NCBI GenBank assembly: GCA_019188255.1
Contig: JAETXT010000016.1
Span: 310,001 to 374,000 of the forward strand
Source of the DNA: Verticillium longisporum
Taxonomy: Eukaryota > Ascomycota > Sordariomycetes > Glomerellales > Plectosphaerellaceae
Direction: 5' to 3'
DNA length: 64,000 nucleotides
Positions 1 to 64,000 of the stretch are shown here, piece by piece; positions within the stretch are counted from its first letter, which is position 1; each line of letters opens with the position of its first letter. The notes under the pieces are model-generated. The model searched no databases and was not told the origin of the DNA. It was given only the letters and a program-made list of their open reading frames with translations. The position numbers and the translations under genes were made by a program.

Positions 1-268
1 AAGCCCGTTATGCGCCGTCAATGACTTGACGTGCTTTGATAGAGAAGGAAATTTTCGAAAGTCAATCAAGGTCGACAGCCATGGCAGGCTTGAGATAGCC
101 CTGCGAGAAGGATCAGCAGAACCCTGCCACATCAGTCGATCACCATTCGCCATCGATCAGCTGGTGACTCTGCAGGGTCTGGAAGCAGTATTTGGGAGGA
201 GGGCTTACCACAAACGGAAGAGCGCTTGTGCCGACACGAGCCCGAGGAAGCGGCGCGCGGTAGTGTGA
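1..268 (+). CDS. 3' end of an unknown gene (partial)
   Basis: The frame starting at base 2 is open from the window edge to a TAG-type stop at 268, with no ATG, so this looks like the last exon of a gene that begins to the left. About 88 residues are visible. They are polar with no transmembrane segment, and the C-terminus is basic (SPRKRRAVV), which could act as a nuclear localisation signal. I do not recognise a family. It could also be a chance open frame. Confidence 0.35.
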   Translation, partial: SPLCAVNDLTCFDREGNFRKSIKVDSHGRLEIALREGSAEPCHISRSPFAIDQLVTLQGLEAVFGRRAYHKRKSACADTSPRKRRAVV

Positions 269-444
269 GATGCGGTGCGGCGTGCTGTGTGAGACGTGGT
301 ACGAGTTGAAGCTCCTATGTTGGAGACAGCTTTTCCGTCTACATCTAGTTTCTCATGTCAAAGCTCTCAGCTCACAGGTTGCAAAGTATGGAGGCTAGGT
401 GGACTACAATGTATTTGGAACCTATGGACTATATTCCGCACTGG

Positions 445-996
445 TCATGAGTCTCCGGGCTCGAAAAGAACTGCCCTAACCCGATCCCGAAAACTTGGCT
501 TGCCTTCCAGCTTCTCTTGCAAGTTGCTCTTCACGTGTTTCGCAACGTGGTGTACTTTAGGCGGAGGTGGCGGCGGAGGCGGCGGAGGCGGCGGAGGCGG
601 TGGTGGTGACGGAAGCGGTCTCGTCCGATCTTGAATGATCTGTTGAAAACTTGCTTCAATCTCTTTCATCCTCGCGTAAAGGTCATCATTTCCTCGTCCC
701 CCGGCGCCGTTGGCGCGCCTTGGAGGTCGTTGATGATGCTCCACCCTCAAACGTAGTTTCTCGTTGTCCGTATTAAGAATTCTATTGGCCTCCAAAGTCC
801 CATGAAGCTTCTGCCGTAGGAGCCGCAGTTCCTGCTGATAGTCCTCGCACTTGCAAGGCGGTCGCTCGTACTCGCCCACTGCATTATAAACGTCGAGGAT
901 CATGTAGGATATTTCACACAGTTTCTTTCTCGTTTCGTCGTAATTGGCTTCGTCTGGCTGGTTGGACTGTAATGGATGGACGTTTCTTCCGACCAT
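445..996 (-). CDS. Hypothetical coiled-coil protein with polyproline tract
   Basis: A single ORF of 183 codons starting at an ATG. Residues about 20-95 are rich in Leu, Glu, Lys and Arg with heptad-like spacing (RLLRQKLHGTLEANRILNTDNEKLRLRVE) interrupted by a Cys pair (CKCE), which suggests a coiled coil. Residues about 128-147 are an almost pure run of prolines, encoded by a GGC/GGA-type repeat on the plus strand, and the tail is basic. Polyproline beside a coiled coil is typical of scaffold or actin-related proteins, but I recognise no family. The plus-strand polyglycine frame over the same bases is its shadow. Confidence 0.4.
   Translation of the reverse strand: MVGRNVHPLQSNQPDEANYDETRKKLCEISYMILDVYNAVGEYERPPCKCEDYQQELRLLRQKLHGTLEANRILNTDNEKLRLRVEHHQRPPRRANGAGGRGNDDLYARMKEIEASFQQIIQDRTRPLPSPPPPPPPPPPPPPPPPKVHHVAKHVKSNLQEKLEGKPSFRDRVRAVLFEPGDS
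559..608. repeat. GGC/GGA trinucleotide-type microsatellite
   Basis: About 50 bp of GGCGGA-like repeats. On the minus strand they encode the polyproline run of the coiled-coil ORF. Confidence 0.85.
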
Positions 997-1419
997 GGCA
1001 TTCTCCTGGGTGATCTACATATGTCAGAGCCATCCACACTGCTTCATGTCGGTCGCACCTGAGCTTGGTTCCGATTCATTATGAGAGGGCTTGCCTGACG
1101 TGGACCCGGTAATGTGCCATGGCCGCCCTAATGTACTATTAGGTCCACACAAGCCAGGTGCAGCGCTGTCGCACTCTGGCCAGGGCCGAGTCTGGGGACT
1201 TGCGAGGCAGGCATCACAGGGTCCCTAACGTGTCCCTAAAAGGTGGAGTAACACTGGCCTTTATGCCCAGTTTGGGGTCGCTCACGGTAGATAAGAGCAT
1301 GCGTCAGTCGAAGGCCCGGTGTACTCGACAGCGATTGAAGCGATTGAAGCGATTAAGCGATTGAAGCACGTCGGCACCACGGCACGTATTCACCGTTACA
1401 TTGATAGTGTCTTCGCGCC
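997..1419. other. Intergenic; short tandem repeat at 1331-1368
   Basis: No convincing gene. Near 1331-1368 the 9-mer GCGATTGAA is repeated about four times (one unit is shortened). Confidence 0.5.
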
Positions 1420-2592
1420 ATGAGGTTCCGAGCCATAATCCTTACAGCGGGCCTCATGCGCCGTGTTCTTGCCGTACACGAGACGAGAACCTTTGCCCTC
1501 CTGCAGTTTAATGGCAAAGAGATTGTCCGCGGGCGCATTGACCCTATTGTCTCCCCTGGGCGCGTGTCTGAACACGTACACGGCGTCATGGGCGGCCGTA
1601 ATTTTGCGCCCGATGCCACTGGCGATAGCATGGCTCTGTCGATGTGCACAAACGCAAAAGCTGCTGACGACAAAAGCGCCTACTGGTTTCCTTGGCTCTA
1701 CTTCCATGATCCTGTGACCGGCACATTTGAACCAGTCGACATTGCGTACGTCAATGTGTATTATTTGTAAGTTGCCATGCTTGTTTCCGCTCGGTTTCTC
1801 ACCCCGCCGTCCGAGGCCTGGATTGACGCATGGCGTGGCAGTTTCGAACCGACGGACGATAGAATCACTGCTTTCCCGCAGGGCCTGCAAATAGTGAGCG
1901 GCAACGCAGCGACTCGGGCGTCACCAGGCACGCATGGGAAGCGCAACTTAAACCCTGACGATGGGGAGATCCAGCCAGTGCAGTGGACCTGCCCCCGCTG
2001 GCAGAGTACTTTCGAGCCCCCGTCGTGGCCTCCCGACTCAGACGGCACTGCAGCCGGAGAAGTCGACCCGATGAACGCCGAGGCCGGCACCGGCTTCCCG
2101 GATGTGGACTGTGATGGCTTTGCATCCCCCTTGCGAGCGGACATTCACATGCCGTACTGTTACGACCCGAGCAAAGGACTGGACGAGTACCGATCGAACA
2201 TGGCGTTCCCCAGCATCCAAGGCACGAAATACAGGTGTCCCGAAGGGTGGATCCACCTCCCCCACATGCTCATCGAGGTCTACTGGAACACGCCTGTATT
2301 CAAGGACCGATGGTGCCCCAGTCAGGGGTCCCAGCCATTTGTCCTGTCCAATGGTGACGTGACGGGGTACAGCTCACACGCAGACTTTCTGGCGGCGTGG
2401 GATGAGAATGTGCTGCAGGGCGTGATCGATGGCTGCGACGCGGGCTTCAACGGCATTCACACCTGCCCCGGTGTTACTCCAAGCACTTTTGAGGACTGCA
2501 AGGCCGCAGAAAATCCCCTTATTCACGAAGCTCTGATGGGAACTCTCGATGTGCTGCCTGGCGGTAGACCGCTCCAGGGGTGGGGTTTGTGA
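1420..2592 (+). CDS. DUF1996 domain protein (two exons)
   Basis: Two exons, 1420-1766 and 1842-2592, with an intron at 1767-1841 (75 bp, GTAAGT donor, CAG acceptor). Without splicing the frame stops at 1768-1770; splicing keeps the frame. The product has about 365 residues and shows the DUF1996 signature in order: RIDPIVSPGRVSEHVHGVMGG, CTN....DKSAYWFPWLYF, a YY before the splice, ITAFPQGLQIVSG, a Cys-rich central part, MPYCYD, MAFPSIQG, CPEGWIHLPHMLIEVYWNT and QPFVLSNGDVTGYSSHADFLAAWD. DUF1996 proteins are usually secreted fungal proteins of unknown function, often with a WSC tail, which is absent here. The N-terminus is only a weak signal peptide (MRFRAIILTAGLMRRVLA), so the true start may lie in an unseen upstream exon. 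Confidence 0.85.
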
Positions 2593-2858
2593 TCGCGGAG
2601 ACCGTACAGCCGTCCGCGTGACGACTGGTGTCGAGTGGTGGCCAAAATTGGCAGGTGGCGAGCGGGTGGGTGTGGTGATCGGTCAGATCACGACGGCTTT
2701 GGTGGGGATGACTCTGATCGCCGGACAAAAATGGCCCGAATCTTGAGTTCTCCATCAATGGCGGTGCGACTTTGATCATGAACATCATCCATGACCGTCA
2801 TCGATGTCCTCTAGATCCATCTGTTAGGCATTGATTCCAAGAAACTCGGCATAACTTT
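2593..2858. other. Intergenic between DUF1996 gene and LINE tail
   Basis: No gene or repeat recognised. This is the 3' flank of the DUF1996 gene up to the (CA)n tract that ends the LINE. Confidence 0.5.
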
Positions 2859-2877
2859 ACACACACACACACACACA
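2859..2877. repeat. (CA)n tract = (TG)n tail of the minus-strand LINE
   Basis: Uninterrupted AC dinucleotides directly at the LINE 3' end, matching the TG tract that ends the second LINE copy. Confidence 0.85.
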
Positions 2878-3192
2878 AGTTTATTACGCCTGGTGGCCTA
2901 GAGCCAATAAGGCACTATTCGCTATTGTACATGGTCGCTTCCTGTAGTCTGTCCGAAACTCCCAAGCCCATAAGGGGTCGTCTTTCCGCTCTTGCTTTCT
3001 CGTCTTCTGTCTTTCCGCCGGTTTCTCATGGGGTTTAGATTGTATTGGCAAGCTGCTTGAAGGCTATTCTTCAAGTGTTCAGAGTCCTATCTACGGCGAC
3101 TGAAGCGGCGCCTGCTGTTATTGACACGAGGTGTGGGTGTTAGGTTCGATTAGTAGGGAAGGGGGGTTTGCCGTGATAGGTCTCATCAAGGA

Positions 3193-4545
3193 TCACACAT
3201 TCTCTAGCCGGCCCGTGGCCTTCGCAAAGCGTATCGTAGCTCGGACTGCTTTCATGTTTGGCTTCCAGTCATCACCATCTGATGTTGTCTTTCCTCCCAG
3301 GTGGAAAGAAACGTTGTCTCTTTGTGCGCCAGGGCACATGAGTGTCTCGGCGCGTTGTGTTGCCCACCGTGTGCATCGAAGGAGGAAGTGCTCTACCGTC
3401 TCTCTCGCGTGTCCGCATGCGCATTGGGCTGACGCTACTGCCTTGATTCGGAAAAGTGACGCGTTGAGCCTCGCCATGCCTGTCCTGAGCTGGGCCAGCA
3501 TGCTCGCTTCTATCCAGGAAAGGTTGTTGTATAGTTCTCGAGTGTGCTTGCCAGGAAGAGCTATATCTATTTCCTTCGAGAGTTTTCCAACCTTGTCCGG
3601 TAGTCGTCTCTCTACACGTAGTTTGCGTCTTGCAGCATTGAGGGTGGTGGACCGCATCTTCGGGAACTGCTTTTCTGGTGAGGCGCCCTCTCGGCTGGCC
3701 TTGCGTGCTTCTCCTTTCGCTCTCTTCAGGAGGTCGTCCTCGAGATGACTAGGCAGCCAAACGGCTGCGATGGTGTTTCCGGTCTCTCGAAGTCGAGTGA
3801 CCGCTTCGTAGATGCAGCGAACGTACTCTTGTCCAGATTGTTGACGGGGTTTCGAAGTGTCAGCACCGCGGCTTTGTTACTTGTCAGTAACGTTACCCTC
3901 TGGCCCCTTAGCTGTGGCAGAAACCGCAGCGCGTACGCCGCCGCCACGAGTTCTCCGGAAAACGGGTTCTGATCGGTCCTCATGCCGTGGGTGAAAGAAA
4001 AGGTCTCGGGCACCGTTCCTGGTCCCTCGATGACTCCGCCGACCCCGACCAGCTCGTTTCGTGCCGAGCTGCTGACGGCGATGCGCACCATCGCGTCCTG
4101 GTCGACACGCGTCGATGTTGAGTCGTCATTCCATTCGGCAATGGTCTGCATTCTTTCCATCCACGGCGGAAGTGTGAATGGGTTGATGGTTTCCAGGTTC
4201 TCCATTGGAATCTCGTTGAGCGCAGTTGCCAGTTGGAAAAATGGTGAGCGGTGGAAACGCCTGAACTTCCGCATGCGAGCAGTCAGTTTTCGAAGCGGGT
4301 TGGTCTCGGGCAGTGCGTGGAGATCCGTCCAAAGCTTGATAGCCCTTCTCGTGAATCGCTCTGGTGCACTGGCGATGTGAGCCTCCGCTTCTGCTACGCT
4401 CGTGGCTATCGTGATGAACGCTCCAATGATTGCCTGCGCTCCGACCTTTTGGACGCGATTGATTGCTGCCGCCGTCCGATCTTTGCATCGGTGCCTCCAG
4501 ACGTTAGAGGCATAATCCACCACCGGAGCCACGGTGGATCCGCCT
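3193..4545 (-). pseudogene. LINE RT end / RNase H / zinc-finger remnant, frameshifted
   Basis: Two minus-strand frames together give the C-terminus of a Tad-like polyprotein. The upstream frame (stop at 3726) carries the RT end and an RNase H fold (VGGVIEGP, SGELVAAAYALRFLP, VTLLTSNKAAVLTL). The rest is in another frame: EYVRCIYEAVTRLRETGN.., then 3193-3657 with SMLAQLRTGMARLNASLFRI and the zinc-binding CACGHARETVEHFLLRC. A single-base indel near 3838-3846 explains the break. The N-terminal stretch of the ORF beyond about 4545 does not resemble a LINE and is probably flanking DNA. Confidence 0.8.
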
Positions 4546-5728
4546 GGACGAAAATAAAAACTTTTTGCAGTCGCTGTCACTCCGTAGGTTATACTCCGTT
4601 TCCCAGTCGGGAAGTGGTGTGACTCCACCAGCCTCATCAGTACCCGCTCTAATGACAAGATACATGGGAGACAATGCACAGATCAAAGGCGAGGGCTAGT
4701 CGAAGGACCCTCTACAGAACATCTGCAGGGACATCTCCGAATATTCAATCCGCTGTGAAGCCGTCGATGCCGCCGTGTATATGCAGGAAATGATGATTAA
4801 CGGCGAATCCCGTCTTTCTACGGGACAACAGGCTTCCAGCCACGGCAACACCACCATCATCCTTCCTGGTGGGCATCCTACCTCAACTATTGTTCCTGGC
4901 ACCATCGATTTGCAGCCATGGCATTTTGCAGGCAGTCAAAACCAAACCTCTTATCCTGATCTGGAAAGCAGAAATCTCGTCGGGGGACTGGTAGCTAGCG
5001 CATTTCCCTTCAGTATGCCGATCCGTTGGATATGAGGTGGCATGTCAACGCCATCAGGTGAGGAGCTGTTCTTCCAAGAACGGGGATGAATATATATATA
5101 AGTGTGTTGTTGAATAGGTATAGACAGCTACCTCCCTCTGATCACGTGGACCCACCTGAGGTGATCAGAGGAGCAGACAGAAACGGCTTCTGGTGCTCTG
5201 GGAAGCCGTGGAAGATAGGAAAGACAATCAGTCGCACCACAAGAATATACCGCCCAGAGCTCTCAGGCACAGCCAAAGGTAAGGACTGGGTTCACGCTAG
5301 CCGTGAAGCCCATTCAACACGTATATTCCGACAAACATCGAACTGTGTGAGAGGCGAGATGATTAATCAGCCGTGGTTGATAAAGAACGATAAGAATCAA
5401 GATAAGAGACAATATTCCAACTTCAAGACGGCACCTGATGAGTCTGGTTTGTGGGGACAGGCTTCTCGTTTCCAAGTACTTCCGTCTCACATCGTTCCTT
5501 GCCGGTCTCTGGAGGCCATTTTATTACAAGATTTCTCTTTCCCACATGTATCACACTTGTAGATGATATGATGCACTGTTCTCCATGCCGCAACCGCCTA
5601 CAACGGCTCTGCCCTTCGTTGGCTGCTACAGACCTGCGTCACGTGGGCGATGCATGTTTGCAGCGCTCAGCCTCGCCACCCCGCACGATGCAACTTGACA
5701 TCTTCAACGGACCCAGGCATCAGTCGAC
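4546..5728. other. Gene-free stretch with a hairpin
   Basis: No convincing gene. The frames here are short or start with non-ATG codons. A TA-rich run (5090-5101) is followed by a perfect inverted repeat at 5135-5145 and 5161-5171. Confidence 0.5.
5135..5171. repeat. 11-bp inverted repeat (hairpin)
   Basis: CCTCTGATCAC and its exact reverse complement are separated by 15 bases. It could form a stem-loop or be a palindromic binding site. No gene is tied to it. Confidence 0.6.
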
Positions 5729-8640
5729 ATGGCAGAGGTGCTCGGCGTCGTAGCCAGCGCCATTGCGGTCGTCGACATCTCGGCTAAAGTGCTCAACTTT
5801 TGCGGCCAGTATCTCCGATATGTGAAGAACGCGAAATCCGACATCGAGATCGTCGAGAAAGAAGTCGCGGGTTTCCAGACCACGACATACAACCTCCAGG
5901 TACTGCTCAAAGGGCCTCGTGGGAAAGCGCTTGAAGCGTCACGGGACTTGTACGACGCAATCAACGATGCGCGTTCGACACTCGCGGCCCTGGCCCAAAA
6001 CCTTACGCCTTCGAAAAGCCGTGAAGCGATAAGCCGTGTTGGGTTACGGGCACTCAAATGGCCGTTCAAAAGCAATGAGGTTGATGAAATCATACATCGT
6101 CTGGTACGCTGCAGGGGCATTATTTTGCTGGCGCTGAATGTCGATCAGATGTGAGTCTTCCGGCCCCAGTGATGGCGAGGCTAACGTCGAGTCCACCTAG
6201 TGTCTTGATCCAGAATGTCGACCATAACATCGTTCTTGACAAGCTTCCCGTCGCAGAAAGTGCATCATTTGACTCCCACGCCCAAGAGCACAGCCCGACA
6301 TGCTTGCCGAACACCCGAGTTGAGCTGCTCAAGCACATCTTCCGGTGGGTCGAGGATCCCAACTCGAAGACAATATTCTGGCTGAACGGCATGGCAGGGA
6401 CGGGAAAGTCGACAATATCGCGGACTGTGGCTTACGGGAGGTCTGGCATTGGCGATCTTGGTGCTAGCTTCTTCTTCAAGAGAGGCGAGGCGGATCGGGG
6501 CAATCTCACCAAGTTAATGACCACTCTCGCGCATCAGCTGGCCTTGAGAGTACCCGGCGTCGCACATCATATCAAAGACGCAGTCGATGCGGATCCAGGT
6601 ATCTGCGGGAAGACGGTCAGGGAGCAGTTTGAGAAGCTTGTCAATAATCCCTTGTCGAAAGCGTTCGAGGCGACATCAGGTCCAAGCCGGGCCGTCATCG
6701 TGATCGATGCGTTGGACGAGTGCGAGCGGGACGAGGATATCCGGCTGCTGACCAGGCTTCTCTCACACACAACCACGCTGCGATCTCGCCTGCGGGTCCT
6801 CGTGACGAGTAGGCCGGAGCTTCCGATCCGGCTCGGGTTCAGCCAAGTCAGAGACGCCTATCAGGACTTGATCCTACATGACATCCCCTCACATTTTGTG
6901 GATCAGGACATATACACGTTTCTGGCCAGCGAGTTCGACCACATCCGGAATGACTTCAATAGTGACCCGGCAAACGACGGAGAGCAAATCCCACCCTGCT
7001 GGTCAGGACGTGAGACATTGCGAGAACTGACCCGAATGGCAGTGCCCTTGTTCATTTTCGCGGCTACCCTTTGTCGTTTCATCAAGGATTCCAATTGCGG
7101 CAGCCCGTTGAACCAGTTACGCAAGGTCCAGGATCATCACAGCAACAGCCATGTTCCCAGCTCGATCGCACTTATAAACCTGTTCTGGTGTCACAGCTGA
7201 ACGAACGGCAGTCGAAGAGGGATAAGGACCGAATCATTAAGGACTTCAAGATTGTCGTTGGCACGATCGTTACGCTCGCCAACCCTTTGCCCATTAAGCC
7301 CCTTTCGCGGTTGATTGATACCGACCCTGATGTTGTCAAGACCAGATTGAGAACGATGCATTCAGTCCTGAACGTTCCTTCGAACGACTTACCGGTGCGG
7401 CTCTTTCACCTGTCATTCCGAGACTACCTCGTGGACCCTGACCAGAAGGAGACGAATGTGTTCTGGGTGGATCAAAGAGCAGCGAACCAGACTCTAGCCA
7501 GGAACTGCCTCCGCGTGATGGCTGCTGGGCTCCGAGAGAACATATGTAACATGTCGTACCCGGGGATGCGCCGATCCGCAGTCGACTCGCAGTGTATCGA
7601 CGAGGCCCTACCGCCGGAAGTACAATATGCCTGCCGCTTCTGGGCGTACCATTGGACCGCGGCCGAGTTCAGGAAGGACGATGGGCTGGCAGTGTATGGT
7701 CTCCTCAAGGAGCATTTACTGCACTGGCTAGAAGCGATGAGCCTTATGGGCTGTGCGCGGGAAGTCATTGGCATACTACGACTGACGGCGTCGTGGATTG
7801 AGGTAGGTTCGGCTTGAACGTGTTCAGGTGGATTTTCTAACTTGAGTGCTGTAGGAAAGGGATTGCCAGCCGTTGTCTAGCTTCCTCGTGGATGCGGTCC
7901 GATTCGTGAAGGCGAGCTTCTCGGCGATTGATGAGACTCCCCTTCAAGTTTACTCCTCAGCACTAGTATTTGCTCCAAGCAGGAGCATTATTCGGTCGAC
8001 GTTTGAGAAATATATTCCCGACTGGCTGTCCGTCGGGCCCCAGGGGAAGGAGAACTGGGCTGCGTGTCTCGCAGTGCTGGAGGGCCACGCCAGTAACGTC
8101 AGCTCGGTGGTATTCTCGCACGACTCGAAGACGGTGGCATCGGCCTCTCATGACGAGACGGTGCGGATCTGGGATGCTGAGTCTGGCGATTGCATGTGGG
8201 TTCTGAAGGGCCATGATCTTTCGGTGACCTCAGTGGTATTCTCGCACGACTCGAAGACGGTGGCATCGGCCTCTCATGACGAGACGGTGCGGATCTGGGA
8301 CGCTGAGTCTGGCGATTGCGTGCAGGTTATTCAAACGGGGCCTTCCCCGCTCACCCTTCGTTTCACAGCTGATGATAGTGGTGTCATCACCAACACTGGC
8401 GTCATACCCGTCACTCGAAAGTCTTGCACAGCTGCCATCAAGCCGCCGTCGTCCGCAGCTCTAAGGCTAGCCCTGCGAGACTCCTCGTGGATTACGGTAG
8501 GAAAACAGGACTGGCTTTGGCTCCCCGCCGAGTGTCGTGGCAGCAAATCGGCAGTCTCAGGAAGAACAGTTGTGATAGGTTGCCAATCAGGGAGGATGGT
8601 GATTCTGGGGATCTCTGAGAGTAAAGCGTTCCGATGTTAG
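5729..8640 (+). pseudogene. NACHT-WD40 NOD-like receptor (STAND), one frameshift
   Basis: Exons 5729-6150, 6201-7802 and 7855-8640; introns 6151-6200 (GTGAGT..CTAAC..CTAG) and 7803-7854 (GTAGGT..CTAAC..GTAG). The ATG sits at the start of a fungal STAND N-terminal domain (MAEVLGVVASAIAVVDISAKVL.., about 140 residues). A NACHT module follows with P-loop GMAGTGKST (about 6390), Walker B VIVIDALDECE (about 6700) and the winged-helix-like HSVLNVPSNDLPVRLFHLSF region, then the conserved linker SYPGMRRSAVDSQ..LPPEVQYACRFW. The C-terminus has two near-identical WD40 repeats and a degenerate WD-like end. Family members act as regulated molecular switches for incompatibility or cell death. One base is gained or lost near 7150: the frame leaves at NQLRKVQ.. 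and resumes at SQLDRTYKPVL. It is therefore a pseudogene unless this is a sequence error. Two clear repeats are few; relatives often have 7-14. Confidence 0.85.
8077..8328 (+). repeat. Tandem WD40 repeats, 126-bp unit
   Basis: Two consecutive 42-codon WD40 repeats inside the NLR gene. The stretch 8107-8197 recurs at 8233-8323 with only about two visible differences at the DNA level. This marks a recent duplication or gene conversion. Confidence 0.9.
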
Positions 8641-9095
8641 TTGCTGCTGAACGACGGATTTTTTGCCTCAATCATCCCATCATGCAAGTACACATTCTAT
8701 CGGGGACTGCACAGCGAATTAATAAACGAGAACGCTGCTTTAGATATTCACGAGGCCTAATGTATCTGATGTGTCCTGTCATCAGGGCCCGCGACGATTT
8801 CCCGATTTAGACAGTCATGCCATTCGTGTGGGACGGCATCTCCACCATCAGAGTGTATACCGCTCGCTGACAGCGGCCATGGAATATTCTTAATATCGTC
8901 CAGCCGGCCGGAGGCTGCCATTTCAAGGAAATGAAATTAGAAGATCTGCCACGTGATTACACCCTGTGACGCACGTCACCGTACATAAAGTTCGCCTTGA
9001 TATCCGTACCCCGCCTGGAACCTATCTCTGCCATACCTCCCGATTCATTTTAGTGCCCCTTGTCCGATCAGATACCTCGATGACATCGCCCAGTC
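8641..9095. other. Intergenic
   Basis: 3' flank of the NLR and 5' flank of the DUF7587-like relic. I see no gene or repeat. Confidence 0.5.
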
Positions 9096-9960
9096 GTGAC
9101 ACGACTTGAACATGATACTTTCATCGTAACAGACCTGAGTACAAAAATGGAACTCAAAGGCTTCGTGGACCGACTGCAGGGCCTTAAACTTGCCGATGCA
9201 GAGTATCTTCCGTTCCGTCTCGTCGGCGTCATAGAGCGAGCTCTAGAGAAAGTCGATGACCCACCGCGCTATTTATTCCTCGTATTCACCCCAAGATCTC
9301 GTGGAATAACTGCCAATATCTGGGCGAAATCCACGGATGCTGGTAACGCCAGTGTGGACTGCGGGGTGGATGTTTTTGCTAGAGTGGACAATTGCTGAAC
9401 TGCAGACATGATATACAGGCATTTAATGTGGAACGAGGGGGGCAGTGATAACCTGCCATCTTGGACGAGCTCATTGCTGTTCGCACTTGTGTACATCTTC
9501 CACCTGCACGCGAGCACCAGAGACAGATCGACTTTCGACAACATCTATCTCAGCATTGTGGACACTGCCTGCTTTCCTAAGGGAGTTTCCTTTCGAGATA
9601 CAGACCTTATCTGGGCATTCAACCATTTGATTCACAGCTGGACCAAGTTAAAGATCTCCGGTCAAGGAGACATCGCTTTCTGCGCGGATATTTCTATTTC
9701 GGGGAGTGTTTATCACAAGGTGCTTAAAAGACGGAGGGAACCTGCGAAATTTTGTCTGTTCAGGCAATGATTAAGCGACATCTTTCCGATTTGCTCCCCA
9801 AATTCAGGGAATTTTCGCAGCGGAAACCAGAGTACCGTTCACACTGGGCAATTCCAGTGCTTCAGCTTCATGAGAAATCTTATGCGAAGGCAGGACACCG
9901 TCAAACAATCACCAGGGAAGGACTTCAGGCAGGAAATTGATGAGCTTTTTGGGAAATTTT
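9096..9960 (+). pseudogene. DUF7587-like protein relic
   Basis: Frames at 9096-9398 and 9408-9770 are the same phase, separated only by a TGA at 9396-9398. Together they give a protein with PPRYLFLVFTPRSRG and, after a break, LMWNEGGSDNLPSWTSSLLFALVYIF, then IYLSIVDTACFPKGVSFRDTDLI. This order resembles the fungal DUF7587 family as I remember it (function unknown, often in heterokaryon-incompatibility-like contexts). Beyond about 9750 the similarity seems to continue in a second frame (AMIKRHLSDLLPKFREF) and perhaps a third, so there are at least one nonsense codon and one frameshift. The first codon may not be the true start, because an in-frame ATG also occurs at 9147. Confidence 0.5.
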
Positions 9961-10310
9961 AGAGAATGCCTGTGGCAACCAACCTCAATGCCCTCGCACA
10001 GCACCGAAGCGATGATATCAACGTTATACTCGCATTCAGGTCCAGAACTTTCACTGGTACGCTCCTTAACTCCGACACCACATCTTAAGCTGATATGCTA
10101 AGACTGTGAGAGGAGGGATTGCTCCACATCGAAGACGATGATGAAGGCATATGATTTATTGCCAGAGTTACAAGAGAGCCGAATCATAATGAGGAGCATA
10201 GATAAGGACTACTGCGTGCGAACGCTCAGAGGTAAGGCACCATGACCGAGGTTGTTTCGTAATACTATGTGGACACCCATAGGTTGATGTAAGCCGTGGC
10301 AGACTTCACT
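9961..10310. other. Intergenic
   Basis: No gene supported. It separates the DUF7587-like relic from the short LINE copy. Confidence 0.45.
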
Positions 10311-10692
10311 GCTATGATACGCTTTGCGAAGGCTACGGGCCGACTGGAGAACGTGTGATCCCTTGCGTGGGCCTAACACACCAAAATCCCCCTTCTTCTA
10401 CTAACCGAACCTAACGCCCACACCTCGTGTCAACAACAGTAAGCGCCGCTTCAGTCGCCGTAGATAGGACTCTGAACACTTGAAGAATAGCCTTCAAGCA
10501 GCTGGCCAATAAAACCTAAACCCCACGAGAAACCGGCGGAGAGACAGAAGACGAAGAAGCAAGAGCGGAAAGAGGATTATGTATGGGCGAGGAAGATTTA
10601 GACAGACTACGGGAAGCGACCATGTAAAATAGCAAATAGTGCCTTATTGGCTCTAGGCCACCAGGCGTAATAAAATTGTGTGTGTGTGTGTA
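10311..10692 (+). mobile_element. Severely 5'-truncated LINE copy (3' tail only)
   Basis: Plus-strand copy of the same LINE as at 2859-4545. It begins with the last 15 codons of the ORF (..IRFAKATGRLENV, stop TGA at 10356-10358), continues through the same 3' UTR (CACCTCGTGTCAACAACAG, GGCTCTAGGCCACCAGGCG) and ends in AATAAAATTGTGTG.. (TG)n at 10677-10692. Compared with the other copy, the coding part differs only by transitions. No target-site duplication is evident. Confidence 0.85.
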
Positions 10693-10859
10693 CATTTACA
10701 AAGCTACAACGTAGACAATTCATATAATTTGTTCTTGTACCCGCAAAACTTTCATGATCGTCCTCAGCAAAGAAACCCCTTTGGAAGATGAGCGGACCGC
10801 AAAATGATAGCAACAATAGACTGCCCCCACCTCCTCCTCTCTCTCACCGACACTCCACA

Positions 10860-11471
10860 TCACACCTTGTAGCACTTGACGCCTGTGACATGCTGGGGCC
10901 TATCGAAGGATACAGGGAAACGTACGGTGAAGGCGGGTACTGCTTCATACGTGTAGTTGCCATAGTTGATCTCCACATTGCACTGGACGCGGCCCAGACC
11001 ATTGTTGTTGACGACTCGGCCATTGAACGCCATAAAGTTGACCTTTTTCGGCTTGGCACTGGAAGCCTTGACTTCGACATCTTGTCGATGTCGCGTGTCA
11101 TCAAGCGTGAATTCAACACGCACAGACCCCTCGGGTGGGGCGGAACGGGTGGGAGGTCGTGGTGAGACCGCGGTCGTGTGTGCTATGAGCGAAGAGGACA
11201 ACAGAGGCATCACCGAAGAGGGTGTTGTGGTCTCAGGGAAAGTGCTGCGTTCGGAGAGCACAGTGGTGGCCGCTGATGGAGCGAGCGAGTCTTCCACCTG
11301 CTCATCAGGACAATCACACCTCAGTACAGACGTGGGAAGAAGAGGAGGCGTTCGACTGCTCCGATCGGGATCAATTGCTTTGGAGGAGATGATGCTGTTA
11401 CAGTCGCGTTGTGCCTGCGTCCATGACAGCCCTGTGGTGAGAGCCACCACACTGACTATGATCGACCGCAT
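10860..11471 (-). CDS. Small secreted protein, unknown function
   Basis: ATG-initiated ORF of 203 residues. The N-terminus is a good secretory signal (MRSIIVSVVALTTGLSWTQAQ, likely cleaved after about residue 20). A Ser/Thr/Pro-rich spacer (about 35-110) could be O-glycosylated. A compact C-terminal domain of about 85 residues has two Cys (VQCNVE and VKCYKV) and one NYT glycosylation site, with alternating hydrophobic residues suggesting beta-structure. I recognise no family. A secreted, apparently lineage-specific protein beside transposon debris fits a candidate effector or cell-surface protein, but this is inference. Confidence 0.5.
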   Translation of the reverse strand: MRSIIVSVVALTTGLSWTQAQRDCNSIISSKAIDPDRSSRTPPLLPTSVLRCDCPDEQVEDSLAPSAATTVLSERSTFPETTTPSSVMPLLSSSLIAHTTAVSPRPPTRSAPPEGSVRVEFTLDDTRHRQDVEVKASSAKPKKVNFMAFNGRVVNNNGLGRVQCNVEINYGNYTYEAVPAFTVRFPVSFDRPQHVTGVKCYKV

Positions 11472-12805
11472 TTTTGCTGGACGCGGGATTATTGCTTGAC
11501 GCGGGATTATTGCTTAAAACACTGGAAATGATGAAGGCTACCTCGAATGTTCGAGCGAGTGCTGTTTTGGGTGGGCGCTCTGCGTATGTATATGGGAAGG
11601 GAAGAGGACAGATGTTGGGCCCTAGTGATGGCCTCGTGGTTGCCATGGCCAGTGACAAATAAGCAGCGGTCTCAGCCGAGACCACGTTGGCGGCCATTTG
11701 CCATACACATATACAGAAAGGTGTCTGCACCATCGCCTCGGCCGACCGAATGAAATCAAGACTGCAGTGTTCTGTTGCATCCTGTACAGTATTGTACATG
11801 AACCGTACCCTGTACATGAACTGTACGTGCTGCTCGACAGCTTAGCCATAGAATCATACGTACAGTACATGTACGCCAAAGTCCTATCGGAATGGCGCCT
11901 ACCCTTTCCGCAGCTTGTGGCCAGGTCGGCGAGGTATCTCAGCGACCACAACGCCTGCCTGCCGTAGTCCTCACTCCTACCATAGCCGGGGCTTTCTTGA
12001 TAGGCCTTTTGATCGCTTCCCTTTCTAGACACTGGGTCAAGAGGCAGCAATTCCTCAGAGCTCGCCAGAACGACCCATGCTTGACATGGGAAGGGTTCAG
12101 CCGACTGCAAGATATGAACCCACATCAACGCTGGGAGGAGTACGAGATACGACGTGACCAACTGATCCACAAATCTGTGGGCGCAAAGACGGATCCCAAA
12201 GAAAGGCCACATTGACCTCACTGGGCCACAATGACGAAAGGCCAAGAAGCAAGATTTCTTGTCGGTGCGGGTGTACAGTATGTACATACCTACAGCATGC
12301 TGGCACAGCTTCAGGTCCAGTACCTATTTGGGCGGACAAGAGCAAACATCGACACCCCATTTTGGGTAGGCTTGAAAATGACCCAGATTTGGTCCCAAGT
12401 CCCCACTACTCCTCTAGGTCCAAGATTCGGGCCATAAATGGAAATGTTGCTGTTGTGCAGCCTGCAGCATGCCCCAGCCCCAACGGTTGGTGGTGCAGTG
12501 ATTCGGCCCACTCTGCACTGCCCATCTGCCTCATTGGGAAATGATAAAAATAACTGTGCACCATGACATGACCACGACTTCAGTCCATGGAGGTTTGGGT
12601 GCGCCCATCGTAGGCTTCTTGCTGCTGCTCATGCAATGGCAATAAAACCATGCAGCCACCAACAGGTTTGCTGCCAGGCTGGCCGCTGATTGCCACTCTG
12701 AAGCACCGAACTGTCTCTACACTGTTTCTCCGGGATTCTTTGCCTACAGCCTGTCGGCCCTGCTTCGGTATCGATCAATCCCTATCAAGCCTACCCTTCT
12801 GACCC
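11472..12805. other. Gene-poor stretch; small direct duplication
   Basis: No gene I can support. At about 11479-11515 an 18-bp unit (GACGCGGGATTATTGCTT) is repeated in tandem. Around 11785-11875 GTAC/CATG-rich words recur (TGTACATGAAC.GTAC). Open frames here overlap one another on both strands without a family signature. Confidence 0.45.
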
Positions 12806-14080
12806 ATGGCCTCATCGCGAGCGCTGCCAGCATCAGGCATTTCCGGCTTTGCTGGCTGGTCCACTACTTCAATTGAAAAGAGAGCAAAAAAAGGGAATCT
12901 TGTCTCAAACCGAACGCTCCATGACGTGGCGAACATCGTTCGATGGCACCTGCTGCGAAAGATTGAGGCTGATGAGATCATACCAGCTCGTCGTCCCATC
13001 GAGCGAGCCGACAGCGGCTATTGGTGTCGTGGGGTGTCCCCGCGAGACGAGTTGTCGAAGACGGCTGCGAATGCCAACAGTGGAGGTCATGTGGAGTCAG
13101 TACGGGAGAGAGACCAATTGCCGTCGCCAACACCTCTCCTCATCCAGGACCAGTCCGTGCGGCTGGGAGCTGTTTCAAAGGAACAAGCAGCATATCGTTC
13201 ATCACCGTCAACACCATCACCGTCAACACCATTACCAGCAACACCATCACCAGCAACACCATCACCAGCAACACCATCACCAGCAACGCCATCACCATCA
13301 ACGCCATCACCATCAGCACCATCCCCACCTTCACACCCTCTAGTTACGGAGCCGACTTGGCCTACGCATAAGTTTGCACCCTCCGACGATGGCGACGCTC
13401 TCCATCTTCGATCGACGCCCTACAGCCTGAATATGCCGACGTTCTGCCACGGCCGCATTCGCATCCCCAAGCCTGGTTTCGTTCTCTATGCAGATGTCAT
13501 GCCCGATAAGACCTTGGACTGGACGGCCTTTCAAGTCGCTATCCTTGGCGGGGCGGGCGACTTCTTCTCAGACAGCCTGGACCCCATGCACGGCCCTGAT
13601 GATGATGAGCTGGAAGACATCACGACCTGGTTCGACGATTTCGGCTTCAAGTCGGAGGGCAGGCTCGTGCGAGCCAGACGTTCCGTCCCGCCCGGGCGGC
13701 TGGGTACGACGCACTCGCGCCGAAGGTCTGATGCTGCCAGCTCCAACTCTGCAATCATCGCAGACTCAGACACAGACTTCCGAGGTCTGCTTATGGGTGC
13801 CTGCACACATGATCATGGAGACGGAGCAGCAAATCAGTGGTCTTCGACACCGTCGCGGAACCAAAACGACTGTTCACACATGGCGATCTCAGCAAGATGC
13901 CCACAGCGGACTGCAGAGTTGAGCGGAGATGGGAGAGATGGGATGTGGAGCCCACCACAGAGCCCTATGATGGATCTCTCCTTCGTGTGTGAAGCTGGTA
14001 TCGAAGATATCGTCCCCATGGGGAACAATATTGGGCACGACTTGACCGATTTTCTGGAGTGGGCATCGGGTTACGCGTGA
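12806..14080 (+). CDS. Conserved fungal protein of unknown function with TPSPA repeat
   Basis: One uninterrupted ATG-initiated ORF of 424 residues. Residues about 133-170 are a low-complexity run of (TPSPA/S)n encoded by a 15-bp minisatellite. The following part looks conserved among ascomycetes: MPTFCHGRIRIPKPG, LDWTAFQVAILGGAGDFFSDS, an acidic DDDELEDITTWFDDFGF, a Ser/Arg-rich linker, and a C-terminal block SPMMDLSFV..DIVPMGNNIGHDLTDFLEWAS. No catalytic motif, signal peptide or membrane helix is visible; it is probably an intracellular protein with disordered linkers. The first 60 residues may be mis-started. Confidence 0.6.
   Translation: MASSRALPASGISGFAGWSTTSIEKRAKKGNLVSNRTLHDVANIVRWHLLRKIEADEIIPARRPIERADSGYWCRGVSPRDELSKTAANANSGGHVESVRERDQLPSPTPLLIQDQSVRLGAVSKEQAAYRSSPSTPSPSTPLPATPSPATPSPATPSPATPSPSTPSPSAPSPPSHPLVTEPTWPTHKFAPSDDGDALHLRSTPYSLNMPTFCHGRIRIPKPGFVLYADVMPDKTLDWTAFQVAILGGAGDFFSDSLDPMHGPDDDELEDITTWFDDFGFKSEGRLVRARRSVPPGRLGTTHSRRRSDAASSNSAIIADSDTDFRGLLMGACTHDHGDGAANQWSSTPSRNQNDCSHMAISARCPQRTAELSGDGRDGMWSPPQSPMMDLSFVCEAGIEDIVPMGNNIGHDLTDFLEWASGYA
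13207..13330 (+). repeat. 15-bp coding minisatellite (ACACCATCACCAGCA type)
   Basis: About eight imperfect 15-bp units in frame within the 424-residue ORF. Variants swap CCA/TCA and AGC/TCA codons. Unit number is likely variable between strains. Confidence 0.85.
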
Positions 14081-15553
14081 TGCTTGAGGCAGAAGTGCAC
14101 TACACGCTGCATCTGCGGGGGTTGCGACATCGGCAGTAGCGACACTGGCGTCATCTGTCTTCACTCATCAATTAAGGATATCTCAATTCATCGATCAAAG
14201 ACTGCCACATGCGTCTACAGCACCCCCTGTGAGAGCATTATAAGCATTATAGTAACTACGCATACGATTTGACTGACATTATCTGATGCATGAAGACGGC
14301 GATGAAAACGGCGATGAGAAGCGTTGCGGGCATCCAGCAGACTGGCGCGTGAAGGTCTGTCGAGGAAGCAATGGTGGTGCACCCGCAGGTGGCTCCTCCG
14401 CATCTCCAGTTTGACTCCGTCCAATGCTTGCAGCGTCGTTTCCAGGCTCGAAAGGACAACTAGACTTTGCTGACGCCGGCGGGGGGCTGCTCGGGCCTGT
14501 GGCAGGCGAGCGAACAATACTCGTCCCCGTTGCGGACGAGTGCATATCGTCCATCCGCGTGCCAGTCGATTCAACAGAACCCACTGCGTAGGGCACGAAA
14601 TCCCGGCGCGATCTGGGCCTTTGCCACTCTGTTTACCACATTTTGTTCCACCGTGTCTGTCTTCGATTCGGATGTTAAAAAGGCTCCTTGGGTCCACGGT
14701 ACTATCATCTTACTTATTCAGGCCTTGCCTGCATTTTGTTTTCAGTATTTATCGTTCCTGCCAAGCTGATGTTTGTCCTTGATCTGTCAATCATACATTA
14801 GAACACGTCTGTGGTAGCACTGTGGCGGGTCCATTATCCTCATGTTCTCGATACGGTCGGCCAAGGACATTCTGATGATGCCTTCATATGGTGATACGGG
14901 CCCGTAATACTCTTCGAGTATCATCTTCATCCCCTCAGCGCTCTCAGAGAGGTTCCAGGCCTGCTCTGACAAATGATTCCATGACCGTTTGTAGTGCAAT
15001 CCTGGTCGCGAGAGCGCCTTTATCGAGTTCTCGGTTTTTGTCTTAAAGCTCTCCGGCGGTCAGCCTCTCTACAATTGGTAATTTACCCGGGATTGCTGTC
15101 AGGAGCTAGGTGTGCTGCTTCATCCGTCTCTGCGCCCCCTGTCGCCCAATGATGTCGTCCAACTGTCCCTATTTTTAGCCCTGACAAACTTCCCTCTATA
15201 GCCACTAGAGAATTGCGCGCACTGGTCGTCTTTGTCGTGCTTGAAAACTCGCCGGTTGTGTCTTCAGTTGTTTGAATCCCGATGGTTTTGCTCCTCGGCT
15301 TGCATGGTCGGAGTTGTCATTGTGCGACACCATTCCTCCCTTCTTCATCCAGCACCATATGCATCATCTCATGCCATGGCTGCAGTGAGACCCACATGAA
15401 GTGGGACTTGTCGCGGTCCAACCAGCTCACCCTCAATCGATCGGCTGTCGTGTTCATCGGAATAGTATCCTTAGACATGTTTAAATGCATAATACAGATG
15501 CCTGATGGATGCAATCAGGGGATGATGACTATAGGCAGATGGTTGATTAGGTA
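14081..15553. other. No supported gene; possible metalloprotease scrap
   Basis: Short frames only. On the minus strand, 15317-15514 encodes WVSLQPWHEMMHMVLDE, which resembles the HExxH-type helix of SprT-like metalloproteases, and 14787-14999 is another minus frame. Without further domains this is at most a broken remnant. The stretch ends where copia element A's LTR starts. Confidence 0.3.
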
Positions 15554-15558
15554 ATTCT

Positions 15559-15588
15559 TGTCACCACGGAATTGAACAAAGTGGATTG
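15559..15588 (-). repeat. Element A left LTR, outer 30 bp
   Basis: First 30 bp of the split LTR (TGTCACCACGG..GGATTG). It ends with GATTG, the target duplicated by the solo-LTR insertion. Confidence 0.9.
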
Positions 15589-15781
15589 TGTTGCCGATCA
15601 GGCAAGGTTCTGTTCTGTGACCCAGGAGTACTTTCATCCCAAATGTGGAGTCCTCATTTGATGCATTTGTTCTGTCGTTATCGCCCCGGTAAGACTCCTT
15701 ACCGATGCTGGATCTGACCAATTACCTTCGTTTGGACTTCTGGAAGTCTCCTTTTGTACCTTAACAACAATCAATCCACTT

Positions 15782-16007
15782 TGTCGGATTGATGCTTGGA
15801 TCCGCTTTTAAGCGTGTCTGAAATCGGGTTTATTGAATATTTCTCCATTCTGCCGCAGGGCGGTGAAGGAGTGGGGTTAAGTTTGTCACTCGACAGAACC
15901 AGTACAAAACAAGGATCAACCAAGTTACAACCATCAAGAGGTCCTTTTAATATGAGGACTCGGCCAGAAGTGACGAATACGATACATGAGGCATCGAGTA
16001 TCTGACA
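15782..16007 (+). repeat. Element B 5' LTR (226 bp)
   Basis: Starts TGTCGGA and ends TCTGACA; identical by eye to the 3' LTR. Confidence 0.93.
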
Positions 16008-16027
16008 ATTAAGAGTCTCATACGCTC
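16008..16027 (+). promoter_or_regulatory. Element B primer-binding site, tRNA-Lys(CUU) half-tRNA type
   Basis: Directly follows the LTR's CA. Its complement ends ATGAGACTCTTAAT, the anticodon arm of tRNA-Lys(CUU) as known in eukaryotes, with the match ending at tRNA nucleotide 39. This is the geometry of copia/Ty5 half-tRNA priming. The tRNA match is from memory. Confidence 0.65.
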
Positions 16028-16057
16028 ACGAGCCGCTGCGCCGGACGACGATACGCG

Positions 16058-17323
16058 ATGCCGAACGATCCGACCGCGAAAGCCTTACTTCGGACCTTCG
16101 AAGACTGGGGCAGGTGGGATGAAGAGTTCCAGACAAAGGCCACAAGTCTTCATCAATGGGAATATATCGACCCAGACAGTGAACAGAGCCTGCTGGAGAA
16201 GCCCCAACGACCGGAGTTCTCCAAGTATGCGAGGAGGGTTCCTGCCCGCTCCACAGAACCGGACGCCAATTCGGGGTTGCGGGGCCGAAGGAGTGGACAG
16301 TCCAGCCAGACAATCAGCCAACAGTCTTCTGAACCCATCGTATCTCTGCCGGAGACGACCGACCCACACCAGAGAGCTCGAAACATCGCTGAGCTTACCG
16401 CGGAGGACAAGGTCTCCTTTCAATTCGAATGGAGAGTCTACGAACAAGATTACAAGGAATACAAAGAGCAGGAGACCAACTGCGAGAAGCTGAAGGCCTG
16501 GGTTATTGAGACGGTTGACTACGGTCTGCGGCAGAGTTCCTGTCGACCACAATGGGATCTACGGAGGTGGTACCTCAACTTGAAGACAAGCGTGGGCACT
16601 ACCGACAGAGAACAACAAACTGCCGCACGCCGGAAGTATCAAGAGGCTACAAGCATCTTGACTAAAGCGCCCAAAGACTTTGCCAACTGGATCACCACGT
16701 GGGAGATAGCCACCAGCCATGCACTGGTGTGGAAAACTGGAGGTGTCGAAGACCCCAACACTTGGTTCGACGACCTTACCAAGGCCATTCGGCCCATTCT
16801 CGGCCATTGGGTCACAATCTACAGGGGCATTTACAAGGACAAGCTCGAAGACAAGACTCTGTCGATCGGAGAGGTTGCCAAGGACCTTCGAACGGAGGCT
16901 GAGCAGCAGAATCTTCTCCACCCACAAGAAAAACGTCCCAAGATCGTCAGAGGCTCCTTTGGCCCGACATTTGCTGGTGAATCATCAGTTGGGTCAGGAA
17001 CGGGCGTCCAAGACGAAAACATCACCTCACGCCCGCAAGAAGAAGAGAGAACGGCCCGCAAGCGGAAGGCGCAAGACACTCTGACAACAACACGACGAAC
17101 TAGAGCCGCGACCTCTAACCGGGGCGATGCTGCCTGTCGAGCGTGCGATGGCAGACACGACTTGGGCAACTGCTACTACATCTTCCCGACCAAGGCGCCG
17201 GAGGTCTTCAGGGAACGGAAGGTGATTCGAGAAGCAGTCGACAGCCGTCTACGGACAGACAAAAGTCTGAAAGATGACGTGAACCGTCTAAAGAAGGTTA
17301 ACCAACTGGAAGAAGCCGAATGA
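16058..17323 (+). CDS. gag: Element B Gag
   Basis: ORF of 421 residues starting at an ATG 50 bp past the LTR. It is largely helical and charged, as in copia Gag proteins, with a long middle domain (KLKAWVIETVDYGLRQ.., WYLNLKTSVG.., FANWITTWEIATSHALV). A basic region (about 345-365) precedes a compact zinc knuckle CRACDGRHDLGNC (about 373-385). Gag forms the particle that packages element RNA. It ends at TGA followed by C (17321-17323). The same reading frame stays open beyond this stop and carries the protease, so Gag and Pol are separated only by one possibly leaky stop codon. Confidence 0.85.
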   Translation: MPNDPTAKALLRTFEDWGRWDEEFQTKATSLHQWEYIDPDSEQSLLEKPQRPEFSKYARRVPARSTEPDANSGLRGRRSGQSSQTISQQSSEPIVSLPETTDPHQRARNIAELTAEDKVSFQFEWRVYEQDYKEYKEQETNCEKLKAWVIETVDYGLRQSSCRPQWDLRRWYLNLKTSVGTTDREQQTAARRKYQEATSILTKAPKDFANWITTWEIATSHALVWKTGGVEDPNTWFDDLTKAIRPILGHWVTIYRGIYKDKLEDKTLSIGEVAKDLRTEAEQQNLLHPQEKRPKIVRGSFGPTFAGESSVGSGTGVQDENITSRPQEEERTARKRKAQDTLTTTRRTRAATSNRGDAACRACDGRHDLGNCYYIFPTKAPEVFRERKVIREAVDSRLRTDKSLKDDVNRLKKVNQLEEAE

Positions 17324-20300
17324 CTCGGGAGGGGTGTTGGACAATGCACTGCCAGCTTTGTGGTCGCTGCTCTCAACGCTGCATTTTCCATCACCCAGTA
17401 CCCGCTCAAGAACTCGGCCATTCTCGATTCAGGTTCGACCATTCACATCTTCAACAACAACAATCGTTTCACGAGGTTTCAGCAGGCAGAAGAAGGAGAC
17501 TATGTCTTTGCGGGGAAAAGGAGAGTTCCCATCCGTGGATATGGGATCGTGGACATCCAGACTCGAGGGCCCAAGGGACCGAAGGTCATCAGACTGTGCG
17601 ATGTGGCTCTCTGCGAAAACTTCCCTGCAACCTTGTTTCGTTACGTCAACTGCACAAACGCGGATATTGGTGGGATAACCGCCCAAGGCAGAACTGTCTC
17701 CGAGACCGGAATCATGCGATCGTTTCCAGACTGGCGGTTCGTCATGATCAGTTTGTCATCGAAGACATACCTCTGGGATGCCCTGACAGCGCATTCGTTA
17801 CCCGACGACACCGAGCGGATTCTTGGTCAGAGCGTACTTCCAAAGCTGATGCCCGGAAGTGGCACTTGCGACTTGGCCATCCTGGACCGCGGGCCCTTGA
17901 ACATCTAGCGAACACCTCCAGGGGTGCGAGAGTCAAGGGAACAACGACCGTGGAATGCGACGGTTGCGCACTCTCCAAGATGACACGACAAGTCAGTCGC
18001 CGACCAAGGAAACTTGGCCATGCGCCCGGCGACCGACTAGCCATCGACTTTCATGATGTGACCAGGGATCAGGAGGGCCAACGCAGTGTCATGCTCGTCA
18101 CCGATCGCTGGTCGGGAATGATCTGGGACTACTACCTCACAGACAGAAGGACGGAAGTCCTGACTGCGGCAATCAAGGACCTGCTTGGCGTCCTGAAGCG
18201 GCAGTATGAGCTGGCCCCCAAGGTCATTGAATGCGACAATGAGATCATGAAGCACAGTCTCACCACCATTGCATTCCTCCGCACGCTTCATATCAAGGTC
18301 GAACCATCAGCGCCGTATACACCTGCCCAGAATGGGAGTGCCGAGGTGTCTGGAAGCATCATTAAGACGAAGGCCAGAGCGATGCGCGTTGGCGCCAGAC
18401 TGCCGGAACACCTGTGGGTTGAGATATACCGAGCCGCTGTCTACCTCCACAACCGGACTCCGAAGTACATCTACAGCTGGCGGACTCCATACGATGGATT
18501 TCACACATTCCTGGCACACAGGGACGGAGTTGTCGTGGAGAACCGCAAGCCATACCAAGCACACCTCCGCGTCTATGGGTGCAAGGCTTATGCCATGACC
18601 CGGGAAGCGCAACTAGGTACACAAAAGAAACAGACTCAACCCCAAGGCATGGATTGGGTTTCTCGTGGGATACCGATCCACGAACATATACCGAATCTGG
18701 AATCCACATACTGGCAGGATCATATCTACGAGGGACGTCATCTTCAATGAAGACGAACTCTTCAATGGGGATTTGAACCAGCTCAAGGATGATTTGCTCC
18801 ACATCAGTCAGCAAGACTTGATCCATCTACTCGATAGGGTAGACCAGCCTGAACCAGACCGTGCCACCGAGGCAGTAGAAGTGCCTGACGGTGCCTTTCT
18901 ACCCCAACGAACTTGGGAGGGCCTTCCTGGAGAGGACGAAGACGTTGAACCCCAGGAGAACTGGGAGGACTTCGCCGTTCAGGAAGCGGAAGGGGACACA
19001 GAAGCTGAACCGTCAGAGGCTGCGTCTGATCAACCAGCCAGGACTGGCGAGCGCTTTGGGTCAACCGGGGATGCGGAAATCGCACTGGGACTACCAGAGG
19101 GCGGCACGGAGAGCCAGGTTACGGCCGGCACCGATGACCAAGCCAAGAACTCTGACGCCCGGGCTAGAGAATACGCTACCCCTGTGTCACTTCCACCGGC
19201 AGCACTCCTGTCTTTGGTGATGCGGAACGGCTCGGATGATCTGCCTGAGGAGAGATTAACGATCTACAGAAACGCCGGACCAATTGAGGTGTGGAAAGCT
19301 GCCTTTGCTGCTGGACGTCTGGCCAATCCACTCGGCGCGATAGACGGAGAACAGATCGACAAGGCCAAGTGGCTTCGACTGCTACGAAATCCCAGGACGC
19401 TCCACAGGCGACAGATGCCTCCACTACCCAAGCACCATGGAGACTTGGCAACACATCCCATGAAAACAATGTTTGAGGAGGCGGAAGCAGCACACCTGCG
19501 CAGCCACGAAGAAATGAACTCATGGGCGGAGATTTCCAAACATGACCTTCGAGTGCGAGGCTATCAGATCCTTGACTGCATGTGGGTTTACGTGTACAAG
19601 TTTGACAAACACGGACAGTTCCAGAAGTGCAAAGCACGCCTGGTGGTCAGAGGAGACCAACAACGTAAGTCGACTCACGAAGAGACATACGCAGCGACCC
19701 TAGCAGGGCGCTCCTTTCGGACACTCATGGCAGTCGCGGCGCGCTTCGACCTGGAACTGATCCAGTATGACGCCGTCAACGCGTTTGTGAACGCCAAGTT
19801 GGACAAGAACGTCTTCATGCGCATGCCACCAGGGCACCGGAAACCAGGAATGATCCTGATGCTCCGGAAAGCGCTCTATGGGCTGAGAGAGTCTCCACTA
19901 CTGTGGCAGAGGGAACTCACAGCTACACTGACCGAACTCGGATTCAAACCCGTTCCTCATGAGACCTGCTGCATGACCAAGGGCGGTGTCATTATCTTCT
20001 TTTATGTCGACGACATTGTCCTGGCATACCGAAAGCAGAGGGAGGACGAGGTTGAGCGCATCACACGAGCGCTGCAAGCTAAGTACAAATTGACAGGAGG
20101 AACACCATTGCAATGGTTCCTCGGCGTTGAAATCATCAGAGACAGAGAGAACAAGCTCCTCTGGCTCTCCCAATCCGATTACCTTGACAAGATTGCTAAC
20201 CTCATTGACCGCACAGATTTGCGGCACGATGTTCCGATGAAACAGGAAGAACTCCTGCCACATGATGAACTCGCAAGCTGTGGGTCAATCCGAAGCTACC

Positions 20301-21046
20301 AGCGAAAGATCGGCTCAATACTGTACGCTGCGGTCATCACACGACCAGACGTGGCATTCGCCGCTTCGCGACTTGCGCGACATAACTCAAACCCAGGACC
20401 CGAGCATCATACTGCAGCTGACCAGGTGCTGCTGTATCTAAGGAAAACAAAGACGATGGCGTTACAGTTCGGCGGAGACGATGTTTTCACAATGGCAAGC
20501 GACGCATCCTTCGCAGACAATACTCTTGACCGAAAGAGCTCCCAAGCTTACGCCATGACCTTGTTTGGCGGCACAATCGGCTGGAGAGCCAATAAACAAT
20601 CAACGGTCACCACGTCTACTACCGAAGCGGAGCTCCTTGCCCTCTCACAGGCAGCCAAGGAAGCGATGTTCGTCTCTAGACTCATCAAGGAGCTCGGGGT
20701 TACCTTGGACGATGAACGCATCCGAATAAGATGTGACAACCAACAGACGATCAAACTGGTCAACAAAGACATCGCCACATTGCGGACCAAACTTCGACAC
20801 GTCGACATACACAACCACTGGTTGAGGCAGGAAGCACAGAAGAACAGGATCCTGGTGGAATATATCCCGACGGCAAACATGATCGCCGATGGACTTACGA
20901 AGCCCCTGAATCATCAACGCCTCCAGATTTTCACGGCACAGATTGGACTCATCGATATCTCAGATCGACTGGAGGGAAGGCTACTCCGGCCCATCGAGAA
21001 ACAGGAACTTTGGGAAAGAATGGAAGAGCTGGAGATCGGAGACTGA
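17324..21046 (+). pseudogene. pol: Element B Pol (protease, integrase, RT, RNase H) with two frameshifts
   Basis: Pol is spread over three segments. Protease (ILDSGSTIHIF, about 17420-17455) is in the Gag frame until about 17845. Integrase, with its zinc-binding part WHLRLGHPG..CDGCALSK and DDE core (LAIDFHD, VIECDNE, PYTPAQNGSAE), is in the next frame to about 18640. The rest (18665-21046, 793 residues) returns to the Gag frame with TNIYRIWNP, reverse transcriptase (LIQYDAVNAFVNA, ALYGLRESPLLW, FFYVDDIVL) and RNase H (ASDASFADN, STTEAELLALS, CDNQQTIKL, RHVDIHNHWL). The two breaks are compensating one-base shifts at homopolymer-rich sites (near CCAAAGC and CACAAAAGAAAC). They are either damage, assembly error or, less likely, programmed shifts. 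Confidence 0.85.
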
Positions 21047-21080
21047 CAGTTTCCACCTGCGAGGCCTCAACTGGGGGGTG

Positions 21081-21306
21081 TGTCGGATTGATGCTTGGAT
21101 CCGCTTTTAAGCGTGTCTGAAATCGGGTTTATTGAATATTTCTCCATTCTGCCGCAGGGCGGTGAAGGAGTGGGGTTAAGTTTGTCACTCGACAGAACCA
21201 GTACAAAACAAGGATCAACCAAGTTACAACCATCAAGAGGTCCTTTTAATATGAGGACTCGGCCAGAAGTGACGAATACGATACATGAGGCATCGAGTAT
21301 CTGACA
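21081..21306 (+). repeat. Element B 3' LTR (226 bp)
   Basis: Preceded by CTGGGGGGTG (polypurine-like). Identical by eye to the 5' LTR. Confidence 0.93.
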
Positions 21307-21336
21307 CACTTTGTTCAATTCCGTGGTGACAGATTG

Positions 21337-21519
21337 ATTGTTGTTAAGGTACAAAAGGAGACTTCCAGAAGTCCAAACGAAGGTAATTGGTCAGATCCAG
21401 CATCGGTAAGGAGTCTTACCGGGGCGATAACGACAGAACAAATGCATCAAATGAGGACTCCACATTTGGGATGAAAGTACTCCTGGGTCACAGAACAGAA
21501 CCTTGCCTGATCGGCAACA
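21337..21519 (-). repeat. Element A left LTR, inner 183 bp
   Basis: Remainder of the split 3' LTR of element A, running from the second GATTG duplicate to ..CGGCAACA. Confidence 0.9.
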
Positions 21520-21723
21520 CACCCCTCAGATGGGTAGGCGAGCCTCTCTCTGACCATCTGAACCACGAAAGATCAGGCAGATGCCTGTTGGCGGCTTTTG
21601 GTAGAGAATTTGGTGCCTTTGGAACAGTTGGCGTTCTCAGGGCAGATGAAGGAAATCGTGCTTGTGAAGCAAATAAGGATGTGTGTAAGTGTTAGGAGAG
21701 GTGGGCGAAATTGAGCAAGCTGT

Positions 21724-24700
21724 TCACTGGTGGACCGCTGGTACGCACTCCATCTGCAGAAGCTTCACGAAGTTCTGATGCTTCTGAGTCGGGAGAATCT
21801 TTGTAAGCCCATCGCTCACTATCTTGTCAGTGCTCATCCAGTCCACGGATATCTTCCCCTGTCTGACTGTTTGTCGGATCCAAAGACGATGGATGTCAAC
21901 ATGCTTGAGCTTCGTAGTGGCTTGAGGCCTCTCACTAGTGAGTAACAGCAGCGTTTGGCGGTTATCACAGAACATCTGGATCGGAACCTTGCCATGAAAA
22001 CGTAGCTGAAGCTCCTTGATCAGACGAAGAGTGGCAAGGTAGTTCCTCGCTGCGACACTGAGGGCCACCAGCTCAGCTTCGGTGCTAGAAGTGACCACGG
22101 ATCGCTGCTTTGTAGCTTTCCAGTCAATTGGACCTCCAAAGAGCATGGTGGTGTATCCTTGTGAACTAAATCTGGTGATGGGATCATCGCCGAATGATGC
22201 GTCGCTCGCACAATACAGCGATGTAGAATGGTCTCCTGATCCTCCGTAGGACAGCGAGAGAGTCCTTGTGCGATAGAGGTAGCGGAGACAGTGGTCTGCT
22301 GCAAGGTGATGGAGTTCTGTCGGCCTGAGCAGAGACTCCGCAAGTCTTGAGGCAGCTTTGGCCACATCAGGTCGTGTTGTGGTTGCTGCGTAATTGATGG
22401 AACCAATTTTGCGTTGGTATAGTTGAATGGATTCAGCAGAGGCTTCGTAATCCTTTGGAGCAGGTGCTGGGTCTGTTGATAGAGGCGTCAAATGACCTCT
22501 GGTGGATGGCTGGAGGTTGAGGTCCTTCATCTTTTCAGTGATGTAGTTCTCCAGAGACAGCCAGAGCTTGCGCTGGCTACGATCTCTGACCACTCTGATG
22601 CCTAAGAACCATCTGACCTCGCCAAGTTCTCGCATCTCGAACAGAGACTTGAGCTGGCTCTTCAGCTCTTCGGCCGCTTGGCGATCCTCTTTGCGGTTCA
22701 TGAGGATGATGTCGTCAACGTAGAAGAACATGATCATGCCTCTGCCCATGAAGACACAGTTATCTTCCTCGAGAGCCACGAGGCCGATCTTCCGCATAGC
22801 CTCGGACAGCAGCTTGTGCCAGAGAAGCGGTGATCGGCGCAAACCGTACAAAGCTCTCTTCAGCTTGAAAATCGTGCGCCTCTGTGGAGCGCCCTTCTTC
22901 TGTTGCATCTCCTGCATGAGATCCCAGCCCTGAGGGGCCCAGACGTAGACTGTCTCGTCGAGGTGTGCATTTGGAAAGGCGTTGACGGCATCCAACTGGT
23001 GCGTGTCTAGGTCAAACTCTGCACAGATGGCCATCAACGTTCTGAACGTCTTGGCTGCCAGTGTCGACGCGTATGTTTCCATCTCATTCTTGGGCTGTTG
23101 GTCTCCTCGTACGCAGAGCCTGGCCTTGAACTTGGTCACGTAGCCGGTGGAGTCAACCTTGTATTTCCAGACCCAGGTCAACCCGAGAACCTTGTGTATT
23201 TCCTGGTCGACCGATTCGAAGGGGACTTGCTCGATTGTGTCCATATTTTCAATGGTGTTGACCTCCTGGACGCTTGCTTCTAGCCACTGCTTTTTGTGAT
23301 CAGAATGAAGCATCTCCTTCCAGGATCTTGGCTCCGCGGGCATATCTGTTCGGAGAAGCGGTTTCTTGTTCGATGGAGTCTGAGTGTGAAAGAATGAGTA
23401 TTCCACGGTCAAATGTGATGATGGAGGCATTTTCTTGCTGCGGCGGGCTCCTAGAGCCTGGTCGGTGGGGGTGCCGTCTTTGAACTGTGACGGCTTTCTG
23501 TCTCTAGCGCTCCTTCGAGTGCCTTGGATTTGTGTTGATGGCGACGGCTGTGGGGCTGGTGCCACTGATGGTCGGGCCTCCACAGTCTCTGTCTCGTCTT
23601 CAGCTGAACTTTGATCAGCTGGTGTGTGTTGAGGTGTTGATTCAGGGCTCCGAGCTACTTCGATAGTGTCTTCAATAGCCTCTTCAGTCACTTGAATGGT
23701 GTCTGGCACGGGGATCGTGTCTTCCACAGCATCTTCAGCCCCTTGAATGGTGTCTATTACGGCATCTTCCACCCCCTCAGAGACAGCTGGCTGGCCTTGT
23801 CCAGTCTCCGTCTCTGGAGTTGGACGTGGTGACGGCAGGACATCATCTCTGCTGGCTGTGTGACCTTCCCGGGGTCGCAGTATCTCCGCGTTGATCTTTC
23901 CTCCAAGTTGGAATGTCCGGGCTTTCTCGAACAGGTCGATGGTGGCAACATCGAACTCGTCAATGTCCAGTGACGAGTTGAAAGGATTCTGGGCGTCCGC
24001 AACGGGCACGTCCAAAGCCTGGAATTCGTCCTGTAGAATTGGCTTTGGGGATTGGGCGTCCTTGAAAACTGTGGACTCATCGAAACCCACGTCTCTTGTC
24101 CTCAATACTGCTTTCATCTCTGGAACCCAGATTCTGTATATGTTGCTGCTGTCGTATCCACAGAGATAGCCGATGTGGGCTCTCGGAGCCAGCTTCTGCT
24201 TTCGGTTACGTCCCTCTTGGGCGTCTGCCGTGAGAGGATACGCCCTGCATCCGTATCTTCGCAGGTGAGCCAGGCCTGGAGCCGTAGTTCGAGCGGCAAG
24301 GCCCTTGGAGTTGAGCCAGTCGTTCAGCCTTCCTTCTGGTGTCGCCCACTGTAGGCGTCCCTTCGGCGTGAGATTGTGGAGATATGCAGCGGTTTGTACC
24401 ACCTCTGGCCACAAATCCTCCGGGAACCCAGCAGCCGAGGTAAGGGTTCTTGCGATGGTGAATATCGTGCCTCCATTGCGTTCTGCGGCACCGTTCTGTT
24501 CTGGTGTCCTTGCGGCTGATCTCTCCAAGAGAATGCCGCGCTCTTCTGACCAAGTAACCAGATTGCTGCGTAGTGCTGAGTCCCAGTCAACTCTCAGGAC
24601 CTTGATGACCAGATGGTACTGTCTCCAGAGAAACATCTCAAAGTTGATAAACGCCTGGAAGCCATCTGCTCTGGCAGGCAGAATCCTGACAACAATCTTC

Positions 24701-26589
24701 CCCGAATATGCGTCCGTTATTACAAGGCACGACTCCATGCCGTTGTACGACTTCCCAGGGCTGAAGAAGTCCAGGTTGACGCGCTCAAATGGATTCGTCG
24801 TCGTGTACGTTGGCTGTCTCCGAGATACAATCTTCTTGGATTTCGCTACCCCGCAAGACTCGCATTCGAATGTTGTTGGCCCTTTCACCCCAACTCCAGT
24901 ACAGCTGTATGGCAGCTGCTGTATGGCCTCTGGGTGGGCATGAGCCAGCCGTTCGTGCCAGAGCCTCGAGTCGCTGACCATCGCGGCTCTCTGCTTCTTG
25001 GAGTGATAGAAGGAAGTGGTGCTATGTAGGGTGTTCACCGCATACTGGCCACCCTTCTCCTGAAGTGGGATCTCTGAGCCAGTGGCTGGGTTGAACAGCA
25101 TGTTCCTGAGCGAGTCCAGTCCGAGTCCTTGGCGTTGGAGCTGCCTGGCTGAAATAAGCGTCGTCGGGTAGTCTTTGATGTACGAGACATCATGGCAGGT
25201 GATGCTGATGACGTTCTGCTTGCTGTCGAGGGTGTCGATGGCCATCGTGCCATGCCCTTCGACGGGGCTTGATTTGCCTCCTCCTGTGCTGTATCTTACA
25301 GTGTCGGTGGCCTCGCGAAAGTTGGTGAGGAGGTCTTTGTTGTTGGTTATATGGTTGGGTGTACCCGAGTCGATCAGGAACTCGTGACGGAGATCCCCTC
25401 CTCGGTTTGTCCGTTGAAACTCGTCCGAATCAGCGACGGAGAAGTTGCTCATGAAGTTGGTGTACTCGTCATCGCAGCTCTGTTCATCATCGTCACCGAG
25501 GAAGTTGTTAAAAGCAGAGACGGCGACTCCACTGGTGCCTCTTGCCTCCTGCCGCTTCTTTTTGTCCTCCTTGATTTTCTCGTTCCAGAATTGCAATGTG
25601 CTTGGCTTCATCCTTTTCTTCGCTTCGTCAATGTAGTCCAGCAGGCTCTGATCGGATTGATAGCTCTTCTTCCTCCGGTGTTCTGCGATATTTGGGCACA
25701 GACAGATGGGCTGACACGCCTTGGGTGCCCTCTTCTGCTGTACACAGTCGCAGAATGGTCTGCGAGAAGGCGAGCTGTTTGGCTGTTGAGGAGAGTCACG
25801 ATGGGAATCCTGGGCACTCGTCCGATCACTTTGACCATTCCGGTCCTTGCCCATGAAGGTCACCGAGTCGCTGTAGAAGGACGTCTGAGATGGCTTGGTG
25901 GTGAGGCGATGCGGTTGGTAGTCTCTAAGGTAGCTCTTGTACCTCAACGCCAGTACCTTCCCTCCATCACGATCATCCAGCTCCCGGCGAACTTGGTGGG
26001 CGCACTCTGCTTCGGCCCACCCTGGAGACACGGAAAGAATTGCCCGAAGGAATTGAACATTTTGATCTGCGGCTTCTTTAAGCTGAGGAATCCCGTGCTT
26101 CTCAACTTCGATACAGAGTAGGATGAAGTCGTCAACCCACTTCTCATGGTCCATCTTCTTGATCATCGCCATATGCTCCTCCCAGCGCTGGCGAATGTAT
26201 TGTTTCTGTCCCATGTCGGAAGGGGCGAAGTGGTCCTTCAACGCCTTGAGCCACTCCTGGCTGCTTTCCTCGTTCATGAAGACGGCCGAAAGGCTCCTGT
26301 CGACTGTGTTGAGGATGTATTTCTGGACCTCCTGGAGGCCCGCTGACTCCCTGTTGTAGATGTCCAAATGGATCTTGTACAACGTCAGCAGTGTGCTGAG
26401 ATCTCGCGTCTCATCTTCGAATGACGGTGCTGTTGGCTTCTTGGCCCTCTTGGGCCGTCTGTCAGCCTCTTTGTCTGGGTCGACTAGATCCCAGGCCTCG
26501 TAGGAGGTCGCCACGGCTCTGACGGAGTTGAGCCATGTCCTCCATTCCTCCCTCCTTGTAAGTGTCACTCTGTGCTTACCAGAGTCCAT
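21724..26589 (-). CDS. gag-pol: Element A Gag-Pol polyprotein, intact
   Basis: One uninterrupted ORF of 1621 residues from an ATG 376 bp inside the 5' LTR. Order of parts: Gag (1 to about 395) with an unusual Cys cluster (CDC..C..CLC..H, about 280-304) in place of a plain zinc knuckle; aspartic protease active site LIDSGTPNH (about 405-413); integrase zinc region WHERLAHAHP..CESCG (about 544-579) and catalytic residues D607 (VNLDFF), D668 (RVDWD) and E703 (NGAAERNG); an acidic Thr/Ser/Glu-rich linker with repeated DTI motifs (about 940-980); reverse transcriptase (QLDAVNAF about 1198-1205, ALYGLRRSPLLW, FFYVDD to about 1292); RNase H (CASDASFGDD, SSTEAELVAL, CDNRQTLLLL, HVDIHRLW). All hallmark residues are present, so the element is plausibly autonomous and active. 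Confidence 0.93.
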   Translation of the reverse strand: MDSGKHRVTLTRREEWRTWLNSVRAVATSYEAWDLVDPDKEADRRPKRAKKPTAPSFEDETRDLSTLLTLYKIHLDIYNRESAGLQEVQKYILNTVDRSLSAVFMNEESSQEWLKALKDHFAPSDMGQKQYIRQRWEEHMAMIKKMDHEKWVDDFILLCIEVEKHGIPQLKEAADQNVQFLRAILSVSPGWAEAECAHQVRRELDDRDGGKVLALRYKSYLRDYQPHRLTTKPSQTSFYSDSVTFMGKDRNGQSDRTSAQDSHRDSPQQPNSSPSRRPFCDCVQQKRAPKACQPICLCPNIAEHRRKKSYQSDQSLLDYIDEAKKRMKPSTLQFWNEKIKEDKKKRQEARGTSGVAVSAFNNFLGDDDEQSCDDEYTNFMSNFSVADSDEFQRTNRGGDLRHEFLIDSGTPNHITNNKDLLTNFREATDTVRYSTGGGKSSPVEGHGTMAIDTLDSKQNVISITCHDVSYIKDYPTTLISARQLQRQGLGLDSLRNMLFNPATGSEIPLQEKGGQYAVNTLHSTTSFYHSKKQRAAMVSDSRLWHERLAHAHPEAIQQLPYSCTGVGVKGPTTFECESCGVAKSKKIVSRRQPTYTTTNPFERVNLDFFSPGKSYNGMESCLVITDAYSGKIVVRILPARADGFQAFINFEMFLWRQYHLVIKVLRVDWDSALRSNLVTWSEERGILLERSAARTPEQNGAAERNGGTIFTIARTLTSAAGFPEDLWPEVVQTAAYLHNLTPKGRLQWATPEGRLNDWLNSKGLAARTTAPGLAHLRRYGCRAYPLTADAQEGRNRKQKLAPRAHIGYLCGYDSSNIYRIWVPEMKAVLRTRDVGFDESTVFKDAQSPKPILQDEFQALDVPVADAQNPFNSSLDIDEFDVATIDLFEKARTFQLGGKINAEILRPREGHTASRDDVLPSPRPTPETETGQGQPAVSEGVEDAVIDTIQGAEDAVEDTIPVPDTIQVTEEAIEDTIEVARSPESTPQHTPADQSSAEDETETVEARPSVAPAPQPSPSTQIQGTRRSARDRKPSQFKDGTPTDQALGARRSKKMPPSSHLTVEYSFFHTQTPSNKKPLLRTDMPAEPRSWKEMLHSDHKKQWLEASVQEVNTIENMDTIEQVPFESVDQEIHKVLGLTWVWKYKVDSTGYVTKFKARLCVRGDQQPKNEMETYASTLAAKTFRTLMAICAEFDLDTHQLDAVNAFPNAHLDETVYVWAPQGWDLMQEMQQKKGAPQRRTIFKLKRALYGLRRSPLLWHKLLSEAMRKIGLVALEEDNCVFMGRGMIMFFYVDDIILMNRKEDRQAAEELKSQLKSLFEMRELGEVRWFLGIRVVRDRSQRKLWLSLENYITEKMKDLNLQPSTRGHLTPLSTDPAPAPKDYEASAESIQLYQRKIGSINYAATTTRPDVAKAASRLAESLLRPTELHHLAADHCLRYLYRTRTLSLSYGGSGDHSTSLYCASDASFGDDPITRFSSQGYTTMLFGGPIDWKATKQRSVVTSSTEAELVALSVAARNYLATLRLIKELQLRFHGKVPIQMFCDNRQTLLLLTSERPQATTKLKHVDIHRLWIRQTVRQGKISVDWMSTDKIVSDGLTKILPTQKHQNFVKLLQMECVPAVHQ

Positions 26590-26945
26590 CTTGAGGATCC
26601 CTGGGCGTTGTCGGAGACCGTCGGGGAGGTCGTTCGATGGTCGCGACTGATCGCGTGTATGTTGAATATCATCAATTGACCCCGCGTGTACTCAAGCCCT
26701 AGGCCACACGTCTCGGAGGTTCAATTGGTCTTGTGGAGCTGATTTCTCCTGCTTCGATGTGTCGTGGAGAGATGATCGCTCTCCTGGAGGATGTCGGTAA
26801 CGGCCCTTGGCCAGTGGTCGTCAATGGCGAAACGTCGCGTCAATTGACTGTTGAAGTGCAGCGGCGATTCAGCTGTAGACAGCTTCGCAGCAGGCGTATT
26901 GGCCGTAGGCGCCCTGCTGTAGATATCGAAGGTCAAGGAGCTGTA

Positions 26946-26965
26946 TCGTCGCCCGGGCTCATAAC
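26946..26965 (-). promoter_or_regulatory. Element A primer-binding site, initiator tRNA-Met half-tRNA type
   Basis: On the plus strand CCCGGGCTCATAAC abuts the LTR at 26966. CGGGCTCATAAC is the anticodon arm of initiator tRNA-Met up to nucleotide 39. This is the primer type described for Drosophila copia and yeast Ty5. The match is from memory of tRNA sequences. Confidence 0.7.
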
Positions 26966-27178
26966 TGTCACCACGGAATTGAACAAAGTGGATTGATTGT
27001 TGTTAAGGTACAAAAGGAGACTTCCAGAAGTCCAAACGAAGGTAATTGGTCAGATCCAGCATCGGTAAGGAGTCTTACCGGGGCGATAACGACAGAACAA
27101 ATGCATCAAATGAGGACTCCACATTTGGGATGAAAGTACTCCTGGGTCACAGAACAGAACCTTGCCTGATCGGCAACA
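26966..27178 (-). repeat. Element A right (5') LTR, 213 bp
   Basis: Complete LTR, identical by eye to the split left LTR and to the inverted solo LTR. Confidence 0.92.
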
Positions 27179-29184
27179 CGGGCCAGGTGTACCGAAGGTG
27201 GGGGTGCTCTACATCGACCTCTGCCGCCAAAGACCCTTATGGCTCGGTTGAGGACTGACCCCATAACAGACAAATCGTCCGACCATGTCACGTAGTACGA
27301 ATCACGGGTCAAAGCGGCTCGCAATCCGCAGATCGGTCATGGACATTGAACCAATGCGACATTCACTCAAGCTTCATCCTATTCCCCACTTCATCCCACC
27401 TCAGGATTGGTTGGGAAGGGTTCGAATGGAACTCCTACAAGCCGTCATGCCCGTAAGACACGTATGAGAAGCATACCGGTTGATGACCATGGAGCTTTTG
27501 AGAATTGAAAAGATCCTCCCCATGTCTCCACGCATCGGGGCTGCAAGTTCCATGTAAGGCACCGCCCGTGGCTGGTTGATCGGCTTCTCCCTCAACGCAG
27601 ATACTAATGCCATCGTCAAATGACGGGCACGAATCATTGAAGCTGGAAGTATTTGGATGCTCGAATGACAGTAGGGTTGGGGATTCGAAAGGGGCCGATT
27701 TGGTACGACAGGCGGCTCGGTATTCGCATGCGCGTCTGCGAGTTCTGGCAAGATATGATATATAACATCTAACACGACATACTTGTTGCTCGGAAGGATT
27801 GGCGGGTGGTGCCAACAACGTTGAGTTTCCTTCCATCGATATGAGAAGGTTTCTGTGCTCTTGCGGCATAGCATTCATTGTCATACAGGACACCGTCTGT
27901 GGTGAATTCCATGTTGCAGGAAAAACACGTCATTGACGCTGTAGCTCTCATTTTGTGACATCTCTTGTGACGATTTCTGGCATCGATGTTGGGCATCTTA
28001 CCACGATCCCATTTCATGGAAATATCACACTTACAGTTGACGGCTTGTGTAAAAGGGTTTGTCGCACTGTTCAAACGCAAATGCCGGCACCCCTTCGTGA
28101 ATCTTCGAGCGATCGTTCCTGTCGCTGTTATTAGACGACTCGTTGTCTCGACTCTATAGTAAAGAAAATCACACTTACAGCAACCGGTCCGATCTAAATC
28201 TTCGTTTGCAGCCCTCAGTTGGGCGTGTTGATGGGCTTTTTTGGTGCCTTCTTACATGAGCACTTCTATTTCCAACGTTGAACGACGTATCCAGTCAGTA
28301 TTGTCGCAGAATTAAACTCACAGAGCCTGTGTGGAAGCAAAGGCCCCCTCACATTCCTTGCCAGGGCATGATATGTTCCCGGACGACAACATTTTATTGG
28401 GGTCAATTCCACGAAAGAGGTGGGCAATTAATAGAACAGATAAGTCGAAGAGGGCCTGGAGGTAATCGCCACGCCGAGAAGTAGGGGAGAGGATGTCGGG
28501 AAGAAGACTAGATGCAGACGTTCAGGATGGCGACGCGACCTTAAGAAAACTATGCGGCGAACGCGACGGCACACAAAAGGGGGCCGCTGTACGTAGGCTG
28601 CTCGGCAGGCTGTTGGAACCGCCAGCACCTCACAATCTACACAAGGATAGACCCAACAGTGACGCACTCCACCGGGGCGCAGTGATCAAGTTCCGCGGCG
28701 AGCTGAGTCGCCAGACAACCAATCTCAGCATCCCTAGTCCTTCGCATTCGTCACTGGTCGAACACAGGCCTTTTTGAGAGCGAACGGCTCCGGGACCAGC
28801 TGCAGGATGCAGCGACCCATGCCTGTCCTGTCAGAGATGGTGCATCGGAACCTGGCATGCAGGGTACTCGGTCCCGCGGATCAGATCAACTCCAAAATTG
28901 GGGGTCAGCTCGATCACTGTACCAATCGGTCAGGACCCACTCCAACACAATGGCAGGAGAAAGACTTGCTCTGGTGTGAGCGTGGCAAGAACCTCCACGG
29001 GAACAGTCCCGGTCGCCTGCCGTGGTATTTCATCAATGCCCTTGCAGGAAGCGAAGGCGTGTTATGGCGCAGGCTTCGTGTATATGGTTCGCGCACCCCC
29101 GTGATCAGTGCGTCGTTGCCTTGCTTTCTAGACCTGCGCCTATCCTTGGCTACTTTTGTTCATGTTACCTCACCACGACGCATC
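27179..29184. other. No confident gene; two minus-strand frames
   Basis: Right flank of element A. The minus frames 27435-27893 and 27769-28080 overlap. The second is Cys/His-rich (CKCDISMKW, RHKRCHKM, CFSCNMEF, DNECYAAR), which could be part of a zinc-binding protein, but it has no family I know. Plus frames at 28493-28777 are basic and unrecognised. I would not call a gene. Confidence 0.35.
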
Positions 29185-30125
29185 ATGTACAGCGCCCCAG
29201 AGATTTCAGCCCTTGTGCTGACCATGACCAGCTTTGTCGTTCGGAGTCTTGGCCATATCATCTATACAGTCCCCCAAACGAGAAGCTGGTTGCATTCAGC
29301 AGCAGAAGGACGTGGGGAGTTCGAGCCTAGAGCGTTCGCCATTGAGCTCATTCATTTCACAGCATGCATCACAGCCTTTTCGCTCCACTTCAATGAGCAC
29401 TTGCTGTTGCTCATTTGTACCTGCGGCATTGTAGCAGGCGAAGTAAGTGGTCCCTCCTACTGGCAGTACACCAGCTAACAGGCTATAGGGACTCTTTTGG
29501 GACCGTCTTCTCCAATCAACACAATGGCTATGGATCTCGGCTCTCAGCAGCCTTGCGTACTCTGCAGTCGTCATGCTAGCTGCGTTCTTCAGCCAATCGC
29601 CTGAAACCGCCCGCACACCGGTGTTAGTCCTCTTCGAAATAAACCTACTTGTGGCCATCGTCCGTACCGGCCTTTACCTCAACCTCTCCTACGAGAGTGA
29701 CTGTCGGAAACGGGATGGCAAGGAGCGGCTTAGATATTGGCCTATTTTCTTCAAGGTTGTGACCTTACGACAACTCGATGATAATGATGGAAAGTCCACC
29801 ATCTTGTTGGGCCTCCACATGATATTGAAGGTCGCTGCCGCCAGTGTTGGGCTCGCTCCTACATTCCAAAAGCCCGCATTCTACTTTGTGAGTTCGGATT
29901 GCCCACGTCCTTTGTCACACGCTCATGAAATAGGTGGCCTTCCTGGTCCTAGGCTTTGTATGCTCCGTCGTGCCTCTCGTGTATCTGTACGAGTGCTTAG
30001 CTCGAGCTGTATCGAAAGGAATCACAGGCGAGGGGTATCAAGAAGATGAGGAGACGCTCCGTCAAGGACATGACCCGCGGGGAACTCCATCTGCTTCAGA
30101 TCTCTCCCTTGTCGCGAGTGTCTAG
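29185..30125 (+). CDS. Multi-pass membrane protein, unknown function
   Basis: Three exons: 29185-29442, 29489-29887 and 29934-30125. Introns are 29443-29488 (GTAAGT..GCTAAC..ATAG) and 29888-29933 (GTGAGT..AATAG); both keep the frame. The product has about 282 residues with roughly six hydrophobic segments (SALVLTMTSFVVRSL, HFTACITAFSL, LLLLICTCGIVAG, LAYSAVVMLAAFF, LLVAIVRTGLYLNL, FYFVAFLVLGFVCSVVPLVYLYECL) and a polar C-terminal tail. The upstream frame stays open to 28774 without clear membrane character, so the start is uncertain and another 5' exon is possible. I do not recognise the family. The layout recalls fungal integral membrane proteins found beside secondary-metabolism or stress genes. 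Confidence 0.6.
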
Positions 30126-32094
30126 AATGCAAATTGGTTGACCATATCCTATAAATCTGCTTGGACTCATCGGTGAAGATTGCTGCCTTGCTTATGCCAT
30201 TATTCCTGCACGTCCTCGAATACCAGGGTCCTCTTGCTATCGGGCAAGAAAACCTACACACCACAAGGTAGATGTGAAGGTTGGAAGCTCAATCACCAAC
30301 TCAGTATCCGCTTGTATTCCTCCTCTTCAGACAGTAGAACTGTATCTTCGGGACCAAAGATTTCTCCCACTTCAGAATGGCCGATCTTCGGGGTTCGCGT
30401 GGATAGTTCGAAGCGAATGGCTCGGAAACGGTAATGTCTGCCTCAAGAACGTCAAGAACGTCGGCGAGAAGTCTGTCGAGCATGTGACGCCAGTCACGGT
30501 TGCGTCAGTCAATCTGCCAAGTTCTGATGGAACCATCCAGTTAGTAGATGGTGGCTTTTCCCCTCTTTTGTGTGCTTAGCTGCCTTTTCGCCGAGAGTTT
30601 CCGCCTGAGCCCTGCGCAAGTTGCGTGTCGGGAGGATGCTCCTGTTGATCAGCCCTTCTTCGACTGGGTATCGTGTTCGGTCGTTTCCCCACGGAGGGGT
30701 CGAGTTGGGTGACAGGTGAGAAGAACGGTTGTCCACAATCAGTCGGAGGTCGGGCTGCGTCCTGTTGGTTATCACTACCTAGTGTCATGAACAGGAAGGC
30801 ATAAATGCAAAAAGTCGAGGCGATCGTCGGAGTGGAAAGCTTCCAGTCTGGTTTACGGCAAAGAGTAGGCGGGCAAGCCAAAACAGAGGCGTAGCAAATG
30901 GAGAGGAGATCAAAGAGGGAGCAGAGAAAGAACGAAGACATCCATCCACAAAGGAGGAAGCGGCAGGCAGCCCATGGTGCACGCCCCACAACAATGCGAT
31001 CCCACATAATGCCGTCTTTTGATTAGCAAGGCTTACCTCCATCGGGCGTATGCACCTCCTCGTGTATGCCACACAGACACAGACGCGGCGCGGGGAGCTG
31101 GACACTTCACTGATCGTGCCGCGATGGAAGGAACGGGGGTAGGGAACATCCCTTGGCCGTGTCCTTTCAGGCCATAATCCAAAATAATAAACAGAGGCTC
31201 CGCAGCTGGTACGCTGTCCAGAAGCCTGTCAGTCTGCCGTTGCGATGCTGCATTTTCAGCCGACGGCCAATGCGACCTGGCTCCGGCACATACACACCCA
31301 GTCCGTTCTCTGCGAACGCAGCGTGCTTCCGCCCATCGACCATGACCTTCAGAAATGTAGAACAGCTGCTGGAGACAACAATGAGTACACTCGTTTCTTC
31401 TCCAAATTAATGGCAAAAGTCTGTATGAGCATCCAGCAGTAGTCCAAAATTTGCCGGTGATACTGGCTGATTTACCTCGAGTCGCGCCTCCACACGCGAT
31501 CCAGACGCCCTGACGCCTTGGCGCCCGAAGGTCTTTGGTAAGAGCCAGACCCATATGATCCTGTATCCAATCCATCGAACACTGTCGAGAGGAAAGCCGT
31601 GAAGTCCCGACTCACAGATGATTGCAGATTTGTGATATATGCAACTGGCATGCGTGGTCGGCGGCCAACTTGCGGTGTGCCGATCCCCACTGTAGAGAAG
31701 ATTAGCTACTTACCGGAAAGTCTCACCGGTCGTCTTCCGAGGCTGAAGGGGAAGGGTACAGGGAAGGGGGCAGGATGTGCATGCACCACCATAGTAGCAC
31801 AATAAGCCTTAGCCTGCCATCCCAGCATGGAACAGCGAGGGAGCTGCATCTTCATGATCAGTTCAAGTCAAATGGATTCTACCGTATTGGTCTGCCTCTT
31901 CTTGATTGCGACAGCTCACAGGCAGCCACAAGCAAGGATCGCAATTTCACTGCAACGTTGGCAATCGCGACGCCGGGCACTCAACAACGGGGGGTTTTTT
32001 AGGAACGTAGCAGGCATGTGTTCATAAAGAGGCCGTCATTCCTACTTGGCTAGCACGCATCATCAAGCGGGGACAAGCAACTACAAAAACCAAC
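30126..32094. other. Gene-free stretch (no supported gene)
   Basis: Frames such as 30274-30579 (plus) and 31033-31575 (minus, ATG-initiated, 180 residues, Cys- and Arg-rich) are open but have no domain, no splice pattern and no recognisable composition. I see no repeats or RNA genes. Confidence 0.4.
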
Positions 32095-32647
32095 ATGACA
32101 AGCCTCCCACCGACTAGACATCAACGAAGCTCGGGGTCAACTTTGGCTGACAACCAGGCGTTGCCCCATACTGCATCTTCGCTGGAAGACTGGATAAATG
32201 GCGTTTCTGACATCGAAGACCGCGGCCTTCTGAGTCGGCTGACAAGCTGCGAAACTCCCTTGAAAGATGATGATCAGCTGACAATCTTCGACGATATTGA
32301 AGAGGCGAGTGCCAGCGATAATTATACATCAGGATCAGATTCTCATGCTGATATGCAGAACATTGAGCCTGACGGAGCCCCCGGGTGGTTGGTAAGAAAA
32401 CCAGTCCTCACTCCCAGCAAGGCTAATACTCTCCTATGCGTAGCCCGCTCATCATTGCCCAGTCGGTGATTATTTGGCACCAAGGCAACAATTCTTAGCT
32501 ACTAATCGGATGGCAAAGCCAGATTTATCTGTGGGTTCATTTCAAGTTCATAGATGCGCAATGGAACCCCTTGAAGACAATGTTCTCTCTTCTTCTCTTT
32601 CCAGTGCCTCATCGAATGCCGGTCAGCATACGTGGGTCTCTCTGTGA
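32095..32647 (+). CDS. Hypothetical two-exon protein
   Basis: The ATG follows CCAAC, a fair start context. Exon 1 is 32095-32391. The intron at 32392-32443 (GTAAGA..GCTAATAC..GTAG) removes the unspliced stop, and exon 2 is 32444-32647, in frame. The product has about 166 residues, acidic and Ser/Asp-rich (SLEDWINGVSDIEDRGLLSRL, LTIFDDIEEASASDN), without membrane or secretion signals, probably largely disordered. No family recognised. Clean splicing that extends the frame is the main support for it being real. Confidence 0.45.
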
Positions 32648-35600
32648 GTAGACCACTGTGGAGAAATGTCAACGACAGGGGCAAAAACGCCCTGGAGTTT
32701 GCAAAGGGCTATCACAAATTCACACAAGGTTGAAGTACCACCAGGGTCAGAGCACAGCCAACCTTACGGCAGCTAGTACCTTGCTGCTTTGTTGCACCAA
32801 TCCCCACTGTGGAGAGTCAGGAACGTCTGCGCGGGATCCCGCCCCGGACCTGGAACTGCACATGGTCGATCACACGCTGACACCCTTGTGCTTGTTAGGT
32901 ATGGAGGCGATGTCGTACCAAGAACTTATCGGCGCCGATGGAGCGACCATCTTGCAAGAGGCAGTGCAGATCCGCAATTAGGTGCTCGCACTCGACCAAT
33001 CTAACAAAGCGCATTGGCCCCTGGCTAATTATCCCTGAGCTCAGGACTCGGAAGTCGTGGGTTGACTGGACGCGTACCGTGAATGAAAAGCCACACTAGA
33101 CGCCTGTTTTCCTCTTTCGACAAACCTGTCTCTTCTGCCACCTTGCGTAGACTTACTGCTCCGATGGGGGTCATTATATTGTATAGGATCACCGAGGTAT
33201 GTCAGTGGTACGCTCAGACGGGTCATTGCTGACACTTACTCTATCTAGGTGGATGGTGAATTGACCGAAGTATGTATTGAATTCATCTCCATACCGCTCG
33301 TCCCTTGCCATTTGGATGATGAGACCTCCGCCACCGGCTCTCCCACGCAGTACTTTTCCACTGGGTATTGGCTTCGTCGTATGAGAAATTTGATGAGACG
33401 TCTATGGCATCATACAGCAGACAGATAGGTTGGTCTCTTACACTCTTTGGCTGGCGGGGAGATCTGGACTGAAGTTAGCCATCATTGGTATAGCAAGACA
33501 TCCAACAAGGCTCCGGCACTGGCCGACTCTATCACCATCACGCCATAGTCGCCCCGGCCCAGAACTCTTGAGTGATTGAGGTAAAGCCAACTCCTGCCCC
33601 TTGTAGTGAAAGGTACTGACACTGACGCAGGACCAATGGCGGGGCAAGCGACGAGACTGCTGTACAGTCATCGACTTCCTCGTGTAGCTACTTGTGATCG
33701 ACAATTCCCTCTCCGATCCACGATGGCCCTCGTTTTGGCCCACCACCACCAGCACATAATTCCCTCCAGCTGCACCTGCGTCCACGAGTCGAGTGCCCCC
33801 CGCAGTGCCACAACAGCGGCCACTATGACTGCCCCGTAGGTCACCACCTGCTTCTCTCGCTCCCAGACTCTAGCGTCGGCCGATAGGTGGCCCGCCATCA
33901 CACGCATCGGTCGTGTGTTTGTGTCATGCTACGCGATCGTGTGCAGCGCGCTCCGACACAGTGGGCAAGGCCCGCAGGCACGGCGGGTCGCACTTGTGGG
34001 GCTGGAGAGCGTCGCGACTGGCAACGCGTCCTACAGGCGCGTCTCACTACGGGCTGCGAATCGGGTGGAAGTCGGCTCTCCGATGCGGCTCCGCAGTGGC
34101 TCGGCCCTGTTTCAACGACGACGCTTGCCGATGCACTCGCAAGCGTCGGGGTGCCGAGTGCTGCCCGCTGCACTATCTCCGAGAGAGAAACAGCAGAGCG
34201 TGTGCTTGGCATGAGACAGGACAGTTGCATCTCAGGTGGTGCTGGGTCATGGCGGAATGGATGCGAGGCGAAAAAGCACTCGGCCGGTGCTGTGGAAGCT
34301 GTCGGCGTTATCTCCTTGGTACCGCCATGTCGCACAATGGGCTGTAGGTGGGCCACGGAGCGCTTGACATCCGTCTCTGTGCCGCATCACTGGAGGCAAG
34401 GACCTGGCGAGGAAACGTCCCTCAACAACTGCTGTACAATTCAAACCTGAGAAAATGACGAAAGGACACGTCAGCCATATCGGCCCCCTCTTCGAAGCTT
34501 GCGAAAATGATGATGCCTGTTCATTCCCTCGCGACTCCTCAATTGGACGTCTATCTCGCAGGGTGATAGTGTTAAAAATCGTCTTCCCGTTGTCTGTGAA
34601 ATATAGATGAGCAGTCGCTTGTTGATCAACACTCAGCCAAAGGCGGCTTCGGAAGACCTTCAAAGATCGCGTTAGTCATTGGCACCTGTGATGGGCTCGA
34701 AGAAGAAATCGCTGATTCGAAGCAGAAGGCTTGTGTTGAGCCCTTGCCAGAGAAGGTGACCGTTCCAAAATCGCGCCGGGCCGTCAGGTAGAGGCTGTTG
34801 CTGGAGGGAAGAACATTGGATCGAATTCTGTGTATCCGTTGCGGGATACTCGCGGGAGAGAAGACAATCAAGGGCAATGCGGATCTTCATCATGAGGAGA
34901 GATTTTATCTATGAAGTTGAGGTTTGTTTTCGAGAAATCAAGAAGATGCAGACGTAAGACTATGTTGGTGTATGTCGTAGGTTCACCGAGTGAACATCGC
35001 GCATGCCGGGAAGTGGATGGACCCCCAACTTGGAATAAACCACGCCTGCCAGTTTTCTCTTTCACCGAAAGCAACAGCCGCCAACCCTGTCGCCAAGAGC
35101 AAGGGTGTCAGTGAGTGGCGAATCTGTCGCGACGCAGTAAAATGTCAAGTGTGGATCTCGAATGCTGCACTCGGTCACAGGACTTCGACGGCCACTTGAG
35201 TGCGACTGGCGGATGATGCCTTGCAAGACCGTGGTCATGTCCAACATGTCAGGTCAGCCTCACAGTCGGCGGCATCCCAAGACAGGCGTCAATCGAGCCC
35301 ACAAACTCTCCTTCCCGGCCACATGGAATGGGGATCAAAGGGAGAGGCGCAGACCCGCCTCTGAAGGACAACGACGCTACCAATGCCTGCCTAATGCCAT
35401 ACGGAACAACTGCTCGAGGGCCTTGCACTTGCCCGACGGCCAGATGAACGCGGTTGGCGAACTGGGTGACCTCGCACTCCATCGCCTTGGTGAGCACGTC
35501 TGTCGGTGAGTCATGAAGAAGCGCTGTGGCGGCTTTGACCCTGGAGCAAGAAAACGGCCCGCCCATATGCGACCACCTCACCTCTGACTATGTTCCAACA

Positions 35601-36461
35601 CATTCCGACACATAATGAGGCTGTCCAAACGGCCGACAGGCTGACGCTCGCGACTGCTCCCTGCGAAGCAATTGCCTGGCCGTAGCGACTAGCCTCCTCA
35701 ACTGCCCAGCCAGCGCCGTGTTTCTGTTGGCTGCCGCATAACTTGCAGAGCAGGCATGCCGCTGTTGCTTTGGCGTGAACGGCCCCTAGAAATCAGGGGT
35801 GCATCGCGCTTCGCGTCACACTGCGTGACGCCGTCCTCCCGGCATCGCAAAAGGTCGGTGAGGCCCGAATGAGCTGGAGGAACTGAGAGTGTGTCATTAC
35901 GAATACTGGACATGATCATCAGGTAACTTCCAACATCTATCCGCCCTGGAATGGCCTGATGTCTCGGGACGGGTGCAATATGCAGCCAGGGTCCGGTCGC
36001 ACTGAGCATCAGTGTGCAAACAATGTGATGCAGCCCCCTCGCCGGGAACGCAACCACCCTAAGTAAAGCGTACCACGCAGGGCGTCAGTCGGCTACTGAC
36101 GTGTTTGATTGAATTCAAGCCGGCCCCCATGATAGGGATGCTGTACGCGTGCATGGTCAAGCTTTGTCACAGGAGTCGAGAAGATCGCAGCCACAACTAG
36201 CCTGGACACTCCAACGCCGTGCGTTGGCACACAGGCCGCTTCGACGCGACCACCCTCCAAAGTGGCCCAGCTCGCCGATAGTCACTGGTGGTGTTCTGCC
36301 CGATACGACAAGGGGGCAAATGGCTAGATGAGGCCAGCAGTGGTGTTTTGACTGGCCCCAGTGGTGATCCTTACTTCATGTATATAAACACAGTAAGACC
36401 GTACCTTCCAGCAGTCAACAGCACAACTCTCAAAAAAACCCATCACACCCCAATACTCAAC
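32648..36461. other. Long gene-poor stretch
   Basis: No gene I can support. Around 33890-34450 the GC-rich sequence is open in several frames on both strands, with no domain in any. The end of the stretch is the upstream region of the BCS1-like gene, with a TATA box at 36379-36386. Confidence 0.45.
36379..36386 (+). promoter_or_regulatory. TATA box of the BCS1-like gene
   Basis: GTATATAAAC occurs about 80 bp before the ATG at 36462. The 5' leader that follows is CA- and CAACA-rich, as common in fungal leaders. Confidence 0.5.
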
Positions 36462-37962
36462 ATGTTCAACCTTACAGTTCTTTCGGCATGGATCGGGAAC
36501 GCAACCGCGGTTGCTCTTCAACCTCCAACAGACATTCCATTTTGCCAGTCTCTGCCTGATGCCAACCGATACATTTGGAGCATTGCCAACGCTATCTCGC
36601 TCGGGCTTTGGGCCGCATACACGACCGCGTCGAGCGCCCTCCGATCGTCCGCTGGATCAGATTTTTACTTGCTTCTACCTGACCACTTGAAGCGTTCCCT
36701 TCTTCCGTTTCTCCTACTCGGCTTTCCCCCTCGTCTCATGGCGCTTGTTCTCTTTGCTCCGTCCATCTGGCGATGGTGGGATGACCTCATGCTTAGCCTC
36801 TTGAGAACCGTGGCATATCGCGTCATCATCCCCCAACGACACCCAGACGAGCAGCGCCGTGGTTGCTTGGTCTATCAAATGCCACTTGCGTAAAAACAGG
36901 GCTTTATTGGTATCCAACCTAAGCAATCCAACGAAACAACTTGGGTGCATTGGTCATGACTTCATCCCACTGCATGGTCGGAGGACACGGTTCATACATG
37001 AGGGAGTTTTGGGTTATATTGTAAACGACAGCGAAATCATCGCACTCACGTTTGATCCGGAGTATCTTCCTCGACTCCTTCGCTTCGTGGCCCAGAATTG
37101 GAGCGAACCAGGCCATCTGAGAGTTGTGTCGCCCGGCCCAACACCAAACAACGCAGGTATATCTTGGCATGAAAGAAAGCCACGACCGGTCCAAAGCCTC
37201 GATTCGTTATTCATCGACGACAAAGACGAGTTGGTGGCCGACTGTCTCCGCTTTTTCGAACCTTCCTCCCAGGCACGTCGTACCGGCCGCGGCAAGCTAC
37301 CTTATATGGGCATGCTACTTTACGGGCGCCCGGGAACGGGAAAGTCGTCTTTTGCTCTTGCTGTAGCTCAGCACTTAGGTGTGCCCATCTATCGCCCCGG
37401 AAGCCTCTCTACATACGACGACCAGACCTTTCGCAGCCTCATGAGTGCTATTCAACAAAAATGTGTCATTCTCCTGGAAGACATCGATACGGCTGATGTC
37501 ACTCGCTCACGGAACGAGGCGAATACATCGGGTGCCAAAGTCGATAAAGCTTGCCTGGGTACCATACTTGAAGAGTTGGATTCACTCAACGTGGAAGGAG
37601 GAGCCATGGTTATGATGACAACAAACCACATGGAAAAACTCGACCCTGCATTGATACGCGCTGGGAGAGTCCATCGTCGTGTCGAATTCCAGTTGGCATC
37701 CAGGGAGACAGCTGCAGCCTTGTTCCGAAACGAGTTCAAAGATGAAATGGCAGAGCACGATCTTGATCAGGCCGCGAAAAAGTTCGCTGCACAGATACCT
37801 GATCGGAGATTCTCTCCTGCACAGATCGATGAGTTCCTTCACGGCAAGGAGAAAGACCTCGAAGGGGCTCTCGAAGGCGTGTCTGGTTGGGTCAAGTCCA
37901 CTGAGGCGGCTGATCTGCAGGACAGCGTGGTGGGATCGCCGTCAGAGAGCGATGGGCCGTAG
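36462..37962 (+). pseudogene. BCS1-like AAA ATPase, one frameshift
   Basis: Starts at ATG 36462 (context CAACATG). The first frame encodes an N-terminal hydrophobic part (WSIANAISLGLWAAY, LLPFLLLGFPPRLMALVLF) and a BCS1_N-like region to about 36855. The remainder continues in the next frame (AWSIKCHLRKNRALLVSN..) to 37962. The AAA module has Walker A GRPGTGKSS (about 37326-37352), Walker B VILLEDIDTAD (about 37468-37500), and sensor/arginine-finger region MMTTNHMEKLDPALIRAGRVHRRVEF. BCS1 relatives are membrane-anchored AAA ATPases; yeast Bcs1 inserts the Rieske protein into complex III, but fungi carry many extra paralogues of unknown role. No intron with acceptable borders bridges the frame change near 36850, so I infer a one-base indel. 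The ORF could be intact if this is a sequence error. Confidence 0.75.
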
Positions 37963-40900
37963 GGGGTTCATTCTGCTATGTTCATGTTATTGAAGCGATC
38001 ATCTCTTCGGTTTGAGGTTGTACGTTCCAGGCTCACGACGAAGGGTTAGATACCTGGTTAGAGGTGACCTAAAAGGCGGGCCAGAGTGGCTGTTGGTTTT
38101 CTTTGTCATTCTTTGACTTGTTATGCGTGATCCATAGAATGTCAGTAGGGTTTCTGTTCTTATCCTTTGTCAAAGAATGCATGACACCAATAGTCATGCG
38201 AAAAATTTGTTATATTCATTTGAAACCTCCAGTCAGCAAGCAGCGCCAAAAACATTGCACGCTTAACCAGCTTCGTACCAAAGCCATCTCCAGCGATACC
38301 TCGTGGCAAGTGTAGCAAGAAGTTCCCCCTCTGCGCAACAGCAGAGAACCCGCCCCAGGTAGCGTGTTTATATGCGCCGAACGCTCTGAATCACCATTGG
38401 ACTCGTCGGTATGAATTACTAGGTGATCGTGAGTTTCGAGAATCCCTTGACTCGACTCGTAGTTCAACGTAACAGGCGCTGAGGCTCTGAGGGTGGATTT
38501 GGTGCTGAGATGATACCAGAAATGTCAATAAGCCTGAACGTACTTTGCCGCGCATTTGGAACATGTTTGAATATGTTCCCCGCGAAGTCGTACGCCACTA
38601 TGTCCACAATCCGTTCTCTTCACTTGACAGATCACGAATAATAACACATCGGCTACGTCTACGAACAACACATGGCATTGTAGGTATCGGCAGTGTCTCC
38701 AGAGGTAGTAGGTTCTGATGTGAGTTGTTGGTCAGGTTAGATGGTTGCGAGGTGCTCGGATCGAGTAAGCCCAGTGAGCGAGGACAGAACTTTGTCGCAT
38801 AAGATCCACTGTTTTACACTGGGGCGAGAGGCATACGTTTAAACGGTGGATGGCTTGGTGACCTTGTTAATCAATAAGCTCAGGTACAAAGCGGCTCACA
38901 TGGATATGTCATGTTCGACTAAATGGACTACTTAAAGCAAGTTTGTGAATTCACGCTCTTGATTCAACGAGCATGATCCCAAGGCCGTTGCGCAGTCATC
39001 CAGCACGCTTCGATGCCCAGCGGCTGAACATACCTGTCTACTACTTTCATATTCAACCTTCGACCTTCTTTGTAATAATCCAGAAGAAGGAACACCTATT
39101 TCGATCCACTATGAAGTGTGTAGCGTGGACTCTCCCCGGCATGGTTATCGATGGGAGCAGATTCAACCGGCGGTCTGATATAACCATAGGCCACAGCCTT
39201 TTCGTCCTTCCTGATTGAGAGGTATCTTTTTCTCACCAAAAGGTCGTCGAAGGTCAGATTTGTAGCGGATAGAACAGCATCACCCGTCAAGTTTGCCTCG
39301 GGGTGTGTATGCGTGGTATTAGATACTAAAACCGTGTAAACGCGCGAACGGGTGGTAGAAGTAGTTTACAGCCGAGCGATCTTCGCCCCTGAAATCTTTA
39401 CCTCTACTGAAAGGTTCTCGAAACCCTGTATCGCGGACGTGGTGAGGCTCAGGTATTTGGAGAGCTGTGGGTTGCGTGAACTGGGTTTGATCAGAGCGAG
39501 CACCCATAGCTAACAAAGTCAGAGTGACAAAGTCAGAATGGAACGACTTTGATCACCTACGTGGTTGACAAGGCTGGAATTGATATAGGGAAAGTCGTAA
39601 GCGGCTTCCTGCTTTATTACATTGACGTCAACTTCGTTTACGCCCCGTTTCGAGGCCTCGAGGCCGGCCGGCTGGTGGGGCGGCCACAAGCAATTCAAAC
39701 ACTCGAAACGACTACTCCATGGACTTTCTTCCGCACTTTAGTCCAAATCTAGGACCTTGATTTCCGTTGAGAATGACCAAACTTTATTGATGACACTACA
39801 TGCAGTATGGGCCCAAGGAGCGTTGAGTGAATACTGCTGTGACGACACAACAACTATCACTGGCCCATTTGCGTGTTCCTCGACGAATAAGCTGACTTTT
39901 GATCGCAGGAGCCGCCTGCAGAAACTTTCTCAATCTCTCCATTCTCGAGGTGATGTTCTTCGAGTGTTCCACGTTGTTCATGGCCGAGAGGATCGTAGTC
40001 GGTTCATCATACCCATGTTTCCCCCTCCCTTCTCTCTCTGAAATCGCTTCCTAGCCACTGACTGTCCCTCAGTACGGCCCACCCAACTTGCCTCTCCATT
40101 CTCCATCTGCTTACGCCGCTGGAACTGGGGATGTAGGCACACCTTACCCACTTCGAAATGGCATCGGTACATCGACGGAGACGTCATCTCCGTCCAGAAA
40201 ATTCGTACCAGGCGTGTGGGAAGGATTGTTCTCTGTCGAGGACGCTTCAGAGGAAGACTCGATGAACCTGCACAATATGGGACCCGACCGGCGTGCCTTT
40301 CGAGCAACGAAACCTGCCGCCTCTCCCACAGGCCTTGAGTTTAATGGCCGCGATGCCGGAGGTGGTGGTGGGATGTGGCGATAATTATACATCTTGAGCC
40401 TTCGCTTTCCGAGATCCACACACCAGGGACCGAGGTACGACTCGTCCATCAAGTCGGGAAGATTTTGGGGAAGGCAGCATTTAGACCTCCACGTTTCCTT
40501 AGCGACGAATTCGATAAGGGTCAGCATGGTCGGTTCCCTCTGAAGCGAATCGAAGTTGGAGTCCTGAGTTCGAGGGATGGCTTCAAGGGCTCGGGAAAGA
40601 CTGTCCTTGCTCCAGGTTGTGCCAGGAGTGACCTCGATTCTCGGCTGGCCGCGCTTGTAGAAAATCCCAAGGAGGAAGGCAAGCCGGCAAGTCACGTTGC
40701 CAATTGTAGGTTCGGCGGTTGGGTGAGGACTTGGAATTCCTGCGTAGGTCTCGATGGCTCGGCAACGAAGATCATGGCCGGTAAGGTCGGAGCCTGCGGA
40801 AGAACGGATTTGTGTTCTTGCTTCAAGGTAAACAACCCAAGCATGGATTCGGTGATCTGTGTCCATAGTGACGAGCCTGCGGCTGTCGGAGTGGGTGACA

Positions 40901-42383
40901 GATGAAATCAGGTTCGGATGGGGTTCAATGCTCCTGGCGTTCGTCAAAATGACTGGCGGTGTTGATGTCTTATAGTCTTCTCCGGAAGCAGCACGACCAT
41001 ATCTTGGACTACAATACTGTCGGTAATCATGAGTGTGCCGAAAAGTGTGACGACAGTCAAGCGATATTGCTGGGACACCTTTGTGTGGATGCTTTCATGC
41101 ACAATAGTACCGAGCTGGAAGGCTTGTCTAGTAATGCTAATGAGGCGGGTGCTGGCCACGTTGCATACCTTAACGACTGCATGCCAGGCAATGTGCCGCG
41201 CGAGGATTTTGTTGCAGGTGTGTTTTTGCCGAAGAGCCCATTCCATCCAGTGACGCCTTTCTGCTGCTAGTTGCGCCCAATTTACCACGTCACGAAGCCG
41301 AACGTGTTCGCTGTCCCTGCCACACAATGATGAGCAAATGTTGGGAGGTGCCAGGCTTGCCGTTGAGGCAGGCATCTGCCGTGCTGCACCATCAGCCTGC
41401 AGCTACTTCCTACACCAACCGATGGTGTCAGCCAAATCTGCTTCACTACTTCAATAGCATGAACATGATACATGCGTGGTACTAGGATGGGGGTGGTCCT
41501 TCACCAAGGCGCAGTCAAGCTGCTGCCAGTGGCGGGGTTGCGTTTCGGTGTGCGGATTGGGACCCACGTGGGGTACCACCTTCCCCGCCCAGTTAAGTCT
41601 CTATGTGGGTGTGGAGTCAATGTCAAATTGGCCCGTGAGGCGCACTGGCGCACATCTCGATCCTTGCCTGTTCCAGGTTACCGAGGCGCCTGACCGCAAC
41701 TTGGCCACTCAATATTGAGCTTTGGGGATGCGGTGGCATGTAGGCGCCTATCTAGGCTGGCGGTGAGCTGCAAGGCGATGGCTGCCTTGCCTGTCCGCTG
41801 GCCTCATGTAGTTCGCTCGTCAGAGAGCCTCACTCCGTGCCCTCGCTGATTGAAGACACTCTCACGCATCGCATCTGGGACAGACAAGGCCTCGGTCTAC
41901 CTCGAAGACGAACAAGAGTGTTTTATTGAGGATTGACTTATGACTCGGCAGGAATGCTGGCTGCTTGGCCCATTATGTCAGACTCGGTCATTCTTGGCGT
42001 GCCTCTCAGGTGCGCTGCTCATCAACCTGTGATCAATGTGCTACGGTTGTTGTTTCACTGGCAACTTAGAGCCGCAAGATCTTACGCGGGATCGGTCAAT
42101 CAAAACAGGACAGTCACAATGCAATGCTCTGATGTAGCCCAGCTCCTGGGGTCATGCACGCGATCGGTGTCACGCGAACGGCCAATATAAACATCTGCCA
42201 ATATACGCTGTGGTTTCCTAGACTTGTATGAGTTCACACTAGTTATGTTTCAGGGCCTCCAGATAGTTATCTTTCCTACTGGCCGTTCAGAGCACTCAGC
42301 CCGTCGTCTGGTTTGCGCCCGTAAACGATGTAGCTGGTCTCATATTAGTCGTCACCAACCTCCTCATGTATAAAATGGGACGC
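37963..42383. other. Long gene-poor stretch; weak minus-strand ORFs
   Basis: No gene I can support over 4.4 kb. The minus frames 40144-40947 (TTG start; internal ATG gives MDTDHRIHAW.., with a short polyproline run) and 40944-41375 (ATG start, 143 residues) are open but lack known domains, and an equally open plus frame covers 40375-40905. Small frames near 38973-39290 and 39549-39752 are also featureless. Confidence 0.4.
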
Positions 42384-43753
42384 TTACACGGGCCAGTACG
42401 CATGGATCGACCGGTTCTGCAGGTCCTTCCTGACTTCGGCCAAATAGACTGTCGTTTCATTAGAACTCCAGCCCAGCTCGCGGGTAAATAATGCCATAGA
42501 GATAGCATCAAGGTCATCCTGGAGCCCTAACAGTACCCACGCACCCAGCTCCTTGTATTTCTTGTCTCGTGTCCATGGATTCGTGGGCCACTTCTTCCTT
42601 GTCACCACGATGTCTACAAAGCCCTCGTCCTCCATCATCTGCTGGAAGCGAGGTGCCACAGAGATCGATCTCTCGGCGCGGTCGGCAGCAGTGATCATAT
42701 GGCTTGTCCATTCTTCCAAGCGTGTTCCCTGAAGAGTGCCGTCGTCACATCCTAGTGGAAAAGTGTTGTCCTGTAGCTCCAAGTAGCCGTTCGGTCGGAG
42801 ATTTCTGGAGACAGAGACGGCATTAGCAAAGTGTCTTGAAAAAGTCCTACTACTTACTTGAAGGCCTCCTTGACAAAGTCCTGTGGCTCCCGGAAGCTTC
42901 CAATCATGCCTCGAGCGAAGATGTAGTCGAAAGGCTTGGTCCATGTCCATGTGTGTTCGAGGTCGTCTATCATGAATGTGCAGTTAGGAGGGACACTTTT
43001 TCATCAGCGTTATGAGGTTAAATAAAGGTCCACTCCGGAACCTACAAAAGGGGTTGAATCGGGCTGAGATCCACACCCAAGACCTCCGCTTCTGGGTGTA
43101 AATCGGCTATTGCAAATGATGAGATGTACGCCCAAATCTGCATTCGACTGGTGGCCACATACCATAGTCTATTGCCCAAACACCAGTTCCAGTACCAGCA
43201 TCCAGCACCCTCGTGGAGCTGGCATTCGCGGGGCAGAGCGCAAGCCGGCCTTCCAATGTCTGATTCCACAGCATGTGTATGACATCTGTTCAAATCAGCC
43301 GTGTCCGCGACGAAAGAGGTCGACGGATATACCCAGCCTCTCCTTCTCTTGCTGCAAAGCTGTGAGCCATCTCCACCTCTTACGAAGATGTTTCGTTTCT
43401 CACCTCATCGTTCGGATACAGATACTCTGCCCAATTGTTGTCAATGCATTGTCGGAGCTCAATTCTGGTTACTTACTTCCACGGTTGAAGGCGTGGTAAG
43501 TACGGCCATTCTCTTTCTCAAAGTTGAGGATGCTTGACCGCAGTGACGCCGTCGAGGACTCGTTGGAATCCTAATACGGTGTTAGTTGGTGGGAACAATG
43601 TGAGTTGGTAAGGACATGGGGATGCCCAGAAGGCATACTTCGTCGATGCCTGAATCTTCGATAGTCGGCTCCGGCTCCTGAATACTGTCAGTTTATCGAG
43701 AGGCTACTCGCACGTCGGACTCATACAAGCACTGCCTCTTGCTCATCGGCCAT
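42384..43753 (-). CDS. LaeA-like SAM-dependent methyltransferase, nine exons
   Basis: Exons on the minus strand: 43727-43753, 43639-43677, 43477-43570, 43404-43426, 43333-43351, 43163-43285, 43046-43106, 42858-42995, 42384-42804. All eight introns (47-68 bp) have GT..AG borders. The spliced length is 945 bp, exactly 315 codons. The protein begins MADEQEAVLEPEPTIEDSGIDE, then SSILNFEKENGRTYHAF, the SAM-binding motif I VLDAGTGTGVWAIDYAD, acidic motif VLGVDLSPIQP, then DDLEHTWTWTKPFDYIFARGMIGSF and NLRPNGYLELQD. This order is typical of the fungal LaeA-like/Methyltransf_23 group, methyltransferases often linked to regulation of secondary metabolism or to natural-product tailoring. No biosynthetic cluster is visible nearby. 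Three exons are only 19-39 nt long. Confidence 0.9.
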
Positions 43754-44420
43754 CTTTGCCGTGGAATTGAGAGATAACCTGTCGTCACGAGGCAAGCAAA
43801 TCTGGCACTGCAATGGAAGGGGTTAACTAAACAACATCTGCAGCGCTGCCTAGCCGAAAATGGCAGCGTCTCGGTTGCTCGCTCAATGTCATCACGCCTC
43901 CGCCTCTACGACCCTTCTGTGCCTTGAGAGGGATACCTTGCTCTACCATCAGGCGCCAAGGCTCTTAGGTGGCACGGTAATGTGCCACATCCCAGAACCC
44001 CTCACATGAGAGCTCTGGTTCGTATTGGTGGCGGCGGGTTTGCGACAAGGCAACCCCCCATAGCTCTGGATACGACATCCACATTTGCCAGACGGGGCAT
44101 TCCCGGGATGCCTCATCAATGGATGCTATAGGAAGTGACGCATCCGCACGGACAAGTCGAGGTGCGACCATCCGCCAGGGGTTGCTCCCTGTCGCCCAAC
44201 GCTGCGAGCCACACCCATGTCTACACACCCTTCCCTCGTCTCCAACACTGGCCAGGTCATTGGCTCCCGCCCAATCAAATAGAGGCTCGGTTTTTTTGTA
44301 AATTTAGAGCCGCTCTAATGGATATGAAATACCGAGCAGCCCCTGTTTCGTGAAACCGCTCGCTTTTCTCCAACTTCTCGAGCCGCTCTGTTTTACATCC
44401 AATTCCGAGCTGCAAGGACC
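43754..44420. other. Intergenic, divergent promoter region
   Basis: Lies between the methyltransferase start and the next plus-strand ORF. The word GAGCCGCTCT recurs near 44308 and 44380 in a T-rich context. No gene seen. Confidence 0.45.
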
Positions 44421-44846
44421 ATGACACCAAGCACCGATCTCAACTTCATTGCCAGATCCGATCTCGCGCAGTTGGATGATCTCATCATCGATTTACAACA
44501 GCAGAGAGCTATCCTACGGTCATTATTCAAGGCACTTCAAGTTCTTTCAACGGGGGTCACACGTCAGAAAAAGTTCCATCGCATCAGGGCAACATTAACC
44601 CTTATTTACGACGAGCCCAGGAATCCCAGAACCGACCGTTGGCGCGAGGCTCTTGAGAAGTTGGACGATGTTTCCAGGTCCCTCTGCATCTTCATTCTGA
44701 CAGAAAAGCGAATATTCGAAATCGGCGATGCGCCCTTCACTGCCTTGATCGAGGGGATTCGCCAGTTCGCTGAGGCAGATCCTGATCGAGGCAATGTCAT
44801 GTTTCCGCCGTTGGCGCTTATATCAGAGAAACGATATCCGACGTGA
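44421..44846 (+). CDS. Hypothetical helical protein
   Basis: ATG-initiated ORF of 141 residues with a good start context (GGACCATGAC). It is rich in Leu, Arg, Asp and Glu and predicted mostly helical (LDDLIIDLQQQRAILRSLFKALQVL, RWREALEKLDDVSRSLCIFIL). There is no signal peptide or metal motif. The helical, charged character recalls the helical-bundle N-terminal domains of fungal STAND proteins, but the similarity is too weak for a call. Confidence 0.4.
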   Translation: MTPSTDLNFIARSDLAQLDDLIIDLQQQRAILRSLFKALQVLSTGVTRQKKFHRIRATLTLIYDEPRNPRTDRWREALEKLDDVSRSLCIFILTEKRIFEIGDAPFTALIEGIRQFAEADPDRGNVMFPPLALISEKRYPT

Positions 44847-45573
44847 AGAACAAGCCTAACAGGCGGGGTAAGAACTCACTCCAACGATGACAGCGAAGAC
44901 GAGTAACACCTTGAGAAAGATGCGAATCCGTTGAAACGACCTGGAACCGCTGCTAGAGTAGAGGGCCGGAGACGCAAGCGTGCCAGTCCGCGGGAACAAC
45001 TCACGATGGCTGCCCAAACCCATCATATCACGGCGGGGGAGCTTGAGTTGGAAGACTGCCGTGTCGAGCCAGACTGTCAATCTTTGGTCTTCGCGCCAGG
45101 ACACCACGAAGCTGCAGGCCCCGCGTCACCTTGTCGAGGCTTATCTGCACAGGTACGTCATACACCCTTCGTGTCCGCGGACTGCCTCTAATGAATGCAG
45201 CCGACCACGCACGTTGAAGATTTTAGACAAGAATGTCACATTGAAGAAGACGGTCAACCTGGTTGGTTCGTTCGTAGCCTCACATCAGGCGTGCCGCCAT
45301 CGTCATGCGCTCAGAGCACAAATCTCGATCACCACCGATGGGGTGTCGTCCCTGCCATGTCGGACACCGGGTGGCTTGGTCGTGGACTGGACTTTATCCT
45401 GGTATCTGACAGCGAAGAGATAGATCCTGTCGCTCAAGACGGGTGGTTCGCCGGGCTGCAACCAGCCTTGTACGACCAGAACGAAGCAGTCTTGCCCAAC
45501 TCAGCACCCACACCGCCACAGAACATCGTGCCAAGTTGGCATTACTGAGAGGCTGCCAATATTCAGTCTTGAT
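44847..45573. other. Possible two-exon remnant, not called
   Basis: Plus-strand frames at 45006-45151 and 45201-45548 can be joined by a GTACGT..GCAG intron (about 45152-45200) into an acidic polypeptide without recognised domains. Evidence is too thin for a gene call. Confidence 0.3.
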
Positions 45574-45943
45574 TCAACTCAGTGGCATGATGACGACGGC
45601 TGAGTGATGCGCCAGTTTTATCTCGGTTTCATCGATGACGGTATACCCTACGTATGCCAGATCGCAACTGTTGCCGCCGACCTCAAACTTGCCGATGATC
45701 AGGAACACGACGCAAGGCGTCTTCACCGCCTCCTCCTGGCTCGAGTCCCGTGTTTCGACATACCGGGCTTCCTTCAGCCCAAACTGAAGGTTTGTTAGCA
45801 TCACGTCGTCTATGACCATGGAAATCACGCACATGTTCGCTAACTGCCTTTTCGACCTCCTCCTTCGATGGCCCGCGGATTTTCTCGTACAGGCCTCGTT
45901 TATCAGTCGGATCCCTGTGTCCGAAGATTGGCATTGCGCGCAA
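45574..45943 (-). pseudogene. Unknown protein fragment, possibly frameshifted
   Basis: Two minus frames appear to be halves of one protein: MPIFGHRDPTDKRGLYEKIRG followed by PSKEEVEKAV, then in the next frame NMCVISMVIDDVMLTNLQFG with a hydrophobic CVVFLIIGKFEVGG and an end at 45574. A single-base shift near 45850 would join them. No family recognised. Codon-like quality of both halves is the only support. Confidence 0.3.
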
Positions 45944-47885
45944 AGAGTCGTCTCGCTTTCCGTCACGACAGAGTGTGAAACGACCGGCCTTCCACAGCCT
46001 CGACTTTTACCTCATTTCACAACGAGGTGGAGAAGTAAGTGCACATGGCTGCGGGGTTCGTCGGCACCGAAGATATTCCGCCCCGACCGTGGACAACGGT
46101 AGGAACGCGGTGGACATTTCAGAGCCTAATCAAAGGCAGATAAGCTCAACTGACAAACGCCTCAAAAATGCGAGCTCGTACACGCGAACTTTCGTGGCTG
46201 AAGCAACGATGCATACATCCCCTTGAGATCTGTTCCCAACTCACCGCATCTAGCCCGGGAATGGTCAGTGAGCTAGCCAACACCTCGTCAGCCACTTCAC
46301 GAAAGCACTCTCTGCTACAGGAGTAGGGAAGCCAGCGACCGAGACCCAACAACCCACCGACCTCCACGTGAAGTGAAGATGCTTGTAAGCCCGACGCCTC
46401 TATGTCCAGCAGTGAAGCTCCTACTGCGTTCGAAATACGGACTGACAGATTACTCTAGACTCCTCTCCCCTTGTGCCGAACGCCGCCCATATTACAATAA
46501 GTCATGCGATTGTCAACCCAGCGCCAGATCCGGCTGGTCTGCTTCGAACAAACATGCTCTCCTGATGTATTCGTATGGCATTGCGAACGGCCACACTCCA
46601 ACTAGCATCCGGGCGTTCCCGGCGGTTTTTCCGATGATGGTAACCCGAAGTTCGCATTCTACAACGAGTGCGTTCAAACACCCGAGCAGCGCTGTCACGG
46701 GCGCAATGGTGATGAATGATGCGTAGACTTTCCACAGGCGCGCCAACACGTCCGGTGTCGCTCGCAGTGCCATGCGTAGGTGTGATGCAGGCGTAGGGTT
46801 CTCATCAGGACAGCCACTTGACTCTGGACCGCCACGAGGCACAGGACCTTCTCCAGGACCTGAGACTTTCACCGAGGCCGAGTTGCATCACCAGGACCCA
46901 GAGCCTTTACTGGGCAGTAGACGTTATTGTTCTTTGATCCACGTTGGTGCACGTTGGGAAGTATCTTTCGCTTCAGTCACATCTCTAAGCTGCATTGAGA
47001 ATTTTAGCACATTACTAGGCTTGATTGGATAACTTCAGTGAATGACTTCAGTGGATTTCGTGTTCTTCGACGTACTTCCGTAGACAGCTTCAGCCTTTGC
47101 TTAAGTTCTGCTTCGTATGTTCCAGCGAGTAATATCAATCCTGGACCTTCTGTGCACCCCCCAGTGAGTTGCCAAGCAGCCAAAGTCTTGGAGCCCGGCT
47201 TTCTACACAATGGCCAGACTCCAGAATTCAAACATGCCTAAATTTGCCTGTATTAGTCACGGCGCTGGTACTGGTGGGCTTAGGACTACATCAAGCACTG
47301 ACGCCTCAGGGGCAGCCGGCCTGTCTTCCATCTGAGTACCGGCGCAACACCCCTCAGCCCATCGTCGAAGTCAGGCGTCATATCGCCGCCTCGAACTGAC
47401 TATGAACGACTGCTCTTCGCTATGATGGTGTGGGACAAGGTGGATATCACCAAGACGCACCATCTCATCATGACATTTATCATAGTCCAGAATTTCTCAG
47501 CCCGGGGGCACTGCAGCACACCAGTGGAGGGCCCCGAATCGGCTGTCGCTTGGTGACATCTCATTGTCGTGGTTCGGGAACTCGGCAACTACTACCGACA
47601 AAGCAGAGGATGGCCTGGACGCTCGATGGTATACGCGTCGCGAGTTGGATAGATGAAATCATGGACCGTTTGCGGGTGTCGTTTAATGCATTCTGGTGAA
47701 AAGCGCTAACTATGGTGTTTAGATAACACCAACGAGGTAAATTGCTTAGTCACTCCCCCGAGTGCCAGTGGCAGATCAAATGCACAAGTGCCCGTGAACC
47801 TCTTGGGACTCATTGGTTCCACATTTGTCTGCTGGACAACCCCACCAAGTTCAACCTAATTCAAAAGCCTCAGGTGGCAGTCGTC
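45944..47885. other. Gene-poor stretch
   Basis: No supported gene. The minus frame 46513-46872 includes a hydrophobic run (VYASFITIAPVTALLGCLNAL) that could be one exon of a membrane protein, but no flanking exons were found. Other frames are short and overlapping. Confidence 0.35.
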
Positions 47886-48732
47886 ATGGCCGCCGAGCCT
47901 CAGACGGAGCTCTTAAGCTCGCTCCAAAGGTGCGATACCAAATGCTCTGCACTTAAGTATGCTTATCCGATAGCCTATTCGTTGAGGGTCTCTACTCCGA
48001 CCTCCTGATTATCTGCGGGGACGACCGGTATAAGGTTCACCGGGCTATCGTATGCCCACGGTCGCGATTCTTCGCTACCGCGTGCAACGGTGTCTTCAAG
48101 GTTGGCATCCCTCCTCTAGTCTCATTTCCCCGCTAACTATGCTCGAGGAGGGAAATACAGGTACTATCTGCCTCGATGATGACGATCCTCTTGCTGTGAA
48201 GCTCATGATACATTACCTCTACCATCTCGACTACCCTCACCAGGACGACGTGGCGCATTCATTCCTCGCAAACACTGAAGACGCCAGCTTCACATTCTCC
48301 GCTCAGGATTCTCCGACCTCAACAGCTCGAGCAAAGGGCAAGAAGAAGAAGAAAGCGCACATGTCTGACATTGAGTCGACTAAGTCGTCAAACCTGACCA
48401 TACATGCGAAAGTGTATGCACTTGCCGAGAAATATGACATCCAGAGTCTGAAGAACACGGCTCTCGAAAAGTTCAAGGGGGATGCGGAGCTGTCTTGGAT
48501 GTCTCCTGACTTTCTGCGGGCAACGGAGGAAGTGTATACGTCAACAATAGTCCAGGATCGAGCCATGAGGGACGTAGTCCTCGAAACATTCGCCAAGCAT
48601 CCAAGTCTGTTGGATACGAAGCCGGCACAGAACATTGTCCGTAGCCTTGACCTCTGTTACGATCTGATGATGCGATTTCGCGCGCTTTCCATGCCAGCTA
48701 AGTTTTCTTTTGGGGCCACAAACTGGCCATAG
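47886..48732 (+). CDS. BTB/POZ domain protein, three exons
   Basis: Exons 47886-47929, 47974-48100 and 48148-48732; introns 47930-47973 (GTGCGA..ATAG) and 48101-48147 (GTTGGC..GCTAAC..CGAG). The spliced CDS is 756 bp, 251 residues. The BTB fold is evident: LFVEGLYSDLLIICGDDRYKVHRAIVCPRSRFFATACN, then ICLDDDDPLAVKLMIHYLYHLDY. The C-terminal half is the usual helical extension (NLTIHAKVYALAEKYDIQSLKNTALEKF) of fungal BTB proteins, with a lysine-rich insert (KGKKKKKAH) that may be a nuclear localisation signal. BTB domains dimerise and often act as Cullin-3 adaptors, but the fungal family is largely uncharacterised. Confidence 0.88.
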
Positions 48733-51370
48733 TGATCACTGGTTGGTTGCCGTCGCAGCGCATCGCGGTTACCCCGGGCTCGTACCTCAGGAGACATGCT
48801 GTGGAGGAGAACTCTCAACGGATGTGCTTAGACAGACGCCCAGCTCGTGGCGAGAGGGGGTCATGAGTACTTCCGCCTTCATTCTTTCGGTCGGCGATGA
48901 CAGTCTATCTGTGCCTTGTATGGCTAGTGGAAGAAGCCATCTAAGGCAGTTTTAGGGTTTTGCGTACAGTCTTCTACAGCTGTCGGGGCGGACCCAAGCG
49001 TTTCTGATCTTGCGGGCGATTGGTCACCGGATGCCCAGGCAGTCCATGATACGACCTTGCTGAGAGCATGATCAACACCGAGCTGGTGCAAATATGACGC
49101 GGCTCTCGGTAGAGAGTCTCAGTAGAGAGCACTCCTGAACGTTGAGGATTGACCAAGGCTGCGTTGAGGGTCATCTCTTGAGCTTCATCGCCAGACATGG
49201 CCAGGTCAGTGAATGCATGTAACGACCAGCGAAGTGGGAGTCGTGCTGAGGCTCCTCCTCGTTGTCGTCATAGCATGTCATCACGTCATCATGTTGAGAT
49301 GTCAACACTATGTCTGGATCAGTGGGGTCTTCTTGACAGGAACTCCGTTCCTTGCCACTCTATTAACAGTGTCGGAGGACATTATATGCCCGGCCCAAGC
49401 AGGTACTTCCGATGATGCTGGTCTTCAGTTATTTTGACGCCTTTGACTAATTGTTATCATCTCTCTAGCTGTATTGATAGCCAGCCACTGAAGTTTGGTC
49501 TGTCAAATGACGAGGACAATTTGCACGGCTGGTTGACGACCGTGAACTACATGGATTATACCCGGTTCACCGTGTCCCTTAGTGTGAAAGCCTAGAGTGT
49601 GACATCGGTCGATACACTAGCGAGACCACAAGGGTTGCTTTGTTGGGTCTGCTACACAGGCAGCATTCGCTCGTAGTCCATCCATTCGTACCCAATGAAA
49701 CTACATAATCGTGGTTTGGTCTTTTGCATTCTGTAAGAGATATGCACCGATGAATACAGAGATAGCCAAGGACTGGTTCTGACTCATCGGCAGGCTAGTC
49801 CCCCTACTTTGGTCCCCTGAAACACGTGAAGTCTTCCTGTGTGCTGCTGGCACGAACTTGCCTGGCATCCCGTGTCAGCTTGCCTCACATTCCTTGTCGC
49901 CAATGCAGCATGATATGCGGTGTAGAAGAGTTTACATTAACGACTAGTGATACATTGGTATCAGCCCAGCTTGTGACCCTTCTGTCAGGTGGCCCCAGAG
50001 GGCTCTTTGAGGGCCCTGGGACCACGGGAGCGGGCATATAAGGGCTGCTGAGGGCCATACTTCAGATAATTTCAACCCCCTGTCTACAGTGACGATAGAC
50101 TGCGGAGTCTGCAATGTGAGTCAGCACCTCGCGATGTGCAAGGCCAGCAGATCTAATAGAGACCTACCCCTTGACAACTAGTCCTCCTAGACTATGGGCG
50201 ACGAATAGGATGGGCCGTGACGCCGAAGTGATTCAGTTGGAGCAGGGTGCTGTGGAACGACGATGCGATATCGTCGAGGTTCTGAAAGCCTTTGCCGTGT
50301 GCTACGGTCGATTGATACCCGTAAGTCATTGCCCGCGTGATTGGCTGGGTGGATGTCTCAGAGGTGAGATTGTATGGCAGGGAATCTCGCAGCCACATAT
50401 GATCTCCTCCCCTTTCTTTGAACGAGCCGAATGCATGGCCGCCAAGGCCCGAAATTGCGACAACACCGACAGGGCCAGCGTAAAGTAAAAGGGGTTGTTC
50501 AGTCATAACATCTTACTCAACCTTATAATTCTCTGCAGCTGGCGCAAAGAGAGTTGACATGACGAAAAGCTCGTCATCCAGCTCAAGGTATTGAGGGCGC
50601 GAGGGTTGCCCCTCGGGTGGCCTTGGTAGGATGATGCGTCATGGTTCGCTCACCATCGTTTGCGACAGAATAGGGGTCCCTCGAAAGGCCATTGTGCCTG
50701 ACTGTGTACGTCCATGTATTTCGTGGGCAAGCGACTCGGGGGTCGGTGTAAGCGAGGTATCGTGGTCTGTCAAGAATGACTGCAGTCCGTCGACATCCCA
50801 TGTAAGAGGTAAGCCTCGGATTCGAAAGGCCTTGCTGCTGCGTTAAGGTGGCTGCCACTCCATGGATCCACCAGATGCTGTTAGCATTACTCAGTCGTCA
50901 GAACCCAGTTGTCAGAACCCAAGGGTGATGATCGCGGGGATGAAGCTGGGGTTCGTTGAACTAACTAGCCTCGGGTAGATCCATAGTTCCTATCGGATGG
51001 CTCGTGCTTGCGATGACGTCGGCAACGATCGCGTGGCAAAGCCACCTACAGATGGCGGGATACTCGGGCAGACAAATTCTTGATTCTGAGTCTTTTCCAG
51101 ATATTGTGAATTTGGTTGATTCCTGGCGCGCTGCGGAAGATGCAAAGCCCTCAAGACCATACCGTGGTCACGGAACAAGAGGTGAAATCGCAAGGCTGTG
51201 ACGTGGGTCCAGGGTCACGTGCTATGTCCAACCTGATATTGGGGCTGGGAGCATGGACAGAGCCACAGCCATAGCCACTCACGTATGGTCCGTCCCGCTG
51301 ATTGTGAAGGCTGTCACCATGCTTGGTCCTTGCCAATGTGGCATCGGCATTTCCGTCGAAACAGCTCACC
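48733..51370. other. Gene-poor stretch
   Basis: No supported gene or repeat. Open frames (for example 50171-50488 plus and 50192-50506 minus) overlap each other and have no domains. Confidence 0.45.
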
Positions 51371-52042
51371 ATGGCTCAGAACCTCGCAGCTTCGCAGCAC
51401 GAGCAGATTCATGCTATGTTTCAGAGCGGAGCGCTAACTAACCGTGGCATGGCTAGCATCGCCAAGCTTACTGAGCTGTTCATTCGGCGGATCCGATCGA
51501 ACATTCACTGTTTTGGTTCGACCAAGGTGCCAGCGAACCGCGCCGGCGGCCGACCGAACAGTATCTCTCCACCGATGCTCGTTGCCTTCCTCGACCGCTT
51601 AATCGAGAACCTGATTATGCACCCTATGAGATTGCCTCATTCCTGTGTCCAGGTGGTCCGGTTCCACCGCTGTCGACGACACCACATTCTGCCTGCTTAT
51701 GCTCAAGACGGAATTCTTCTGGCGAATGTGTATCAAGGGTCCACGGACAGTGCCGCGTTCAAAGGTTTCATTGAGCAGCTATTGCCCCATTGCGGTCCGT
51801 GGCCAGAGTCGAAATCTGTTCTCCTGATGGACAACGCCTCATTTCACCATTCGGACAGGATAGAGGAGCTATGCCTGGTTGCTGGAGTGAGGCTTCTTTA
51901 TCTACCCCCGTATTCACCAGACTTAAACCCAGTTGAAAAGTTCTTCCCCGAATTCAAGGGCTTCATCAAGCGGCGATGGCAGCGACATGAAGGCCTTCTT
52001 CATCGAGATTTTAGGGATTTCCTGGAGTGGTGTGACCATTGA
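51371..52042 (+). pseudogene. Tc1/mariner-type (DDE) transposase, internal deletion
   Basis: The ATG at 51371 begins a 223-residue ORF. The N-terminus looks like the helix-turn-helix part of Tc1/mariner or IS630-type transposases (LTNRGMASIAKLTELFIRRI, then a basic GGRPNSISP linker). The second half is the C-terminal part of the DDE_3 catalytic domain: ILPAYAQDGILLANVYQGSTD, the second catalytic Asp in SVLLMDNASFHH, and YLPPYSPDLNPVEKFFPEFKGFIK with the third acidic residue. Relatives are about 330-350 residues. About 110 residues, including the first catalytic Asp (usually in VDE..), are missing between LIENLIMHP and VVRFHR, without a frameshift, so the protein cannot be catalytic. Terminal inverted repeats were not convincingly found. 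Confidence 0.75.
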
Positions 52043-52433
52043 GCGCGGATACAACCAAAGACTACCCAGAGTTGCAACAGCATAACTACAGGCTCACCTT
52101 ATCGGCGAGATCTCACACACGGAGACGTTCCGGGTCGAGTTCATAGCACGACTCTCGTATATGAAGAATCACGGACTCCCCTTCTGCAACTTGACGCTAA
52201 TTATTCTCCCTTCTTCATCAGAAGCGGCGTTGATGTGTTACGTTCCGTCTTCGTGGCTGGATAAAGTGGGGGAGCGGGGTGGAGGCGAGAACACGTGTTA
52301 GCCCCCGATCCACTCAGGCCGCTAACATGATTGATGCCTGACCACTCCATCGGATGGTACGAAGGTTGTCTTATTTGACTGCACACGTGAAGTTTTCTGA
52401 TCAGAACAACGAGACGGCTTTTTGCAAAGCATC

Positions 52434-52916
52434 ATGAGCCATATCCCGATGGTTCCAAATCTGCCAGCGTCGCCGCGGCTTCCCGACAGCACGCTTGCAT
52501 CACCCCGTGACGAAGGTACAAGCCATACGCCCACCCTGAATGCCGCATATCAAACCGAACCACCACGCCTCTCCAACAGCCCGGCCGCAACGCTCGATGA
52601 CTCAGTTTCTTGCAATACAGCCTCTACCACTAGTCGGAAGCATGCCATGCGGGACATCAAACAAGGCAGGGACTCTGTGGTCTTCCACGTGACAATATTC
52701 GAGGATCAAGAACTATCTGCCGAGCGACTAGACGTCGAGGAAGGGTCCTGGAATGTCAATGGCGCACTGGACAGTGGAAACGTCAAACTGCTCCTAGAAA
52801 GTCTGAACAGGAGTAGACAGACAGCTTCTACCGGCCCCGCTACGTCGCCCACAGAGTCTAGGACATCGAGTTTTACTGGCAGTGGGCGGACTATCAAGCC
52901 TAGAGGATCTGTTTGA
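52434..52916 (+). CDS. Hypothetical Ser/Pro/Thr-rich protein
   Basis: ATG-initiated ORF of 160 residues ending 19 bp before the convergent STAND-type gene. It is rich in Ser, Pro and Thr at both ends, with a more ordered centre (DSVVFHVTIFEDQELSAERLDVEEGSW). Probably mostly disordered; no family recognised. It may be a chance ORF. Confidence 0.35.
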   Translation: MSHIPMVPNLPASPRLPDSTLASPRDEGTSHTPTLNAAYQTEPPRLSNSPAATLDDSVSCNTASTTSRKHAMRDIKQGRDSVVFHVTIFEDQELSAERLDVEEGSWNVNGALDSGNVKLLLESLNRSRQTASTGPATSPTESRTSSFTGSGRTIKPRGSV

Positions 52917-52935
52917 GTAACCTGAGAAAACATGC

Positions 52936-54089
52936 CTACCTTGGTTTCTGCCGTTGCAAAAACTCACGAACTGTCGCGGGAGTCGATGACATAACCACTT
53001 GCCTTGCCCCATCGCCCAGGCTGACTCGCCGGACTTCAAATAGTTGATCGCGTGACGTGATCAGCATCTGCTCCCCCTCAACACCGATGTCTACGTCTTC
53101 CACAACGTGAACTCGACTCGATGTCGCTTGCTCAGAAGCACGCTGCAGGACAGCTAGGCACTGCTCCACACTTTCGGACTGGGCAGCAAGTCGCCGCGCA
53201 TTGTTCTGAGTCGCATTCACCGAGCAAGGAGGCACTTGCATGGAGCGTTCGGCCTGCTCTATTTTTGTACGGAGGTGAAGCCGTAGGTCATCGCTGCACT
53301 TTCGCAGTGCGAAGAGAGTCATAATTTCTGCCAGGCTGAGTTCTCGGGAGAGCTGTCTGGTCTGAGTACCTTTGTTGGGCGGTTCCACTTTCGGGAGAGA
53401 ATTGTGGCTCGTTTCATCGAGCAGAGCTAGGCCCTGGGCGCATATGTCGAGGCATTTCTCTGTGCTCGTTCGCTCCCGCTCAAACCATTCCCTCTCCCTT
53501 TCCGTTGGCATTGGGCCACCGGGTGGGGTAAGACTCTGTAACTTCATGTTGATCTCCTCCAAATGAAGTGTCAAGTCGTGCGTTGTAGCGTCTACCATGG
53601 CCTTGTATTCGTTGAGGGCTGTACGAGTGATCTTGCTGGAGCGTCTGAAGTGCCTGTTAGTTGATAGTCACGCGTTAAATATCGGGTCTCTTACAAGGTG
53701 GCGTCGGCGAGCGTGATGGATATTGTAGATTTGTACCCAGCCAACATTTCGGTAAACCCCCTGATGTCATTGTCCATATATCTCAGCCGCACCCAGTCAC
53801 GAATGCTAGGCCTAGCGCCGTTGGAATTGGCTGTGCATTTGTCGACCAGTGCCTTGAATTCGTCACAGACCTGACTGCATTGGCGCAACGGGAGTGTAAG
53901 CGGCATAAAGAATGTCGCCTCCTCTACCACGGCTTCACAGAGAGAGCGGAGGACGCCGTCGAGGCTGGCGAGCTCATCTTGCATTTGTCGAACTGCACGG
54001 GGGTTGTCTCGGAAGCTTTGCACTGTGTTATAGAGCGCCTTTGTTGATTGCGCCGCAACGGCGAGAATGCCAATCACCTCTGCCATCAT
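52936..54089 (-). CDS. STAND-type N-terminal domain protein, two exons
   Basis: Exon 1 is 53695-54089, intron 53654-53694 (41 bp, GTAAGA..CTAAC..AG), exon 2 52936-53653; the frame is kept and the product has about 370 residues. The N-terminus (MAEVIGILAVAAQSTKALYNTVQSFRD..) matches the fungal N-terminal domain of STAND proteins (PF17111 group). A long helical middle follows, rich in Arg/Glu (EREREWFERERTSTEKC). The tail has two related segments, HVVEDVDIGVEGEQMLITSRD and RRVSLGDGARQVVMSST, a pattern seen in stand-alone fungal members. There is no NACHT or effector domain. The C-terminus is clearly paralogous to the partial gene at 63617-64000. It may be a stand-alone adaptor or decoy of the NLR network, which is inference. 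A second ATG lies one codon downstream. Confidence 0.78.
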
Positions 54090-55058
54090 TCACTAGGCGA
54101 AACTCTAACCAAAGCTCTGGTGTTGCGCGGCGCGGGGTGGACAGCATCAAATGTCAGGGCGGGGTTTTTGGTGGACAAGTGGGCGTCACGTGATACTCCA
54201 CACGAATGTCCAAGGCCCTCTCAGGCAATCGACGTATGGTCCATCTTAGGCTCTAGGGCATCGCCGACGATGTTAACATAGCCATCCTGATGTACTACCC
54301 CATTTTCACCACGAGGATCTGCCCCTTACATACACGTGGTCAGATTTAACAATGCTACACGGATTTCGCGGCATGCCTAATCGAACAAACTTAGGCTTTG
54401 TCTTCGGCCTAGCTGCCAACTGCCCACGTCGTTCATGATCAACTTTCATAGACCCGCCACCGCGCCCGAGATGGTGTCCAACAAAACCTCAATAGACCGT
54501 TTCTCCACGTCATATCTTGAACTAATTGTAAGCTAAGGAAAGCGATGTGGGGGAATCTTGCGCCTAATGGCGCGCGCAGGAGCTGGTGCCACCAGACGAA
54601 TAACAATAACCTTCGCAGACATACCAGTCTCTGCCAACAAAGACTCCGGATCAATGACGGCTAGATGCTCAAGCTCGGACGACTAGCTCCCGTTTGTAAC
54701 CCCCCTGCGTGCTGACGATAGCTAGTATGGCGAATTTCGCGTCGTTTTGATTGCGCTGTATACTAGTTAGCGTCAAGTCTTTGGTTTCTGGTGTACCATC
54801 TAATAAAGTGACGCGAACACGAGTCTCCTTGACCACATTCGAAGTCCGGGGATGGACGATAATGTGATGAAAGTCCTAATCAATGATACATACCATAGCC
54901 AACAATCCATGTCTCGACATTGTATAGCTACTCATGGAGACTCAGTGCGTGCGCTCGATAATGCGATGACAGTCCTTGAAATGCACATCGCGCGCAGACC
55001 TCGTATATTATGGTACGAGTGATGTAAGGCCAGGATAGCGCTGTTCTTCGTGTGACAA
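54090..55058. other. Intergenic, possibly decayed patatin 3' part
   Basis: No gene supported. If the patatin gene was once full length, its 3' part would lie here on the minus strand, but I cannot recognise the catalytic Asp region. Confidence 0.4.
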
Positions 55059-55621
55059 TCAAGCCAGATTGCTCATGAATAGTACGATGTGCTGTACGGA
55101 CACCTTGCACCCGCGGCCTTGGCCGTCATCGAACGGTGCATTTGGCGGTAAACCGCGGCTGGCGAGGATTTTGAGGACGGCATCCTTCAGCTTGCCCGAG
55201 TCGAATCGTGGTGTTAGATTACCGTGTGAGCCAATGGGAAATTTCCGTCGAGGCTTGGTGAAGACATCGACGGATAGCTCATTGTAGGCCGTGATGCACT
55301 CGTCCACGCCCATCTCCAGCCGCCCGAGCATGATCGCGATCAACCTGTTCCCGTCAGTCTGTCATACCAACGAGACGCAGTGTTCACATACCCTCCCGTG
55401 CTGGTGCCGCCGATCAGATCGAAAATGTCACACGGCTTGACAACATCGAGACCGCTCATCGCACGCGTGTGGTTGAGCTCGTCCATCACGCCCTTCAGCA
55501 CGTGCAGCGTCGACAGCCCGCGGACGCCGCCACCATCAAGCGACAGCAGGCAGAGGCCAGTTGTATCGATGGGATTGGCATCGCCGCCCACTGTCTCGCG
55601 TGCAGCGAGTGCCTGGTCCAT
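55059..55621 (-). pseudogene. Patatin-like phospholipase, truncated
   Basis: ATG at 55621 (MDQALAARETV..). Exon 1 (55392-55621) has the oxyanion-hole glycine motif CLLSLDGGGVRGLSTL and the start of the nucleophile elbow GTSTGG. The intron 55345-55391 (GTATGT..ACAG) leads to exon 2 with LIAIMLGRLEMGVDECITAY and KLKDAVLKILASRGL, ending around GCKV at 55104-55059, after which the frame stops. Patatins are acyl hydrolases with a Ser-Asp dyad. The Asp (DG[GA]) region and most of the C-terminal half are missing. In fungi, patatins occur as N-terminal effector domains of NLRs or next to them. Either a truncated relic or a gene whose later exons I cannot see. Confidence 0.7.
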
Positions 55622-56365
55622 AGTTAGTTCGCGATGGGAGGTGATGATATGCCGCAAGTTTGAATTGCTCGTCCAAGGAAGAACTGTGCTGTAGTGATGC
55701 CAATTGTGAAGTTGGAACGAGGGAAAGACGGGAATTCTTACGGCAAGCGCTCATGCTTCGCTGAGGCCTCCATGCGTCGCTGGGGCCTCCAATCAGAACA
55801 GGCAGCCCAGTCGACTCTCTATGGCTGCGCGAGACAGCAGACATGGACGCCAATCAATGCTCGCGGCATGCAAGCCCGCCAAGTCCAGAACATATCGTCT
55901 GCATGCAATAGCACGCCAGTAAGACTACGAACCGTCATCCTGGAGGCAGCCATGACAGCCAGCGTCCTTGTCGAAGTCGCTTCCGTGGTATCCTGGATCA
56001 TGGCGGCTTACATGCAGCTGGAAACCAAGAGCGGCATGCATTTGCATGGCGATTCCGTTGTCCAAGATTGAGGGGCTGCTGACGAAGACGATCTGTCCCC
56101 ACTTGTCACGTGGAAACACACTCATTATCAGGTGACTGGCATTCAGGTCGTCGCTCGTCTTGACAACTAGCTACGCCTGTCCAGCAGCAGTCGAAGGGCT
56201 CGGCGAGGACCCAAACAGGCTGTCAGAGTCCGCAGGCATTCCGAATGCCAGGCAGGTGCTTTCAGCGACCTCGATACCCGGGGTCTGGGTGGCAACACGG
56301 TGGCGGGCCATTGTCGGATGGTGATGATGACGGTGGCGAGACCTATCGAAATGGAGCCTAGAGTC
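55622..56365. other. Intergenic
   Basis: Between the patatin remnant and ssn8. No gene recognised; the plus frame 55694-56071 has no features. Confidence 0.4.
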
Positions 56366-57404
56366 CTACTTGTCGAGCCCGCGTGCCTTGACGAAGCGGT
56401 TGAGCTGCTCCCTAGTGAGCTTATCCTGGTACTGCTCGTGGCACTTGTAGAAGGAAATGAGCTCCTGTGTGCAGTCGACCATGGCGGCGATGTCGATATC
56501 GCTCTCGGCCAGCCAGACGCCGAAGCGCTGCACGCGGCCGATGCGGGCTTCAGGCTGCTTCTCCTTGTTTTCGGCGGGGCTCGGCGTCGGCGGTCCGCCG
56601 GGCATTGGAAAGACGCCTGGCCGGCGGCCCTGCGCCTGCGACTGTGTCAGGGCGGCCGTGACGGCGGCGATGCCGGAGGTGGTCGTCGACTGGGTGACGC
56701 CTGCGGACGTCCGGAGGACGAGGGCGAGGAGGATGGCTGTCAGCGCGATGGTATATGGCGAGAAGAGCAGCGGCAGGTCGGTCATGTAGTGGTCATTGAT
56801 GATGGACCCGGCGAGGGCCGTGTCCTCCGGAGTCAGAGACGCGTCGCCCTGGAACCCGGTCAGGGTGCGGTAGGGCTGGTGGACGATGAGCTGCGAGCTC
56901 ATCTCGCTGATGAGGAAGAACTCGCACTCGCCGAGCTTGGACGTGCCGAGGGAGACAAAGTCGGGCCACAACGAGCAGGCCTCTCTGACGATCAGCCGGA
57001 TGTGCTGCGAGCACTCCTCCATTTTACAGGAGAGGTAGACGGCCGTCGCGATGACGAGGTAGATATTCGTGCGCCGTATCTCGATCTTGGTGTAGAAGCG
57101 CTTGATGTAGACCTGCGCCGTCGCCATGGCCTGCTGGCGGACGCCGAGCCGCTTGCCGAGTCGGTTGATCTCTGGAGGGAGCGCGCAAGTTAGTTTGAGG
57201 GATTTCGCATCAGATTGGCATGATGAGGCGCAATGACTGAGAACGTTGGTTGAAGTAGATGTTCAGATGGCGCACCTGGGGCAGGGGGAACAGCTGGACG
57301 AGCTCGGCATTCTCGTCCTCGAGCTTCTGGCGCATCGCGGCCAAGCCATCTTTGGTAAATTGCCAGTAGCGCCGCTGGGTCGAGTCCCAGAAATTGGCGG
57401 CCAT
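56366..57404 (-). CDS. ssn8: Cyclin C-type subunit of the Mediator kinase module
   Basis: Exon 1 57245-57404, intron 57172-57244 (73 bp, GTTCTC..CTAAC..CCAG), exon 2 56366-57171; 321 residues, the usual family length. The N-terminus MAANFWDSTQRRYWQFTKDGL..MRQKLEDENAELVQLFPLPQVRHLNIYFNQ is diagnostic of fungal SSN8/cyclin C. The cyclin fold continues with QQAMATAQVYIKRFY, RRTNIYLVIATAVYLSCKMEE, TSKLGECEFFLISEM and a second cyclin repeat. It binds the Ssn3/CDK8 kinase in the CDK8 module of Mediator, which represses or tunes RNA polymerase II transcription in the nucleus. Gene intact; GC-rich third positions create a long antisense frame that is a shadow. This is a core, single-copy gene and a useful synteny anchor. 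Confidence 0.95.
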
Positions 57405-58149
57405 GTCACCTCATGGACATGGTCATTCGAAGCAGGCGCCTCTCGGTCCAAGGAATCGAGCGGCAGAAACGATGTTTGATCGTTCGTGGGGTATGAATGA
57501 TGGCCGGCTGCCGACGTCGAGAGTCGGCCGACGCCAACACAGGAGACCAAGACCAGTTTGGTTAGTCAGCATCGCGACGCAGGGCATATCACCTGCTGGG
57601 TGCCCTGTCCCTTATTGTTCAGATCTACATGATTAACCCTTCACGTGGTTTACTTCCTGAGTGACATTCGACTTCTCGCCTTCCTCAAATAGATCGCAGC
57701 TATGCATGACCATCGATTTCTAGTAATTGGACAAGACCGATAGATGCAGAGAGGAGCATGCGCTCGGATATTCGTCCGTCTCAGGTTGTCAGCATTAGGT
57801 ACGTGCCTCAAAAAACTAGATGGTCACAGAGAGAATAGGAATGCTCCAAAAGGTGTCCAAATAATTCTTCAATTTCTGTCTTGGCCTGTGCACATGGCCA
57901 AAACGTCCTTCTCAAAGCACAAAAGCTTTCTCGAAACTGTGCTTCAACTCACTAAGCAGGCTTTTCCCATTTTGTTTTACCCTCCCTGAAATGGAGACCC
58001 CCCAATCCATGCCCGTTCATTTGCAACAATGTGACCTGGAAAAGTGATACAAAAAGCAAAAGCTGAGTGTTCCTCTTCTGCTTTGGTTTTCGTTCTGGTC
58101 GCTTACATGCCGTTGGCCTTCTCCTCCAAAATAAAGATGACACTGAGTG
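57405..58149. other. Promoter side of ssn8; intergenic
   Basis: No gene. A minus-strand frame to 57989 has no features. The far end borders the isopropylmalate synthase remnant. Confidence 0.45.
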
Positions 58150-58619
58150 TCTCTTGAGGGGAATGGCGATGGCGACCGGCTTCACGGGAAGCTTAGTAGG
58201 CTGATTCGTAATGTACTAGGGGACCATCGTTAGCCATCGGATCATTTCTTCCTTCAACTCCTGTTACCACACGTAGAGAGAAGACTCACGTTGCTTGCGA
58301 CGCTCAACAGGGCGATGAGCGAGCTCTGCACCACATCCTCGTGGATGCCCACGCCCCAAATGGTCTGCTTAGTGCCTGTAGGCCTGCACTCAATGTACGA
58401 AGCCGCCTTCACGCCTCTACCCTCGCCGATGGCATGCTCCTTGTAGTCGTGAACGTCGAGATCAACGTTGACCTGCTTGAGAGCAGTGACCATGCTGGAA
58501 AACGGTCCGTTATCCCGACCACGGAGCTGAACCTCCTTGCCGTCCACGAGGATGACACCCTCGAAGATACGTACCAGATGCAGGGTGCCATCGAAGTGAA
58601 GCCAACAACGCTTATTCAA
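58150..58619 (-). pseudogene. Orphan C-terminal regulatory domain of 2-isopropylmalate synthase
   Basis: The frame 58290-58619 encodes only the leucine-binding (LeuA dimer) domain: VRIFEGVILVDGKEVQLRGRD, NGPFSSMVTALKQ, VDLDVHDYKEHAIGEGRGVKAASYIE, WGVGIHEDVVQSSLIALLSVASN. An intron (58216-58289, GTGAGT..CCTAG) and a last exon (YITNQPTKLPVK..) follow as in fungal genes for the first leucine-pathway enzyme. Catalytic-barrel sequence and a start codon are absent: the similarity stops near 58610. The domain normally gives leucine feedback inhibition. It is most simply the 3' end of a gene left by a rearrangement or partial duplication. The last exon may contain a frame error after VKP. Confidence 0.8.
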
Positions 58620-58871
58620 TTCTTTTCCCCAATATCAGAACAAATTCATGCAATTTCTAGAACGGCGGAAGTCCCATAACGCCACAGGCAACGTGGGCAA
58701 GCGAATTTCCTTTAAGCTGGCGACCCGAGGACGACAATCTGTCAACAATTGACTCCATATATCATCAAATCGGGCGTGGCGAGGCGGGACTATTCGCCAG
58801 CCAATACACTTATCTATTGTAAATCAATAATATAAGTACGATACACTTGTTAAACTTGATTGGCATCAAGG
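58620..58871. other. Intergenic
   Basis: No gene seen. AT-rich near 58810-58850. The 5' breakpoint of the isopropylmalate synthase remnant is at the left edge. Confidence 0.45.
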
Positions 58872-60761
58872 TCATGGCTGTCCCTTCTCATTCAGGCTAG
58901 ATAGCCAAGTTCTGATAGGTTCAGTATCCTGGGGTTGAGGGGAAGGACTCGTGTCTTCTTGATCGACTTCGTCTTCCTCATCATCGGAATCGAACACGTC
59001 GAACCACTCATGGTCCCGAAGATCCTTCTCATTCCGAGCCCACCCATCAGAGCGCAGCCAGCCAAAAATACTGCGGGTAGCATTTTCAGAGATGGCCTCT
59101 TTCTGACTATCCAGACCCTCATGAGTGACAAGAATTTGTCGTCTGCCTCTGACGTTCTTCGCGTATGAACAATCGACCGTCGGGCGACACCCTACCGCAG
59201 GGTCAAGAGGTTGAATCTGCGATTGGCCATCAACGCAATCCCAAGAAAAGCTTTGATACTGAAGCCAGTGATTCTTGCAGTTTTCATGGACCCGGACTTC
59301 CAAGTCCACATCTTCCACTGGTGTAACGCCAAAGGGCCTCCACTGACAAATGGGAACCCTCGCATGCTGGCCAGACTGAGAAAGAAAGAGTAGCCGCCCT
59401 TCATCTGCACGTGAGACGCAACCGTCTGCCACGAGAGGGCTAGACACCGGCTGCTGGAGGAATGACTGAACTGTTCCCGACCATACGGCAGAGTGAAGAT
59501 CCACAGGTATCTGTCCCCGCCGAACTTCCTCTAGAAGAATTCCCTGCAATCGGAGAATGTTGACACCTGCCCAGAGAAATGCGACTGATGGCTCGCGCTC
59601 CATAAATAGACGACCGAGGATAGATGGCTCTCCGTGAGACACGGAGTCGATAGCAGCAATTGCACCCTGCAGCCACGGGGTTACAAGATTACAATCTACT
59701 TGCGGCTCGTAGAAAACACTCAATAACAAAGGACGGATAGCCTTGATATTGCAACTTAGCGTAATAAGCCGGTCCAGGTGGTGTTCTTGGTGGAGCCAGT
59801 CGTTGCATAGATTGCGTTCAGAAGGCAGGCCCTGTGCGCGCACTGATGTTTCGCCGTCTAGCTTGGGACGTGAAAGTTCAATTTCTCGGTTCCTACCGAA
59901 GCATGGAAGAAGAAGAACAGCTGCCAGAGCCGCGTGGCTTTGGTCTGAAATGTTATGACGCAGACAAAAGCGGTCGAGAAACTGAACTGCAGTCAAGACT
60001 GACACGGCCGAGTTGCGAAAAGAGGATGCGGAAGACGGGCTCGCCGCATGTACGATGATCAACCGATGTCCTCGCAGAGATGTGGACCAAGGAGAGGTAT
60101 GTTGTCCATGTGTCATGCTCGACTGCCAACCTTGTCCTGGCGCTAGCACGGCAGCCCACCAGCGAGATTCTTCTGCGCTTGCGGCTCCAATGTCGACATA
60201 GCTGGCGGCACAGTCCGATGGGTCTTCTAGCAAGCTGTGCTGATACTCAGCCCGGCTATCGGTGTAGCTCATCGAACTATCATCAGCCAACAACTCGGCC
60301 CAGCGAGCTGAGAGGATATATGCCCAGGCCAAGACGAGGATCGGGACATAATTCGTGTCAGGCCGGACGAACCATGGGGGGTTACTGGAATCTTCGTGTG
60401 TTGATTCGGTGATGAAAATATTGATAGGGCAATTGACGGCCATCTCAATCTCTAGCCGTTGCTCAAACGATGAAAGATAGGGGTCGTCTTGACAGGGCGG
60501 CTTACAGGGCGGCGAGCCCCAAGTAGAAAAGCCCGTCGCATAGAGGCGACGAGGCCCAGCTTGTCGTGCGGGACACACGCTCTTCAGTCGTAAGAACTGA
60601 GGAAAGTAGGGGTGGTGACAGAATGCGTCTTTGATAGAAAGACAAGACACCAGCAAACCGGGCGCCTCGAGCGCGTGAAGACACCGATTCGCCCAGATGC
60701 GGAACGCGTCATCGTAGGTGTCGCGGAACTGTTTCGACGTCGGTCGCAGCGAATCTCCCAT
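58872..60761 (-). CDS. Large conserved fungal protein, unknown function
   Basis: Single-exon ORF of 629 residues from the ATG at 60761 (MGDSLRPTSKQFRDTYDDAFRIWANRCL); the frame is open a little further upstream without an ATG. Notable segments: an N-terminal domain with Cys-rich CKPPCQDD, WFVRPDTNYVPILVLAWAYILSARWAELL (a block I associate with a widespread ascomycete family of unknown function), a helical middle, the WxP-containing RVPICQWRPFG, and an acidic end (FDSDDEEDEVDQED) before a polar tail. No signal peptide, clear membrane helix or known catalytic motif. Probably intact; it lies head-to-head with the small Cys-rich ORF at 61150. Confidence 0.72.
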   Translation of the reverse strand: MGDSLRPTSKQFRDTYDDAFRIWANRCLHALEAPGLLVSCLSIKDAFCHHPYFPQFLRLKSVCPARQAGPRRLYATGFSTWGSPPCKPPCQDDPYLSSFEQRLEIEMAVNCPINIFITESTHEDSSNPPWFVRPDTNYVPILVLAWAYILSARWAELLADDSSMSYTDSRAEYQHSLLEDPSDCAASYVDIGAASAEESRWWAAVLAPGQGWQSSMTHGQHTSPWSTSLRGHRLIIVHAASPSSASSFRNSAVSVLTAVQFLDRFCLRHNISDQSHAALAAVLLLPCFGRNREIELSRPKLDGETSVRAQGLPSERNLCNDWLHQEHHLDRLITLSCNIKAIRPLLLSVFYEPQVDCNLVTPWLQGAIAAIDSVSHGEPSILGRLFMEREPSVAFLWAGVNILRLQGILLEEVRRGQIPVDLHSAVWSGTVQSFLQQPVSSPLVADGCVSRADEGRLLFLSQSGQHARVPICQWRPFGVTPVEDVDLEVRVHENCKNHWLQYQSFSWDCVDGQSQIQPLDPAVGCRPTVDCSYAKNVRGRRQILVTHEGLDSQKEAISENATRSIFGWLRSDGWARNEKDLRDHEWFDVFDSDDEEDEVDQEDTSPSPQPQDTEPIRTWLSSLNEKGQP

Positions 60762-61149
60762 ATTCAAGATAGTTCTGTGACGCTTCGAATGAAAGGGAGT
60801 GGGTAAGAAGACGTCGTGTGATGCGGAGGTCAAAGAGTTTAGGTGGCGACCGAGCAAAGGGTGCAACCGCGCGTTTCTATTCGGTCCGTAATTGGCTCAC
60901 CCGTCAGGCCAAGCGCGCGCCTAAAGCGCGACGCCAATTACTAGTGATGTGGGCGAATGCATGGTTCTACATTTAGGGAACTTGATGTGACAAGTGACAA
61001 GGCGCGCTTTGGCGGCTTCAAGTGATGGTTCTTTATAAGTACGTTGGGTTGCTTTCAAGGAAACAGTTTGTTTCCAACTCGCGGCCTCACAAACTTTTCT
61101 TGAAACAATATCCACCGTACGTACTTTGTCAATTTGGTGTGCAGAATAG
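60762..61149. other. Divergent intergenic region
   Basis: Shared 5' region of the 629-residue gene and the small Cys-rich ORF. No motif recognised. Confidence 0.45.
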
Positions 61150-61437
61150 ATGCAGCAAATGACCGATCTAGTTTCTACCGAATTACCCTTAGTCCATCGA
61201 ATCATAATGTCTGCTAGCTCTGGGGCCTCAGGGTTCTGCAACCTTTGCAGCCATACCAACAATGAGCATAACTACTACACCTGCGAAGCTCAAGGCTGCC
61301 GGAAGAAGTTCAAAGTTTGCCAAACCGGCACTCACGACAACACGGATGCTGGAGCTTATGTTCTGTGCAAGGCCTGCGCTGATCACCCTTATTCCTGCTC
61401 CAGCGTCGACATATACAGCATCAAGCGACTGTGTTGA
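61150..61437 (+). CDS. Small Cys-rich, probably zinc-binding protein
   Basis: ATG-initiated ORF of 95 residues; a second ATG at 61207 gives 76 residues. The core has eight Cys and several His in a regular pattern: CNLCSH, HNYYTCEAQGC, FKVC, LCKACADH, YSCSS. The pairs of CxxC-type knuckles suggest two zinc sites (a treble-clef or ribbon-like fold). There is no signal peptide, so it is probably intracellular. I recall similar short fungal proteins but cannot name a family. The overlapping frame 61262-61663 is longer but lacks this organisation. Confidence 0.5.
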   Translation: MQQMTDLVSTELPLVHRIIMSASSGASGFCNLCSHTNNEHNYYTCEAQGCRKKFKVCQTGTHDNTDAGAYVLCKACADHPYSCSSVDIYSIKRLC

Positions 61438-63272
61438 CTCTACGATGGATTTCCTGGAGGCGTGGGTTTCTAGGACAGGGACCGAAGGATGGAGATGGAG
61501 GAATGTTACCGGCACTGTATGGTTGGTGTTGGAGCAAAGGTGTATTATCTACATGGGCAAACAGGACATGTGTACTCGAGGAAATGAAGCCCCGCAGCTG
61601 TTTCGCTTGACCCGAGAACGCATCTATGAAGCTGATCGCTCTGAAATCGAGATCAGTTCATAACGCCTGTTGATTACTTGATATGACACAACGTAATAAG
61701 AGATCGAATCCGAGCCAGAAGGCTTGCAGCAGCAACCGCCAGTGACGAGGCGCAGCCCACCCCCTGACCAACGACAGGAGAGGATTCCCTCGTCAGGGTC
61801 TATCGAAGCTGTTTTAGTGCGGTGCGACATTGAGAGACAACGCTACTTGCCTTGGGCTACGATGATGGCTTCCGAGTAGCACCCCGTTTTCTCGACTCCC
61901 GTGGTCGACGTCCCGAGACTGATTGATGCCCTGCCCGTTATTAATGGGAAGGCATCGAGCCCAGTAAGGAGTACTCGGTCGCCCAGATGACCCATGGAGT
62001 CCTAGTCGTTACACCGACGCCGACCATGTCGCTTCTCGTCGGCTTGCTTGTGGTGATCACTTTGGGGATTCGTGTTGCGCGTACTAACGGCTTGATGTTC
62101 TCCGTGTTATCGACGGGTAAATCCTCGTCTGTTGCTATTCGTAGCTTGAAGGATGTGAACAGCCCCGTGTTGAGTGTCGTGAGCGGGTGGTTACTCTGCA
62201 GTGTGGTGTGTGCATACCTACCCAAAAAGTCGTGGCTCGTCTTGCGAACCGCGAAGCCGCCCGCCCGGCCGTGGCTGCGCCTTAACGATCCGTAAGCCTC
62301 ATGCTCCATCGCGAACCTTCCCACAGGAGTGCCCGGGCCCCAGGCAAGGCCAAGATGGTGCCGCCTCGTCGCGGTCGTGTCATCTGCGTTTGCACCTTAA
62401 GCCAGCCGCAATGCCAACCCGTCTGTAAGCCGACCAACATGCGCACCCGTCCTTTCGCGCCACTGTGCCATCTCGGAGGTCTCGAGTGCAGGGGCCACTA
62501 CGCAGGCGATACCACGTCATCGCGAGGCACCCTAGGTACGAACTAGGGGCTATACCGGAAACGCGGACAATGCCATGCCACATGGCGGCCCAGCAGAACT
62601 AGGAGCATATCCGGTAAACCGGCGATACAACGTCTGCATAACGGCCCAGGTACGAGCTGGGAACGCATCTCCCCCACTACCTTCTGGTCCCGACCACGGC
62701 GCGCTAAGGCCCACCGGTAATCTGCGGTCCTACCGTCGTTCCTGTCAGTGAATGCCATCGGGACGGCTGCCATCCTGTCTCACCCAGACGCGCAGAGGCC
62801 CCATAGCGCTACCGCTTGGTGCGCCCGTCCCGACGGTAGCAGAGCGTCGAGCGTGTCGACGAGGTCCGATCGGTAGACCATTTCGGTGTTGCGGGGATGC
62901 GGGATTACGCGAACGTCAGCACGCGCCGTCGGAGGGGTAGGTGGTAGCGGTCGTTGTGGCCATCGTCCTGATCGATGATTGTGCCATCGCGGAATTGACT
63001 GCTCGTTACGCCGGGGGATCCTGGATCTGGTGTGGCCATGGTTTAACATTTCTTTGTCAATAATCGGGTGCTTGCTACGTTAAGTCTTGATCTTGGGTCT
63101 ACATCAAGAACCCTCTCATCGACATCCAGAACAGGATGTGCCAAAAAATCGTACGGCAGGAATACGAAGAAAAAGAAAACAAAAAGGCGTACGATGATCC
63201 CAGGTTAGGCAAATGGAACAAGGTACATTCAACACCATCAACTCGCAATCACTTATAGTCGACAAAGGTTCA
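61438..63272. other. Gene-poor stretch, possibly old repeat debris
   Basis: Frames here overlap on both strands. A proline- and arginine-rich, repetitive composition between 61940 and 63050 (minus frames 61941-62324 and 62780-63049) resembles the disordered Gag end of an old retroelement. Short words such as ACGAACTAGG, AGAACTAGG and ACGAGCTGGG recur near 62535-62660. I cannot assign it. Confidence 0.35.
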
Positions 63273-63593
63273 TTACCTAGACCACATGTTCCCTTGCACT
63301 TTCCCCGGATTGATTTGAGCCCCGTTCCCAAAGCTGTTACCGGAGATGGTTCGACCTCTATTATCTACTTCAGGCCTGGCACCTGACCGTAGCGGTTCTG
63401 AAGTCGATGCTCGAAGGTCGGAACTTCCCCGGCCCCCGGTTCTAGAGTCCTCGTCGAGGTGGTAGCGCTCGATGACCGTAGCTGCCGAGAATTCCCGCCA
63501 ATTCTTGTTCTTGTCACCTGCGCAGGGCGGGTACGGCGAGCACGAAATGATCTCTGTCAAGGTACTGGATCTTCGGCGCGACTGTAGGCACAT
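63273..63593 (-). CDS. Possible 3' exon with a HET-s-motif-like tail
   Basis: Minus-strand open frame immediately downstream of the partial STAND-type gene. It contains NWREFSAATVIERYHLDED, a Ser/Arg/Gly-rich middle, and a C-terminal block ISGNSFGNGAQINPGKVQGN. The Asn/Gly spacing of that block resembles the short amyloid-signalling repeats found at the ends of fungal NLR-associated proteins (HET-s-related motifs). It might be a downstream exon of the gene at 63617-64000; a frame-keeping acceptor after CGCCGAAG near 63575 would allow this, with an unusual donor. Whether it is coding is uncertain. Confidence 0.35.
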   Translation of the reverse strand: MCLQSRRRSSTLTEIISCSPYPPCAGDKNKNWREFSAATVIERYHLDEDSRTGGRGSSDLRASTSEPLRSGARPEVDNRGRTISGNSFGNGAQINPGKVQGNMWSR

Positions 63594-63616
63594 ACAGAGG
63601 AATGGACTTAGCTATA

Positions 63617-64000
63617 TTACATGCGCGACCTGAAAAACTCTTGAATGGTTGCGTCCGAAGATGACATGATCACTTGTGTTGCCCCATCGCCTAAAGTGAT
63701 ACACTTCGCGTTGAATACATGATCGAAGGAAGTAATCAACATCTGTTGCCCGCCCGTACCCACCTTCATGTCTTCTACTAAATGACCTCGGCCAGACCAT
63801 GCATGTGGGGAGGCGTCAACTTCATCGGGGCACTGCTTTGATGCTGGTGGCTCAGAAACATGTCTCCAATATTCTTCAGCAGCCCTTGTGGCTTCGTTCT
63901 GAAACTTCGGAGTCCCTGTAGCGAGATGTGTGGCGTGACCTTCCATTGGGCGAAGGTGGAGGATCATGTTTTCCAATCTTTCGCTGCATTCGCCCAATAC
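63617..64000 (-). CDS. Partial paralogue of the STAND N-terminal protein (C-terminal part)
   Basis: Open from the right edge of the window to a TAA at 63617-63619. The last 60 residues, GHLVEDMKVGTGGQQMLITSFD then FNAKCITLGDGATQVIMSSS and IQEFFRSRM, align along their length with the tail of the gene at 52936-54089 (VHVVEDVDIGVEGEQMLITS.., RRVSLGDGARQVVMSST). It is therefore a second member of the same family in the same orientation, about 10 kb away. The N-terminal domain lies outside the window. Its last residues may be replaced by an extra 3' exon at 63273-63593. Confidence 0.65.
   Translation of the reverse strand, partial: VLGECSERLENMILHLRPMEGHATHLATGTPKFQNEATRAAEEYWRHVSEPPASKQCPDEVDASPHAWSGRGHLVEDMKVGTGGQQMLITSFDHVFNAKCITLGDGATQVIMSSSDATIQEFFRSRM

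What the first reader, a model, noticed from the sequence alone, without database searches (positions are those of the whole stretch)
16008..26965. Both copia elements appear to use half-tRNA primers, from two different tRNAs
The PBS of B (16008-16027) is complementary to a sequence ending ATGAGACTCTTAAT (tRNA-Lys CUU anticodon arm). The PBS of A abuts CGGGCTCATAAC (initiator tRNA-Met anticodon arm). By my count both primers would end at tRNA nucleotide 39, which is how Drosophila copia and yeast Ty5 prime. Two unrelated copia lineages in one fungus with the same cut position but different tRNAs point to a general cellular source of 5' tRNA halves.
Basis: partly seen in the sequence, partly recalled or inferred. 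Interest (0 to 1): 0.75.

Follow-up and report, generated by a model that had tools for sequence, protein, structure and literature searches.

The report
Two retrotransposons primed by half-tRNAs
Two young copia-type jumping genes nested together in a fungal chromosome each carry, right after their first end repeat, a 13-base site matching the cut middle of a transfer RNA (one lysine, one initiator methionine), a start-of-copying trick already known from fruit fly, yeast and other fungi.

Summary
Immediately inside the 5' LTR of element B (16008-16020, +) and of element A (26965-26953, -) lie 13 bases exactly complementary to nucleotides 39-27 of this genome's tRNA-Lys(CUU) and initiator tRNA-Met. 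Neither site has TGG in its first 40 bases, so a 3'-CCA primer is not supported. Of 127,938 window positions, 6 reach a 13-base anchored match to the 47 tRNA sequences collected; two are these sites. The LTR-PBS border is unchanged in 11 of 11 B places and 28 of 28 A places found. LTR ends are fixed by 5-bp target duplications.

Half-tRNA priming defines hemivirus-type copia elements. B's site begins with the published PBS of the fungal FunCo1 clade (ATTAAGAGTCT, internal tRNA-Lys), and one rust fungus is reported with copia elements using anticodon loops of four tRNAs. A and B are not unrelated: 42% identity over 535 aligned residues of RT-RNase H. A general cellular source of halves is untested; the stress nucleases in the review I consulted cut in the loop, not at 39/40. 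A distant RIP-mutated family here also has an initiator-Met-like half site, shifted by one base.

New member of a known kind.

The parts
15559..15583 (-). Outer 25 bp of the 3' LTR of element A, separated from the rest of that LTR by a nested insertion
   Evidence: inverted repeat I4, 100%; sequence
15589..15781 (+). First 193 bp of a solo LTR of the A family inserted into A's 3' LTR (TSD GATTG 15584-15588 / 21332-21336); interrupted by B
   Evidence: inverted repeats I1/I2, 100%; sequence
15777..15781 (+). Left target-site duplication of B, CACTT (right copy 21307-21311)
15782..16007 (+). 5' LTR of element B, TG...CA, 226 bp
   Evidence: direct repeat D1, 100% identical
16008..16020 (+). PBS of B: 13 nt complementary to tRNA-Lys(CUU) nt 39-27, abutting the LTR
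   Evidence: exact in the 11 B places found
16058..17323 (+). ORF 1 of B (421 aa), Gag position, no Pfam match
17320..18750 (+). ORF 2 of B: GAG-pre-integrase (30.4 bits, cut-off 28.4) and integrase core rve (28.0 bits, below its 32.6 cut-off)
18665..21046 (+). ORF 3 of B: RVT_2 reverse transcriptase and RNase H part
21081..21306 (+). 3' LTR of B, preceded by a G-rich polypurine tract
21312..21331 (+). Last 20 bp of the A-family solo LTR, after B
21332..21519 (-). Inner 188 bp of the 3' LTR of element A
   Evidence: direct repeat D2 with 26991-27179, 100%
21724..26589 (-). Gag-Pol ORF of A, 1621 aa: Pol_BBD, GAG-pre-integrase (27.2 bits, below its 28.4 cut-off), SH3, RVT_2
26953..26965 (-). 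PBS of A: 13 nt complementary to initiator tRNA-Met nt 39-27, abutting the LTR
   Evidence: exact in the 28 A places found and in family C
26966..27178 (-). 5' LTR of element A, 213 bp
   Evidence: the LTR end is confirmed by the solo LTR's TSD GATTG

Best explanation
A and B are recently inserted Ty1/copia retrotransposons of the hemivirus type. Minus-strand DNA synthesis starts from the 3'-OH of a cleaved host tRNA whose 5' half (to nt 39) anneals through its anticodon arm (nt 27-39) to the 13-nt PBS abutting the 5' LTR: tRNA-Lys(CUU) for B, initiator tRNA-Met for A. Shown: PBS position, exact 13-nt complementarity, absence of a CCA-type site, copia domains. Inferred from published relatives: that a half-tRNA with its end at 39 exists and is used. 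Most likely cleaver: a host tRNA-processing activity (RNase P is named for Ty5 in a review, and for copia in the title of a paper seen only in a reference list), with each element's PBS adapted to one tRNA.
For: 13-nt anchored matches for both. Among 39 tRNA halves folded against each PBS, the best duplexes are tRNA-Lys(CUU) for B (-27.3 kcal/mol for the common gene, -28.9 for one variant gene) and iMet for A (-30.3, next best -26.4). No TGG in 40 nt. Border exact in the 11 B places found, including one 94% identical over the searched 193 bases, and in the 28 A places found. Family C, with a diverged LTR, keeps the iMet site. Precedents: FunCo1 PBS, hemiviruses, Ty5, rust Copia, plant Osser and Bianca.
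Against: No RNA, strong-stop DNA or transposition data. Most copies of A and B are nearly identical, so conservation of the border is weak evidence of selection. Beyond the 13 bases there is no convincing extra pairing (B: 104 of 2000 shuffles as good; A: 1214 of 2000). The tRNA set is incomplete. The window copy of B has pol split over two overlapping frames, so this copy may not be autonomous.
Confidence: 0.9

Rival explanations
1. One reading: a general cellular pool of 5' tRNA halves ending at nt 39, made from many tRNAs, which unrelated copia lineages tap independently.
For: Same cut position with two tRNAs here; a RIP-mutated family (D), only 25-27% identical to A and B in RT, also has an iMet-like half site; rust Copia use anticodon loops of Tyr, Ile, Asp and iMet (PMC10886601).
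Against: A and B are 42% identical in RT-RNase H, so shared descent can explain the shared position. Stress halves arise by cuts in the loop in the review passages seen (PMC4307339). In family D the site starts one base after the LTR end, compatible with an end at nt 40 or a one-base spacer, so the position is not strictly fixed. D's low identity is partly due to RIP.
Confidence: 0.2
2. The cut is made or selected by the element: pairing of the PBS with the anticodon arm opens the tRNA and a particle-associated RNase trims it to the end of the hybrid.
For: In both A and B the complementarity spans exactly nt 27-39, and the primer end coincides with the LTR end.
Against: A full-length tRNA would have to be invaded from within; a review states that host RNase P makes the Ty5 end (PMC5371799). 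No direct test here.
Confidence: 0.15
3. Chance or a conventional PBS: the matches are accidental and priming uses a tRNA 3' end or a self-primer.
For: 13-base matches do occur by chance: 4 other places in this window, one of them fitting tRNA-Thr(AGU) nt 39-27 at 60937 with no LTR pair in the 9.9 kb around it.
Against: Two matches at exactly the two LTR ends, against 4 at the other 127,936 positions; no TGG; the same B-type PBS is published for a clade.
Confidence: 0.01

Closest known systems
FunCo1 clade of fungal Copia (Donnart et al. 2017, PMC5445492; passages read)
   Same: B's PBS begins with exactly the reported 11-mer ATTAAGAGTCT, described there as complementary to an internal region of tRNA-Lys; clade reported almost only from Pezizomycotina
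   Different: The passages read call it a 'classical' PBS and do not discuss half-tRNA cleavage; membership of B by RT phylogeny was not tested
Hemivirus-type Pseudoviridae: Drosophila copia, 1731, Ty5, Osser (PMC1181622, PMC5371799; passages read; the original copia and Ty5 papers were not read)
   Same: A's iMet anticodon-arm PBS abutting the 5' LTR; primer end at nt 39 (given as 40 in PMC1181622)
   Different: Host and sequence family
Puccinia hordei Copia elements and fungal Helenus TRIMs (PMC10886601; passages read)
   Same: Several copia elements in one fungus with PBSs to anticodon loops of different tRNAs (Tyr, Ile, Asp, iMet)
   Different: tRNA-Lys is not among those named in the passages read; a rust fungus; their tRNA genes are said to have introns, while the Lys(CUU) and iMet genes seen here have none
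Plant Osser, Bryco, part of Gymco-II (half tRNA-Met) and Bianca (half tRNA-Ile) (PMC6317226; passages read)
   Same: Half-tRNA PBS confined to Ty1/copia
   Different: Plant lineages

Membership tests
Ty1/copia (Pseudoviridae) | Integrase region ahead of RVT_2 reverse transcriptase, LTRs TG...CA, 5-bp TSD | tested here: met
   GAG-pre-integrase and SH3 matches ahead of RVT_2; LTRs; B TSD CACTT and A-family solo LTR TSD GATTG. Against: element A itself has no TSD at its outer ends, A gave no rve match at E<=0.001, and rve in B and GAG-pre-integrase in A are below their cut-offs
Hemivirus-type (half-tRNA primed) | PBS complementary to the anticodon arm, ending in the anticodon stem, next to the 5' LTR | tested here: met
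   13 of 13 nt for A and for B
Hemivirus-type (half-tRNA primed) | Primer is a tRNA 5' fragment with 3'-OH at nt 39/40 | not testable with these tools
   Needs RNA or strong-stop DNA
FunCo1 (for B) | PBS ATTAAGAGTCT | tested here: met
   16008-16018 identical
FunCo1 (for B) | RT places in the FunCo1 clade | not tested
   No reference sequence of the clade was at hand
Fungal GalEa | No PBS; palindromic conserved hairpin after the LTR; RT motifs KSRLVI and QTDD, RNase H motif CQPEA | tested here: not met
   A and B have a PBS and KARL, YVDD and TRPD, and none of KSRLV, QTDD, CQPEA (motifs)

The most novel reading that the evidence does not exclude
In this fungus an endogenous activity cuts many tRNAs between nt 39 and 40, and the resulting pool of 5' halves is the standard primer source for its copia elements: of five families whose LTR-PBS border I could read, A, B and C have exact half-tRNA sites, D one with a single RIP-type mismatch, E an unclear one, and none has TGG within 5 bases of the LTR (uninformative for D and E, where RIP would erase it); at least two tRNAs are in use.
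Probability: 0.18. Interest if true: 0.6.

Novelty: new member of a known kind. Interest (0 to 1): 0.27.

Why it matters
It gives a clean natural pair, in one genome and nested in one locus, of young copia elements using the same tRNA cut position on two different tRNAs. That makes the question of who cuts the tRNA (RNase P, another nuclease, or the element) testable by sequencing small RNAs and strong-stop DNA in one strain. It also lets the published FunCo1 'internal tRNA-Lys' PBS be read as a half-tRNA-Lys(CUU) PBS with its end at nt 39.

Tried and rejected
Looked for a better match to tRNA 3' ends with CCA added: none above 2 bases among the 47 sequences. Looked for a second block of pairing beyond the 13-mer (B: CGCTC to nt 22-26 after a 2-nt bulge): not convincing against shuffles. 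A 13-mer complementary to tRNA-Thr(AGU) nt 39-27 at 60937 looked like a third half-tRNA PBS; the 9.9 kb around it shows no LTR pair, so it is taken as chance. Family D could instead fit a tRNA-Ile(UAU) (anticodon TAT); a pattern search for such a gene gave 2 hits, neither called a tRNA; the pattern assumed a D-arm sequence, so this stays open. Two of the 37 genome hits of the Lys 13-mer are neither called tRNA genes nor B sites (C6, C15). The border searches also gave 6 (B) and 13 (A) hits with two mismatches, no more than the backward control (12 and 29 at up to two mismatches); they were not followed. Of 44 copia RT rows with stop codons, six stretches were read (L110-L115): one gave no LTR pair, three are family D, two are family E, whose site fits iMet at 10 of 12 positions by eye and at only 6 in a row. 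PDB gave no sequence relative of B's ORF 3. The search for homologous proteins and structure prediction were not used; no gypsy element was examined as a control.

Full report
Anatomy. Element B (+) has LTRs at 15782-16007 and 21081-21306, 226 of 226 identical, flanked by the 5-bp duplication CACTT. Element A (-) has its 5' LTR at 26966-27178. Its 3' LTR is split: 15559-15583 and 21332-21519. Between these lies a solo LTR of the A family on the + strand with duplication GATTG (15584-15588 and 21332-21336), and B sits inside that solo LTR. Both LTR borders next to the PBSs are therefore fixed by repeats and target duplications. The LTR pairs of A and B are identical, so both insertions look young. 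A has no duplication at its outer ends. Pfam gives GAG-pre-integrase and RVT_2 in both, in copia order, with two matches below cut-off (GAG-pre-integrase in A, rve in B) and no rve match in A.

PBS test. I gathered 87 tRNA genes (47 distinct mature sequences, 24 nominal isoacceptors; anticodon calls of intron-bearing genes are uncertain) from the same genome. The 13 bases after B's LTR are complementary to nt 39-27 of tRNA-Lys(CUU), and those after A's LTR to nt 39-27 of initiator tRNA-Met; in each the match starts with the 5' strand of the anticodon stem and ends one base past the loop. The Lys 13-mer occurs 37 times in the genome: 24 tRNA-Lys genes, 11 B sites (opposite strand) and 2 other places (one search compared). 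The Lys(CUU) and iMet genes seen have no intron. Neither PBS has TGG in 40 bases, and no tRNA 3' end in the set matches more than 2 bases. Over both strands of the window 6 of 127,938 positions reach an anchored match of 13; two are the PBSs, and the other four (39473+, 60937+, 45083-, 2023-) are not at the ends of the LTR pairs found.

Copies. The 16-mer over the LTR-PBS border of B is found exactly 11 times, at the 11 B places. The latter is family C, whose 230-bp LTR is related to but diverged from A's and whose RT end is 92% identical to A over 253 residues. Most copies of A and of B are nearly identical, so this shows consistency more than selection.

Beyond A and B. Six RIP-mutated copia stretches were read of 44 rows with stop codons. 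Three (L111, L112, L115) belong to a family D with LTRs of about 0.72 kb; after its LTR stands one base (G or A) and then GTTATAAGCC, which fits initiator tRNA-Met with one mismatch, a TpA where the tRNA complement has TpG. A pattern search found 9 such sites; all 9 have that A, and the preceding base is G in 7 and A in 2. These elements are almost stripped of CpA and TpG (RIP substrate index 0.12-0.42 against 1.25 for the window), so a RIP change is the simplest reading, but a tRNA-Ile(UAU) is not excluded. The extra G could pair with C40, so D may prime from nt 40 or have a one-base spacer. Two stretches (L113, L114) belong to a family E whose site fits iMet at 10 of 12 positions by eye; one stretch (L110) gave no LTR pair.

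Relation of A and B. Their RT-RNase H parts are 42% identical over 535 aligned positions, against 25-27% to D (D's value is lowered by RIP).

Literature (passages found by search within each paper). [quoted passage not shown] PMC1181622: hemiviruses (Ty5, Osser, 1731, copia) use half-tRNAs, 3'-OH at nt 40, and full- and half-tRNA users are not monophyletic. PMC5371799: Ty5 starts from an end made by RNase P in the anticodon loop. PMC10886601: Puccinia hordei Copia use anticodon loops of Tyr, Ile, Asp and iMet. PMC6317226: about 2% of plant LTR elements have half tRNA-Met or -Ile sites, all copia. PMC4307339: Rny1 and similar nucleases cut in the anticodon loop. In the held library I did not find FunCo1's PBS described as a half-tRNA-Lys(CUU) site ending at nt 39; that is a small interpretive step.

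Verdict. Real, correctly seen, and of a known kind. The new content is modest: exact 13-nt footprints ending at nt 39 for two tRNAs in one locus, measured against the host's own tRNAs, and a hint that a distant, RIP-mutated family in the same genome uses the same trick with a one-base shift.

Noticed in passing
15559-27178: Three-layer nest: A (-), an A-family solo LTR (+) inside A's 3' LTR (TSD GATTG), and B (+) inside that solo LTR (TSD CACTT).
   Followed up: yes
15554-15558 and 27179-27183: Element A has no target-site duplication at its outer ends (ATTCT vs CGGGC), suggesting recombination between copies.
   Followed up: partly
18665-18750: B's pol is split over two overlapping frames here. 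The RT-bearing open frame is 809 aa in this copy and three on C4, but 839-1241 aa in the six other B rows that carry most of the RT; copies with the shorter frame seem to have multiplied or been duplicated.
   Followed up: no
60937-60949: 13 bases complementary to tRNA-Thr(AGU) nt 39-27 with no LTR pair in the surrounding 9.9 kb; taken as chance.
   Followed up: yes
8074-8325: Tandem duplication of a 126-nt unit, 87% identical.
   Followed up: no
L108, L109: Two near-identical loci (C6, C15), not called as tRNAs, share the Lys anticodon-arm 13-mer inside a longer common sequence of unknown nature.
   Followed up: no
L111, L112, L115: RIP-mutated copia family D whose initiator-Met-like half-tRNA site starts one base after the LTR end; 9 similar sites by pattern.
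   Followed up: partly
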